Shown: in pieces, positions 1-64,000 of the stretch | Position numbering within the stretch: position 1 is the stretch's first letter | Layout of the letters: each line of letters opens with the position of its first letter | Assembly (NCBI GenBank): GCA_947501555.1 | Contig: CANMWG010000002.1 | Span: 258,224-322,223, forward strand | Length of the DNA: 64,000 bases | Source: an uncultured Paracoccaceae bacterium | GTDB taxonomy: Bacteria; Pseudomonadota; Alphaproteobacteria; Rhodobacterales; Rhodobacteraceae | Direction: 5' to 3' | The notes under the pieces: generated by a model | Seen by the model: only the letters and a program-made list of their open reading frames with translations | What the model was told of the DNA's origin: nothing | The model's database searches: none | Position numbers and translations under genes: made by a program

Positions 1-342
1 TGCTTGCTGCTGGATCAGCTCATCGGGGCCTGCTGCCCGGTAACACAATAAATCGCTGTCTCCGTATTCCGCCAATAACGCGACCACCTCCGCGCGCTGC
101 GCACAGACCTTGTCTATGGCGGCATTTGCACCACGGGTGACAGGCATAGTGCCGGGGTCCAACACATCTTCCTGTGCGTCCCATTCAAGGGCGATGGCTT
201 CCGCCATGGGCATCGTCGGGACAGTCAAATTTGCCTTCGCGGGGGTTTTGACCGTCCGCCCATCCAGCAAAACCGTAAAACCACCCTCACACGGCGCGGC
301 GGCCGCCGTTTTCCAGAACCGCTTTGGTTTCCAATCGCTCAT
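1..342 (-). CDS. ATP12-like F1-ATPase assembly chaperone, N-terminal part (runs off window)
   Basis: Minus-strand reading from the ATG at 342 gives MSDWKPKRFWKTAAAAPCEGGFTVLLDGRTVKTPAKANLTVPTMPMAEAIALEWDAQ..., the typical ATP12 N-terminus; incomplete at the window edge. Confidence 0.8.
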   Translation of the reverse strand, partial: MSDWKPKRFWKTAAAAPCEGGFTVLLDGRTVKTPAKANLTVPTMPMAEAIALEWDAQEDVLDPGTMPVTRGANAAIDKVCAQRAEVVALLAEYGDSDLLCYRAAGPDELIQQQA

Positions 343-1010
343 GAGGTCTGTCCCATCAAATCATCTACGGCCGCGGGCAGTTCCGCAAAATCCTGGATCA
401 AAGCATCCGGCAAAAGCACGTCAGCAGGGTGATAGCCCCAGGAAACGCCAATCTTCTTGATTCCAGCCGCACGGGCCATATCCATATCGAAGGTCGTATC
501 GCCAATCATCACCGCAGCCTCCGGCACCACACCGGTCTCAGCCATCGCCGTCAAAATCATCGACGGGTGCGGCTTTGAGGGATGATGATCCGCCACCTGC
601 TCACTATGAAATATCCCTGTCAGACCATGACGCTCCAGCACCTTATCCAGGCCGCGCCGGGATTTGCCCGTCGCAACAGCCAGGAACGTGTGGTCCTGCG
701 CGCGAAACGCATCCAAGGCCGCTCGCGCGCCGGGATAGAGCGGGCCCATCTCTTTGTTTTGGGTCCGCAGGCTGGCAAAAGCGTCTTTGTAGGCATCAAC
801 CAAGCGGGCACGCCCGTCGGGCGACTGGTCGGGACATAAGCGCGCAAACGCGACATCCAACGACAGACCAACAATCGATAATACTGCATCACGGGCCGGC
901 ATGGGCAGGCCTTCTGCAGCAAAAGCATGGGTCATGGCGGCCAAAATCTCGGCCTGACTATCGACCAGCGTGCCGTCCACATCGAATATCACAAGGCGCA
1001 GATCAGGCAT
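339..1010 (-). CDS. HAD-superfamily hydrolase (phosphoglycolate phosphatase-like)
   Basis: MPDLRLVIFDVDGTLVDSQ motif I and MIGDTTFDMDMARAAG motif III; internal ATG at 1010 preferred over the ORF start. Confidence 0.85.
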   Translation of the reverse strand: MPDLRLVIFDVDGTLVDSQAEILAAMTHAFAAEGLPMPARDAVLSIVGLSLDVAFARLCPDQSPDGRARLVDAYKDAFASLRTQNKEMGPLYPGARAALDAFRAQDHTFLAVATGKSRRGLDKVLERHGLTGIFHSEQVADHHPSKPHPSMILTAMAETGVVPEAAVMIGDTTFDMDMARAAGIKKIGVSWGYHPADVLLPDALIQDFAELPAAVDDLMGQTS

Positions 1011-2058
1011 CGGGCATATTAAACGGATCAACGGGGGCGTGGCCCACAACCCAGCCCACAAAGTCCCAAGTGTTCTGCATGTGATCAGGCAGCGGCGCGG
1101 TCAAATGCAACTGCGCACCGGTCGCGGGATGCTCGATGGTCAGACTGCGCGCATGCAGATGCATCTTGCGGCCAATCTCAGAGCCCATACCAGCACCCCA
1201 GCCATCGCCAAGGTTCTCTTGGCCCGAGCCACCGTATTTGCCATCGCCAATAATCGGATGGCCAATCTCGGCCATATGGGCGCGCAGCTGATGGGTGCGG
1301 CCCGTGATCGGGACCAGCGCACACCAGGCGGCACGGCTGGCCAGCGTATCCATCACCGCATAATCACTGGTGGCACGTTTGGCGCCTTCGACACTTTCGA
1401 CATCACGCGGATGCACACAACGCATCTTCTCACTCTCACCGCCACGACCATGACCGGGGGCCTTGACCAAGCCATATTTGATCGTACCTGCACGCGGGTG
1501 GGGTACGCCAGCAACAGCAGCCCAATAAATCTTGCGGGTTTCGCGGTGCTTGAGGTTCTCAGTCAACTGCTTGGCCATCATCCGGGTGCGGGCCAGCAAC
1601 AATACACCAGACGTATCCTTATCCAAACGATGCACCAGCCGGGGCTTCTCGGGATAGTCAAAAGTCAGGGCCTCAGCCATAGCATCCACATGACGGGTGG
1701 TATTGGTCCCACCTTGGGTGGCCAAACCATGGGGCTTGTTGATCGCAATGATATGGTCGTCCTTATAAATCACGCAGGACTGGATCAGCTTGGCATCGGC
1801 CTTGGTCACACCATGCTTGGCCAAAGCACGGGCATTTTCCACCTCTTCCTCTGTGGGTAGCGGCGGAATGCGGACCTTCTGACCAACCTCAAGACGGCTA
1901 TTCGATTTCACCCGGCCACCATCGACACGCAACTCACCCTTGCGGCACATCTTTTCGATACGGCCTTGGGTCAAATGGGGGAACAGGCGGCGCAGATACC
2001 GGTCCACGCGTTGATCACCATCATCCGGGCCGATCACCCGCGTTTGTACGCCACTCAT
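1003..2058 (-). CDS. RluA-family 23S rRNA pseudouridine synthase
   Basis: S4-like N-terminus plus PRLVHRLDKDTSGVLLLART motif; start at 2058 overlaps the crcB stop. Confidence 0.88.
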   Translation of the reverse strand: MSGVQTRVIGPDDGDQRVDRYLRRLFPHLTQGRIEKMCRKGELRVDGGRVKSNSRLEVGQKVRIPPLPTEEEVENARALAKHGVTKADAKLIQSCVIYKDDHIIAINKPHGLATQGGTNTTRHVDAMAEALTFDYPEKPRLVHRLDKDTSGVLLLARTRMMAKQLTENLKHRETRKIYWAAVAGVPHPRAGTIKYGLVKAPGHGRGGESEKMRCVHPRDVESVEGAKRATSDYAVMDTLASRAAWCALVPITGRTHQLRAHMAEIGHPIIGDGKYGGSGQENLGDGWGAGMGSEIGRKMHLHARSLTIEHPATGAQLHLTAPLPDHMQNTWDFVGWVVGHAPVDPFNMPDA

Positions 2059-2405
2059 AGGGCACCCTTTGCAATCCACAGGCCGATGGCACAGGCCAGC
2101 AGCGATAATAGAACCGAGCCCATAACATATCCACCCGCCGCCGCCAGCCTTCCGGCCTCAACAAGACGCAAGGTATCGAGGGAAAACGCACTAAACGTGG
2201 TGAAGCCGCCCAAAAAGCCGGTCATGACCAGCGGAAGCCAAGCCTGCAGGCCCTTCGCATTGAATAGGGCCCAGACAACACCAATGATCAACGACCCGAT
2301 TACATTCACGGTCAATGTGCCCAGTGGGAACACAACAGCCAGCCCCACAAGATAGCGCAGCACAGCACCCATGGCGCCACCCAGCGCCACCGCAATTATT
2401 GTCAT
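2055..2405 (-). CDS. crcB: CrcB-family fluoride exporter
   Basis: GGAMGAVLRYLVG and TGFLGGFTTFSAFSLDT motifs. Confidence 0.9.
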   Translation of the reverse strand: MTIIAVALGGAMGAVLRYLVGLAVVFPLGTLTVNVIGSLIIGVVWALFNAKGLQAWLPLVMTGFLGGFTTFSAFSLDTLRLVEAGRLAAAGGYVMGSVLLSLLACAIGLWIAKGAL

Positions 2406-3709
2406 GACTTAGCCCTCTTGGCACGCAGACCCGCAAAGAAGTCGACGCGTTTTTTCAAATCCCGCTCAAACCCACGATCAACCGGCATATAGTAGACACC
2501 GCGTTTCATACCATCAGGGAAGTAATTCGCGCCTGAAAATCCATCCTCAGCATCATGGTCATAGGCATAGCCAGCACCAAAGCCCTGTTCCTTCATTAAC
2601 GTCGTGGGAGCGTTCAAAATATGGTTGGGGGGTGGTTCGGATCCCGTCTGTTTGGCCGCATTCACAGCGGCCTTATAGGCCACATAGGCGGCATTCGATT
2701 TCGGGGCCAAAGCCAAATAGGTCACCGCCTGCGCCAAGGCCAATTCACCCTCAGGCGAGCCCAACCGTTCATATGTCTCCCAAGACTGCAAGCACACGGC
2801 CTGCGCCTGCGGATCAGCCAGGCCAATATCCTCAACCGCCATACGTGTGATGCGACGGGCCAAATAGCGCGGGTCCTCACCTCCCGCCAACATACGTGCA
2901 AACCAATAAAGGGCAGCATCCGGATCCGATCCACGCACGGACTTATGCAAAGCGCTGATCAGATTGTAGTGCTCATCACCCGACTTGTCGTATTTCACCG
3001 CCCGCTTCATCAAACGCTTGGTCAAATCATCAGTGGTCAGCTTTGCGTCGGTTTTCCACGCGGCTACTTGCTCAATCAGGTTCAACAACGCACGGCCATC
3101 ACCATCGGCCATCTGCAACAAAGCCTCGCGGGCATGACCATCCAACGGCAAGGCGCGGTCCAATTCCTTCTCAGCGCGCTGCGCCAACAGCTCAAGGTCC
3201 TTCAAATCCAACCGGGTCAGAATAAACACCTGACTTCGGCTGAGCACCGCGGCATTCAACTCAAAACTCGGGTTCTCAGTCGTGGCACCGACCAACAGAA
3301 TGGTGCCATCCTCCATATATGGCAGAAATCCATCCTGCTGAGCCTTATTGAAACGGTGGATTTCATCCACAAACAGCAACGTGCCTTTACCGTTCTGACG
3401 ACGGATCTTGGCGGCCTCAAAGACCTTGCGCAATTCAGGAACGCCGGTGAAAATCGCACTAATCTGTACGAAATGCAGATCAGTCTCATCGGCCAGCAAG
3501 CGGGCAATCGTGGTCTTGCCCACGCCAGGCGGGCCCCAAAAGATCAGCGATGACAACGACCCAGACGCCAGCATCGTCCCCAAAGGAGCATCCGGTCCAA
3601 GGACCTGCTGTTGACCAATAACCTCTGCTAATGCAGCGGGACGCAACCTGTCGGCCAACGGGCGCGGGGCTGTCTCAGCGGGTGGGGTATTTGCAAACAG
3701 GTCGGCCAT
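2402..3709 (-). CDS. rarA: Replication-associated recombination protein A (AAA ATPase, RarA/MgsA)
   Basis: PLADRLRP...VIGQ, WGPPGVGKTTIARLLA Walker A, FVDEIHRFNKAQQD. Confidence 0.92.
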   Translation of the reverse strand: MADLFANTPPAETAPRPLADRLRPAALAEVIGQQQVLGPDAPLGTMLASGSLSSLIFWGPPGVGKTTIARLLADETDLHFVQISAIFTGVPELRKVFEAAKIRRQNGKGTLLFVDEIHRFNKAQQDGFLPYMEDGTILLVGATTENPSFELNAAVLSRSQVFILTRLDLKDLELLAQRAEKELDRALPLDGHAREALLQMADGDGRALLNLIEQVAAWKTDAKLTTDDLTKRLMKRAVKYDKSGDEHYNLISALHKSVRGSDPDAALYWFARMLAGGEDPRYLARRITRMAVEDIGLADPQAQAVCLQSWETYERLGSPEGELALAQAVTYLALAPKSNAAYVAYKAAVNAAKQTGSEPPPNHILNAPTTLMKEQGFGAGYAYDHDAEDGFSGANYFPDGMKRGVYYMPVDRGFERDLKKRVDFFAGLRAKRAKS

Positions 3710-3918
3710 AGTCAAAACAGATAGTTCGGGCCGCTGCGTGATTGCAAGACATCTCTATAACCATCAAGCGCGGGTCGCACCGGACAACGCCCAACCGCCT
3801 CAATTGCAGGCCATCCTGCGGCAAGATCACCGACTTGGTACGGCTCAATCGAATACAATCTTGAAAACAGGGTAAGACTGCGTAAAGACAAAGTGACACA
3901 TTCAAAAGGAATGCAGCC

Positions 3919-4197
3919 ATGACCGATGCGGCAATCATCGCCACGACACTGAAAACGATCCGAAAAGCCCGCAAGCTGGGGCGGCCGCGTCTGGCGCGAA
4001 TGGCCGGGCTGAGCGAACGTCAGCTGTCCAAACTAGAAGGGGCAGCACGGACCCACCCGTTAAAAGCCGATGCGATCACGCGGCTGGCAACAGCGCTCGG
4101 CGTGCCAGAGGCGGTGCTGACCGGTGACATGGCCGTGTCCGAAACTGATTTGACGCCAATGGCAGAGACAAAATGCACCACAGGCTGCTGCGGTTAA
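3919..4197 (+). CDS. Small XRE-type helix-turn-helix protein with Cys-rich C-terminus
   Basis: RPRLARMAGLSERQLSKLEGAARTHPLKADAITRLATALGV is HTH-like; ends KCTTGCCG. Confidence 0.75.
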   Translation: MTDAAIIATTLKTIRKARKLGRPRLARMAGLSERQLSKLEGAARTHPLKADAITRLATALGVPEAVLTGDMAVSETDLTPMAETKCTTGCCG

Positions 4198-4690
4198 CGG
4201 ACGTAACGCCCCCTTAGGGCTTCTAAAAACGGATGGCTTTGCCCCTAAATCCGGCGAACATCATTGGCGACGGATTTTCTTTCGATATGATCCAAATGCT
4301 TTAGCGCGCGGGTCCGATTATCTGTTTTACGCAAAGCCGTTTGATAGGCCATAAGAACAAATTGCGCATTCCAAGGCAGCATAGCTGACGCAGCCTACTC
4401 TCGCAGCTCGTCCGGTCCACTGTCATAGGCTGCCATCGGATCGGCATTTCGGTGCCTGTTGCGCGAACATGTCTTACCGCAATACCCGGTCTGATGACAA
4501 AAAGAAGAGCGCGGGCGGCCCGACGCGACAAAGGCAGCTTTCTGCTGACCCACAGGTGGGCATACAAAAACGTTCGCCAGAGCAAACAGAACAATATATC
4601 GATATTCCGTTGTTTCCCAAGCGCCGCGGATTCGCGCTGATTTCTGTTTCAGTCTTTCCATTTCATCATCACACAAGAAAGCAAGGCGAC

Positions 4691-5452
4691 ATGCGTCAAT
4701 TTATCAAAATCATCGGAGCGCTCATCATGACGGCTACCCCTGTTGCATCGCAAACCTGCACCGAACTGTGCGATCCAGATTGGTGGGAAACCGCGTCAAA
4801 TGCGAACATCGTACAGATGATTGCGCAATCTGACGTCAATGGACGCGACGAATACGAGGAACTCACACCACTTTCGACGGTCGCTGTTTATGGGAACGCG
4901 GCGCTAATCAAGCTTTTGCTAGACGCTGGGGCGAATGTGGACATGGTCGCGAATGCGTACAATGGAACCACGGCGCTACACGACGCCGCGCTTTGGGCCG
5001 AAACGCCAGACACGCTTTCGGCGCTGATCAACGCTGGCGCCGACGTGAACGCACGCGATGGTGGTCAAGCGACGGCATTGATGCAGGCCGCAGCGCGGGC
5101 ACAAACCGGTTTTGTGGCGCCTCTTTTGGAGGCGGGCGCTGATATCGAACTGCAAGACGAATACGGCTACACCGCGTTGCTGAACGGGGCCGTCGCAGTG
5201 GGCAGCGCATCCGCCAACCTTGTCGCACTGCTGAACGCAGGCGCCAACGTGAATGTACAAAATGAGGATGGAAAAACGCCGCTGATCGCAGCCTATTCCC
5301 GTCCAGATATAGTGATATTGCTATTGGATGCCGGGGCGAACCCCATGCTGCAGGATCGCTATGGAAAGACAGCCTATGACTGGGCCAAGGATTTTGAACC
5401 GCTGGCCGGATCTGAGGCCTTGTCACGGCTAAGGGCTGCAACAACGCCTTAG
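4691..5452 (+). CDS. Secreted ankyrin-repeat protein
   Basis: Signal peptide MRQFIKIIGALIMTATPVASQ followed by repeats of the type GNAALIKLLLDAGANVDMVA / TPDTLSALINAGADVNARDGGQATALMQAA. Confidence 0.85.
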   Translation: MRQFIKIIGALIMTATPVASQTCTELCDPDWWETASNANIVQMIAQSDVNGRDEYEELTPLSTVAVYGNAALIKLLLDAGANVDMVANAYNGTTALHDAALWAETPDTLSALINAGADVNARDGGQATALMQAAARAQTGFVAPLLEAGADIELQDEYGYTALLNGAVAVGSASANLVALLNAGANVNVQNEDGKTPLIAAYSRPDIVILLLDAGANPMLQDRYGKTAYDWAKDFEPLAGSEALSRLRAATTP

Positions 5453-5485
5453 AAGGCAACGCTCCAAAGATAGGTCATTGATCAC

Positions 5486-5519
5486 AAAAAAGCCCCGCAT
5501 GCGTAAACATGCGAGGCTT
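5486..5519 (-). terminator. Rho-independent terminator after rplQ
   Basis: aaaaaagccccgcatgcgtaaacatgcgaggctt; hairpin with T-run on the minus strand. Confidence 0.75.
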
Positions 5520-5539
5520 CAGAATTCTATGCGGTCAGC

Positions 5540-5962
5540 TTATTCCGCGTCAGCCGCTTCATACTCAGCCAAACGGGCCTTGTCAGCAGAACCTTTGGCA
5601 TCCACATCGCGGTCGACGAATTCGATGATCGCCATTGGGGCCATATCGCCATAGCGGAAACCGGCTTTCATGATACGGATATAGCCGCCCTGACGGTCCT
5701 TGTAGCGTGGGCCCAGAACTTCAAACAGCTTGGCTGTGTGCATTTCCTGCTTCAGCTGGGCGTTGGCCTGACGACGGGCGTGCAGATCGCCGCGTTTGCC
5801 AAGTGTGACCAGCTTTTCAACCACACGGCGCAATTCTTTCGCCTTGGGCAATGTTGTTTTGATTTGCTCATGCTCGATGAGCGAGCCTGCCATATTCGCG
5901 AACAGCGCCTTGCGGTGTTCATGTGTACGGTTCAGGCGGCGGTAACCACGTGCGTGACGCAT
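5540..5962 (-). CDS. rplQ: 50S ribosomal protein L17
   Basis: [29 protein letters not shown]. Confidence 0.98.
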
Positions 5963-6068
5963 TTAAGTATCTCCTAGTGCTTTATACTTTGTCCAACGGT
6001 CTGATGCGTGCCAGCCGTATTTTTGGGGCGGTATTGCCCAAGGTTTTCCCCGCCAGTGCGGGCATTTT

Positions 6069-6094
6069 GTAAGATGGGTTTAAACCCATCTTAC
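6069..6094. repeat. 26-bp perfect palindrome GTAAGATGGGTTTAAACCCATCTTAC (copy 1), after rpoA
   Basis: Read directly; same sequence recurs at 13584-13609. Confidence 0.95.
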
Positions 6095-6098
6095 GTTA

Positions 6099-7112
6099 TC
6101 AAAACTGATCTTCAAACTTCTTGGCCAGATCTTCGATATTGTCCGGCGGCCAGTCCTCGACGTCCATGCCAAGGTGCAGACCCATGCCTGACAGCACTTC
6201 CTTGATCTCGTTCAAAGACTTGCGGCCAAAGTTTGGTGTGCGCAGCATTTCGGCTTCGGTTTTCTGGATCAGATCGCCAATATACACGATATTGTCGTTC
6301 TTCAGGCAGTTTGCAGAGCGAACAGACAGCTCCAGCTCGTCCACTTTCTTCAGCAGAAGTGGGTTGAACTCAAGACCGTCATCATCCGCACCAGCAGTCG
6401 CTGATTCAGGCTCATCGAAGTTGACGAAGATGGACAGCTGATCCTGCAGAATGCGGGCGGCATAAGCGACTGCATCATCAGGGGTCAGTGACCCATCCGT
6501 TTCAACCTTCATGGTCAGCTTGTCATAATCCAACACCTGACCTTCACGGGTCGGCTGCACGTCATAGCTGACTTTCTTGACCGGCGAGTAGATCGCATCG
6601 ATCGACATCATGCCAATCGGCGCATCTTCCGGCTTGTTCTTGTCTGCAGAGACGTAGCCTTTGCCCGTGTTGACGGTCAGCTCCATATACAGATCAGCGC
6701 CATCATCGAGGTGACAGATCACGTGATCCTTATTCAGGATCTCGATGCCTGCGGTCTCGCTGATATCTGCGGCAGTGACGACGCCAGGACCCTTGGCTTG
6801 AACGGACAAACGCTTTGGCCCTTCAACTTCCATACGGATCGCGACACCTTTTAAGTTCAGCACGATGTCGGTGACGTCTTCACGCACACCAGACACGGAT
6901 GAAAACTCATGCAGAACGTTATCAATCTGCACAGCAGTAATGGCGGCACCTTGCAGTGACGACATTAGAATGCGGCGCAATGCGTTGCCCAAAGTCAGAC
7001 CAAAACCACGCTCAAGCGGTTCAGCAACGACTGTTGCCTGACGCATAGGGTCGTTGCCCGGTTTCACTTCCAATTGAGTTGGTTTGATCAACTCAGCCCA
7101 GTTTTTGTGGAT
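6099..7112 (-). CDS. rpoA: DNA-directed RNA polymerase subunit alpha
   Basis: [17 protein letters not shown]...[22 protein letters not shown]. Confidence 0.98.
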
Positions 7113-7224
7113 CATATGTCCCTCCATACCAGTCTGCCTTCATGTCCAAAAAGGCAAACGCCCGAGGTTAAAATGACGGATCGGGGCCACGTGAAAACAC
7201 GAGACCCCAAGGCGTTTCGAAAAT

Positions 7225-7614
7225 TTAGACGCGGCGACGCTTAGGAGGGCGGCAACCGTTGTGGGCCATTGGGGTCACGTCACGAATGGATGTGATGTTG
7301 AAACCAACAGCGGCCAGAGCGCGCAATGCACTTTCACGGCCAGAACCAGGGCCCTGCACTTCGACTTCCAGTGTCTTCACACCGTGGTCTTGTGCTTTCT
7401 TGCCCGCATCTTCTGCAGCCATCTGGGCCGCATAAGGTGTGGACTTCCGAGAGCCCTTGAAACCCATTGTGCCAGCAGACGACCAAGAGATCGCGTTGCC
7501 CTGCACGTCAGAGATCAGGATTTTTGTGTTGTTGAAAGAAGAGTTCACATGCGCCACACCAGCGGCGATGTTCTTAGAGACCTTCTTTTTGGTGCGTTTA
7601 GGATCGCGTGCCAT
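7225..7614 (-). CDS. rpsK: 30S ribosomal protein S11
   Basis: [23 protein letters not shown]...[11 protein letters not shown]. Confidence 0.98.
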
Positions 7615-7626
7615 CTGTCAGCCTCC

Positions 7627-7995
7627 TTATTTCTTCTTACCAGCAATGGCCTTTGCAGGGCCCTTGCGTGTACGTGCATTGGTGGATGTCCGCTGCCCGC
7701 GCACAGGCAGGTTACGACGGTGGCGCAGGCCACGGTAGCAACCAAGGTCCATCAGGCGCTTGACGTTCATTGTGACTTCACGGCGCAAATCACCCTCAAC
7801 AGTGAGGTTCGCGTCGATATATTCACGAATAGACAAGACTTCTGCGTCAGACAGTTCGTTGACGCGGCGCGCGCGGTCGATCTTTACCGCTTCGCAGATT
7901 TCTTCGGCTTTGGTGTTCCCAATTCCGGTAATATAGGTCAGGGCGATTGGTACCCGCTTAGCGCTGGGTATGTTTACGCCGGCAATACGTGCCAC
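7627..7995 (-). CDS. rpsM: 30S ribosomal protein S13 (GTG start)
   Basis: (V)[25 protein letters not shown]; the GTG at 7995 gives the expected N-terminus and a 122-aa product. Confidence 0.95.
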
Positions 7996-8199
7996 GTGTG
8001 CAATTCCTTTTCGTTGCGGGTCCGTCGTTCCAGACCCTTTTTTCACAACGGAAGCCCGGACCTTAATGGGCGCCGGGCTGCGTCATATCAGGTGTTCAAT
8101 GATGTCGGGGGGCGACCCCTATACCAAAGATTGATTCTCGTTCGAGATGGCGTTGTTTAGGGGGCATTTGATACATCGTCAATACACCCCAGGAGCAGC

Positions 8200-8250
8200 G
8201 AAGGATTTTCTGGAAAATCCTTCTGGTCCTCCCGATTTTCTAGAAAATCG
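8200..8250. repeat. Tandem pair of palindromes (gaaggattttctggaaaatccttc + cgattttctagaaaatcg) after adk
   Basis: Read directly; same architecture at 46170-46222. Confidence 0.9.
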
Positions 8251-8255
8251 TGAGC

Positions 8256-8900
8256 TCAGCGCAAGGCCTTCGCGATACTCGCAGCAACCTCATCCATGTT
8301 CGCCAGCCCATCAACCGCCTTCAGATCACCCTTAGCGTAATAATACCCAACCAATGGGCTCGTCTGCTTGTAGTAAGCGAACAAGCGGGTACGGAGACTT
8401 TCTTCATTATCGTCCGGGCGACGGATGATATCATCACTGCCGCAGTTTACACATTTGCCATCTGCAGGGATCGGTTTGGTAATATCGTTATATACCTCGC
8501 CACAGGCCTTGCAGGATGACCTGGCCGTTATGCGGCCAACAAGGGCATCGTCATCCACTTGCATCTCGATCACGGCATCAAGGTTCTCACCCATATCGAT
8601 CAGCAAACGACCCAATGCTTCGGCTTGGGCCAAGGTGCGGGGAAAACCGTCGAAGATATATCCACCGGCGCCGTTATCCTGCTCAAGCTGTTCACGAATG
8701 ATACCGATCACGACGTCATCCGAGACGAGATCGCCGCGATCCATGATCTCACCGGCCTTCTTACCCATTTCGGTGCCATTGCGGCGCGCTTCGCGCAGCA
8801 TGTCACCGGTGCTCAGCTGCACCATGTTGCGTTCTTCGACAAGTTTACGTGCTTGTGTTCCCTTGCCCGCCCCCGGCGGTCCCAGCAGAATGATGTTCAT
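8256..8900 (-). CDS. adk: Adenylate kinase
   Basis: [17 protein letters not shown]...[15 protein letters not shown]. Confidence 0.97.
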
Positions 8901-10258
8901 TTACGAGCAGGCCCTTTACGTTTGTTCGCGCTACGCTTGCCACGCAATTGAGACTTCTCAATCAGGCCTTCGTATTGATGTGCCACCAGATGAGACTGGA
9001 TTTGTTGGATGGTGTCCATACCCACAGATACAATAATCAAAATCGATGTCCCACCAAAGTAGAACGGAATGGACAGCTCAGCACGGATAATCTCGGGCAA
9101 CAGGGCGACAAGGGCCAGATAGCCAGACCCCAGAACCAGAATGCGGGTGACAACATAATCCAGGTATTCTTCGGTTTTCTTACCAGGGCGAATACCAGGT
9201 ACAAAACCATTCTGGTTCTTGAGGTTCTCGGCCACGTCTTCGGTCTTAAAGGCAACCTCACGGGTGTAGAAATACGTGAAGAAAATGATCATGCCGCCAA
9301 AGAAGATCAGGTAAAGCGGCTGACCGGGGCCAAACAGGGCCAGAATAGTCGACATAACCGGGCCAGAAGTGCCACCGCTAAACGTGCTGATCGTTGTTGG
9401 CAGAAGCAACAGAGCCGAAGCAAAGATCGCTGGGATCACACCGGCAGGGTTCACTTTGATCGGCAAATGACTGGTTGAGCCGTCATAGACCTTCATGCCG
9501 CGTTGCTGGCGAGGGTACTGAATATGGATCTTACGAAGCGACCGCTCCATGAAGACCACAAAGGTCAGCACAACAGCAAGCATGATGATGATCCCAACCA
9601 CGACAGCAGGACTGATGGCACCAGACCGGCCCTGGCTCAGGAATTGGGCCATCGCGGCGGGGATTTCAGCGATGATGCCAACGAAGATGATCAGCGAGAT
9701 ACCATTCCCGATACCCCGGGCGGTGATCTGCTCACCCAACCACATCAGGAACATGCAGCCGCCCACAATGGTGATGACGGTGGATGCTTGGAAAAACAGG
9801 CCTGGATCAGCGGCAAGACCACCGGCCTCAAGACTGACAGCCAAACCATAGGCTTGCGCTGTAGCAAGGACGACAGTCCCATAGCGCGTGTATTGGTTCA
9901 TCTTGCGACGCCCCTGCTCACCCTCTTTCTTGAGGTTCTTCAGCGGCTCATACATCGAGCCCAGCAACTGCATCACAATAGAGGCCGAGATGTAGGGCAT
10001 AATTCCGAGCGTAAAGATCGCCATACGGGACAAGGCACCGCCGGTGAACATGGACAGAATGCCGCCAATACCGGCCTGCGCATCTTCCATGAACTGCTGC
10101 AGGGCAAGCGCATCGATACCGGGAACCGGGATGAATGTGCCAAGACGGTAGATGATCAGCAAACCGATCGTAAACAGGATGCGCTGCCGAAGTTCAGTTG
10201 CTTTGCCGAAGGCGCTCCAACTGACGTTGGCTGCCATTTGCTCTGCTGCAGAAGCCAT
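8897..10258 (-). CDS. secY: Preprotein translocase subunit SecY
   Basis: Multi-[38 protein letters not shown]. Confidence 0.97.
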
Positions 10259-10363
10259 ATGGGTCTCTTTTCATGCTAAACGCCGCGACACCGTTTCCCG
10301 GTGCGCGGCGTTTGGGAAAACTCGAGAAGGTATGTAAGCGACGGTTGCGCCGCTCACAAGGTC

Positions 10364-10837
10364 TTACTCAGCCGCTGCCGGTGTTGTGACGGTCAGTGAA
10401 CCGCCAGCTTTTGCGACAGCGTCGATGGCACCCTTGGATGCACCAGTGACCGTGATAGTGGCTTTGGCTTTGAAATCGCCTTTGGCCAGCACACGAATGC
10501 CGTCCTTTTTGCGACGCACCAGACCGGAGGCGATCAATGCATCCTCGGTGATGTCAGCTTTAGGATCGATCTTGCCTTCGTCGATAAATTTCTGGATCAG
10601 ACCCAGGTTCACAACGGAAAATGCCTTGCGGTTGGGCTTGCTAAAGCCACGCTTTGGCAGACGTTGGTACAAAGGCATCTGGCCGCCCTCGTAGCCACCA
10701 ATGGCTACACCGGAACGGGATTTTTGACCCTTGATACCACGGCCACCGGTCTTACCCATGCCCGAACCCGGACCACGGCCAATACGCTTCTTGCGCTGGG
10801 TGGCGCCTGGGTTGTCGGAAAGTTCATTCAGTTTCAT
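10364..10837 (-). CDS. rplO: 50S ribosomal protein L15
   Basis: [43 protein letters not shown]. Confidence 0.98.
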
Positions 10838-11095
10838 GTCGCTTCTCCTTTTGCCGGAATTGGCCCCCAGCGACGGGAGCGGCCAAACACGGCGTTACAT
10901 CTGAGTCGGATTTTTGGCGTCCGACTGGGGGCGTATAGACGGGACGCACAGTTCGGTCAAGAAGTGCAACTGATGGGAGGATAGACAGTTATATATGGTC
11001 ACCCGGTTTCTTGCCAATTTTTCGCATCAATCACAATTGCGGTTGGCATTGAGACCAAATCGATTCACAATTCAGCGATTGTAAGGGAGCCCCCA

Positions 11096-11389
11096 ATGAA
11101 ATCCGAACGTTTGCGTCAAATCGCAATGATGAAGCTTGGCGTCCGCCCTTCGGAAATGCCTCTGGACGACATGCTGGTCAGCACGCCTGGATTTTTCAAC
11201 AATAAGAACGCTGTAAATGCCGAAAACGGCATCGCTGATGTGTACGTCAAAGGTCCACTGTCGGGCCGGGTTTGCGGTATTTGGGCTGTTGATAGGGATA
11301 AATCGAATGTCAGTGACGCACGACATTTCGATGTCGATGGGGCTGTAATCAGAAGCTTTGACCACAAACTGGATCTAACCCTGTCATGA
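11096..11389 (+). CDS. Hypothetical 97-aa protein
   Basis: ORF stop overlaps the ATG of the downstream glycosyltransferase (ATGA at 11386-11389). Confidence 0.6.
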   Translation: MKSERLRQIAMMKLGVRPSEMPLDDMLVSTPGFFNNKNAVNAENGIADVYVKGPLSGRVCGIWAVDRDKSNVSDARHFDVDGAVIRSFDHKLDLTLS

Positions 11390-12543
11390 CTAAGATTTGC
11401 ATCGCCACAGGTAGTTATTTTCACCCGCAAGAAACGCAAATCGGGTTTCATGCCCAGAATCTTTTTGGTGGAAATGTCTGCATCTTGCATGAACACCCAA
11501 TGGACAGTGATCCTTTTGGGTTAGAGCACCACGCATGGATGCCGCCCAAAGGCAAGAAAAGCACAAGATCTGAGAAACTCGCCCTGCTTGCTGCAAAAGT
11601 CAGAAACATTGCAAAGCACCGCACGGCGCGGGTCCCCTACGGGCAAATACGGAATGACCTTGTTACGTTTTTAGACAAAACAGCCCCCGACGCAATTCTA
11701 GCCGAATTTGGAAATGTTGGGCTGCGAATAGCACCTGTTGCTAAACAAATAGGCCTGCCGGTCTTCACCTATTTTCGGGGCGCTGACGCTTCATCACAGC
11801 TGCGGATCCCTCTGCGCGCCGCTGGGTATCGACGCATGATGGGGCACCTCGACGGCGTTTTTTCCGTTTCGCAGTTTCTGCTTGACGAATTGGCGGCAAC
11901 TGGTGTGCGGCATGCAAACAGCCACGTTGTGCCAAGCGGGGTCAACACCGACCTGTTCGTACCCTCGAAAAAGAAAAAGGGGAGCTTTCTGACAGTCGGG
12001 CGGTTTGTCGAAAAAAAGCGACCCGACATCACGGTGAAAGCGTTTTGTTTGAATGCACAGAAAACTGATGGAATCTCACTCGACATGGTCGGCGACGGCC
12101 CCATGCTGGACCAATGCAAATCCATTGTCCAAGATTTCGAAATGGGGCACCGGGTGACTTTTCACGGCGCACGGCCGCATCCCTATGTCCAAGAGATGCT
12201 AGGTCAGTCTGAAGTGTTTCTGCAGCATTCTGTCCGGGCGAAAAATGGCAATACCGAGGGATTGCCAACCGCAATTCAAGAGGCAATGTCATGTGGGCTA
12301 GCAATCGTTTCCACGCGACATGCGGGCATACCCGAGGCGGTCATTGAAGGCGAAAATGGGCATTTGGTTGAAGAGGGCGACTTCGATGGCTTTACCGCAG
12401 CGATTGGGCGTGTCGCAGAAAACCTCTCGGGCCTTCCCGAAATAGCCGCACGGAACAGAGAGAAGGCGCTCGCACGATACGACAACAGGAAACTGATCAA
12501 AGTTGTCGAGCGGGAAATTGAGGCTGTCCTGCAGGCGAAATAG
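11386..12543 (+). CDS. GT4-type glycosyltransferase
   Basis: VGRFVEKKRPDITVKAF...MVGDGPML...EGLPTAIQEAMSCGLAIVSTRHAGIPEAVIEGENGHLV. Confidence 0.88.
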   Translation: MTKICIATGSYFHPQETQIGFHAQNLFGGNVCILHEHPMDSDPFGLEHHAWMPPKGKKSTRSEKLALLAAKVRNIAKHRTARVPYGQIRNDLVTFLDKTAPDAILAEFGNVGLRIAPVAKQIGLPVFTYFRGADASSQLRIPLRAAGYRRMMGHLDGVFSVSQFLLDELAATGVRHANSHVVPSGVNTDLFVPSKKKKGSFLTVGRFVEKKRPDITVKAFCLNAQKTDGISLDMVGDGPMLDQCKSIVQDFEMGHRVTFHGARPHPYVQEMLGQSEVFLQHSVRAKNGNTEGLPTAIQEAMSCGLAIVSTRHAGIPEAVIEGENGHLVEEGDFDGFTAAIGRVAENLSGLPEIAARNREKALARYDNRKLIKVVEREIEAVLQAK

Positions 12544-12635
12544 GCGCCCAAGACAAAGCCGGTCGAACGAACGATCTGGGACCTGCCGGGTCCAGCGAAA
12601 ACATCGCTACCATCGTCTTTCCAAGTGTTCCAAAC

Positions 12636-12668
12636 AAAAAACGCCCCGCAGTTCCCTGCGAGGCGTTT
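12636..12668 (-). terminator. Terminator downstream of rpmD
   Basis: aaaaaacgccccgcagttccctgcgaggcgttt; T-run on the minus strand. Confidence 0.8.
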
Positions 12669-12674
12669 CAAACC

Positions 12675-12701
12675 GTAGGTCGGGGTTTTCCCCGACTCCG
12701 A
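12675..12701. repeat. Palindromic repeat GTAGGTCGGGG..CCCCGAC abutting the rpmD stop
   Basis: gtaggtcggggttttccccgactccgac. Confidence 0.85.
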
Positions 12702-12702
12702 C

Positions 12703-12891
12703 TTAGCCTTTTTCTTCGATGATCTCGACCATATGGCTGATCGAATTCACCATACCACGGACGGAAGGAGTATCTTCCAGCTCTTTGGTGCGGTTCATCT
12801 TGTTCAGGCCCAGACCGATCAGCGTAGCACGCTGTTTGGCAGGGCGGCGGATCGGGGAACCGATCTGCTTGACGACGATTGTTTTAGCCAT
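12703..12891 (-). CDS. rpmD: 50S ribosomal protein L30
   Basis: [32 protein letters not shown]. Confidence 0.97.
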
Positions 12892-12904
12892 CTGTCAGGT
12901 CTCC

Positions 12905-13486
12905 TTACGCGTCAGCTTCAGCAGGGGCAGCGGCCGGAGCCTCGTCCCGCTTGGGCAGAATGTCAGCAACCTTCTTGCCGCGACGCTGTGCGACGTTGCG
13001 TGGGGATTGCTCTTTGGTCAGGCCATTCATTGTGGCGCGGATCATGTTGTAAGGGTTCTGCGAACCGATAGATTTTGATACAACGTCCTTGACGCCCAGC
13101 ATTTCGAATACGGCACGCATTGGACCACCGGCGATGATACCAGTACCCTCAGGGGCTGTGCGCATGACCACTTTACCAGCGCCGTGACGGCCCTCGATGT
13201 CGTGGTGCAATGTGCGGCCGTCGCGGAGTGCGACGCGGATCATCTGACGCTTGGCTTGCTCAGTGGCTTTGCGGATTGCTTCAGGAACTTCTTTCGCTTT
13301 CCCTTTGCCAAAGCCGACACGGCCTTTTTGGTCGCCAACAACGACCAAAGCTGCGAAGCCAAAGCGCTTACCACCTTTGACGGTCTTGGAAACCCGGTTG
13401 ATCGCGACCAGACGGTCTGCAAACTCAGGTGCTTGTTCTTCACGGCGGCCACGGCCACCGCCACGTTTGTTTTCACGTTCTGCCAT
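12905..13486 (-). CDS. rpsE: 30S ribosomal protein S5
   Basis: [10 protein letters not shown]...[32 protein letters not shown]. Confidence 0.97.
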
Positions 13487-13583
13487 TGATGGCGTCCTTT
13501 TGTCGTTGCCCGAAGGCGTTGTCCAATCGCGGTAGCGGATGCCCCGGATCATCGAAACCGGGGCGAACCCCGGCTTGCATTGT

Positions 13584-13609
13584 GTAAGATGGGTTTAAAC
13601 CCATCTTAC
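13584..13609. repeat. 26-bp perfect palindrome GTAAGATGGGTTTAAACCCATCTTAC (copy 2), after rplR
   Basis: Identical to 6069-6094. Confidence 0.95.
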
Positions 13610-13612
13610 GCC

Positions 13613-13978
13613 TTATATCTTCAGTCCACCTTCACGGGCAGCCTCGGCCAAAGCCTTGATCTTGCCGTGAAACAGGAAACCGCCACGGTCGAAAAACGCT
13701 TGCTCGACGCCGGCTTTCTTGGCGCGTTCTGCGATTGCAGCACCCACCTTGGTCGCGGCTTCGATGTTGTTCTTGCCGAACACGCCCAGATCTTTTTCGA
13801 GCGATGAAGCGGACGCGATTGTCACGCCGTTCACATCGTCGATCAGCTGGACGCTGATGTTTTTGTTGCTGCGGTGGACAGACAACCGGGCACGGCCCTG
13901 GTTGGCTGTGACGCCACGCAACTTGTTCCGAACGCGCATACGGCGCTTGAGAAACAGAGTTCTTTTGCTGTTTGCCAT
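13613..13978 (-). CDS. rplR: 50S ribosomal protein L18
   Basis: [37 protein letters not shown]. Confidence 0.97.
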
Positions 13979-14511
13979 TACTTCTTCTTCCCTTCTTTAC
14001 GGAAGATATATTCGCCTTTGTACTTGATCCCTTTGCCCTTGTAGGGCTCGGGCTTACGCCAAGCACGAATATTCGCCGCAACCTGACCAACCTGCTGCTC
14101 GTCGATACCTTCGACGATCACATCAGTTGGCTTTGGTGCTGTGACAGTGACGCCTTCAGGCACTTCAAAGTTGACGTCATGGGAATAGCCCAGCGACAGC
14201 TTCAAAACATTGCCCTGCATCTGTGCACGGTAACCAACACCGGAAAGCTCAAGCTCTTTCTTGAAGCCTTCCGAGACGCCAGTGGCCAAGTTCGCAACCA
14301 TCGTGCGGCTCATGCCCCACTGCTGGCGGGCGCGCTTGGACTTACCGCGAGGTTCCACAGTGACGACGTTGCCGTCAACGCTGATGGTCACATCGTCAGT
14401 TGCTTTAAAGGTCCGGGTCCCCTTGGGGCCTTTCACTTCAACGGTCTGACCTGACACAGAGGCGGTAACGCCTGATGGCAGCTCAACCGGTTTTTTACCA
14501 ATACGAGACAT
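13978..14511 (-). CDS. rplF: 50S ribosomal protein L6
   Basis: [31 protein letters not shown]. Confidence 0.98.
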
Positions 14512-14520
14512 GATGTTTCC

Positions 14521-14913
14521 TTAGAATACAGTGCAGAGCACTTCACCACCAACATTGGCAGCACGTGCTTTTGCATCCGACATCACACCCTGCGAGGTGG
14601 AGACAATCGACACACCCAAGCCCTGACGGACGGTTGGGATGTCATCAGCGCCCAGGTAAACGCGACGGCCAGGCTTTGAAACCCGCTTCACTTCACGAAT
14701 AACAGGGGTGCCCTCGTAGTATTTCAGCTCGATGTTGAAAGCAGGATGGCCATCTTTGCCGTCCTTCTTTTCGTAGCCGCGGATGTAGCCTTCGTCGGAA
14801 AGCACATCCAGGACCCAACCACGCAGTTTGGACGCAGGTGTTTCCACCACTGCCTTACCGCGCATCTGGCCGTTACGGATACGTGTGAGCATATCACCGA
14901 TAGGATCGTTCAT
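14521..14913 (-). CDS. rpsH: 30S ribosomal protein S8
   Basis: [17 protein letters not shown]...[20 protein letters not shown]. Confidence 0.98.
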
Positions 14914-14925
14914 AATATGTGCTCC

Positions 14926-15231
14926 TTACCAGCTTGACTTGACCATGCCGGGGATCTCGCCATTGGAACCAAGGTCCCGCAGCGCAATCCGGCTGATCTT
15001 CAGTTTACGGTAATAGGCGTGTGGACGCCCGGTGAGCTGGCAACGGTTGTGCAAACGGGTCGCAGAAGAATTGCGGGGAAGCTTGGCAAGCTCAAGAGTT
15101 GCCTTAAAGCGCTCTTCCACAGGGACTTCTTTGTCGTTGATGATTGCCTTCAAGGCGGCACGCTTTTCGGCATACTGCTTGACCAGCTTTTCACGCTTCA
15201 CTTCGCGTGCGATCATGGATTTCTTAGCCAT
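14926..15231 (-). CDS. rpsN: 30S ribosomal protein S14
   Basis: [24 protein letters not shown]...[18 protein letters not shown]. Confidence 0.98.
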
Positions 15232-15244
15232 ATCTAATTTCCCC

Positions 15245-15808
15245 TCAGCTGTTGAACGGCATGTTGAACGCTTTCAACAGTGCCTTTGCTTCAGCGTCAG
15301 TGTTCGCTGTTGTGCAGATAACGATGTCCATGCCCCAGTTCTCATCGATCTTGTCAAAGTCGATCTCGGGGAACACCAGATGCTCTTTCAGGCCCGTGGC
15401 ATAGTTGCCGCGACCGTCGAAAGATTTGCCAGAGACGCCGCGGAAGTCACGGATACGAGGCATAGCAACAGTGATCAAACGATCCAGGAATTCAAACATG
15501 CGGTCGCCACGCAAAGTCACCTTTGCACCCAAAGGCATGTCTTCACGAACGCGGAAACCAGCGATGGACTTCTTTGCGCGTGTTGTCATGGCCTTCTGAC
15601 CGGCGATGGTTGTCAGATCTTCCTGTGCGGATTTTGCTTTCTTGCTGTCACGGACAGCCGCAGCACCACAGCCGATGTTCAGAACAATCTTGTCCAACTT
15701 CGGGATCTGCATCTCGTTCTTGTAGCCGAACTCTTCCTTCATCGCAGCGCGAATTTTGGAATGATATTCAGTCTTCAGACGGGGGGTATAGTTTGCAGTA
15801 TCAAGCAT
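15245..15808 (-). CDS. rplE: 50S ribosomal protein L5
   Basis: VLNIGCGAA...[35 protein letters not shown]. Confidence 0.98.
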
Positions 15809-16113
15809 TAGATCGCATCCCCTGTTGTCTTGGCGAAACGGACCTTGTTGTCGCCATCCATACGGAAGCCAACGCGGGTCGCTTTGCCATTTGCATCAAC
15901 AATGGCCAGGTTGCTCAGCTGAATGGGCATCGCTTTTGGCGTACGGCCACCTTGTGAGGTCTGGGATTGCTTGGTGTGACGGATCGAAATGTTCAGACCG
16001 TCCACGATGGCTTTGCCGGATTTCGGGTCGATGCTGGAAATCGCGCCAGTCTTGCCTTTGTCCTTGCCAGTCAGAACGATGACATTGTCACCTTTACGGA
16101 GCTTAGCAGCCAT
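15808..16113 (-). CDS. rplX: 50S ribosomal protein L24
   Basis: [21 protein letters not shown]. Confidence 0.97.
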
Positions 16114-16481
16114 TACAGCACCTCCGGAGCAAGTGAGATAATCTTCATGAAGTTCTTGGCGCGCAGCTCGCGAACAACTGGGCCAAAGATACGTGTACCC
16201 ATGGGCTCATTGTTGTTGTTGAGGATAACAGCAGCGTTGCTGTCAAAACGAATGGCTGTGCCATCGTCACGGCGAACTTCTTTGGCGGTGCGTACGACAA
16301 CGGCCTTACGGACGTCACCCTTCTTTACGCGACCGCGTGGAATGGCCTCTTTGACGGATACGACAATGATGTCTCCAACACTGGCGTAACGACGGTGAGA
16401 ACCACCCAGAACCTTGATGCACTGAACACGGCGTGCGCCGCTGTTGTCAGCAACATCCAGATTGGTCTGCATCTGGATCAT
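16113..16481 (-). CDS. rplN: 50S ribosomal protein L14
   Basis: [33 protein letters not shown]. Confidence 0.98.
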
Positions 16482-16642
16482 TTGGTTTCCTTCCGACCTA
16501 TGAGCAAGTCCCGATTTCTGTCCGGGGGCCCAGGGTTTCGATTAATGGGATGCGATAGCAACGTCACGGGGCGCTCATCGGTTCCTGCCGGACCCTCCTC
16601 GCGAAAGCGAAGAAAGCCGTCAGGCTTGATTGAGCGTCCAGA

Positions 16643-16873
16643 TCAGCTGGCAATCACCTCCCAGCGTTTCGTTTTCGACTTTGGTGCACATTCCTGAATG
16701 CGAACTTGGTCGCCAACATTGAATGCGTTATTCTCATCATGAGCCCGATACTTCTTGGACTTACGAATGGTTTTCTGAAGCAGCGGGTGCTTATAACGAC
16801 GCTCGACTGATACGGTGACGGTCTGTGCGTTCTGGTTGCTTGTGACAACCCCGGCAAGGATACGCTTAGGCAT
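16643..16873 (-). CDS. rpsQ: 30S ribosomal protein S17
   Basis: [42 protein letters not shown]. Confidence 0.97.
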
Positions 16874-16875
16874 TC

Positions 16876-17082
16876 TCAGGCCTCCTTGGCAGCGGCTGCT
16901 GCTTTTTCGTTCAGAATAGTTTTGACCTTGGCAGCGTTGCGGCGGGCCGCACGAATACCCGAGGTGTTCTCAAGCTGACCTGTGGCTTGCTGGAAGCGCA
17001 GGTTGAAGCTTTCTTTTTTCAGATTGACCAGCTCTTCACGGAGCTGATCGGGAGTTTTATCCCGCAGTTCATTGGCGTTCAT
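16876..17082 (-). CDS. rpmC: 50S ribosomal protein L29
   Basis: [39 protein letters not shown]; internal ATG chosen. Confidence 0.95.
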
Positions 17083-17228
17083 GCCATATTCCTTTGTCAA
17101 CATCACCGGCAGGCCGCAAGAGCGTGACCCGATTCCCGGTGGAGTGGGTGTAGAAGTGCGCCGTATAGGAGGGTTGGGGGCCTGTGGCAAGGGGTGTTTC
17201 ACCCAATGTGGGAAACAAAGCCAATCCC

Positions 17229-17777
17229 TTAATACGCGATGGCTTCACACACCAAAATGCTGGTGCGGGATTGAAAGAAGTCTGGCCGGTAAGGCAACGC
17301 GACCCCAACGTCCTCGGGTGTTCGCTCAGTACAAACCCGAACCATGTCCCGGTCAACATCTATTGTGCCATTGAATATACGGGCACCTCTGGGGACCGGG
17401 CTGGGGGTTTCCCAGACCGTTTCATTGTCGATGGTCAATCGAAATCCCGTCTTTTCAGATTGGTCAGCAATTGTTCTGGGGCGAAAATCGATGACCTCAA
17501 AACGGATATCCCGCTCATCAATGACACAAGATGATGGATTACTACTCAGATCATACAAACTGGTTGGTCCTTGCGATTGGCCAGCTTGTCGAGACAACTG
17601 TCCGCCACCTATTTCGGTCCAAAAGACACGGATAAAAAAGTGCCGGTCGTACAAGGAGCCATCTAATGCGTAGCAATGTGCAAAAACTACGGAGCCCCAC
17701 TGATCAGCTTTAGCAGGGCCAGCCAGACAGGCGATCCAGAAAAACGGCATCGTAAGTAGAATAAATAGTTTAAGCAT
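17229..17777 (-). CDS. Hypothetical secreted protein
   Basis: N-terminal signal peptide [24 protein letters not shown]. Confidence 0.55.
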
Positions 17778-17920
17778 AATGTCATTCCACGACTGTCAAT
17801 TTTGCAAAATACAACCATACACATCGCCCAGACGATAGGCCAAGCGACGCCCCACAGGTAGGCTCTTCGTAACAACCCTCGTTTCGGGCACTGCCCCCAA
17901 CTGTTTACCGAAACACAGCC

Positions 17921-18086
17921 GGGCGGTCCGCCGCCCGGAGGATGGCGAGCGACCCCATCAATCTGGCACTTTATGGTGGCCCATCATGTGGACCCATGCA
18001 GGCGGCACCGCAGCCCGCAAAATCGCCAACCCGCGGGACAGGCCGACGATCGCCCGGCGCCTGCGGCTTGATTCCGGGCGGGGTAC
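17921..18086. repeat. Left copy of imperfect direct repeat flanking the ABM-MarR cassette
   Basis: Shares ggatggcgagcg-cccca-caatct-gcactttatgg...agcccgcaa...atgcggcttga-cccggg with 18911-19053. Confidence 0.75.
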
Positions 18087-18111
18087 TGCCTGAAGGCCGC
18101 TTAAAATTCGT

Positions 18112-18150
18112 TTGACAGGCAGCGTGCAGGCTATTTAATTATCGTGATAA
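18112..18150 (+). promoter_or_regulatory. Promoter and dyad operator upstream of the ABM-MarR pair
   Basis: TTGACA (18112-18117), 17 bp, TTAATT (18135-18140), overlapped by TTATC-GT-GATAA (18139-18150). Confidence 0.55.
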
Positions 18151-18168
18151 CCAAATAGGAGATCAGCA

Positions 18169-18462
18169 ATGTCATCCCCACTCTTCATCTTTGCCGAAAT
18201 CAAACCAAAAACCGCGCACTTTATAGACGCGCAGCAAGCCATCACCAACATCCTAGACCAAACCCGCGCTGAACGCGGATGCAAGTCGTTCAACCTGTTT
18301 GAATCGCCCGATCACAAGACGCTGTACCTCTTTGAAGAATGGGAAGATCAAAACGCACTCGACCAGCATCATGCCAAACCATACACGGTTTCGGTTTTCA
18401 AAGCCTACGAAGATTGGCTGGCAGAAACCCCACGTATCTTACCACTGCACAGCGTCGGCTAG
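18169..18462 (+). CDS. Antibiotic biosynthesis monooxygenase (ABM) domain protein
   Basis: RAERGCKSFNLFESPDHKTLYLFEEWEDQNALDQHHAKPY, typical dimeric alpha+beta barrel monooxygenase pattern. Confidence 0.85.
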   Translation: MSSPLFIFAEIKPKTAHFIDAQQAITNILDQTRAERGCKSFNLFESPDHKTLYLFEEWEDQNALDQHHAKPYTVSVFKAYEDWLAETPRILPLHSVG

Positions 18463-18496
18463 CAGCGTGTTTTTTCTACGTGAGCTGCCGACACGG

Positions 18497-18907
18497 ATGA
18501 TGATTGACAAATACGTCGCAGAAGCCGGAACCGGTGACACAGACGTTATAGCGCAAACATTATCCATGCTGCGCAAAGCAAGCCAACTCGGCCGCCAATT
18601 GGACGCCTATTTCAGTGCACAAAACCTGTCTCAATTAAAATTCCTTATCTTGGTCGTCATTGATCGAGAACCCGACACAGACCACCTACGTCAAAGCGAG
18701 GTCAATCAACGACTGGACGTATCAAAGCCAGTGTTGCACCGGACAGTGATGGCTATGATCGATGCAGGGCTGCTGGAGCGTAGCGAGGACCTGAACGATG
18801 CGCGAGCGCATAAACTGTCCTTAACAGAGGCAGGTAAAACAACGCTCAAGGCAATCTTACCGGGCTACTTCCAAGTGATTTCTGACTTTACACAAGGATC
18901 AGAGTGA
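18497..18907 (+). CDS. MarR-family transcriptional regulator
   Basis: LRQSEVNQRLDVSKPVLHRTVMAMIDAGLLERSEDLNDARAHKLSLTEAGKTTL winged-helix signature. Confidence 0.82.
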   Translation: MMIDKYVAEAGTGDTDVIAQTLSMLRKASQLGRQLDAYFSAQNLSQLKFLILVVIDREPDTDHLRQSEVNQRLDVSKPVLHRTVMAMIDAGLLERSEDLNDARAHKLSLTEAGKTTLKAILPGYFQVISDFTQGSE

Positions 18908-18910
18908 TGG

Positions 18911-19053
18911 GCGCGGTCGGCGGCCCGGGGGATGGCAAGCGCCCCAACAATCTAGCACTTTATGGCCGCCAATCATGTTGGGCCTTTCAGGCGTCACCGA
19001 AGCCCGCAAGGCTGATCATCGCCTGCCACATGCGGCTTGACCCCGGGCTGTAC
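18911..19053. repeat. Right copy of imperfect direct repeat flanking the ABM-MarR cassette
   Basis: See left copy 17921-18086. Confidence 0.75.
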
Positions 19054-19067
19054 ATCGGATGGCTGGA

Positions 19068-19844
19068 TCACCCCCCCAACATCGCGCGTAAGGCCACCTC
19101 GCTCTCAACATCCATCGGGGTCATCAATTCAATCTCAAACCCTTCCACCGCTGCATCATGCACCGATGCCAAACGGCCCAACATCGAACTGACTTGTAGC
19201 AAACCAACGCCCGGCACCTGCAACGCAATCGGCACATAAATCGGGGCATCCTGCCCGGCCTGACTTTTGACACCATCAAAATGCCCCTCGCGCATGGCCC
19301 GCTCTAACAACTCTGCCACATCCGGCGATTGGGCCGCAGCGGCCTGCATGCGGAAATAAAGGGCGGTGCTCGCCTCTTCCCAATTCTGGATCATCTGCCG
19401 AAACTGCGCAGACAGAAAAAGCTGCAGCAAATTGAAACGCGCGTTCTGCCCCCCAAACATGTTACCCAGGAACACATCCGCCGGGGTGTTGCTGCGCAAC
19501 ACATTCCACTTGGCATCCAGCACAAACCCGGGAAAGGGCCAGTTGCCCAGCACATGGCGCTCAATCCGGTCCAGTACATCATTTGTCGCGCTGGCCTCAA
19601 AGTCAGCACTGGGATCCGGATACCGAAAGCCCGAGGCCTCAAACAACGTGGCCCCCTGGCCGGCAGACAATGACAACTGGCTGGTGATCCGGCTGACCAT
19701 TTCGCGCGACGGGGCTGACCGGCCGGTTTCCAGAAACGACACATGGCGCTGGGTGCTGTCAATCGCCAAGGCCAGTGCCGATTGCGACAGACCCAATTCG
19801 GCGCGCAGGGTTTTCAGCGTCTGGCCAAATGCGGAATGCGGCAT
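19068..19844 (-). CDS. XRE-family regulator with MmyB-like C-terminal ligand-binding domain
   Basis: GQTLKTLRAELGLSQSALALAIDSTQRHVSFLETGRSAPSREMV; C-terminal part resembles MmyB-like domain. Confidence 0.85.
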   Translation of the reverse strand: MPHSAFGQTLKTLRAELGLSQSALALAIDSTQRHVSFLETGRSAPSREMVSRITSQLSLSAGQGATLFEASGFRYPDPSADFEASATNDVLDRIERHVLGNWPFPGFVLDAKWNVLRSNTPADVFLGNMFGGQNARFNLLQLFLSAQFRQMIQNWEEASTALYFRMQAAAAQSPDVAELLERAMREGHFDGVKSQAGQDAPIYVPIALQVPGVGLLQVSSMLGRLASVHDAAVEGFEIELMTPMDVESEVALRAMLGG

Positions 19845-19923
19845 CTCTATTCCCTCTGACGGAATTGATTTGATCGGTGCGTGAAACCTATAGCGGTCCG
19901 GACAAGACACCAAGGAGACATCG

Positions 19924-20304
19924 ATGACGACATGGTTACTGATGGGCATGGCCCTCTATCTGGTCACGGCCTACATCCCCTCACTTATGCTGCTTCAGGT
20001 CATTGGGGTGGGCAAATACCTGGGCACACGCGATGACCCACCCGAGCCCAAGCCCCATCATGCCCGGGCCATACGGGCGCGCGACAATTTCCGCGAAAAC
20101 CTGCCCGTCTTCTTGGGGCTGGGCCTGTTGGTGCTGATCACACCAGAAGCCGATCAATCCATCGCGCTACGGGGCGCGCAGACATTTGTCTTGTCGCGAC
20201 TGGTTTACCTGCCTGCCTATATCTCTGGGGTGCCCGTCGTCCGCTCCGCCGTGTTCATGCTGGGATGGTGTGGATTGCTGGTAATGGCCTTAGCATTACT
20301 TTAA
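19924..20304 (+). CDS. MAPEG-family membrane protein
   Basis: ARAIRARDNFRENLPVFLGLGLLVLI...ALRGAQTFVLSRLVYLPAYISGVPVVRSAVFMLGWCG. Confidence 0.8.
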   Translation: MTTWLLMGMALYLVTAYIPSLMLLQVIGVGKYLGTRDDPPEPKPHHARAIRARDNFRENLPVFLGLGLLVLITPEADQSIALRGAQTFVLSRLVYLPAYISGVPVVRSAVFMLGWCGLLVMALALL

Positions 20305-20415
20305 CCAGCGCACGCGGCCCTACCCGGCCCCGCGATTAGGCCGACCTTTTGCCGTCAATCTACCAAAGTCCAGCTCAACAATCGGAACAACAAACGGTCG
20401 AGGTCGTGAGCGGCA

Positions 20416-21135
20416 TCAAACAACCTCTTCGATAAACCCAGTTCGCTCAATAAGATCTTTCAGGGGACCTTCGTTGAAGCTGTCGTGAATCGGGCCGTGG
20501 TATGGTTGTGAACGCGGCCCGTCACCTTGCCACTTAACCAATGATCTCGGCCTTAGATAAGCACCCGTTCCCTTGGCATCCAAAACAATGCCGCTTAGTG
20601 GGGCGTAAACAACTTCAACCTTATCGCTTGGAAAAAAATGTCCGTCGGCTTCCATCTTTTCCTCAGGTTCAGCGGCCAGAGAATATGGGTATAAATGTTG
20701 ACCAATCAGAAACAGCACCCGCCCATCTTGCAGTTCTAGCAGGAAACCCGCACCTTCATCATCTTCTTCCTCGACCTCAACAACTGCAACAACTTCATGA
20801 TGTTCGGCGACAGCTATACCATTTTCTAGGTCGCCATCTGTCGGTTTGAAAACGCCCTCATTCGATCTGCTATACCTGTACTCAGCCACCGAATACCCAA
20901 GAGCTATGACTGCCGATACGCCGCATAGCCACCACATTGAAATCTCAAAATCAGGCCAGGCAAACATCCAGGATATGAAATCACAGAGTAAGCTCAATGC
21001 AATAAATGCAACCCAAAATAATGCGAATGAGGTACCTGTAAAAGCAAGGTAGTTGCTTCGCTTCACGTAAGCCGATGAATACGGTTTGAGTATTTCTCGT
21101 TCTGACCACGTAAGCACCCTTTCGGAAGTTGACAT
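20416..21135 (-). CDS. Hypothetical protein with two predicted TM segments
   Basis: Complete 239-aa ORF; hydrophobic segments near residues 30-55 and 65-85. Confidence 0.55.
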   Translation of the reverse strand: MSTSERVLTWSEREILKPYSSAYVKRSNYLAFTGTSFALFWVAFIALSLLCDFISWMFAWPDFEISMWWLCGVSAVIALGYSVAEYRYSRSNEGVFKPTDGDLENGIAVAEHHEVVAVVEVEEEDDEGAGFLLELQDGRVLFLIGQHLYPYSLAAEPEEKMEADGHFFPSDKVEVVYAPLSGIVLDAKGTGAYLRPRSLVKWQGDGPRSQPYHGPIHDSFNEGPLKDLIERTGFIEEVV

Positions 21136-21258
21136 GTATAGCCCTCAAAATTCGTTAAATCTGATCATTGGAACAAATTTAGGGGCAAGCTGTAGTGAAT
21201 GACAACAAACGAAGGGTGCACGTCAATAAACACCTCCCCCAGGCTGAACGCGGAAAAC

Positions 21259-21612
21259 CTATCGCGCCACAAACGCCCGGCTGGAAACCGACACTGAATT
21301 CTTCGCCGGATCCTTCGTATTGGCAAAGCAATAGCCATCCGCCTGATGGATGGTCCCAAACGACAACCCGCGCGTTTCTGCTTCACGACAGAACCGCGCG
21401 ACGTCCTCCACATCAAAGACCAGCTTCACAAGCGTCTGCCCTTCCTTGCGCCCCGCCCCCATCGGATGCAAAAGAATATGCGCGCCGCCCGCCTGCGGGA
21501 TCAGTTCGACAATCCGGTCTCCCTCAAGCCGCAGCACGTCAAAACCAAAATGCAGGCAGTAGAAATCCACCATTGCCTCAACACGCTTGGTATAGATGAT
21601 AATCCGGCCCAT
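21259..21612 (-). CDS. VOC-family (glyoxalase-like) protein
   Basis: MGRIIIYTKRVEAMVDFYCLHFGFDVLRLEGDRIVELIPQAGGAHILLHP. Confidence 0.8.
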   Translation of the reverse strand: MGRIIIYTKRVEAMVDFYCLHFGFDVLRLEGDRIVELIPQAGGAHILLHPMGAGRKEGQTLVKLVFDVEDVARFCREAETRGLSFGTIHQADGYCFANTKDPAKNSVSVSSRAFVAR

Positions 21613-21659
21613 TGAGGCCGCCACGTCAGGCGTCTTGCCCTCCGCCTGTCGCTTTTCAC

Positions 21660-22001
21660 CTAGCAATACAGACGCCTAATTTCGCGAACGGCGTCCAACG
21701 GCACCTGGTCGCTACGCATACCATCGACGCTTTCGGTCAGCCACTTTGACTGCCCTGAATCGACACAGCGCAATTCCAGCACACCGCGGAAGCTGCCGTG
21801 TTTGCCCTCGCCCCGCACAAAGACCTCATGCACGTCAGCATATGTATTGATCAGATGGGCACCAGACCAGTCCTGTGTATAGGTCAGCGTACCGTCCGAA
21901 CTTGGTCCGACCTCTTCAACATAGAAAGTTTCCAGCCCATCCGCCGCCAAGCCGGTGGCAAAAACCAACGCGGCCAAAACCAACCCAATGTGTTTCATCA
22001 T
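21660..22001 (-). CDS. Hypothetical secreted protein
   Basis: MMKHIGLVLAALVFATGLAADG signal peptide. Confidence 0.55.
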   Translation of the reverse strand: MMKHIGLVLAALVFATGLAADGLETFYVEEVGPSSDGTLTYTQDWSGAHLINTYADVHEVFVRGEGKHGSFRGVLELRCVDSGQSKWLTESVDGMRSDQVPLDAVREIRRLYC

Positions 22002-22236
22002 ATGACACTCCCTCATCTCGCGCAGAGCAAACACCGCCCCGACGGAAAATGCAAAGGGCGCAACGCGCGCAGCTTTAACCGATCCGGTCGTTTGTGGCCC
22101 GTACATACGCATTCTGTACAGGTTCTGCATGCATTCCATATCAACCTAACCCTTATTCTGAAGGGCGTTAACCATGTTTCCGGCAAAATGCGGCGTGCCC
22201 CCTCGCCCCACCCGCATTCCCGCGTTATGACGGGGC

Positions 22237-22857
22237 ATGTCCAATATCAAATCCCTCTTCGCGACCCGCCTCTATCACGCCAAACTGTCCGCACTTGGCA
22301 AACCTATCGACGGCGCCGAACTGCTGACGTCCTGCCTGGTGATCGCTGACGATGACGAAGCCGGACAAGACTGGTGCGAGGCCAATGACTTTGCTGGCTA
22401 CACCTCTTACGCATCCCTCACAGACCTGCCCTGGCGGTTCCCGATCTTCGCTGATCTGGTCACGGCGTTAGACGCCCATGTCGCTGAATTCGCACAAGAT
22501 TTGCAGTTCGACCTAGGGGATAAAAAGCTAGTGCTCGACAGCCTGTGGATCAACATCCTGCCCGAAGGCGGCATCCACACCGGCCACATCCACCCACATT
22601 CGGTGATCAGCGGCACCACCTATGTAGCCATGCCCGAAGGGGCAAGTGCGATCAAATTCGAGGACCCGCGCTCGGCCATGATGATGGCTGCGCCCACGCG
22701 GATCAAAGACGCACGAGACGAGATGAAATCCTTCTTCTACGCAGCCCCCGCCGTCGGTGACGTACTGCTGTGGGAAAGCTGGCTGCGACATGAGGTGCCG
22801 ATGAATATGGCCGAAGATGAGCGGGTCTCCGTCAGCTTCAACTACGGTTGGGAATAA
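22237..22857 (+). CDS. Putative 2OG-Fe(II) oxygenase (TIGR02466-like)
   Basis: LWINILPEGGIHTGHIHPHSVISGTTYVAMPEGASAIKFEDPR...LLWESWLRHEVPMN. Confidence 0.82.
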   Translation: MSNIKSLFATRLYHAKLSALGKPIDGAELLTSCLVIADDDEAGQDWCEANDFAGYTSYASLTDLPWRFPIFADLVTALDAHVAEFAQDLQFDLGDKKLVLDSLWINILPEGGIHTGHIHPHSVISGTTYVAMPEGASAIKFEDPRSAMMMAAPTRIKDARDEMKSFFYAAPAVGDVLLWESWLRHEVPMNMAEDERVSVSFNYGWE

Positions 22858-22878
22858 GCCAAAAGGACGCCCGAAAAA

Positions 22879-23394
22879 TCAGGCGATTTCAGTCACTTCC
22901 TCTGGATACTCTTTGCGCAACTCTTCACGGACCTCGGTTATGATCTTCCCAAGAAGGTTCTGACCCGGCCAATTCTGCGGGTCCGTCGTCCGGACCGTGG
23001 CCTCATCAAGACCAATCCCCCAAATCGTATCCAGAGGGCTTGCTTCAATAAGCATCTTATTTCCGGTCTGAAACAGCTTGCGTCGCAGCCCCTTGTTCTG
23101 GGCAAACTTAGCGCGGTTCGCCCGTTTGACGATCTCAACCCTATGCTGCGCCCACACGTCATCATCAAAGCCACGCACTTTCCGGCCAAGCGCCTTTTGC
23201 TTGCCCGCATTATTGGTCGCCAGAATGTTCTCCGCCGTCTGAAGGTCGTCAAACAAAAGCGCCTTATGATACATCATGGCCTGTTCAGCGCTCACAAATG
23301 ACGTGCCATCAAGTTCGAAATTCCCCTTCTGCCATTGGCTAAAAGGACCGCTCCAAAAGAAATGATATTTGCTTGAAAGGTCGGTCATATTCAT
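22879..23394 (-). CDS. NADAR (YbiA-like) domain protein
   Basis: FWSGPFSQWQKGNFELDGTSFVSAEQAMMYHKALLFDD...LIEASPLDTIWGIGL. Confidence 0.88.
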   Translation of the reverse strand: MNMTDLSSKYHFFWSGPFSQWQKGNFELDGTSFVSAEQAMMYHKALLFDDLQTAENILATNNAGKQKALGRKVRGFDDDVWAQHRVEIVKRANRAKFAQNKGLRRKLFQTGNKMLIEASPLDTIWGIGLDEATVRTTDPQNWPGQNLLGKIITEVREELRKEYPEEVTEIA

Positions 23395-24314
23395 CAGCCA
23401 CAATCCCAGGTCAGCACGGCTTTCTCAAAGTTCTTTTCCCGCAGGTCCCGCGCATTTATCAAAATGTTGACCTCACCCGCGTCACCAATATTGATGTCAT
23501 CGTCACAGCCCAAATGAAATAATACACGATCAAGATGAGCATACTTAGAGTGCTGCCTTATATCGTTCTGAACAAAGTTCGGCTGTCCGCCAACCCAATG
23601 CGTGCCATAGTCTTGGACGATTGAACCCTCCCTATCCTCAAGTTCATTTAATTCAACCGCAACATCATCATTTTCTGGCAAGCGATCAAAAATAGATGGG
23701 CTTTGGTCGTAGAACGGATAATTGTAGGGGTTCCCCAGCGCCCTATGCGCCTCGAATTTGATTGGAAGACCAACTTCCGTGACCCGTCTTGAGAACGCCC
23801 GGCGCACATCTTTCGAAACAAGGACCTCATCTGGAATTTTCAAGGTGACATCACCTTCAGGCATATCGATGTATCTCACCTCCACTTCGAATAGGGTGTA
23901 TGTCTCGTCGGACGCCTCAAGTGACGAAAAGATTTGGATCAAACCACTTTTGGGGAACTCCTCCAATTGAGGGAACTCTGAAAAATTGATCTGACACAAG
24001 AGGATCATCTTGGTGCCGTACTTTGAAACTGGCCAGACCACATCAGGCGAAGCTGCAAACGGGGCCCCGCCAATGCGGCTTTGCACAGCTCCGGCGGGGA
24101 CATCACGAGATGGCATGGCCCGCGCCATCGGCAGGCTCGCTTCGTCCAACCCTCGCCAATACGCGGCCAGCTCATCCGCTGTAATTCGTGGGCGCGCCTC
24201 GCGTTCTCTTTGCCGCTTAGGCTCCCACACAAAGCGATTAAGCGTGAAGAAACCAATAACAAAAAAACTAATTGCCACGACAAAGAACAGAGTCGTGAAT
24301 AACCACTCGGGCAT
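23394..24314 (-). CDS. DUF1963 (YwqG-like) protein with N-terminal TM helix
   Basis: SRIGGAPFAASPDVVWPVSKYGTKMILLCQINFSEFPQLEEFPKSGLIQIF. Confidence 0.75.
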   Translation of the reverse strand: MPEWLFTTLFFVVAISFFVIGFFTLNRFVWEPKRQREREARPRITADELAAYWRGLDEASLPMARAMPSRDVPAGAVQSRIGGAPFAASPDVVWPVSKYGTKMILLCQINFSEFPQLEEFPKSGLIQIFSSLEASDETYTLFEVEVRYIDMPEGDVTLKIPDEVLVSKDVRRAFSRRVTEVGLPIKFEAHRALGNPYNYPFYDQSPSIFDRLPENDDVAVELNELEDREGSIVQDYGTHWVGGQPNFVQNDIRQHSKYAHLDRVLFHLGCDDDINIGDAGEVNILINARDLREKNFEKAVLTWDCG

Positions 24315-24372
24315 ATCGGTACCTCCATGTTGCTCTACACAAAGAGTATTAAGACCATTTCGCGTAAAAGAA

Positions 24373-24402
24373 GAACCCCCGCTGATTTCTCAACGGGGGT
24401 TC
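24373..24402 (-). terminator. Terminator after rplP
   Basis: gaacccccgctgatttctcaacgggggttc followed by a T-rich tract on the minus strand. Confidence 0.7.
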
Positions 24403-24413
24403 ATGATCTCACT

Positions 24414-24440
24414 GTAGGTCGGGGCTTGCCCCGACACCAC
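24414..24440. repeat. Palindromic repeat GTAGGTCGGGG..CCCCGAC abutting the rplP stop
   Basis: gtaggtcggggcttgccccgacaccac. Confidence 0.85.
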
Positions 24441-24854
24441 TTACCAGTCCTCGCGAACCACAGTCCGTGTCTTGATCGGCAGTTTCATCGCAGCAAGGCG
24501 CAGTGCCTCGCGGGCAATCGTCTCGTTCACGCCGTCGATCTCAAACATTACGCGGCCAGGTTTGACCTTGCATGCCCAAAAATCGATGGACCCTTTACCC
24601 TTACCCATACGCACTTCGACGGGCTTAGAGGTCACAGGGGTATCTGGGAAGATACGGATCCAGACGCGGCCTTGACGCTTCATGTGACGGGTCATGGCAC
24701 GCCGTGCAGCTTCGATTTGACGGGCTGTGATCCGCTCAGGCTCAATGGCTTTCAGGCCATATGTGCCAAAGTTCAGATCAGAGCCGCCTTTGGCTTCGCC
24801 ACGGATACGGCCTTTGTGCAGTTTCCGGTGTTTTGTACGCTTTGGTTGTAGCAT
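24441..24854 (-). CDS. rplP: 50S ribosomal protein L16
   Basis: [36 protein letters not shown]. Confidence 0.98.
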
Positions 24855-24865
24855 CTACCTAATCC

Positions 24866-25570
24866 TTAGCGACGGCCAGCGCCGCGAGGGATGGAACCCT
24901 CTTGCAGCTCGGCATGTTTACGGTCGTGCGCGGATGGATCGTGCTCCATGATGTCACCTTTGTAGATGAACACCTTGATGCCGATGATCCCATAAGGGGT
25001 CATCGCTTCAAACAGCGCATAGTCGATGTCGGCACGCAGCGTGTGCAAAGGCACGCGACCTTCACGGTACCATTCCGTCCGGGCAATCTCAGCACCGCCA
25101 AGACGGCCAGCGAGGTTCACACGGATACCAAGGGCACCCATACGCATGGCGTTCTGAACCGAGCGCTTCATGGCACGACGGAATGAGACCCGGCGTTCCA
25201 ACTGCTGACCGATGCTTTCAGCAACCAGGGCTGCGTCCAACTCGGGCTTGCGCACTTCAACGATGTTGAGGTGCAGTTCAGAGGCCGTCAGGGCAGCAAG
25301 CTTCTGACGCAGACCTTCAATGTCTGCACCCTTCTTGCCGATGATGACGCCTGGGCGGGCAGCGTGGATCGTGACGCGGCACTTTTTGTGCGGACGCTCG
25401 ATGATCACTTTGCTGATGCCAGACTGTGCACATTCTTTCTTGATGAACGCTTTGATCTTCAAATCTTCCAGCAGCAGGTCACCATAGTCTTTGGTGTCTG
25501 CATACCAGCGGCTGTCCCAGGTGCGGTTGACCTGAAGACGCATGCCGATCGGGTTGACTTTGTTACCCAT
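24866..25570 (-). CDS. rpsC: 30S ribosomal protein S3
   Basis: [33 protein letters not shown]. Confidence 0.98.
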
Positions 25571-25950
25571 TATGCTTGCTCCTCAACTTGGCGAACCACA
25601 ATTGTGATTTCCGAAAACGGCTTGATGATCTTGCCGAACCGGCCACGTGCCCGCGGACGACCGCGCTTCATGATCAGGTTCTTGCCACAATAGGCTTCTG
25701 CGACAACCAATTCATCAACATCCAGGTTGTGATTGTTTTCTGCGTTGGCGATGGCGGACTGAAGACATTTCTTCACGTCGCCAGCGATGCGTTTCTTGGA
25801 AAAGGTCAGGTCAGTCAGCGCCTGCTCAACCTTTTTGCCACGGATCAGGCCCGCAACAAGGTTCAGCTTCTGCGGAGACGTGCGCAGCATGCGCAGCTTG
25901 GCCATCGCTTCGTTATCAGAAACGCGACGAGGGTTCTTATCCTTGCTCAT
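25570..25950 (-). CDS. rplV: 50S ribosomal protein L22
   Basis: [35 protein letters not shown]. Confidence 0.98.
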
Positions 25951-26225
25951 TTGCGCTTCGCCTTCTTATCGGCTGCGTGACCATAATAAGTCCGTGTTGG
26001 GGAATATTCACCAAACTTCTGACCAATCATGTCTTCAGACACGTTAACAGGGATATGCTTCTTGCCGTTGTACACACCAAAGGTGAGACCAACGAACTGA
26101 GGCAGGATAGTCGAACGGCGTGACCAGATCTTGATCACTTCGTTGCGGCCGCTTTCGCGTGAGGCTTCTGCCTTTTTCAAGACATAGGCGTCGACGAACG
26201 GGCCTTTCCAGACGGAACGAGCCAT
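25947..26225 (-). CDS. rpsS: 30S ribosomal protein S19
   Basis: [20 protein letters not shown]...[30 protein letters not shown]. Confidence 0.98.
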
Positions 26226-26227
26226 AA

Positions 26228-27070
26228 TTACCGACCCTTCTTCTTGGCGTGACGCGAACGGACGATAAGCCGCTGCGACGCTTTGTTTTTGTTACGGGTA
26301 CGCTTGCCCTTGGTGTCTTTGCCCCAAGGAGTAACCGGCGTACGACCACCAGATGTCCGGCCTTCACCACCACCGTGCGGGTGGTCGATCGGGTTCATGG
26401 CAACACCACGGACACTTGGGCGGATGCCCTTGTGACGGTTGCGGCCAGCTTTACCGAAGTTCTGGTTTGAATTGTCGGGGTTGGACACAGCACCGACAGT
26501 GGCCATGCATTCCTGACGGATCAGGCGCAATTCACCGGAAGACAGACGGACCTGCGCGTAGCCACCATCACGACCCACAAACTGGGCGTAGGTGCCGGCT
26601 GCACGGGCGATCTGGCCGCCTTTGCCTGGCTTCATTTCGATGTTGTGGATGATTGTCCCGATGGGCATGCCCGAGAAAGGCATCGCGTTGCCGGGCTTAA
26701 TGTCAGCCTTGGCAGATGCGATCACCTTGTCACCAACAGCCAGACGCTGCGGGGCAAGGATGTAGTTCTGGGTGCCATCTTCGTATTGAATAAGGGCGAT
26801 AAACGCGGTCCGGTTCGGGTCATATTCGATCCGTGCGACAACAGCGGACATGTCCAGCTTATTACGCTTGAAATCGACGATGCGGTAAAGACGCTTTGCG
26901 CCTCCACCAATGCGACGCATGGTGATCCGTCCGGTGTTGTTCCGACCGCCCGATTTCGTCAAACCCTGTGTAAGGGATTTGACGGGACGTCCTTTCCAAA
27001 GCTCCGAACGGTCGATCAGCACCAGCCCACGCTGGCCCGGCGTCGTCGGTTTGTACGACTTGAGTGCCAT
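26228..27070 (-). CDS. rplB: 50S ribosomal protein L2
   Basis: [34 protein letters not shown]. Confidence 0.98.
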
Positions 27071-27151
27071 GTTAGCTTCTTCCGTTTGCTTGGCGGCCCA
27101 AAGGTGGGCCTATGTGGTTAAGGCCCCCGTAGGTGCCCGGTTCGTGGTGGC

Positions 27152-27172
27152 GTAGGATGGGTGAAACCCACA
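27152..27172. repeat. REP-like palindrome gtaggatgggtgaaacccacac upstream of rplB
   Basis: Same general form as the 26-bp palindromes at 6069 and 13584. Confidence 0.6.
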
Positions 27173-27296
27173 CGTCGGCCAAATCAAAACACCCCGAACG
27201 AATCCGGGGTGAAGCGATGGGGGGATGTAACAGGGGATGGGTGGGGTGTCTATAGGTTTAACAGCAATTAGTAGTCGCGCGGAGCTGGTGGTCAAT

Positions 27297-28928
27297 TCAC
27301 TTTCGGATTCCTAGTGAAGCAAACAACATCGCGTGTACTTTGAACTTAGTAGTTGAGTCAATCTGCTGCTCAGCAACAGGCCGGTTTGTCTCGTAGATCC
27401 AATCCCACGGTCGATCCTCACGCAGTTTCAGGCCAATCGCTCCAATCAAGTGTAGTCGATAAAGAATTTGTCGAACTAAGTCGATTGGGTCGAGCTGTAT
27501 CCTACCGTCAACATAGTCAGATATGGTTTTCCAAATTTCATCATCATGGCATGTTGAGTTTCTACCAAGTTCATCAAACAGATTTTCAACTAGTCTTGAA
27601 TGGTTCAATTCGCTGGCCAAACGGTGGACGGGTCGGTCCCGCAACAATTCCAAGAGTTCAGCAATTGCAGGAAAAGTACCTGACCACTCGTGAATTAATG
27701 TTTCATGACGTAGGTTTGAGTAGTTGGACTCACCTTTCAAGAAGGCATTCTTGCTTACAGCCGACTTACCTTCTGCCGCTTGAAGCGCTAGGTTTATAAA
27801 GTTGATTACGTCTCGCGGTCGATGAAGCGTTCGAGTTATGATATAGTCCCAAGGTGGAGTGCGTGTGTCTGCACGCTGCTTGAAAATATCATCGAAAGAA
27901 ACGTTCTCAGACGAGTATTGCCACCGGAATAATTCCCTAACCCTCTTGTCCGCCAACGATCGAAGTTGGGACTTCGACCACTTCAAGCGAACAATAAGGT
28001 CGTCATATTTTTCAATTTGTCTTTGAGACGAAGGAGTTTCTCTGACCATTCTAACGTAGAGGTCATTGCGTAAGGCTACAATAACTTGGAAATTCCTCAA
28101 TTTCTTGAGGCCCTTTGCAGTCTCGAACAGCGCCTGAAGCAGCAAGAATTTGATGTCTTCATCAACCCAGTTTTCATCCAGTCCGTCGATTGTGATGAAG
28201 TATCTGTCCTGCCTACCTCGAGTGTAATCTGATAGGGCAGATATCACGGACGGTAGCTCTGAAAGAGTTGCTTGATTCAAAAATTTCTTTGCTCTTTGCT
28301 GCAGTTGAATTTTTTGCTGGCTACCGAGGTTGTGCAGATATCCAGCTTTGGCGACATACTTTTTTAGCTCCCCGCCAAATTCGACATTGAAGTCTCTTTC
28401 CAATGAGTCGGTAAGTTCAATCACATTCTCGTCGATAGTGTTCCAAAACTGGTGTTCATGCTCCTCAACAAATTTCTCAAGTTTTTCCCGTTGCCGCTGT
28501 CGTGAGGCTGCCTCAAACAGTCGCGCGACCTTGAAACGAAACTGATCAGCGTTCTGCGCTGACACCGCCAACTTAATATATTCGATGCAAAGAACATGCC
28601 GCCAAAGAGCTTGAAAGAATAATCCCAAATCGACTTCAAGACCTTTTAAAAAACCGATAGTATCGCTGTTTGCTATGTGATTCATAGCCAAATTGTGAAT
28701 TTCCAGTTCAGCAGAACAAGCCTCTTGCTTGTTGATCATCCTAATGATCGCAGTTTTTCCTGCTCCCGTGCTACCAAGAACGAACGTGCTGGGACTATCT
28801 ATATTTGTTAGCTCTGCATACGATGGATGGTCAAAAAAACATTTGAATAAGTAATGGTCGTCATGTTCAGCACCATTCTGCCCGATGTTAACCCCCTCGT
28901 TCAGTACAATCCTGTTTGCTGTAGCCAT
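27297..28928 (-). CDS. P-loop ATPase of unknown function (resembles the Sll1717/FunZ-type P-loop ATPases)
   Basis: Walker A FVLGSTGAGKTAIIRMI; Walker B-like RYFITIDGLDENWVDED; RTLHRPRDVINFINLAL; start MATANRIVLNEGVNIGQNGAEHDD at 28928. Confidence 0.75.
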   Translation of the reverse strand: MATANRIVLNEGVNIGQNGAEHDDHYLFKCFFDHPSYAELTNIDSPSTFVLGSTGAGKTAIIRMINKQEACSAELEIHNLAMNHIANSDTIGFLKGLEVDLGLFFQALWRHVLCIEYIKLAVSAQNADQFRFKVARLFEAASRQRQREKLEKFVEEHEHQFWNTIDENVIELTDSLERDFNVEFGGELKKYVAKAGYLHNLGSQQKIQLQQRAKKFLNQATLSELPSVISALSDYTRGRQDRYFITIDGLDENWVDEDIKFLLLQALFETAKGLKKLRNFQVIVALRNDLYVRMVRETPSSQRQIEKYDDLIVRLKWSKSQLRSLADKRVRELFRWQYSSENVSFDDIFKQRADTRTPPWDYIITRTLHRPRDVINFINLALQAAEGKSAVSKNAFLKGESNYSNLRHETLIHEWSGTFPAIAELLELLRDRPVHRLASELNHSRLVENLFDELGRNSTCHDDEIWKTISDYVDGRIQLDPIDLVRQILYRLHLIGAIGLKLREDRPWDWIYETNRPVAEQQIDSTTKFKVHAMLFASLGIRK

Positions 28929-29056
28929 GAATTCCAACCCATCACACCAAATAACCGTGCAAATCATATTATATCTCATCCTAAAGTTGAAGCATGCAAA
29001 TCCGAAGGTTTTCAAAGTCTTGAGTTTGCAGCACGACCTGGCCCGGAACAAACCGA

Positions 29057-29105
29057 AGGCGCCGGGCGAGCGTCTGCCCGTCCCGGCGGGCTGGCGCTTG
29101 GGTGC
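29057..29105. repeat. GC-rich element ggcgccgggcgagcgtctgcccgtcccggcgggctggcgcttgggtgc
   Basis: Reverse-complement relative at 18021-18062. Confidence 0.65.
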
Positions 29106-29185
29106 CATTCAGCGCAACGCATCCTCGGCGCATGAAAGTGCGAGACATTAAGGGCAGTTGCGCCCGGGGCTCCGCTTCCGTGGTA

Positions 29186-29231
29186 TAGCCGGGGAGAACC
29201 CCGGCCTACGTAGGTCGGGGTTCTCCCCGAC
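29186..29231. repeat. Two adjacent palindromes: gtatagccggggagaaccccggcctac + gtaggtcggggttctccccgac
   Basis: Read directly; same family as 12675 and 24414. Confidence 0.85.
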
Positions 29232-29251
29232 AAAGCTTGCCGTGATCCGTA

Positions 29252-29387
29252 TCAAGACCGCAAGATATTCTCGAACGTCTTGCCCCGCGCCAGTTCATCC
29301 ACCAGCTTATCAAGATAGCGGATTTCCTGCATCAACGGGTCTTCGGTATCCTCGACCCGGACACCGCAAATGACGCCCTTAACCGAT
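29252..29387 (-). pseudogene. C-terminal relic of a DUF2200-like gene
   Basis: Minus reading ...[44 protein letters not shown] matches the DUF2200 C-terminus; no N-terminal two thirds upstream. Confidence 0.75.
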
Positions 29388-29405
29388 GAACGGCGGCGGC
29401 CAAAG

Positions 29406-29437
29406 AAAAAGCCCCCGGCCATCACCGAGGGCTTTTT
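29406..29437 (-). terminator. Terminator downstream of the DUF2892 gene
   Basis: aaaaagcccccggccatcaccgagggcttttt. Confidence 0.8.
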
Positions 29438-29454
29438 ATGTCATTGCCGCCAAA

Positions 29455-29643
29455 TCAGCAGTCGGTGCAGGTCTTGAACCCAAAGATCTTATACAGTGGG
29501 CAAAAGTTCATGCCAGCCGTCGCCAGCAAGATCACCCCGACCCAGCCCCAGACACCGATGGTGCCCATCAATGCGCCAATCACCAGCAGCGCGCCAATGG
29601 CAAACCGGCCGATCCGGTCCCAAGATGCTAAATTACGTGTCAT
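29455..29643 (-). CDS. DUF2892-type small membrane protein
   Basis: MTRNLASWDRIGRFAIGALLVIGALMGTIGVWGWVGVILLATAGMNFCPLYKIFGFKTCTDC. Confidence 0.85.
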   Translation of the reverse strand: MTRNLASWDRIGRFAIGALLVIGALMGTIGVWGWVGVILLATAGMNFCPLYKIFGFKTCTDC

Positions 29644-29733
29644 AAGAAGGCCCCTTTCATGAAAGCTGTCCAAGACATACGACACTCAACACATTCTATA
29701 AATGAAATGTTTGTGAACACGAAGCGCCCTCGC

Positions 29734-30216
29734 CTAGTAGGCTCCGCTGTCATACCGGACCCACTTACGATCAAAGGTTGACCAATTCAGGGTGACTTCC
29801 GGACTGCCTTGGAGGATCACCAATTCAAAATCTCGCCACTGAAACAGCCGCTGGGAAGGACCGTATAGGATTTGTTGTCGCTGACCTGATATCGGATCGA
29901 GGAAGTAGTAATCCGTATTGAGATTGTCGCTGTCGGACGGGTAGTTCGGGTAGAGATCCCCTGGTCTCCGCTCACTGCCCTTTTCAATAAATGTGGGAAG
30001 CTCCGTTGGAAAAAGATTGACCAAATGCGTGGGGTAGCCGCCTTCCGTGGCTTCATAGTTTAAGATCAAACTGGTCAGTGGCGCATAACGTTCGGCCACG
30101 TCCGCGGAGGCTTCTGATTTTGTCGGAAGGTTGGGCACCAATAGAACGCATCCGCTTAACAATCCAAATAACAGCAGGTAGACTACTGCCGGCAGACTTC
30201 GTATCTTCGGCCACAT
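29734..30216 (-). CDS. Hypothetical lipoprotein
   Basis: Lipobox-like LLSGC after a hydrophobic N-terminus. Confidence 0.6.
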   Translation of the reverse strand: MWPKIRSLPAVVYLLLFGLLSGCVLLVPNLPTKSEASADVAERYAPLTSLILNYEATEGGYPTHLVNLFPTELPTFIEKGSERRPGDLYPNYPSDSDNLNTDYYFLDPISGQRQQILYGPSQRLFQWRDFELVILQGSPEVTLNWSTFDRKWVRYDSGAY

Positions 30217-30295
30217 GATCCCACCCCTCGCTAGCAGTCTCCAACGTCAGTTGTATTCGCATCATAGGCCATGTTTGGACACCTCCGCCAAAGAA

Positions 30296-30328
30296 AAAGG
30301 GCCCCCGCATCGCTGCAAAGGCCCTTTC
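30296..30328 (-). terminator. Terminator after rplW
   Basis: aaagggcccccgcatcgctgcaaaggcccttt; A-run upstream gives a T-run on the minus strand. Confidence 0.65.
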
Positions 30329-30347
30329 CAATTCTATGCCGGACTGA

Positions 30348-30644
30348 TTACAGGCCGGTGGACACGTCGATGGTGTTACCCTCTTCGAGCGTCACATAAG
30401 CCTTTTTCACATCCTTGCGGGTACCCAGCGAACCGCGGAAGCGCTTCACTTTACCTTTGGTGATCGATGTGTTGACCGCTTTGACCTTCACACCAAACAG
30501 CGCTTCAACAGCCTGCTTGATCTGTGGTTTGTTGCTGTCGATGGCCACTTCAAAAACAACAGCGTTCTGCTCAGAAGCCATCGTTGCTTTTTCCGTGATG
30601 ATCGGCTTGCGGATCACATCGTAATGTTCTGCTTTCGCGCTCAT
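30348..30644 (-). CDS. rplW: 50S ribosomal protein L23
   Basis: [47 protein letters not shown]. Confidence 0.98.
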
Positions 30645-31261
30645 GACAAACGAGCCTCCAGTGCTTCGACGCCTGCTTTGGTCAGCACGAGCGTGTCTGA
30701 CTTCAGGATGTCGTAGACGTTGGCACCCTGTGAAGGGAGAACGTCCAGGGTTGTGATATTCGCCGCGGCCTGCTTGAAGTTTTCGTTCACTTCAGCACCG
30801 TCGATGATCAGCGCACGCTTCCAACCCAATGCGCCGACCATTTTGGCCAGTGCGCCGGTTTTGGCGTCTTTCACTTCGATGGTGTCCACGATCACCAGCT
30901 CGCCTGCGGCCACTTTCGCGGACAAAGCGTGCTTCAGACCCAGCTTGCGGAACTTCTTGGGCAGATCATGGGCGTGGCTGCGGGGCGTTGGGCCTTTGTA
31001 GATACCACCCGACCGGAAGATCGGCGCACCACGGGACCCGTGACGTGCGCCACCGGTGCCTTTTTGGCGATAGATCTTTTTGGTTGAATAGGACACTTCG
31101 GACCGACCAAGTACGTCGTGTGTACCGGCCATGGCTTTGTTGCGCTGCCAACGGACGACACGGTGCAGGATGTCCTTGCGGGGCTCCAGACCGAAAATTT
31201 CGTCGTTCAGATCAACGGAACCGGCTTTGCCGCCGTCCAGTTTGATTGCATCAGCCTTCAT
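30641..31261 (-). CDS. rplD: 50S ribosomal protein L4
   Basis: [24 protein letters not shown]...[22 protein letters not shown]. Confidence 0.97.
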
Positions 31262-31988
31262 TGTTTTCGCCTCCCTCAGCTGGGGCCTCGGTTGCTTCGG
31301 CCGCCGCAGCAGTCCGCAGACCAGCAGGGTAGACGACATTTTCAGGAACGGGCTTTTTCACCGCATCCTTCAATGTGACCCAACCGCCTTTGGAACCAGG
31401 AACAGCGCCTTTGACCATGATGATGCCACGGTCAGCGTCGGTTTTGACAACTTGCAGGTTCTGGGTTGTGACTTTCGCCGCACCCATATGACCGGCCATC
31501 TTCTTGCCTTTGAAAACTTTGCCCGGATCCTGACACTGGCCAGTTGACCCGTGCGAACGGTGTGAGATCGAAACACCGTGTGTCGCGCGCAATCCACCAA
31601 AGTTGTGACGCTTCATGGCACCGGCAAAACCTTTACCGATGGATGTGCCACAAACGTCAACATATTGACCTTCGAAGTAGTGATCAGCGGACAGCTCAGC
31701 ACCAACCTCGATCAGGTTTTCAGCAGCAACGCGGAATTCCGCAACCTTGCGTTTTGGTTCAACCTTCGCCGCAGCAAAGTGACCACGCATGGCTTTGGAT
31801 GTGCGCTTGGCTTTGGCATTGCCAGCACCCAGCTGAACAGCGACGTAGCCGTCCTTTTCAGCAGTGCGCTGCGCAACAACTTGCAGGTTTTCGAGCGAAA
31901 GAACGGTGACAGGAATCTGCTTGCCGTCTTCCATGAAAAGCCGGGTCATGCCGACTTTCTTTGCGATTAGTCCTGTACGGAGCATCAA
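31251..31988 (-). CDS. rplC: 50S ribosomal protein L3
   Basis: [29 protein letters not shown]...[28 protein letters not shown]. Confidence 0.97.
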
Positions 31989-31997
31989 GGATCCTCC

Positions 31998-32312
31998 TTA
32001 AACAGAAATCTGAACGTCAACACCGGCCGCCAGGTCGAGCTTCATCAGCGCGTCAACGGTTTGTGGTGTTGGGTCAACGATGTCGAGCAGACGCTTGTGC
32101 GTGCGGATCTCGAACTGATCGCGGGATTTCTTGTCAACGTGGGGGCCACGCAGAACAGTGAATTTTTCGATCTTGTTTGGAAGTGGGATCGGTCCACGAA
32201 CAGAAGCGCCTGTGCGCTTGGCTGTGCTGACGATTTCCTGTGTGCTTGCATCAAGCACCCGGTAATCAAACGCCTTAAGGCGGATACGGATGTTTTGGCT
32301 CTGAGCGGCCAT
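31998..32312 (-). CDS. rpsJ: 30S ribosomal protein S10
   Basis: [41 protein letters not shown]. Confidence 0.98.
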
Positions 32313-32387
32313 GAGCATCACCCTTTCGATAGGGCCTTAACGGATTGGACGATGCCAGCTCATCCGGCACCCTCATCGCGTCTTTTG

Positions 32388-32429
32388 GTCCAACGTATAA
32401 AGGGCGCGACGGTGCGCACCCTTGTTGGA
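32388..32429 (-). promoter_or_regulatory. Candidate structured 5' leader hairpin of the S10 operon
   Basis: TCCAAC-AAGGGTGCG-CACCGT-CGCGCCCTT-TATAC-GTTGGA folds into a 9-bp plus 6-bp stem; conserved at 60833-60875. Confidence 0.5.
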
Positions 32430-32436
32430 TAGCGAG

Positions 32437-32465
32437 CGTATAGGGGGAGTCGGAGAGCGTGTAAA
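32437..32465 (-). promoter_or_regulatory. rpsJ (S10 operon) promoter
   Basis: TTTACA (32465-32460), 17 bp, TATACG (32442-32437) on the minus strand. Confidence 0.7.
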
Positions 32466-32506
32466 GAGAGATTCAGCTGTCGACAGGGGGTAATGAGGCA
32501 CCGCAG

Positions 32507-32932
32507 TCAATTTTCGATACTGCACATCCCATAATATGTAGTGACCCACGCTTCTTGCGTGTCACCATCTACACCTTGAACGCTCATCGTCGCACTTTTG
32601 GGACCAAAGGTAAGCATCGAAAAAATCACTGGATCACGGTTAGAATCCGTATCAACACCGAGAAGTGTTCCACTCGAACCCTTGCGAAACGCAAACCGTG
32701 TATGGCCCTCGATAGATCCTGAATCGAGATCAACTAAGCCGTAGCGTTCTCCATCATCGTGGCCCACAAAGCTCAGATTATAGACAAGATCGGCACAGCC
32801 ACCGCTTTCTACGCATTCTTTTGTAAAAACGCATTGTATCGTCTCGGACAAAACGGGTGCGGCCGACAAGAAGAACATTGCGGCTGTTGTGGCCCAATAG
32901 CTTTTGCTTACAAGCATACGCTTTCGTTGCAT
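32507..32932 (-). CDS. Hypothetical secreted protein
   Basis: Signal peptide ...SYWATTAAMFFLSAAPVLSE. Confidence 0.55.
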   Translation of the reverse strand: MQRKRMLVSKSYWATTAAMFFLSAAPVLSETIQCVFTKECVESGGCADLVYNLSFVGHDDGERYGLVDLDSGSIEGHTRFAFRKGSSGTLLGVDTDSNRDPVIFSMLTFGPKSATMSVQGVDGDTQEAWVTTYYGMCSIEN

Positions 32933-33193
32933 CTAAGATCCTCCACGGTGAATTGGAATGTGACTCTAACTCAGACAAGGCAGACAAGCGATCAAAAACA
33001 GCGGCCCTGGGCGATCACTTCGGTTTCCGCCATGCACGCAAAAGGGGCGGATATCATGCCTGTCACGGGCCGGGGCCGGATGTCAGCAGCTCGGATGTCG
33101 GGCTTGGAACGCGAGCGGATCTGCATGCTTCAGTTCGCCGGCCTCGCTTTGCCGCGACATGTTCATGAATTGCTGGGCGTGAGGGTTACGTTC

Positions 33194-34429
33194 CTACCGC
33201 TGGACCGCTGACAATAGCTGCAAATCGGGATAGCAGGTTTCGGTGGTGCCGGTTTGCGCCTGCCATTGCCCAATTGAACGGCGTGTCTTATGGCCAATGA
33301 GCCCATCCGCGCCACCGACATCGAAACCCTGCGCTTCAAGCATAATCTGCAGATCAACAATATCCGTGCGCAAAAAATCATCCACAGGCTGCCATGGGCC
33401 GGTAAAATCTCCGACCCCATATTTGATACGATCCCCCACATGCCCGACAAACAGGGCGTAGGCGTCGCTTTCGTTGTAATCCTTCAAGGTATAGAAATTG
33501 GACGTCACGATAAGCGCGGGCCCGTAGCGACCAGCGGGCATCAACAGGTAGCCATCCTGCGTCAGCTCGGGGCTTGGAAACGGGCGACCTGACACGCGGG
33601 TGATCCCCATGTCCCGCCACTGCTGCACGGGGCGCCCGTTGTCTATGCCTTCAAGCGCGCAGGAAACGGTCGCCGGAACAGTCACTTCAAACCCCCAATC
33701 CGTGTCCCGGTTCCATCCATGATTTGCCAAGTAGGCCCCGATTGACGCCAGCGTGTCGGCCTCTGACCTCCAAATATCCGCCTCGCCATCGCCATCGCCA
33801 TCGACGGCATGTGCCAAATAGCTTGTCGGCATGAATTGCGGCTGTCCAAGCGCACCGGCCCAACTGCTTTTCATTTGATTGCGGGACACATACCCCGACT
33901 GAAGAATTTTCAGGGCTGCAATAAGCTCTTCCGTGAAATACGCCGCACGGGCGCTTAAGAAGCCTCGGGTACCAAGAATTTCGAAGACATCATGTGGGAT
34001 TGCAGCTTGCCCAAAACTGCTTTCACGCCCCCAAATGGACAGGATGATATGACCTGGAACCCCAGTTCTCTGTTCAATCTGGGCGAGGGTCGTTGCGTGC
34101 CTGTTCAGCATGCGACGCCCAATTGTGGTGGAATGCCCAACGATCCCAGAAGCGAAGTAACGGGCCGGCGGGCGAAACTCGGCTTGGGTTTGCCGTTGTG
34201 GGCGCGCCTGTCCAGGTATGATTAGCCCCGGCAAATCCCAGTTCAACGATACGCCAGCAAAGGCCTGATCAAATGTTCTGCGTGCCACACCCTCTGCTTG
34301 CGCACGTGGCCATATGGTTTGTTCCAACCAGAGCGCATACTGTCTTTCGGTTGCCGCACGGTCCTGTGACAGCACAAAACTCGGCATGACCACCATCAAA
34401 AGCGTCAGAAGTGCGAAGGCAAGTTTCAT
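33194..34429 (-). CDS. Lytic murein transglycosylase (MltB-like) with C-terminal peptidoglycan-binding domain
   Basis: LSIWGRESSFGQ...SSWAGALGQPQFMPTSYL...DGDGDGEADIWRSEADTLASIGAYLANHGW; IMLEAQGFDVGGADGLIGHKTRRSIGQWQ. Confidence 0.9.
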   Translation of the reverse strand: MKLAFALLTLLMVVMPSFVLSQDRAATERQYALWLEQTIWPRAQAEGVARRTFDQAFAGVSLNWDLPGLIIPGQARPQRQTQAEFRPPARYFASGIVGHSTTIGRRMLNRHATTLAQIEQRTGVPGHIILSIWGRESSFGQAAIPHDVFEILGTRGFLSARAAYFTEELIAALKILQSGYVSRNQMKSSWAGALGQPQFMPTSYLAHAVDGDGDGEADIWRSEADTLASIGAYLANHGWNRDTDWGFEVTVPATVSCALEGIDNGRPVQQWRDMGITRVSGRPFPSPELTQDGYLLMPAGRYGPALIVTSNFYTLKDYNESDAYALFVGHVGDRIKYGVGDFTGPWQPVDDFLRTDIVDLQIMLEAQGFDVGGADGLIGHKTRRSIGQWQAQTGTTETCYPDLQLLSAVQR

Positions 34430-34672
34430 CAAGAAATCCAGTTTGTCAGGAGCGAGTTGCCCCACCAAACACGACCTTGGGTCGAATGACAAATAAACCC
34501 TGCCCCAGTTAATTCACGTCGGCGTCCTGATCAGGAAATGACGTGTTGATCGCGTCACGTGCATATACGCTCCAACAGATTTTTTGCTGTCCGCTAGGAT
34601 TTCAAGGTCGAATTTCTGACAACCTCTTTTTGCCGTGGGAGTGGTTTTTCAGAACTGTAGGGTAAGACCGAT

Positions 34673-34700
34673 AGGGCCGCTTCGTTTCCGAAGCGGCCCT
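34673..34700 (-). terminator. Terminator downstream of the tuf 3' relic
   Basis: agggccgcttcgtttccgaagcggccct, followed by the ctattcataacg-ctgagtgggttct tract also found after both intact tuf genes. Confidence 0.7.
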
Positions 34701-34742
34701 TTGCTATTCATAACGTCTGAGTGGGTTCTTGTTAGTCGTCGA

Positions 34743-34810
34743 TTACTTGACGATTTTCGAAAGAACCCCGACATCACCATGTCGGTGCCCGCTCCAAGCC
34801 GGTCAAACGT
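34743..34810 (-). pseudogene. Relic of a third tuf gene 3' end
   Basis: Minus frames read LGAGTDMVMSG (EF-Tu [11 protein letters not shown]), then after an apparent deletion VGVLSKIVK* (EF-Tu AGVVSKIVE*). Confidence 0.7.
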
Positions 34811-34831
34811 CTTTCATTCAGACAAAAAATA

Positions 34832-35563
34832 ATGCATCCCGGGCGGGCCTTTCATTGCCGAGAGCCCCACCCCATGTCACCCCTGCGACGTTCACTTGAA
34901 AACTCAAAAGTCCTTGCCAGACTGTTGGCAACGCCTATGGCATGGTATCTGCGGCTCTGCATGACCACCACGCGGTGGCAGGTCGAAGGAAAAGACGCGC
35001 TCCTCGCGGATATGGCAAAGGGGCCTGTCCTTTGTGTCCTTTGGCACGAACGTCTGATGATGATTGCACCGCATTGGCCCAAAAAGGCTGGCACGTTGTC
35101 CTGCCTGCACAACACAGCACCCATCGGGCGGGTTGCAGGCGCGTTGCAGGCCTGCTTTGGCCTTGATCCGTTTGAGATGTCGGCCAACCGCAGCAATCTC
35201 GCGACCTCCCGCGCGGTAATGCGCCGGAGCAAGGATGGGATCAGCATCGGGATCACCGCTGACGGCCCGATCGGGCCGAGTTACACGGTTATGGACGCGC
35301 CGCTGGAATGGGCCCGGACGCTGCAACAACCTGTCTATGCCTACGCATTCGCAACAAGCCGCCATAGGCGGTTGCGTACATGGGACACGATGATGATACC
35401 CCGCTTGTTTGGAAAAGGCGCCGTTGTATTTGCGCCGGTCGATCTAGATCTACCGCGCAAAGCGTCTGAAGCACAAATCGCACGCGCGCGTGACGCCCTA
35501 CAAGCCGGGTTGCATCAAGCGACAGCACGGGCCGATTATCTTGCTGGTTTAACGGACGACTAA
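34832..35563 (+). CDS. DUF374-type lysophospholipid acyltransferase-like protein
   Basis: VLCVLWHERLMMIAPHW...ISIGITADGPIGPSYTVMDAPLEWA. Confidence 0.8.
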   Translation: MHPGRAFHCREPHPMSPLRRSLENSKVLARLLATPMAWYLRLCMTTTRWQVEGKDALLADMAKGPVLCVLWHERLMMIAPHWPKKAGTLSCLHNTAPIGRVAGALQACFGLDPFEMSANRSNLATSRAVMRRSKDGISIGITADGPIGPSYTVMDAPLEWARTLQQPVYAYAFATSRHRRLRTWDTMMIPRLFGKGAVVFAPVDLDLPRKASEAQIARARDALQAGLHQATARADYLAGLTDD

Positions 35564-35584
35564 CACCAAACGCATGTCTTAAAC

Positions 35585-35610
35585 GCAGGATGGGTCGAGA
35601 CCCATCTTAC
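35585..35610. repeat. Variant palindrome gcaggatgggtcgagacccatcttac
   Basis: Diverged relative of the 26-bp palindrome. Confidence 0.75.
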
Positions 35611-35635
35611 GGGGCTTGGGTTCGGTTGGCATGCA

Positions 35636-35664
35636 AAAAGGCCGCTCCATGTGGAGCGGCCTTT
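35636..35664 (-). terminator. Terminator after tuf copy 1
   Basis: aaaaggccgctccatgtggagcggccttt. Confidence 0.85.
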
Positions 35665-35742
35665 GTTATTCATAACGCCTGAGTGGGTTCTCGGTGATTG
35701 CTGCGCATTCACCTGCCACCCACCAGTGCCGTTCAAGATTGT

Positions 35743-36918
35743 TTATTCAACAATCTTTGATACGACACCCGCACCAACAGTCCGGCCACCCTCGCGGATC
35801 GCGAAGCGCAGGCCGTCTTCCATCGCAATCGGCGCGATCAGCTCAACGTTGAACTTCAGGTTGTCGCCAGGCATCACCATTTCAGTGCCCGCTGGCAGCT
35901 CAACAGTACCGGTCACGTCTGTGGTCCGGAAGTAGAACTGTGGACGGTAGTTCGCGAAGAACGGTGTGTGACGACCGCCCTCTTCCTTGGTCAGGATATA
36001 GGCCTCAGCCTCAAACTTCGTGTGCGGCTTCACAGAACCCGGCTTACACAGGATCTGACCACGCTCAACGCCTTCACGGTCAACACCGCGCAGCAACGCA
36101 CCGATGTTGTCGCCAGCTTCACCTGAATCCAGCAGCTTGCGGAACATTTCAACGCCTGTGCAGGTCGTTTTCGATGTATCCTTGATGCCCACGATCTCAA
36201 TCTCGTCACCGACATTGATTACGCCACGCTCAACACGGCCCGTCACAACAGTACCACGACCAGAGATCGAGAACACATCCTCGATTGGCATCAGGAACGG
36301 CAGGTCAACCGCACGGGCAGGTGTTGGGATGTACTCATCCACAGCCGCCATCAGCTTTTCAATGGATTCCTTACCGATGTTGTCGTCACGCTCTTCCATC
36401 GCGGCCAGGGCCGAACCAGGGATCACAGGGATATCATCGCCAGGATATTCGTAAGAGCTTAACAACTCGCGAATTTCCATTTCAACCAGTTCGAGCAGCT
36501 CGTCATCGTCGACCTGATCAACTTTGTTCATGTAGACAACCATATATGGGATGCCAACCTGACGACCCAACAAGATGTGCTCACGCGTTTGCGGCATTGG
36601 GCCGTCTGCGGCGTTCACAACCAGGATCGCGCCGTCCATTTGCGCCGCACCGGTGATCATGTTTTTGACGTAGTCAGCGTGGCCGGGGCAGTCAACGTGC
36701 GCATAGTGACGCGATTCAGTCTCATATTCCACGTGTGCCGTTGAGATCGTGATCCCACGCGCCTTCTCTTCCGGCGCGCCGTCAATCTGGTCATACGCCT
36801 GGAAGTCACCAAAATACTTCGTGATCGCCGCCGTCAGCGTCGTCTTCCCGTGGTCAACGTGGCCAATCGTACCAATGTTAACGTGCGGCTTGTTACGTTC
36901 AAACTTTGCCTTTGCCAT
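35743..36918 (-). CDS. tuf: Elongation factor Tu (copy 1)
   Basis: [35 protein letters not shown]...; protein identical to 61999-63174. Confidence 0.99.
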
Positions 36919-36969
36919 TTTCTTACTTCCTTTAAGGGGATTTCATTTTTCGCGCCGATTGACGCTAGA

Positions 36970-37584
36970 TTAGAATTGCCAAGCTGTTTCGCGCAGCTCA
37001 TTCCGTCCACCGCCAATCGGTGAAGGGGTCGCCGTTGAAGCGGCTTTATTTGTCGCGGCGCTGACACTGTTGCCCAAGATACGTTGGGTGACATTTTCAG
37101 CGAAACTTGCCACTGTTTGCGCGTAATCCGCCTCGGGCGTCCCACGCGATGTAGCGCCCAGAATACCGCCCGGCGCATAGCCTTCGCTGGTCCCTGTGAC
37201 ACTTGTCGGGGCCAAAAGCACAGCCCCTGTCGCAAGTTCAACGACCGACACCGTTGCAGTGATGCTGCTCACACCACCAACGAGCAAAGACTGCCCTGGT
37301 GAAACCAGCGCAACCCGGGTCACATCGACATTGACCGACACCGCACTGCCACCAGGTGCACCCCGACCACGTAGACGTGCCGACAATGCCCGTTCAATAT
37401 CCGAACGAACCTGGGTGGTCGGCACAGAAATGGACCGCCCCGATACACCACCAAAATTGGTGGTGCTCACGGCAACATCCTGCACCGAAATCTGCGACGC
37501 AAGTTCCGGCGACAGCAAAGGCGCCGGCGTGCAGGCTGCCATAAGGCAGGCTGCACCAATCGCGAAAAGAACCCGCAGCTTCAT
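36970..37584 (-). CDS. Hypothetical lipoprotein between fusA and tuf
   Basis: [22 protein letters not shown] lipobox; its start codon overlaps the fusA TGA. Confidence 0.75.
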   Translation of the reverse strand: MKLRVLFAIGAACLMAACTPAPLLSPELASQISVQDVAVSTTNFGGVSGRSISVPTTQVRSDIERALSARLRGRGAPGGSAVSVNVDVTRVALVSPGQSLLVGGVSSITATVSVVELATGAVLLAPTSVTGTSEGYAPGGILGATSRGTPEADYAQTVASFAENVTQRILGNSVSAATNKAASTATPSPIGGGRNELRETAWQF

Positions 37585-39701
37585 CACGCGTATTTCGCCT
37601 GAATCTCTTCCGAGATGTTGCTTGGGACCGGATCATAGTGATCGAACTGCATCGTAAACTGCGCGCGGCCCGAAGACATGGAACGCAGGGTATTGATGTA
37701 GCCGAACATATTCGCCAGAGGCACCATCGCGTCGATTACAATCGCGTTGCCGCGTGTGTCCTGACCCTGCACCATGCCGCGGCGTGATGTCAGATCACCG
37801 ATGATCCCACCCGTATAGTCCTCAGGTGTCACCACTTCGACTTTCATGATCGGCTCAAGCAGTTTCGCACCAGCTTTGCGCATGCCTTCACGCATACACA
37901 TACGGGCTGCGATCTCAAATGCCATGATGCTGGAGTCAACATCGTGGAACTTCCCGTCGATCAAAGCGACCTTAAAGTCGATCACGGGGAAGCCAGCCAA
38001 AGGACCGTTGTCCATAACAGACAGGATGCCTTTTTCAACGCCCGGGATGTATTCCTTAGGAACAGACCCACCCACGATGCGGCTTTCGAACGAATAACCT
38101 TCGCCCGGCTCTGTCGGAGTGATAATCATCTTCACTTCGCCGAACTGACCAGACCCACCAGATTGCTTCTTGTGGGTATACGTGTGCTCAACTTCGTGGC
38201 CGATAGTCTCACGGTATGCCACTTGCGGCGCACCAATGTTGGCTTCGACTTTGAATTCGCGCTTCATGCGGTCGACAAGAATGTCGAGGTGCAATTCGCC
38301 CATGCCCTTCATGATAGTCTGACCTGATTCCAGATCAGTTTCCACGCGGAAGGATGGATCTTCTGCAGACAGACGCTGCAGGGCGATGCCCATCTTTTCT
38401 TGGTCGGCTTTTGTCTTGGGTTCAACAGCGATCTCGATCACGGGATCGGGGAACGTCATTGTTTCCAGAACAACCGGGTCCTGCGGATCACAGATCGTGT
38501 CACCTGTTGTAGTGTTCTTCAGACCACCCAGCGCGATGATGTCACCGGCAAACGCTTCGGCAATTTCTTCCCGATCGTTTGAGTGCATCATCATCATCCG
38601 GCCCACACGCTCTTTGTTCCCCTTGGTGGAGTTGAGCATCGTGTCGCCCTTGACCAGCTTACCGGAATAGATCCGGGTAAAGGTCAGCGAGCCCACAAAT
38701 GGGTCGTTCATGATTTTGAAGGCCAAGCCAGAGAACGCCATGTCATCATCCGCACGACGCGGGATGTCACGTGTTTCTGTTTCGTCGCCGGGCTTAAAGC
38801 CCATGTAGTCAACAACGTCCAAAGGTGATGGAAGGTAGTCAACAACAGCATTCAACAGCGGCTGAACACCTTTGTTCTTAAACGCGGAACCGCCCAGAAC
38901 AGGTACAAACGCCATCGACAAACAGGCTTTGCGGACGAGGCTGCGCAGTGTTGGAACGTCAGGCTCGTTGCCTTCCAGATATTCCATCATCGCGTCGTCG
39001 TCTTGCTCAACTGCGGCTTCGACAAGCTTGTTGCGCCACTCGTCAGCCTGATCTTTCAGGCTGTCGCGGATCGGTGCTTTGATCCAAGACGCGCCCAGAT
39101 CTTCGCCCTGCCAGAGCCATTCTTCCATGGTGACCAGATCAACCAGGCCTTCCAGCTCAGTTTCGGCACCAATTGGGAAAGCAACAGGGATTGCACGTGC
39201 GCCGGTACGGTCTTCAACCATTTCAACACACTTGAAGAAGTCCGCGCCGATTTTGTCCATTTTGTTGACGAAAACCATACGTGGGACTTTGTAGCGGTCA
39301 GCCTGACGCCAAACAGTCTCTGTTTGTGGCTCAACACCAGCATTGGCGTCCAGAACACAAACCGCGCCATCAAGCACAGCCAAAGAACGCTCAACTTCGA
39401 TTGTAAAGTCAACGTGGCCGGGGGTGTCGATGATGTTCAAACGGTGCTTCTCGGAATCAGGCGTTGTGCCGTCTTCTGTGCGCTCCCAGAATGTCGTGGT
39501 CGCAGCGGAAGTAATCGTAATACCCCGTTCCTGCTCCTGCTCCATCCAGTCCATTGTCGCAGCGCCATCGTGCACTTCGCCAATGTTATGCTCTTTACCC
39601 GTGTAATACAGGATGCGTTCGGAACATGTGGTCTTACCGGCGTCAATATGCGCCATAATGCCAAAGTTCCGGTACAGTTCGAGAGGATACTCGCGTGCCA
39701 T
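37584..39701 (-). CDS. fusA: Elongation factor G
   Basis: [44 protein letters not shown]. Confidence 0.99.
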
Positions 39702-39716
39702 ATCAGATGCTTCCTA

Positions 39717-40187
39717 TTACCAGCGGTAGTGGCTGAACGCTTTGTTCGCGTCGGCCATTTTATGGGTGTCTTCACGCTTTTTCACGGCTGTGCCGCGGCC
39801 GTTAACCGCATCCATCAGCTCGCCTGCAAGACGCTCTTCCATTGTGTTTTCGTTGCGCTTTTTCGCAGCAGCGATCAACCAACGGATGGCCAATGCTTCG
39901 CGGCGCTCTGGGCGGACTTCGACGGGTACCTGATATGTGGCACCACCAACGCGGCGCGAACGCACTTCGACGGATGGTTTGATATTGTCCAGGCTCTCGT
40001 GGAAGACTTCCACAGGGGATTTCTTCAGCTTGTCTTCAACGCGATCAAAGGCGTTGTAGACGATGCGCTCAGCGACGGCTTTTTTGCCGTCGATCATCAG
40101 GTTGTTCATGAACTTGGTCAGAACGATATCGCCAAACTTTGCGTCTGGCAGAACTTCGCGTTTTTCAGCGGCGTGACGACGTGACAT
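39717..40187 (-). CDS. rpsG: 30S ribosomal protein S7
   Basis: [44 protein letters not shown]. Confidence 0.98.
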
Positions 40188-40199
40188 CTAATCTCTTCC

Positions 40200-40571
40200 T
40201 TACTTAGGACGCTTCGCGCCGTACTTCGAACGGCGTTGCTTACGGTCTTTGACACCTTGGGTATCAAGCACACCGCGCAGAATGTGGTAACGGACACCTG
40301 GCAAATCCTTTACCCGGCCGCCACGGATCAGAACCACTGAGTGTTCCTGAAGGTTGTGGCTCTCACCTGGGATGTAGGAAATGACCTCAAAGCCATTGGT
40401 CAAACGCACTTTTGCGACTTTCCGCATGGCCGAGTTCGGCTTCTTAGGTGTGGTTGTGTAAACGCGTGTACAAACGCCGCGTTTTTGGGGGCAGCCTTCC
40501 ATGTGCTGCGATTTGGATCGTGTAACTTTTGGCTGGCGCGGCTTGCGGATCAGCTGCTGAATCGTTGGCAT
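40200..40571 (-). CDS. rpsL: 30S ribosomal protein S12
   Basis: [57 protein letters not shown]. Confidence 0.98.
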
Positions 40572-40787
40572 CGTGTGATGTTCCCATCTATTCACATTAT
40601 GCGTCCGGCAAACGCGAGGTTTCAAAAGATGTGCCTTGCAAAGCACAAAAATTCCGCAGTCGAACCCTTACCGGAGGTTCGGTGCGGTGAAGTTCCAGAG
40701 GAACAAAGCGATAAGTGCTCGGTTCTTGGCCACAACGTGGGTCTAATAACGGGACAGCGAGGACATGCCCTCAGCCCGGATGAGCGG

Positions 40788-40816
40788 CGTATATGAGGAG
40801 TCGCTTTGCCTGTCAA
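40788..40816 (-). promoter_or_regulatory. rpsL (str operon) promoter
   Basis: TTGACA (40816-40811), 17 bp, TATACG (40793-40788) on the minus strand. Confidence 0.7.
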
Positions 40817-40959
40817 CAGTGGCAAGAACCTGCGTGACATACCACGCAAAACATGGGCCGTTATTGGATAGCGGTGTGGATTTATTGCATAGCATTCCCA
40901 GAGAGAAGACCAAGGAAGCAGACTTGATAAATGCAATCGCCAACTGATTGGAACGCGAA

Positions 40960-41535
40960 ATGATCAAAGCTACCAACACCTGCCTTCTTGCAACTGCCGC
41001 CCTATCGGCGTGCATGGCAAGCCCTACCCCGCCAACTGTCACAAGCTCGCAGGTTGACCGCGCCTTCGACGAGGCCGAGCGGATTAGCTTTCTGCCCGAA
41101 ACCAACGTGAATGATTTACCAACTGGTACCGTGAGCTATGAGGGGCAGATCGGGGCAAATGTTCAAGGGAATGCTGTGGGCAGCATATTGGCCGACATGA
41201 ACATGATCGTCGGTTTTAGCAGCAACGACATCACAGGCAACGTGACCAACATAAACCTGATCGATCCGGATGGAACACCAAACCAACAGCTGACGGGGAC
41301 GCTCCAGATTTCGGGTATCGAAAATAGCGGCGATCTGGATGCTGTCGCAGCAGGGGAAATCACCGGCGTCGACACCGATGGGTTTGCGGTCGATTCTCAA
41401 ATGAACCTCAATCTGGAAGGGGCGGTTTACGACGACGCCGGAACAGGCGACGCGGTCTTCGGCACGGTCGAGGGCGAAGCAAACGGTGACTTCTTTCTGG
41501 ACGTTGACGGTGTGTTTTTCGGTACCGATGATTGA
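40960..41535 (+). CDS. Hypothetical lipoprotein (transferrin-binding-like beta-barrel character)
   Basis: Lipobox ATAALSACMAS; Gly/Asn/Asp-rich beta-strand pattern. Confidence 0.65.
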   Translation: MIKATNTCLLATAALSACMASPTPPTVTSSQVDRAFDEAERISFLPETNVNDLPTGTVSYEGQIGANVQGNAVGSILADMNMIVGFSSNDITGNVTNINLIDPDGTPNQQLTGTLQISGIENSGDLDAVAAGEITGVDTDGFAVDSQMNLNLEGAVYDDAGTGDAVFGTVEGEANGDFFLDVDGVFFGTDD

Positions 41536-41821
41536 TCTTTTCCTGCGCCAAAGCGAGCAGATGACGATAGCGGATGAGCGATGAAATGATGGTTGGTTGC
41601 AGAGGCACGCATAGCCTCTACCAAAAAAGACCTGCGACAAGTATTGTCAGATAGTCTCGCCGCGCATCAGAGTTGCAGACAAATTGGCGACACACCATCG
41701 GGGCCTATCGCGTTTGACAAAGACATGCGTTGCATCATTCACAATCCAGCGCGCCGAACTTTGGAGTAAGGCAGTTATAGGGAACGGTGATCGGTGATAC
41801 TCACACCACACCTTATCAAAC

Positions 41822-41852
41822 AAAAAGGCCCCTGCGATGAACAGGGGCCCCT
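41822..41852 (-). terminator. Terminator after rpoC
   Basis: aaaaaggcccctgcgatgaacaggggcccct. Confidence 0.8.
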
Positions 41853-41872
41853 CTGAATTATTATCGCGTCGA

Positions 41873-44800
41873 TTATGCTTCGCCGCCTTCAGGAGTATCG
41901 ACCACAAGATTGTCGCTGAATACGCCCGCGTCGGACACGTCGTTGGCCATTTCCATCGGGGCTGCCAAACGTGCGGCCTCTTCGGCCTCTTCGCGGCGTG
42001 CCTCAATGACAACATTATCACGACCTGCAGCAACAGCCCGCATCTGCTGGGTTGCTCCGCCTGTACCCGCTGGGATCAGACGACCCACGATAACGTTCTC
42101 TTTCAGGCCGATCAGCTTGTCGCGCTTACCCTGTACCGAAGCTTCGGTCAGAACACGCGTGGTTTCCTGGAAAGACGCAGCCGAGATGAACGAACGGGTC
42201 TGCAAAGACGCTTTGGTGATACCCAACAAGATAGGCTCGCCTGTCGCAGGGCGATCGCCCCGTTTCAGTGCCTTCGCGTTGGCTTCATCAAACTCGGCCT
42301 TATCGACGTTTTCGCCTTTCAGCAGAACGGTGTCACCACTGTCCTGAATTTCCCATTTCTGGAGCATCTGACGCACGATAACTTCGATATGCTTATCGTT
42401 GATCTTCACACCTTGCAGGCGGTACACGTCCTGAACCTCATCGATCATATAGTCGGCCAAGGCCTCGACACCCATAACCGCAAGAATATCGTGCGGAGCA
42501 GGGTTGCCGTCCATGATGTAGTCGCCCTTTTGGACAAAGTCACCTTCCGCAACCGGGATGTGCTTGCCCTTGGGCACCATGTATTCAACCTTGATGTCCG
42601 CATCATCAGGAGATTCAATCGCAATGCGGCGTTTGTTCTTATAGTCCTTACCAAAGCGCACATAACCATCAATCTCAGCGATGATTGCGTGATCTTTTGG
42701 ACGGCGGGCTTCAAACAATTCGGCCACACGTGGCAGACCACCGGTGATGTCCTTGGTCTTGGCACCTTCACGCGGGATACGCGCAACAACGTCACCTGCC
42801 TTGATTTCTTCGCCGTCTTCAACCGACAGAATCGCGTCAACAGACATGCCATAGGAGACGGGGTTGCCGTCGTCCTTCATGGCAGGCTCGCCATCGGCAC
42901 CAACCACGATGATCTTCGGCGCCAGCTCATTGCCCTTTGGTGCAGCACGCCAGTCAGACACGATGCGCTGGGTCATACCCGTTGCATCATCGGTGTCTTC
43001 ACGGACCGCAATACCGTTGACCAGATCGACGTATTTCGCCGTACCTGATTTTTCAGCAATGATCGGCAGGGTATATGGATCCCATTCAAACATCTTATCG
43101 CCGCGCAGGATATCCTGACCGTCTTTGACAAAGACCTTGGAACCATAACCAACCTTGTGGCTGGCAAGCTCTGTGCCTTCTTTGTCTGTGATCGACAGAA
43201 CCATGTTCCGCCCCATGACAACCATTTCGCCGGCAGCATTTTCCAGCAAGCTGGCGTTATCAAAGCGGATCAGACCGGGCTGTGACGCTTCCTGGAATGA
43301 CTGCTGGCCACCTTGGGCAACGCCACCAATGTGGAATGTCCGCATGGTCAGCTGTGTACCCGGCTCACCAATGGACTGGGCCGCGATGATACCAACGGCC
43401 TCACCAATGTTGACGCGGGTACCACGAGCCAGGTCACGGCCATAGCACATGGCACAAACGCCATCTTCGCTTTCACAGGTCAGCGGCGAACGGATGCGCA
43501 TTTTGGTGATGCCCGAGACATCAATCATGTCTGCTTTACGCTCGTCAATCAGCTCACCCAGCTCAACGATAACCTCGTCAGTGCCTGGCTTAATGACATC
43601 TTCTGCGGCCACACGGCCCAGCACACGCTCAGCCAAGGACGCAACAACCTCACCATCATTCACAGCCGCTTCGGCGGTGATTGATGTCTCGGTGCCGCAG
43701 TCAACCTCACGGACAATGCAATCTTGGGCGACGTCCACCAGACGACGGGTCAGATAGCCTGAGTTCGCCGTCTTCAACGCCGTATCCGACAGACCCTTCC
43801 GAGCACCGTGGGTGGAGTTGAAGTATTCAAGAACGGTCAGACCTTCCTTAAAGTTCGAGATGATCGGCGTCTCGATGATCTCACCATTCGGCTTGGCCAT
43901 CAGGCCGCGCATCCCGCCCAGCTGTTTCATCTGGGTCACCGAACCACGGGCACCAGAGTGGGCCATCATGTAAACCGAGTTCGGCTCACCTTCTGATCCA
44001 TCTTCCATGGTGGGCGTTGTACCAATGGTGGCCATCATGGCGTCAGTGACTTTGTCGTTGGCCTTTGACCATGCATCAACAACTTTGTTGTACTTTTCGC
44101 CCTGTGTAATCAGGCCGTCCATGTACTGCTGTTCAAAGTCCTTCACCTGCTCGCGGGTTTCATCAACCAAACCCCATTTGGTATCTGGAACGACCATGTC
44201 GTCCTTACCAAAGGAAATGCCTGCCTTGAACGCTTCGCGGAAGCCCATGGTCATGATCTGGTCACAGAAGATGACAGATTCTTTCTGACCACAGTAACGA
44301 TAGACTGTATCGATGACCTGCTGCACTTCTTTCTTACGCAGCAACCGGTTGACCAAAGCAAACGGTGCTTTGGCGTTCAACGGCAGCAATGCACCCAGAC
44401 GCAAACGGCCTGGTGTGGTTTCAAAGCGCACGCGCACTTCATTGCCTTCGTCGTCAATCTGCGACATGCGAGCTTCGATCTTGGCGTGCAGGTGCACCTC
44501 GCCCGCAGTCAACGCGTGCTCGACCTCTTCGATGTCCGAGAATTGCAGCCCCTCGCCCTTCATGCCTTCACGCATGATGGTCGTGTAGTAGAGACCCAGG
44601 ATCATATCCTGCGAAGGCACAATGATTGGCGCACCGTTGGACGGTGACAGCACGTTGTTGGTGGACATCATCAAGACGCGGGCTTCCAACTGGGCTTCCA
44701 GTGAAAGCGGGACGTGAACCGCCATTTGGTCACCGTCAAAGTCGGCGTTAAAGGCCGAACAGACCAACGGGTGCAGCTGAATAGCCTTACCTTCGATCAG

Positions 44801-46135
44801 AACAGGTTCAAACGCCTGAATGCCCAAACGGTGCAGCGTCGGCGCACGGTTCAGCATGACAGGGTGTTCGCGGATGACTTCATCCAGAATATCCCAGACC
44901 TCGGGACGTTCCTTTTCGACCAGTTTCTTGGCTTGCTTGACCGTGCTGGAAAGACCCTTCGCTTCAAGGCGCGAATAGATGAACGGCTTGAACAGCTCCA
45001 ACGCCATCTTCTTGGGCAAGCCACATTGGTGCAGCTTCAGTTCCGGACCGGTCACGATGACCGAACGACCTGAGAAGTCGACGCGTTTTCCCAAAAGGTT
45101 CTGACGGAAGCGACCTTGTTTCCCCTTCAGCATATCGCTGAGGGATTTCAAAGGACGCTTGTTCGCACCAGTAATCACGCGACCACGACGGCCGTTATCA
45201 AACAACGCATCGACAGATTCCTGCAGCATCCGCTTTTCGTTGCGGACGATGATGTCAGGCGCGCGCAGTTCAATCAGACGCTTCAGACGGTTGTTCCGGT
45301 TGATGACCCGGCGATAAAGATCGTTCAGATCCGACGTCGCAAAACGACCACCATCCAGTGGCACCAGCGGGCGCAGCTCTGGCGGGATCACAGGGATCAC
45401 GGTCAGAACCATCCACTCTGGTCGGTTGCCAGATTCCAGGAAGCTTTCGACGATCTTCAAACGCTTGATGATCTTCTTAGGCTTCAATTCACCTGTGGCT
45501 TCTTTGAGGTCCGCACGCAACTGCTCGGCCTCGGATTCCAGATCGATCTGGGACAGCATTTCGCGGATCGCCTCTGCACCAATATTGGCCTGGAAAGCGT
45601 CCATGCCGTAAAGGTCTTGTGCGTCGTTGAACTCTTCCTCAGTCATCAACTGGCCGTAAGTTAGGTCAGTCAGGCCGGGTTCGATGACGACGTAGTTTTC
45701 GAAATACAGGATGCGTTCCAGATCACGCAGGGTCATATCCAGCATCAGACCGATACGGGATGGCAGTGACTTCAGGAACCAGATGTGCGCCACAGGGGCG
45801 GCCAATTCGATATGGCCCATCCGTTCGCGACGGACCTTTTGAAGCGTGACTTCCACACCGCATTTCTCGCAGACAACGCCGCGATACTTCATGCGCTTAT
45901 ATTTGCCGCACAGACATTCGTAGTCTTTGATCGGGCCAAAGATACGCGCGCAGAACAAGCCATCACGTTCAGGTTTGAACGTGCGGTAGTTGATGGTCTC
46001 TGGTTTTTTGATCTCACCAAAAGACCACGACAGAATCCGTTCAGGAGAGGCCAAAGAGACCTTGATTTCGTCAAATGTTTTCGCCGGGGTCAGCGGGTTA
46101 AACGGGTTATTTGTCAGTTCCTGGTTCATCTTCAA
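41873..46135 (-). CDS. rpoC: DNA-directed RNA polymerase subunit beta'
   Basis: 1420-aa ORF with [32 protein letters not shown]. Confidence 0.99.
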
Positions 46136-46169
46136 TTCCTTGAATTGGGGTGCGTGAGAAGGGGAGGAG

Positions 46170-46222
46170 CGAACAAATTTCTAGAAATTTGTTCTGCCCC
46201 AAGAATTTTCTAGAAAATTCTT
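46170..46222. repeat. Tandem pair of palindromes (gaacaaatttctagaaatttgttc + aagaattttctagaaaattctt) at the rpoB 3' end
   Basis: Same architecture and TTTCTAGAAA core as 8200-8250. Confidence 0.9.
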
Positions 46223-49200
46223 ATTCCTCATCCTCCGCATCCAGGAGTTCCATGTTAAGGCCAAGGCCCCGGACTTCTTTCACAAGCACGTTGAACGATT
46301 CAGGCACACCAGCCTCAAAATTGTCCTCGCCTTTGACGATGCTTTCATAGACTTTCGTCCGGCCTGCCACGTCATCCGACTTCACAGTCAGCATTTCCTG
46401 CAGGGTGTAAGCCGCGCCATAAGCTTCCAATGCCCAGACTTCCATTTCCCCGAAACGCTGGCCACCGAATTGGGCTTTACCGCCCAACGGCTGCTGCGTG
46501 ACAAGGCTGTAAGGCCCGGTGGAACGTGCGTGAATCTTGTCATCAACCAAGTGGTGCAGTTTCAGCAGGTATTTCACACCCACGGTCACCTTACGGCTAA
46601 ACTGCTCACCAGTACGGCCATCATACAGAACCGACTGACCAGAGGTGTCAAAACCAGCGCGGGTCAGCGCGTCGTTCACATCAGCCTCTTTGGCGCCATC
46701 AAAGACAGGCGTCGCAATTGGCACACCGCGTGTGACGTTGCCAGCCGCTTCGACCAGCTCGCCTTCGTCCATGCCAGCGATACCTTCGTCATAGACGTTG
46801 TCGCCATAGACGATCTTCATTGCATCGCGCACAGGGGTCAAATCGCCGGAACGACGGTATTCACCCAAGGCATCATCAATCTGGATACCCAGACCACGTG
46901 CGGCCCACCCCATATGGGTCTCAAGGATCTGCCCGACGTTCATACGCGACGGCACACCAAGTGGGTTCAGACAGAAATCAACCGGGGTCCCATCAGCCAA
47001 GAACGGCATATCTTCCATAGGCACAACCTTGGAAATAACACCTTTGTTCCCGTGACGACCAGCCATCTTATCGCCTGGCTGCAGCTTACGCTTCACCGCA
47101 ACAAAGACTTTTACCATCTTCATCACACCCGGTGGCAAATCATCTCCACGGCGGACTTTCTCGACCTTGTCCTCAAAACGCGCATCCATGGCCCGCTTCT
47201 GGATTTCATACTGCTCGTTCAGGGCCTCAACAACTTGCGCGTCGGCTTCATCCTTCAGGGCAATCTGCCACCACATGCCGCGGCTCATGTCTTCCAGAGC
47301 TTCTTCGGTCACTTCCGAATTCGCCTTAAAGCCTTTGGGACCTTTCACAGCGACCTTACCGAGGATCATACCTTTCAGACGGGCATAGATGTTTCGGTCA
47401 AGGATGACCAACTCATCGTCCCGGTCACGGGCCAGACGTTCGACCTCTTCACGCTCAATCTGCAGCGCACGTTCGTCTTTTTCGACACCGTGACGGTTAA
47501 AGACACGGACCTCAACGATCGTGCCAAAGTCACCCGGCGGCAGGCGCAGGGAGGTGTCACGGACATCAGATGCCTTTTCACCAAAGATGGCGCGCAGCAG
47601 CTTTTCTTCCGGGGTCATCGGGCTTTCGCCTTTTGGCGTGATCTTACCGACCAGAATGTCGGCAGGGCCAACTTCAGCACCGATATAGACAATCCCAGCT
47701 TCATCCAGATTACGCAGGGCTTCTTCACCCACGTTTGGAATATCGCGGGTGATTTCCTCTGGCCCAAGCTTTGTATCACGGGCAGCGACTTCGAATTCCT
47801 CAATGTGGATCGATGTAAAGACGTCATCACGGGTGATCCGCTCAGAGATCAGGATACTATCTTCGTAGTTATAGCCATTCCACGGCATAAACGCGACCAC
47901 CACGTTTTTGCCCAACGCGATTTCACCAATATCCGTTGACGGACCATCGGCGATAACCTCGTCTTTCAAAACGATATCACCAACCTTCACCAGCGGACGT
48001 TGGTTGATGCAGGTGTTTTGGTTTGATCGCTGGAATTTACGCATGCGGTAAATATCAACACCTGCATCGCCGAGTTCCAGATCATGGGTCGCACGCACAA
48101 CGATACGCTGGGCATCAACTTGGTCGATGATCCCCTGACGTTTCGCCATGATCGCAGCGCCACTATCGCGGGCAACAACTTCTTCCATGCCGGTACCCAC
48201 CAATGGGGCCTCGGCCTGCAAAAGCGGTACCGCCTGACGCATCATGTTCGAACCCATGAGGGCCCGGTTCGCATCGTCGTTTTCAAGGAACGGGATCAAG
48301 GAGGCCGCAACTGAGACCAGCTGCTTTGGCGACACATCGATCAAGTCCACGTTTTCGCGTGGGGACAATGTGTAGTCGCCATTCTTGCGGGTCGACACCA
48401 GTTCATTCCCGAAGGTGCCATCGTCATTCATCGTCGCGTTGGCCTGCGCCACAGTGTGACGCATTTCTTCGGTGGCGGACATGTAGGACACATCGTCAGT
48501 GACCTTGCCATCCACAACCTTGCGGTAAGGCGTTTCGATAAACCCGTATTTGTTCACCCGGGCAAAGGTGGCCAAGCTGTTGATCAGACCAATGTTTGGA
48601 CCTTCCGGCGTTTCAATCGGACACATGCGACCGTAGTGGGTTGGGTGTACGTCGCGCACCTCAAAGCCAGCACGTTCACGGGTCAAACCACCGGGCCCAA
48701 GCGCTGACAAGCGACGCTTGTGGGTCACTTCGGACAGCGGGTTGGTTTGGTCCATAAACTGGGACAGCTGCGAAGAGCCAAAGAATTCACGCACAGCAGC
48801 CGCGGCAGGTTTCGCGTTGATCAGATCTTGCGGCATCACAGTGTCGATTTCGACACTGGACATCCGCTCTTTGATCGCGCGCTCCATGCGGAGAAGACCA
48901 ACACGGTACTGATTTTCCATCAGCTCGCCAACAGAACGGACGCGACGGTTCCCAAGGTGGTCGATATCATCGATATCACCCTTGCCGTCACGCAGTTCAA
49001 CCAAGGCTTTGATACAGGCGATGATGTCTTCCTTGCGCAGGGTGCGCATGGTGTCTTCCGCATCCAGATCCAGACGCATGTTCATCTTCACACGACCAAC
49101 CGCGGACAGGTCATAACGCTCGCTATCAAAGAACAGCGTGTCAAACAGAGCTGAGGCGCTCTCAACGGTGGGCGGCTCGCCCGGACGCATCACGCGGTAG

Positions 49201-50360
49201 ATATCCATGAGCGCGGTTTCGCGGTTCATGTTCTTATCGGCTGCCATCGTGTTGCGCATGTACGCACCCACAGTGATGTTATCGATATCCAGCACGGGAA
49301 TCGACGTGATACCGGCATCCACCAGATCTTTCAGCGTACCACCAATAACATCGCCCGCTTTGTCCAGCTCTACGGTCAACTCATCACCAGCTTCGACGTA
49401 AATCGCACCGGTTTCTTCGTTGATGATGTCCTCAGAAACAAACTTGCCCAGAATGTTTTCGTAAGGGACCAAAAGATCAGTCACCTCACCGGCATCGATC
49501 AGCTTTTTGACCGAACGTGGGGTGACTTTCTCACCGGCCTTAGCAATCACTTCGCCAGTTTTTGCATCCACCAAATCATGTGCCGGGCGGGTGCCACGCA
49601 CGCGCTCGGGGAAGAACTTGGTCTGCCAAGCGTTGGCTTTCTTATCCAGGTTGTAATCAACGGTGTTGTAATAGGCACTCATAATGCCTTCCTGGTCCAG
49701 GCCCAGCGCATAAAGCAGGGTGGTCACAGGCAACTTACGACGACGGTCAATGCGGCAGAACACCAGGTCCTTGGCGTCAAATTCAAAGTCCAGCCAAGAC
49801 CCACGATATGGGATAATGCGGCAGGCAAACAGCAGTTTGCCCGAAGAATGAGTCTTACCCTTGTCGTGGTCAAAGAAAACGCCCGGCGACCGGTGCATCT
49901 GGGAAACGATCACACGCTCAGTGCCGTTGACAACAAATGTGCCATTTGGGGTCATCAAAGGCATATCGCCCATGAACACGTCTTGTTCTTTGATGTCCTT
50001 GACGGATTTAGCACCCGTATCTTCATCCACATCAAACACGATCAGACGTAGAGTAACCTTCAGCGGCGCGCTGTAGGTCATGTCACGCTGCTGACATTCC
50101 TCAACATCGTATTTGGGCTTTTCCAGCTCATACTTGACGAATTCAAGCACGGCTGTTTCATTGAAATCCTTAATCGGGAATACCGACTGGAAGACACCCT
50201 TGATGCCTTCACCGTCAAGCGGTGCGTCACTGTCGCCAGAGCGCAGGAACAGATCGTAGGATGATTTTTGAACCTCAATAAGGTTCGGCATTTCAAGTAC
50301 TTCGCGGATTTTACCGTAGTACTTACGCAGGCGTTTCTGACCAAGGAACGTTGAAGCCAT
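46221..50360 (-). CDS. rpoB: DNA-directed RNA polymerase subunit beta
   Basis: 1379-aa ORF with [64 protein letters not shown]. Confidence 0.99.
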
Positions 50361-50897
50361 GTTTGCCGGGTCTCCATAATGTCAGAACGCGCGCTTTGGC
50401 CGGGCAACCAAAACACACGTCCGATTGAGGTAGGACCGTTCCAATACCTGAGATGCACCCAAACATCTCTCCCGAAACGATCAACTTACCTGTCAAAACG
50501 CGCAAGCAAAGCGCTTTGAAAGATAAGTTTCAAATGAGCTGAATTTTTCTATGTCCGATTTTTTGCGCGCCTGAACCGCCCAATTAAGAGAGATTCGGTA
50601 AAAGTTCAAGAGGCAGAGCAGAAATCAAGTTGTTTTCCAAATGCTCCCCGCGCAGCTGCGATCCGCATGATCAGACACTCAAAACGACCCAGGTCAACTA
50701 ACATCCGTTTCCACTCACGAATTTTGGCCCAACCCGCAGGGAGAAAACGCACAGCCACTGGCAGGTCCTTCATTTGAAGATCGGCCAACTCAAGGGATTC
50801 AAGGCCGTGTCAGTTTCCTGCGCTACAGACAAGAAACATGCTACGCTATAAACTTACGCCGTCTGCCATCCCGATAGAGCGCCCCATAAAGACAAGC

Positions 50898-51303
50898 CTA
50901 GAAACTGAACGCTACGCGTAGGCCGCCGCTGGCCTGCTGCAGGTCTCCGCCAAGCCCGGCCAACTCGACCGAGGTGTCCAGCTCAATCCCGCTTTCAAGT
51001 TGGGTTGAAAAGCCAAACCCAAGGCGCCCTGTCCATTCATCATCACTCAGCAGCTCAGTAACCAGTGTATTGTCAGATGAATTTTCCAGCCAATCCGCGT
51101 GCAAACCGACAAAGGCCTCACCTAATGCAAAGGACCGGCTCAATTCTGCGCCGATCGAGGCCTTGGTAAAGCTCAACTCTTCGCTCCAGTCCCCTCTAGG
51201 GTTCCAGAGACAGCCTCAACTTCCTCCACGCCGCGAACAAAACCGAATGTCGGTGTAACAACCGTTCCGCCATCAAGCGCGATGTCATATCCACCGGTGA
51301 TCT
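50898..51303 (-). pseudogene. Relic of an autotransporter C-terminal beta-barrel (frameshifted, truncated)
   Basis: ITGGYDIALDGGTVVTPTFGFVRGVEEVEAVSGTLEG / frameshift / WSEELSFTKASIGAELSRSFALGEAFVGLHADWLE...SGGLRVAFSF*; in-frame TAG just upstream. Confidence 0.65.
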
Positions 51304-51482
51304 AAAGACATTAGACGCTTGTGCCTACGTGTGGGAGGCGTCGATTGAGGACCTAAAGTTTGGACCGATTGAGGTCGACCACAGGTCACTTTTGGTGATC
51401 CCCGAAAGCTCCCTCTTTGCGCCTCCGCTGCCTCAAGACTGAACACGGATGGTCACCTCGGAAATCGATTTCGCTCGACCGC

Positions 51483-52601
51483 TTAGGTACGGCTCCAATG
51501 CTCTTGCAACTCTTTGAAAGCTTGCAAAAGCGCATCTTCAGTCGCGACCAAGCTGTACCGTTCAAGGATGAACTGCGATGCGTTCTGCCTCAATATGTCA
51601 TAGGGTGCAGGGTCGTTTTGATATCCGGTCACAACATCCCTGACCGTTTGATAGAAAGTCACCAGGTCATCATCAGGCACCGGAAAGCCAGTCTGGGGTG
51701 TGAAGAATTCGGTGCCACCAACGCCGGTGTACCCAACGACAAGACAGCCCATCGCCATCGCCTCGGCCGGGGGCAGACCGAAACCGTCCTTTTGTGATCC
51801 GGACAGGTAAATAAGGCTGTCCGAAAGGATCTGATCGACCTGATCACTTGGCATGCCATCAATGGGGACGAAATTAAAATCGCGCAGGGCGTCTTGGGTG
51901 CTGAGCAGCTTGATGAGCCCGGCAATCTCTTCACCCCGCCTGCGTGGCATATAGGCAATCTGTTTCTTCTTCTCAGTCCGGAACACGTATCTTGCTGGAT
52001 CAAGTGCCAAAGGAACAACTGCCGGGTCCTGTCCAATCATGACCTTTGTCGCTTCAGCACATTTTTGCGAGGTAGCGATTGCGCCAAGGAACTGATTGGA
52101 CGTCTTAGGATGTTCAGGGGCCATCCGGACAAGGCAATCAAACAACGGCCCAAAACCTTGCACAAGGATGACGTGCTTTCCGACAGGAAATCGAGCCCGG
52201 TCCAGATCAAAGGCGTATTCGGGGATGATAAAGATATCAGAGGGGTCCAACATCGCCAAAGGGTTCGCGCCGGGTGAACGTGGCATAGCTTGTTTTTGAT
52301 CAAAAAGCTTGAGGGCGGATTTGATCCGGCCCTTTAACGGCAGGGATTGCCGGTGCGGAACATAGGCAGTTGGAACATCGTGTGGGATGAAGCTGTAGAC
52401 GTAGTCCGGGGTTTCAAAAATCAGCCGTACATCACGACCATTGCGAAGAAGAACTTCTGCAAATTGGATGATGATGTTAATTCCGCCGGTCGGGCTGTTC
52501 GCTTCTGGTACAACAAAGTTAATCACCGTCCGCCACCCCGCTTTTCTGGCGTTTGCCGAAAAACCTGAGACATCATGCATCAACTGGCGCGTCGAAACCA
52601 C
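51483..52601 (-). CDS. Glycosyltransferase (GT4-like)
   Basis: VVPEANSPTGGINIIIQFAEVLLRNGRDVRLIFE...YLSGSQKDGFGLPPAEAMAMGCLVVGYTGVGGTEFF. Confidence 0.82.
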   Translation of the reverse strand: MVSTRQLMHDVSGFSANARKAGWRTVINFVVPEANSPTGGINIIIQFAEVLLRNGRDVRLIFETPDYVYSFIPHDVPTAYVPHRQSLPLKGRIKSALKLFDQKQAMPRSPGANPLAMLDPSDIFIIPEYAFDLDRARFPVGKHVILVQGFGPLFDCLVRMAPEHPKTSNQFLGAIATSQKCAEATKVMIGQDPAVVPLALDPARYVFRTEKKKQIAYMPRRRGEEIAGLIKLLSTQDALRDFNFVPIDGMPSDQVDQILSDSLIYLSGSQKDGFGLPPAEAMAMGCLVVGYTGVGGTEFFTPQTGFPVPDDDLVTFYQTVRDVVTGYQNDPAPYDILRQNASQFILERYSLVATEDALLQAFKELQEHWSRT

Positions 52602-52649
52602 AGATTTTCAGCCGACGTTAGCTGATTTCGGGTTTTTCGCATAACGCTT

Positions 52650-52684
52650 AAAAATGGACCCGAGCGCATTCACGTTCGGGTCCA
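52650..52684 (-). terminator. Terminator after rplL
   Basis: aaaaatggacccgagcgcattcacgttcgggtcca. Confidence 0.8.
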
Positions 52685-52693
52685 CCTTGGTAC

Positions 52694-53068
52694 TTAGGCC
52701 AGTTCGACTTCGGCGCCAGCTGCTTCCAGCTTGCCCTTGATCTCTTCTGCTTCGTCCTTGGACGCGCCTTCTTTGATTTTGCCGCCAGCTTCGACGAGGT
52801 CTTTGGCTTCTTTCAGGCCAAGACCTGTGATGCCGCGAACTTCTTTGATGACGTTGATTTTGGATGCGCCAGCGTTTTTGAGAACGACGTCAAATTCAGT
52901 CTTCTCAGCGGCAGCATCGCCACCACCGTCAGCAGGGCCAGCCATCATGACTGCGCCGCCAGCTGCGGGCTCAATGCCATACTCGTCTTTGAGGATGGTT
53001 TTCAGTTCTTGTGCTTCGAGAAGGGTCAGACCAACGATCTCTTCAGCAAGTTTCTTCAGATCAGCCAT
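52694..53068 (-). CDS. rplL: 50S ribosomal protein L7/L12
   Basis: [40 protein letters not shown]. Confidence 0.98.
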
Positions 53069-53138
53069 TTGCTTTTTCCGTTTCTAAATAGTGTGTTCCA
53101 ACGTGAGGGATGCATCCCCCAAGTCATTCCAAGATGCT

Positions 53139-53651
53139 TTATGCAGCTTTCTCTTCGATGGTTGAGAGAATGCTTGCGATGTTCGAAGCAGGCGCGCCAA
53201 TGGCCCCGGCGATGTTGCTTGCAGGTGCACCGATGCAGCCAACGATAGAAGCAATAAGCTCCTCGCGGGACGGCATCGCGGCAACGGCTTTCACACCAGC
53301 GACGTCCAGTGCTGTATCACCCATTGCACCACCCAGGATCACGAGCTTTTCGTTCTCCTTGGCGTAGTTATCCACGACCTTCGCAGCTGCGACAGGGTCT
53401 TCGGAATAGGCGAGCACGGTCATGCCTTCGAGGTATTCAGCAATGCTTGCGCATGGCTTTCCCTCAAGGGCAATCTTGGCGAGCTTGTTCTTGGCAACGC
53501 GTACGGAACCGCCCGCTTCACGCATGTGCGCGCGCAGGTCCTGCATTTCAGCAACTGTCATGCCTTCGTAGTGGGCAACCACAACGACGCCAGAGCTTTC
53601 AAAGATCTGGCCGAGGTCATCAACCAGCTGTTCTTTTTGTGCTCTATCCAC
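53139..53651 (-). CDS. rplJ: 50S ribosomal protein L10
   Basis: [62 protein letters not shown]. Confidence 0.97.
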
Positions 53652-53995
53652 AGTTTCACTCCAAGTTTGGGAATTTCTTCCCGGCTCAATTTTGCCAGAG
53701 CGCGAACGCGCTGACAGTCGATGTCCACATATACGGGGGTTGAGCCAGCTTGGGCTGAGGAGAGCCTCAGATCATTCCGGTCTATCCCGTCTCAGGCAGG
53801 AATTATCGATGCTGCGCATCAACCCACCGTCTCGGACGAATTGGACCGCAAAGAATCACGGTTCCGTCGGAGGTATTACTGCCATTGGTATCGAAAGCCA
53901 AGTCCTCAAATACATAGCTCGCCTTATCTGCGCCAAGTGCTGCGCTACAGCCCATGCTAACTACTTCTTCAGTGGTCTTGGTCTAAGACGGATCA

Positions 53996-55792
53996 ATGAC
54001 CGCGTCAAAGGACCATAAATTCCGAAACCTCGAAGATTTTGCGGGGATCGCTTCTGATTGGTTTTGGGAAACCGATTCAGAGCACCGGTTCACATATTTT
54101 TCCAGTCGCATGGAGGAAGTCACACAAATTCCCGCCAACTCCGCCATTGGAAGCAGACGCGACAAGATTGCTTTGGAAAACGCCGATGATCCGAAATGGC
54201 GAGCCCACCTAGACGATCTGAACGCACATCGTCCGTTTCGCAACTTTGAATACAGCGTAAGACGCGCCACCGATGGATCAACCATGTGGCTGCGCATTGC
54301 AGGCCAACCACTGTTTGACGAAGTTGGAACGTTTATTGGCTACCGCGGCACCGGCCATGACATCACGGCTGAGAAAAACGCGATGCAACATCAGCTGGAG
54401 TCAATCGCCGCCCTTGCTGAACGGAACGAAGAACTAGATGAGGCACGTCAAGCGCTCGAAAGAAGTGCCTACCAAGATACATTGACTGGTGTTCTTAATC
54501 GGGGGGCATTCGAGCGGGATCTGGCCGCGGCGCTTTGCGTGCCAACAACGCGCACGGGGCTTCTGCACATCGACCTTGATCGGTTCAAATGGGTCAATGA
54601 CACGCTGGGCCATCCTGCGGGCGATGCCGTATTGATCGCTGCCGCGCAACGAATTTCACATGTGGTCGGTGATTTGGGAACGGTCTACCGGGTTGGCGGG
54701 GACGAATTTATGGTTGTTTTGACGACCGAGATAACCACGGACCAAGCCATACTGGTCGGCGACGGCATTATCGAAGCCATGGAAATCCCCATCGAACATG
54801 AAGAACGACGTGCAACCGTCGGGACAAGCATCGGCATTGCATTTGGTACCTCCGGGCACATGGCACCTGCCACATTGGTCGCCAATGCCGACGTCGCCCT
54901 ATACGAAGCCAAAAGAAGTGGGCGCAACAAACTGTGTCAGGTCACGCCCGAGATGCAGGCACGTATGCAGGCGCACAGGCGTTTGGCATTGGACATTCCA
55001 CTAGCGATCGACCGGCATGAATTTGTGCCGTTCTTCCAACCGCAAGTGCACGTAGGTACTGGTGCTGTGGTTGGAGCAGAGGCATTGGTCCGTTGGTTTC
55101 ATCCCAACTTGGGGATATTGCAGCCCAGCATTTTCCTGGGGGCCGCCACCGAGTTGGGTGTGGCTGGCAGTATCGACCGCTTGATGCTCAAACAGGCACT
55201 CGACACCGCCAATAGGCTACGACTGCAAGGGTTGGTGTTGCCTTCAGTATCAGTCAACATCAGTGCCGCGCGCCTGATGGACCCAAGCCTGCCTGACGAT
55301 GTTGAACGGCTTTGGGTCGACCGGAGCTGCCAGCTGTGCATCGAATTACTTGAAACGATCTACTTTGACGAAAGCCGCGAAACACCGCAGTTTGCGGAAA
55401 CCCTCAATCGGTTGCGCGAGATTGGTGTGCGGATCGAGACCGATGATTTCGGTAGCGGGCGGGCGTCTATTACTGGGTTGCTGAAGGTCAGGCCAGACAG
55501 GCTCAAGATTGACCGAACTTTGATCCAATCTGCCGTGACTGACCCGATCCGACGCAGCGTCGTGGCTGCGATCTTGGACATGACGCGCGGGTTGGGCATT
55601 GAGGCGATGGCAGAAGGCGTCGAAACAATGGCCGATATCGAAACGATCCGGGCGTTAGGGTGTGATATTTTCCAAGGTTACGCCCTTTCCGAACCGCTGA
55701 GCGAAGCGGGATTGACGGAATACCTGCGATCACAACATAGGGTGCCTAAAACGCAATCGGCAGGCCCAGAGGACCTGCCGAAACGTGCTTGA
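53996..55792 (+). CDS. PAS-GGDEF-EAL diguanylate cyclase/phosphodiesterase
   Basis: PAS region; YRVGGDEFMVVL; GAEALVRWFHP; DDFGSGRAS; KIDRTLI; EAMAEGVET. Confidence 0.93.
   Translation: MTASKDHKFRNLEDFAGIASDWFWETDSEHRFTYFSSRMEEVTQIPANSAIGSRRDKIALENADDPKWRAHLDDLNAHRPFRNFEYSVRRATDGSTMWLRIAGQPLFDEVGTFIGYRGTGHDITAEKNAMQHQLESIAALAERNEELDEARQALERSAYQDTLTGVLNRGAFERDLAAALCVPTTRTGLLHIDLDRFKWVNDTLGHPAGDAVLIAAAQRISHVVGDLGTVYRVGGDEFMVVLTTEITTDQAILVGDGIIEAMEIPIEHEERRATVGTSIGIAFGTSGHMAPATLVANADVALYEAKRSGRNKLCQVTPEMQARMQAHRRLALDIPLAIDRHEFVPFFQPQVHVGTGAVVGAEALVRWFHPNLGILQPSIFLGAATELGVAGSIDRLMLKQALDTANRLRLQGLVLPSVSVNISAARLMDPSLPDDVERLWVDRSCQLCIELLETIYFDESRETPQFAETLNRLREIGVRIETDDFGSGRASITGLLKVRPDRLKIDRTLIQSAVTDPIRRSVVAAILDMTRGLGIEAMAEGVETMADIETIRALGCDIFQGYALSEPLSEAGLTEYLRSQHRVPKTQSAGPEDLPKRA
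55758..55780 (-). terminator. Hairpin downstream of rplA lying inside the convergent EAL coding sequence
   Basis: cggcaggcccagaggacctgccg; weak T-rich tail on the minus strand. Confidence 0.45.
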
Positions 55793-55807
55793 ACCTTTTG
55801 TCAGGTC

Positions 55808-56509
55808 TTAGGCGTTGCCCGTTGCAGAGGCGACGTCGATAGAAACGCCTGGGCCCATGGTCGAGCTGACGGCGATCTTTTTCATGTAGGTCCCTTTGGC
55901 ACCGGCGGGCTTGGCTTTGCCAACGGCGTCAACGAAGGCCAGCATGTTTTCTTCGATCTGCTTGGCACTGAATGACGCCTTGCCGATACCCGCATGCACA
56001 ACACCGGCTTTTTCGGCCTTGAACTGCACCTGACCGCCTTTGGCGTCTTCAACAGCTTGCTTGACGTCCATGGTCACTGTGCCGACCCGTGGGTTTGGCA
56101 TCAGGTTACGTGGACCAAGCACCTTACCCAAACGGCCAACAACGGCCATCATATCAGGTGTGGCGATGCAGCGATCAAAATCGATGGTGCCGCCCTGGAC
56201 GGTTTCCATCAGATCCTCTGCGCCAACAATGTCTGCACCAGCGGCTTTTGCTTCTTCCGCTTTCTCGCCACGGGCGAAAACAGCAACGCGGACGGTTTTA
56301 CCTGTGCCATGTGGCAAAGAAACTGTGCCACGGACCATTTGATCCGCATGACGAGGGTCAACGCCCAATGTCATTGCGATCTCGATGGATTCGTCAAACT
56401 TCGCCTTGGCGTTGTCTTTGACCAGTGATGCGGCTTCCTCAACGGACACATTGTGCTTGTCTGCAAATGCGGCCCGCGCTGCGGTTGTACGCTTACCAAA
56501 TTTTGCCAT
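55808..56509 (-). CDS. rplA: 50S ribosomal protein L1
   Basis: [44 protein letters not shown]. Confidence 0.98.
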
Positions 56510-56934
56510 TACTTGACCTCCACACCCATAGACCGGGCAGAACCAGCGATGATCAACATCGCGCCTTCGATGGACGTCGCGTTGAGGTCCTTCATTTTGG
56601 CTTCTGCGATTTCACGCACTTGCTTACCAGTGATTGAACCAGCAACGGATTTACCTGGTGTCTGCGAACCGCTTTTCAGTTTGGCAGCTTTCTTGATATA
56701 ATAAGACGCAGGTGGCGTCTTGATTTCCATCGAGAACGACTTGTCCTGATAATAGGTGATCACAGTCGGGCACGGTGCTCCAGGTTCCATGTCGCCTGAT
56801 TTTGCGTTGAACGCTTTGCAGAATTCCATGATGTTAATACCGCGCTGACCCAGCGCAGGACCGACAGGTGGGGAAGGGTTGGCTTGGCCGGCAGGAACCT
56901 GCAGCTTGAGCGTACCCATAATCTTCTTGGCCAT
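56509..56934 (-). CDS. rplK: 50S ribosomal protein L11
   Basis: [45 protein letters not shown]. Confidence 0.98.
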
Positions 56935-57222
56935 TGGCCATCTCCTTTTCCAACGCCCATTGGTCGCGACCGCAGGGCTTTTCGTTGTGTGGTCCGGTCC
57001 GATGCACGCGTGCACCTCGCCTCCCACATGAGTGCCGCCAAAACGTGCGACAAGCCGCTCATTTAGTCGGGGTTATCCCGCAATGCAAGAGATTTTACTA
57101 ATTCCGACGGGAGTACATTCACCCCCCGTATAATGGCTGTAATCATGCGATCACGAAAAGTTTCAACACCGCGGGTTGCCTTATCCGCGCCGGCGTTATT
57201 TTTACGATCCGAGGTGCCTGCC

Positions 57223-57735
57223 ATGACCTATTCAAACCTACAAATCACCTATCATTGGTTGACCGCCGCCGCGATCGCCGCCATGGCCGCATCCGGGCTC
57301 GCCTATACCTACGACTGGGTAGAAGGTGACAGTATCGCCTTTCATCAAATTGTCGGACAGATCCTGATCGTGCTGCTTGTCGCGCGCATCATCGCGCGGC
57401 TGACCTCACCACCCCGCCACGCGACAGTGCAACACGCACGATGGGAGCAGATCATCGCCCTTGTCGTCCACATCGGTTTATATCTTTGTATGGTCGCTTA
57501 TGTAGTCACGGGGTATGTCTCTGCCTCGGGACTGCGCGATCCGTTATTGATTGCCCCTGTCAACCAAGCCTTCGCCCGTTCCGATACTGGCGAGCTGATC
57601 CTTGAAGCGCATTTTGCCATCAAGTGGGTATTGCTGGGCCTCGTGTCCTTGCACATTGCCGGCGTGATCAAACATCGCTTTTGGGACAAAGACACCACGC
57701 TCTCAAACATGACACCCACCTTTCGGAAGGAATAA
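57223..57735 (+). CDS. Cytochrome b561-type membrane cytochrome
   Basis: Four hydrophobic segments; SNLQITYHWLTAAAIAAMAASGLAYT, HIGLYLCMVAYVVTGYVS, EAHFAIKWVLLGLVSLHIAGVIKHRF. Confidence 0.88.
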   Translation: MTYSNLQITYHWLTAAAIAAMAASGLAYTYDWVEGDSIAFHQIVGQILIVLLVARIIARLTSPPRHATVQHARWEQIIALVVHIGLYLCMVAYVVTGYVSASGLRDPLLIAPVNQAFARSDTGELILEAHFAIKWVLLGLVSLHIAGVIKHRFWDKDTTLSNMTPTFRKE

Positions 57736-57738
57736 TGC

Positions 57739-58308
57739 ATGCAAAAAATAACTCGACGCCACGTGATCGCCACTGTTTCAAGTTCGGCAGTCTTGCTGTG
57801 CCCGGCTCTGCTGAACGCACAAACCGACATTGATACAGAATGGGCCGAGATCCCCGATGACCGCCCCATCGGAGAAACCAATTTGATCAATATCGACGCA
57901 GGTCCCGCTCAGGTTGATGTCTCAGAGCTGCAGCCCGGCGAAGTCGCCGTGATCGCCCGGCCCACTACGGACGAAGCCTATTCCGGAACTGGTATGATCC
58001 AATATGTGGCCGTTCACCGCCGCACGGCCGACCAAATCGCCTTTGGTGAGGCCAATGATCGCGAAGACCCGCTGCAAAATCCCGAATATTTCGTTGTGAA
58101 CCTTGTTTGCACACACCGTGGCAAAGCCATTGGAATCACTGGCAATCCAGATGCCCCCTTTGCCTGCACAGATCGCGGTGACCGGCATGCATCCGTTTTT
58201 GACGCATCCGGCTTCGGCGTCTCTGGCGCGTCCGAGGATGAATATCTGTCGGTTCCGGACTACACATTGACGTCTGCGGATGGTTCAGTGGTCGTGCAGT
58301 TGGCCTGA
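57739..58308 (+). CDS. Rieske-like iron-sulfur protein with Tat-type leader and atypical second motif
   Basis: MQKITRRHVIATVSSS leader; CTHRGKAIG ... FACTDRGDRHASVFD. Confidence 0.65.
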   Translation: MQKITRRHVIATVSSSAVLLCPALLNAQTDIDTEWAEIPDDRPIGETNLINIDAGPAQVDVSELQPGEVAVIARPTTDEAYSGTGMIQYVAVHRRTADQIAFGEANDREDPLQNPEYFVVNLVCTHRGKAIGITGNPDAPFACTDRGDRHASVFDASGFGVSGASEDEYLSVPDYTLTSADGSVVVQLA

Positions 58309-58318
58309 CCAAAACGAA

Positions 58319-58343
58319 AAGGGGAGCGTTCAACGCTCCCCTT
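58319..58343. terminator. Terminator shared by nusG and the Rieske-like gene
   Basis: aaggggagcgttcaacgctcccctt between convergent genes. Confidence 0.75.
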
Positions 58344-58364
58344 CATCAAATATCAGCGCAGGTG

Positions 58365-58895
58365 TTACTGCTTGGTCACTTGCGTGTATTCCAGCTCAAC
58401 TGGGGTGGCTCGGCCAAAGATTGAAACCGTCACTTTCAAGCGCTGGTTCTCTTCATCAACTTCTTCGACCATGCCATCGAAGTCCTCAAACGGCCCTTCG
58501 TTGACTTTGACCTTCTCGCCAATATCGAAGTGGATCAATGTGCGTGGGGCGTCTTCGCCTTCCTGTACACGGCCAAGGATGGCCTGCACTTCGGCATCGC
58601 GCATCGGCATTGGGCGACCTTGCGGGCCCAAGAAACCTGTAACGCGGTTGATTGAATTGATGAGGTGGTAGCCCTCATCAGACATTTCCATATGGACCAG
58701 CACATAGCCGGGCATAAAGCGACGTTCGGCAGTCACCTTCTTGTTGCGACGGATTTCGATGACCTCTTCGGTCGGAACCAGAACTTCGTCGATTTGCTCG
58801 TCGAGCCCCTGCTCTTCTGCCTTGGTCCGGATTGCTTCTGCGATCTTCTTTTCAAAGTTCGACAGAACACTCACTGAGTACCAACGTTTCGCCAT
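58365..58895 (-). CDS. nusG: Transcription termination/antitermination factor NusG
   Basis: RWYSVSVLSNFEKKIAEAI...FMPGYVLVHMEMSDEGYHLI...VNEGPFEDFDGMVEEVDEENQRLKVTVSIFGRATPVELEYTQV. Confidence 0.97.
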   Translation of the reverse strand: MAKRWYSVSVLSNFEKKIAEAIRTKAEEQGLDEQIDEVLVPTEEVIEIRRNKKVTAERRFMPGYVLVHMEMSDEGYHLINSINRVTGFLGPQGRPMPMRDAEVQAILGRVQEGEDAPRTLIHFDIGEKVKVNEGPFEDFDGMVEEVDEENQRLKVTVSIFGRATPVELEYTQVTKQ

Positions 58896-59088
58896 GTTTT
58901 AGGGCCACCTTGTCACCGCAGCCACGCAGGACTGCATATTCCAATTCACTCTGCCGGACCATTCCGCCAGTCCCTAACATAAAAGCGGCGCGCAACTCGA
59001 TTCGCTACACGCCATGTCAGGGAAGTTGCAGGCTCATACCGCTGCCACCCAATGTTTTCAAGAGGCGCGCTGCGAAATTCCGGACTGC

Positions 59089-59289
59089 TTATCCACTGAA
59101 ATATTCAAGGACGCCCGTCAAACCAGAGCGGATCAGCAAGTCGACCAGCGAAAAGAACACCGCCGTCAGCGCCGCCATGATAAAGACCATCACGGTTGTC
59201 AAAATCACCTCGCGGCGGGTCGGCCAAACAACCTTGGACACCTCGGCGCGAACTTCTTGGATAAATTTGACAGGGTTGGCGATGGCCAT
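59089..59289 (-). CDS. secE: Preprotein translocase subunit SecE
   Basis: NPVKFIQEVRAEVSKVVWPTRREVILTTVMVFIMAALTAVFFSLVD. Confidence 0.95.
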   Translation of the reverse strand: MAIANPVKFIQEVRAEVSKVVWPTRREVILTTVMVFIMAALTAVFFSLVDLLIRSGLTGVLEYFSG

Positions 59290-59363
59290 GGCTAATTGTC
59301 CTTTATGCAACACGCGGGACATACGGCGTCTGCAAGGCGATTTCAAGCCCGGCAGGGGCGATG

Positions 59364-60251
59364 TCACGTGCATTTCAGCAAGGTAACCCCTTCCATGCAC
59401 GCAATTGCGTCCACCTGAGCGGCATAGGCGGAATCGCCCTCGGCATGCGCCTTTGCATCAAATCCATCAAACGAGGGCTGATCCGGGCCCACAGGCCATA
59501 GTTTGCGCATGCCAAAGCCAGCCCGCTCGGTGTCACCTTCAGCATGACGCCGCAACGTTTCGGTCACAGCGGCAGCAGACAGACCCTCATGGATGCGCCG
59601 AGGCAATGGCTGAACCAACGTGGCCTGCTCTGGGCCAACCATCGCGGCGCAGATTTGCGCGAAGACGGCGGCGTAATCTTCTTGGCGCCACACAAAGAGC
59701 TGACGCACACCCGCTGCCCCGCGCAAACGGGTGATCAGATCGCGCCAATCCACACTCGTAATCGGGTTGATGTGCTTGTAGCGATCCAACGGCATAACAC
59801 GGCCTCCCATTAACATCTGACAATAAGCAGAGTTCAGGAAAGCTGTCGGACGACGAATGCCAACAAAAACATCTATCGGACAGCCCATCGACTGTGCGAA
59901 GGCGGTCACGCGTTCGGCGGCATGCGGATAACGTTTCTCAACAGGATAGCGGCGCGGGCTGTTCAACACGCCAATGTAGTTCTCTTCGCTGAAAACCACA
60001 CGCGTTGCGTCTTTGCGCATCAGGTCCAACTGCGCAGTGGGCGACCGCCTTGACGGATCAACCGGACCATCCTTCAGCCCAAACAAGGCCGGAATGGAAC
60101 GACCCGGTAGCCGAAAATACTTGGGGCCGTAAAACCGCACGCCTGCGTCCGCAAGCGGGGCCGCGACACTTTGCAACGAGCGCTGCAAATGGGTGGTCGC
60201 TGTCTTATGGGCACCCACATGAAAGGCGACGGTGAATTCAGGGGGGGTCAT
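59364..60251 (-). CDS. Sulfotransferase-like P-loop protein
   Basis: FTVAFHVGAHKTATTHLQRSLQ resembles a PAPS-binding loop; DVFVGIRRPTAFLNSAYCQML. Confidence 0.65.
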   Translation of the reverse strand: MTPPEFTVAFHVGAHKTATTHLQRSLQSVAAPLADAGVRFYGPKYFRLPGRSIPALFGLKDGPVDPSRRSPTAQLDLMRKDATRVVFSEENYIGVLNSPRRYPVEKRYPHAAERVTAFAQSMGCPIDVFVGIRRPTAFLNSAYCQMLMGGRVMPLDRYKHINPITSVDWRDLITRLRGAAGVRQLFVWRQEDYAAVFAQICAAMVGPEQATLVQPLPRRIHEGLSAAAVTETLRRHAEGDTERAGFGMRKLWPVGPDQPSFDGFDAKAHAEGDSAYAAQVDAIACMEGVTLLKCT

Positions 60252-60288
60252 CTTGAAACGTGATCCTCCGACGGGCGGTGATCTGGTC

Positions 60289-60364
60289 TGGCAGGGGCTG
60301 AGGGACTCGAACCCACGACCCTCGGTTTTGGAGACCGATGCTCTACCAACTGAGCTAAACCCCT
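60289..60364 (-). tRNA. trnW: tRNA-Trp (anticodon CCA), CCA end encoded
   Basis: aggggtttagctcagttggtagagcatcggtctccaaaaccgagggtcgtgggttcgaaccctcagcccctgcca folds as a full cloverleaf. Confidence 0.97.
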
Positions 60365-60799
60365 ATGACCGCCTGCCGGACTAGTCCGAAACGAAAGCCG
60401 GATCAAGAGGGAAGGTGCACCAGACGTATGTTCGCGGGCAGAAATGTCGAAAGAGAAGGGCCAGCCAAGGACCAAAGGCCTTGGCCGCCTATGTCATCGC
60501 GTCGGTGGATCGAAAAATCCGCGTTTCTTGCGGGACTTCTAGCAACGCTGCACCGGTGCTATTTGACGTTTTTGCGATCGGACCACCAAATTGCAAGTCG
60601 AAGGCCTGGACGATCTGAAAGCCGCATTGACGGCTTGGTTGATCGGAAGATGCGGCAAGAGGCGTGGAAGCGCAGAGCGAGGATTTACGCAGCAAATTAG
60701 ACGCACCCCTCGGCCGCGCGGATGCGTTGGCTGCAGATGGCTGACACACTGCGTTTCCATATGGCTTGCAGACTGTATGCATCGTATTTTCGGTAGTGC

Positions 60800-60912
60800 T
60801 CAGCGCAACCGGCGCGCTCATCTCGTCTATTGGCCCAACCCGTAAACGGCGCGACGGTGCGCACCCTTGTTGGATTGGGGGCGGATGAGGGGAGGGTGTA
60901 AAGGGTCAGGGC
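60800..60912 (-). repeat. Duplicate of the rpsJ promoter/leader region, upstream of trnW
   Basis: ATCCAACAAGGGTGCGCACCGTCGCGCC identical to the rpsJ leader; flanks also alignable; TTTACA -35 kept. Confidence 0.8.
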
Positions 60913-60915
60913 AAC

Positions 60916-61737
60916 TTAGCCATCCTGTTGTGAATATCCGTTCTGACGCTTCCAACTATCGAAACTATGCATCAAACAGCCTTCCATCCACGTGAAGTCA
61001 GAAATGCAGTCTCGGTTACCTTGGTAGGCGTAGACATAATCGGGCACTATGAACGATGGGTACTTGCCTTGATCAACCAGTGCTTTTTCCTTTTTTCTGA
61101 AACCGTTAGTCCAGCTCTCATAAGGACCCCGCTCGCCTTCTAGCCAAAAATCCTTGTTATGGAAGCTGTTCTCACGCCAACGCTTGGCAATCAATGCACA
61201 TGTGTACCATGCATCTTGGTATGACGCATTTTGCCATTGCGAATAGTCCAAAACGTCCGGCCAATTCTGCGCATCAACAAAAAAGATTCTAAAGGCAGTG
61301 CCCAAATCGCATTGAGGTTGTGAAATGATCTGCAAGAGCGGCGCGGACCCGTAGTCCCAGTTCCAGTTGCGCACTATTGCATGCCAAGTATCCGGTGACT
61401 GGTTCGGTAACCATTCCAAAAACTCTTGATCCGACATTTCAATCTTGCCTTCTACGAGCCATCGCTGGAGGAGTTCATTCTCATGCTCAGTCCGACAAAA
61501 ACGCTGCCTCATCTTTCGTTCGGCAATAATATCCGCTCTTTTATGGATTCGCCCGGGGCTGTCATGCGGATAGGTTTGTGTTTCTTCAAGGCGCTCGAGT
61601 TGGCTTGATTTTCGCAATTCCTCACTGACCCGCATTGGATCAACCACATTTCGTCGCCTTTCAGCACTGCGGAGGTGAGGCAAGACAATCAGTATCACGA
61701 CGACCACCGCGATCACTGGCAAAATATTGTCGATCAA
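60916..61737 (-). CDS. Hypothetical membrane-anchored protein with DUF4274-like segment
   Basis: N-terminal TM helix; QSPDTWHAIVRNWNWDYGSAPLLQIISQPQCDLGTAFRIFF. Confidence 0.6.
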   Translation of the reverse strand: MIDNILPVIAVVVVILIVLPHLRSAERRRNVVDPMRVSEELRKSSQLERLEETQTYPHDSPGRIHKRADIIAERKMRQRFCRTEHENELLQRWLVEGKIEMSDQEFLEWLPNQSPDTWHAIVRNWNWDYGSAPLLQIISQPQCDLGTAFRIFFVDAQNWPDVLDYSQWQNASYQDAWYTCALIAKRWRENSFHNKDFWLEGERGPYESWTNGFRKKEKALVDQGKYPSFIVPDYVYAYQGNRDCISDFTWMEGCLMHSFDSWKRQNGYSQQDG

Positions 61738-61892
61738 TTCATCGCCTCCTTCTCTCGAGCATCATGGATTGCTCAGGTCGGTGGTACAACCACTCATAGA
61801 AAGAAGTTTTCCATTTCTGCAGAGACGCATTACTTCCCAACGAGGCGTTAACTCAACTTTCTTGCCTAAAAGGAGAGTAACTGTTTGACGCT

Positions 61893-61920
61893 AAAGGCCG
61901 CCCCATGTGGAGCGGCCTTT
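61893..61920 (-). terminator. Terminator after tuf copy 2
   Basis: aaaggccgccccatgtggagcggccttt, one base different from the copy-1 terminator stem. Confidence 0.85.
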
Positions 61921-61998
61921 GTTATTCATAACGCTGTTGTGGGTTCTCGGTGATTGCTGCGCATTCACCTGCCACCCACCAGTGCCGTTCAAGATTGT

Positions 61999-63174
61999 TT
62001 ATTCAACAATCTTTGATACGACACCCGCACCAACAGTCCGGCCACCCTCGCGGATCGCGAAGCGCAGGCCGTCTTCCATCGCAATCGGCGCGATCAGCTC
62101 AACGTTGAACTTCAGGTTGTCGCCAGGCATCACCATTTCAGTGCCCGCTGGCAGCTCAACAGTACCGGTCACGTCTGTGGTCCGGAAGTAGAACTGTGGA
62201 CGGTAGTTCGCGAAGAACGGTGTGTGACGACCGCCCTCTTCCTTGGTCAGGATATAGGCCTCAGCCTCAAACTTCGTGTGCGGCTTCACAGAACCCGGCT
62301 TACACAGGATCTGACCACGCTCAACGCCTTCACGGTCAACACCGCGCAGCAACGCACCGATGTTGTCGCCAGCTTCACCTGAATCCAGCAGCTTGCGGAA
62401 CATTTCAACGCCTGTGCAGGTCGTTTTCGATGTATCCTTGATGCCCACGATCTCAATCTCGTCACCGACATTGATTACGCCACGCTCAACACGGCCCGTC
62501 ACAACAGTACCACGACCAGAGATCGAGAACACATCCTCGATTGGCATCAGGAACGGCAGGTCAACCGCACGGGCAGGTGTTGGGATGTACTCATCCACAG
62601 CCGCCATCAGCTTTTCAATGGATTCCTTACCGATGTTGTCGTCACGCTCTTCCATCGCGGCCAGGGCCGAACCAGGGATCACAGGGATATCATCGCCAGG
62701 ATATTCGTAAGAGCTTAACAACTCGCGAATTTCCATTTCAACCAGTTCGAGCAGCTCGTCATCGTCGACCTGATCAACTTTGTTCATGTAGACAACCATA
62801 TATGGGATGCCAACCTGACGACCCAACAAGATGTGCTCACGCGTTTGCGGCATTGGGCCGTCTGCGGCGTTCACAACCAGGATCGCGCCGTCCATTTGCG
62901 CCGCACCGGTGATCATGTTTTTGACGTAGTCAGCGTGGCCGGGGCAGTCAACGTGCGCATAGTGACGCGATTCAGTCTCATATTCCACGTGTGCCGTTGA
63001 GATCGTGATCCCACGCGCCTTCTCTTCCGGCGCGCCGTCAATCTGGTCATACGCCTGGAAGTCACCAAAATACTTCGTGATCGCCGCCGTCAGCGTCGTC
63101 TTCCCGTGGTCAACGTGGCCAATCGTACCAATGTTAACGTGCGGCTTGTTACGTTCAAACTTTGCCTTTGCCAT
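61999..63174 (-). CDS. tuf: Elongation factor Tu (copy 2)
   Basis: Protein identical to 35743-36918; antisense ORF translations are identical too. Confidence 0.99.
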
Positions 63175-63377
63175 TTTGCAGGGCCCTTAATTTTGAGGGG
63201 CCAATCCGGCCCGGTCCAACATCGCGGGCGATGTATTGGGAATCGGCAGGGAAATCAAGCCTCCGCTTTTTCTCAGTGCATTGAAATTTTTCTGCGCAAG
63301 ATGTCGATTTCGATCCTTGTCAAACGTCTGGTATGTACGAAGGCAATTTCGCCCGCGACATCAACAGGAGACAACCC

Positions 63378-63731
63378 ATGCAATACATGTGCCTTATCTA
63401 TTCCGCCGAAGGAACTGGCCCGCAGCCCGGCACCCCTGAGTTTGGCCCCTTTATTCAGGCCTATCAGGAATTCGGCGCCGAGATGAAAGAGCGCGGTGCA
63501 ATGGTCGCAGGAGACGCCTTGCAACCAACCGCGACCGCAACGACGGTGACTGTCCGCGATGGCAAAGCCATCACAACCGATGGCCCCTTTGCGGAAACCA
63601 AGGAACAATTGGGCGGTTATTACCTGCTCGACTGTGAGAACCTGGATGATGCGTTGGCCCAGGCTGCCAAGATCCCAACTGCGACTTATGGTCGGATCGA
63701 AGTCCGCCCCGTGATGGTCTGGGACGACTAA
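63378..63731 (+). CDS. YCII/DGPF-domain protein
   Basis: MQYMCLIYSAEG...VRDGKAITTDGPFAETKEQLGGYYLLDCENLDDALAQAAKIPTATYGRIEVRPVM. Confidence 0.9.
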   Translation: MQYMCLIYSAEGTGPQPGTPEFGPFIQAYQEFGAEMKERGAMVAGDALQPTATATTVTVRDGKAITTDGPFAETKEQLGGYYLLDCENLDDALAQAAKIPTATYGRIEVRPVMVWDD

Positions 63732-63737
63732 GCCTTG

Positions 63738-64000
63738 ATGATGCCCCCACGTGATCCCGCGCAAGCGATTGAACGTACCCTGCGCGAAGAGTGGGGGCGC
63801 ATCCTGTCTGCCCTGACCAAATCCTTGGGCGATCTGCAATTGGCCGAGGATTGCCTGCAAGACGCCATCACCCGCGCGATGGAGGTCTGGCCCACTAAGG
63901 GCCTGCCCGACAGCCCGGCCGCGTGGTTGATCAGCACAGCCCGCAGACGTGCCATTGATCTGTTTCGGCGCGACGCCCGTTGGGCCGCGCGGGTACCGGA
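63738..64000 (+). CDS. ECF sigma factor (ECF42-like), N-terminal part (runs off window)
   Basis: IERTLREEWGRILSALTKSLGDLQLAEDCLQDAITRAMEVWPTKGLPDSPAAWLISTARRRAIDLFRRDARW. Confidence 0.85.
   Translation, partial: MMPPRDPAQAIERTLREEWGRILSALTKSLGDLQLAEDCLQDAITRAMEVWPTKGLPDSPAAWLISTARRRAIDLFRRDARWAARVP

Follow-up and report, generated by a model that had tools for sequence, protein, structure and literature searches.

How did a tuf 3' end come to lie between an acyltransferase gene and rpsJ, a short distance from an intact tuf gene? We addressed this question in a window of 64,000 nucleotides (the whole stretch of DNA that was analyzed) from an uncultured Paracoccaceae bacterium. Read along the minus strand, the order is tuf1, its 3' untranslated region (UTR) and terminator, a lysophospholipid acyltransferase-like gene (LPLAT) on the opposite strand, the tuf remnant, a lytic transglycosylase gene, and rpsJ (Table 1). 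The original prediction for this locus was that a decayed third tuf 3' end with its own terminator lay at 34673-34810 on the minus strand, that it was the original tuf end facing rpsJ, and that tuf1 and the acyltransferase gene had been inserted or moved upstream of it.

Table 1. Features of the window that bear on the origin of the tuf remnant
Feature	Position	Strand	Evidence
rpsJ, faced by the remnant across two genes	31998..32321	-	
Small ORF between rpsJ and the transglycosylase gene	32507-32932		
Lytic transglycosylase gene in the tuf1-rpsJ gap	33194-34492	-	
Remnant of tuf 3' UTR (right half of the UTR element) with hairpin	34673..34742	-	UTR profile, blastn, fold
Decayed tuf 3' coding remnant with stop codon (34745-34743)	34743..34812	-	nhmmer, dinucleotide shuffles
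LPLAT leader, its left edge a probable illegitimate joint	34813..34873	+	weak alignment
Intact LPLAT (DUF374), cargo, best read as a xenolog	34874..35563	+	Pfam PF04028, trees, AU tests
3' UTR and terminator of intact tuf1	35636..35742	-	nearly identical to those of tuf2 up to the terminator
Intact tuf1, judged native	35743..36918	-	identical to tuf2; closest to G008, G048
tRNA-Trp, landmark of the ancestral LPLAT site	60289..60364	-	ARAGORN, Rfam
Decayed native LPLAT pseudogene with tRNA-Trp spacer, ancestral site	60365..60732	+	tblastn, DNA alignment, DNA tree
Intact tuf2	61999..63174	-	

A decayed tuf 3' end

The position and strand predicted for the decayed end were right, and a tuf-derived pseudogene fragment is confirmed at 34812-34673 (-), made up of coding pieces, a stop codon, half of the 3' UTR, and a hairpin. 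Its homology to tuf begins slightly upstream of where it had been noticed, at AGACGTTTGACCGG, which corresponds to AGACGTGACCGG in tuf. On the minus strand the remnant runs AGACGTTTGACCGG..GAGCGGGCACCGACATGGTGATG, a deletion, TCGAAAATCGTCAAGTAA, AGAACCCACTCAGACGTTATGAATAGCAAAG, and then the GC hairpin. Codons ~334 to 347 and ~385 to 391 are represented, with deletions between them, and with a frame change and only about 20 codons remaining the fragment is untranslatable as EF-Tu. What had been called a third tuf is a 3' fragment of the gene; a whole third copy is not implied.

When the coding part (34742-34810, -) was aligned to the tuf 3' end, the score was 49.5, which none of 1,000 dinucleotide shuffles exceeded (mean, 25; maximum, 46.5 against the tuf tail and 43 against the whole of tuf), a result that bears out the predicted homology. 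An nhmmer profile of the tuf 3' end, made from relatives' sequences only (27 rows), placed 34809-34767 third among its matches in the window, behind the two intact tuf genes (E = 0.0018; next match, E = 1.1), and a relatives-only profile of the tuf 3' UTR likewise ranked 34733-34668 third after the two intact UTRs (E = 4.5e-8). The matches of these two independent profiles are adjacent, on the same strand, and in tuf order, and nothing comparable was found in reversed-window controls, where the best E values were 0.24 and 0.047. A blastn comparison of the remnant with its own genome matched the tuf1 UTR (E = 5.7e-8).

The predicted terminator was present in part. The hairpin at 34673-34700 has a perfect 12-bp stem (-26.4 kcal/mol; z, -6.9), but the T-run behind it on the minus strand is decayed and no good run is left (CCCTATCGG), so that full terminator strength on this strand is doubtful. 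The stop region of the remnant, AAAATCGTCAAGTAATCGACGA, is closer to AAAATCGTCGAATAATCGACGA of G010, a related species from the same species group as the window genome, than to the present ends of tuf1 and tuf2. Presumably the remnant escaped conversion through its shortness and so kept a different stop region.

A structured element, GTGGGTGGCAG..GAGAACCCAC, occurs in the 3' UTRs of the intact tuf genes at 35683-35723 (-) and 61939-61979 (-). It varies among relatives with its inverted-repeat form preserved, and it reached the cut-off of no family in an Rfam search. A palindrome, CCGTAAGATGGGTCTCGACCCATC, follows the tuf1 terminator at 35589-35612, and near copies of it lie downstream of tuf in G006, G044, G049, G050, and G051.

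Place and ancestry of the LPLAT gene

One LPLAT match each was found in 54 of the 57 same-genus genomes searched. In the relatives' loci that were fetched, the gene is next to tRNA-Trp and, if the contig includes tuf2, lies between the two and convergent with tuf2, and it is absent from their tuf1-rpsJ loci; only the window genome, among the same-genus genomes searched, has LPLAT within a few kilobases of rpsJ on one contig. Because the relatives keep LPLAT at tRNA-Trp, away from rpsJ, the gene was relocated in the window lineage. Its start is at 34874 by homology and at 34832 in the ORF tool, and its leader shows a weak alignment with the tRNA-Trp/LPLAT spacer of G041, G024, G007, and G029 that extends roughly as far as the remnant.

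At the ancestral site, the stretch next to tRNA-Trp could be aligned with the tRNA-Trp/LPLAT spacer and the 5' part of LPLAT of G006 (76% over 495 aligned bases, gapped), with a score of 130 versus 26 ± 5 for shuffles; the alignment is most reliable over its first ~265 bases. The stretch contains stops, frameshifts, and an internal deletion, and tblastn gave E values down to 1e-13 (with G056). Judged by these alignments, it is the native LPLAT gene in the form of a pseudogene.

The intact gene formed a clade with those of G041, G024, G029, G007, and G047, here called the donor-like clade (6 versus 15 rows; support, 100/100), and its grouping with the species neighbor G008, which would be the vertical placement, was rejected (AU test; p = 1e-26). 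Conversely, the core markers nusG, rplK, rplA, rpsJ, rpsG, and fusA placed the window genome with G008 (support, 94/96), and its placement with the donor-like clade was rejected (p = 1e-4). An AU test of LPLAT with 16 versus 5 rows (p = 0.24) asks only whether the window gene is sister to the five donor-like genes and is for that reason uninformative. In a DNA tree, the pseudogene grouped with the native clade and the intact gene belonged to the other, the split again having a support of 100/100. Since its clade differs from that of both the core markers and the native pseudogene, the intact LPLAT gene is best read, on this phylogenetic evidence, as a xenolog, that is, as foreign DNA between the anchor, tuf1, and the joint. 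Its branch is long and arises near the base of that clade, so that the exact donor is unsampled; the donor is known only as a clade, from one gene. Members of the donor-like clade have an acetyltransferase gene between tuf2 and LPLAT that is missing in the window.

The tuf genes and their flanks

tuf1 and tuf2 do not differ in coding sequence, and for most of that length their nearest matches are those of G008 or G048. The two UTRs match up to the terminator and diverge beyond it, as expected from the concerted evolution of tuf genes (PMC6053082). fusA-tuf1-rpsJ is the usual order in the fetched relatives, and tuf1 shares its nearest neighbors, G008 and G048, with other core markers; by gene order and affinity, fusA-tuf1 is native and stayed in place. 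The relatives' loci and the tuf 3' and UTR profiles agree with the prediction in taking the remnant for a tuf1 3' end that was displaced and faces rpsJ, and the acyltransferase gene did arrive on its upstream side, but the claim that tuf1 itself was inserted did not hold: only a tuf 3' end or UTR and LPLAT need have come in. Horizontal replacement of the whole of tuf1 was ruled out, tuf being native-looking along its length. The present tuf UTRs have their best matches in G004, G012, G005, and G025, not in the donor-like clade. UTR type was also considered as a marker of the donor and found uninformative, the remnant and the present tuf genes sharing a type that is also seen in G004, G005, and G025.

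The content of the tuf1-rpsJ gap varies, with the lytic transglycosylase gene in the window and a chemoreceptor-like gene in G008 and G029. In G045, a related transglycosylase lies between tuf2 and LPLAT (L063:2788-3732), and cargo may for this reason swap between tuf flanks. Downstream of tuf2, G008 carries a piece of the 5' part of rpsJ, decayed (35 aa, 74%) and accompanied by its leader (L058:3735-3950), a mirror-image scar or exchange of tuf flanks. In G048 (contig C1, 1319500-1361500; L049, L076, and L069), the stretch bounded by the two tuf genes is permuted, the order being X-tuf-rpsJ..rpsC and then rpoB-rpoC..fusA-tuf-LPLAT-tRNA-Trp-nusG, as if it had been excised by tuf x tuf recombination and reinserted behind part of the S10 operon.

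Equivalent scars in other genomes

A search for tuf C-terminal pieces followed by inspection of the loci yielded two clean parallels free of assembly gaps, which share with the window an intact tuf gene, a terminator, cargo on the reverse strand pointing toward tuf, and a tuf 3' remnant that has a UTR of its own. In G026, of the same genus, the scar is at tuf2, where opposite-strand DUF2147 and GGDEF genes precede a remnant of tuf codons 358 to 391 plus UTR that is 85% identical over 180 bp. In G300, of another genus, it is before rpsJ, where an opposite-strand gene of 163 aa is followed by tuf codons 365 to 391 and by a UTR that differs from those of both living tuf genes. At the cut-offs used, no second occurrence of the G026 GGDEF cargo turned up in the genus or in 397 family genomes, and the cargo gene of G300 has only near-full-length relatives of 37 to 43% and shorter partial matches. 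The number of scars is a lower bound, as remnants as decayed as the one in the window are invisible to a protein scan.

Two additional candidates, G261 and G369, were rejected: they have scaffold gaps (runs of N) with the tuf 3'-end repeat on both sides. These gaps lie just behind tuf (L100:1876-1975 in G261; L098:1885-1982 in G369) and are a trap for remnant searches in draft genomes. G189 (L095) was rejected as a capture and instead carries a tandem duplication of the tuf 3' end, rpsJ, and the rplC 5' end, which is ~590 bp long, lies near a contig end, and may be real or an assembly artifact.

Origin of the scar

The explanation that we favor, with a probability of roughly 0.6, is that a tuf-adjacent LPLAT gene entered through recombination anchored in tuf1 and that the far end of the incoming DNA was joined illegitimately near tuf codon 334. 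The data show the remnant, the moved and xenologous LPLAT gene, the decayed native copy, and the two parallel scars; from these we infer the order of events, the use of homology on one side only, and the transfer of donor tuf DNA along with the cargo. The incoming DNA would have carried a tuf 3' end together with LPLAT, the convergent gene usually found behind tuf2, and would have come from a lineage near the G041/G024/G029/G007/G047 clade; given the usual place of the cargo behind tuf2, this DNA was plausibly a tuf2-LPLAT stretch. On one side, homologous recombination inside tuf would have left tuf1 whole, although its tail may be donor derived. The other side would have been joined without homology, from just upstream of the LPLAT promoter region into the resident tuf1 at about codon 334. 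The resident tuf1 3' end, UTR, and terminator would then have been pushed toward rpsJ, where the coding part would have decayed and the hairpin stayed intact, and the native LPLAT gene beside tRNA-Trp, having become dispensable, would have decayed as well. The window, G026, and G300 all fit one type of event, with a homologous joint inside tuf, cargo facing tuf, and a second joint in the last seventh of the gene. The proposed homologous joint in the window is unmappable because tuf1 and tuf2 are identical and homogenized; the probable illegitimate joint is near 34812, between the LPLAT leader and tuf codon ~334, in sequence too decayed to show microhomology. These points weigh against the explanation, as do the present UTR, which does not point to the donor-like clade, and the missing acetyltransferase gene.

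The main rival to this reading, which we regard as possible but clearly less probable, is a Campbell-type single crossover or a segmental duplication that brought a tuf 3' end and LPLAT into tuf1, the second tuf later shrinking. The same end state would result, and exchange between tuf genes does occur in the genus, since the permuted rpo/str segment of G048 has tuf at its joints. The remnants of G026 and G300 also start alike (codons 358 and 365), as would be left by a circle with a short piece of tuf. Duplication with asymmetric loss corresponds to the SNAP model (PMC8046335), and redundancy followed by decay of that kind is found here, the tuf 3' end having decayed at one site and the native LPLAT gene at the other. 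A purely internal duplication, however, cannot supply a xenologous LPLAT gene, and between LPLAT and the remnant there are no remains of tRNA-Trp, secE, or nusG. A common origin of the two LPLAT copies of the SNAP type fails, as the pseudogene and the intact gene are in different clades, and the idea that LPLAT came solely from an internal tuf1 x tuf2 duplication is rejected on the same grounds.

A small site-specific element that used the tuf 3' end as its attachment site and restored the gene on entry, as islands at tRNA genes do, would also keep tuf intact, with the displaced 3' end beyond the insert. It is disfavored, to the point of being very improbable, because no recombinase gene is present: we found no integrase or recombinase gene in the window insert, where LPLAT is the only gene between tuf1 and the remnant, or in the inserts of G026 and G300. 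Moreover, the three cargoes are unrelated, and the remnants start at different points (codons ~334, 358, and 365). Chance resemblance, or a shared terminator without any tuf coding sequence, gains something from the shortness and weak score (13 bits) of the coding part taken by itself, but it is hardly credible against two independent profiles that match adjacent stretches in tuf order above the reversed controls and against the clean parallels in G026 and G300.

Implications and relation to known systems

On the favored reading, the scar shows how a gene can enter a highly conserved operon cluster without a mobile element and without harm to an essential gene, tuf staying intact because the incoming DNA carries its own tuf end. 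Recurrence in the window genome, G026, and G300 makes tuf-anchored gene capture countable and testable, and such fragments may preserve a former state of tuf, since wiped out in the living copies by concerted evolution. A bolder idea, which we consider improbable, is that tuf is a standing integrase-free entry point for foreign genes in Rhodobacteraceae, each capture leaving a unit of tuf, cargo, and tuf 3' end whose flanking tuf repeats would let RecA excise a small circle able to enter other tuf genes; if so, ordinary genes would travel between genomes on the homology of a core gene alone.

A search of the literature turned up no precedent for tuf remnants or for a third tuf copy. Two published cases, the concerted evolution of tuf genes (PMC6053082) and an integration next to EF-Tu in Shewanella (PMC3478194), resemble the present case in that identical tuf genes are homologous through their terminators and tuf is a place of homologous integration; no description of tuf 3' remnants beyond a cargo gene was found in either paper. 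Rearrangements of the secE-rpoBC-str-S10 cluster and the SNAP model (PMC8046335, PMC7055797) are alike in that redundant copies and asymmetric loss change gene order in the same cluster, but, unlike those cases, the window has one xenologous copy and a tuf 3' scar at the joint. In Vibrio, type VI secretion (T6SS) loci contain effector 3' ends that have been displaced and immunity genes that have been orphaned, and the same paper discusses orphan Rhs 3' regions (PMC5361080). There, as proposed for the window, an incoming module is anchored in a conserved upstream part and the old 3' part is pushed downstream; the Vibrio anchor gene, however, diversifies under selection, whereas tuf is unchanged and its cargo unrelated to it.

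The type of event is already known as homology-facilitated illegitimate recombination, described in Streptococcus pneumoniae, Acinetobacter baylyi, and Pseudomonas stutzeri (PMC3240628 and references therein), although we found no description of its recurrence at tuf. There, one end is joined by homology and the other without it, as we propose for the window, and in both, foreign DNA lies beside a conserved anchor. That process has been described as a laboratory transformation event, whereas the window would hold a natural fossil with its anchor inside an essential core gene, and the scar is what such recombination would leave (PMC3240628).
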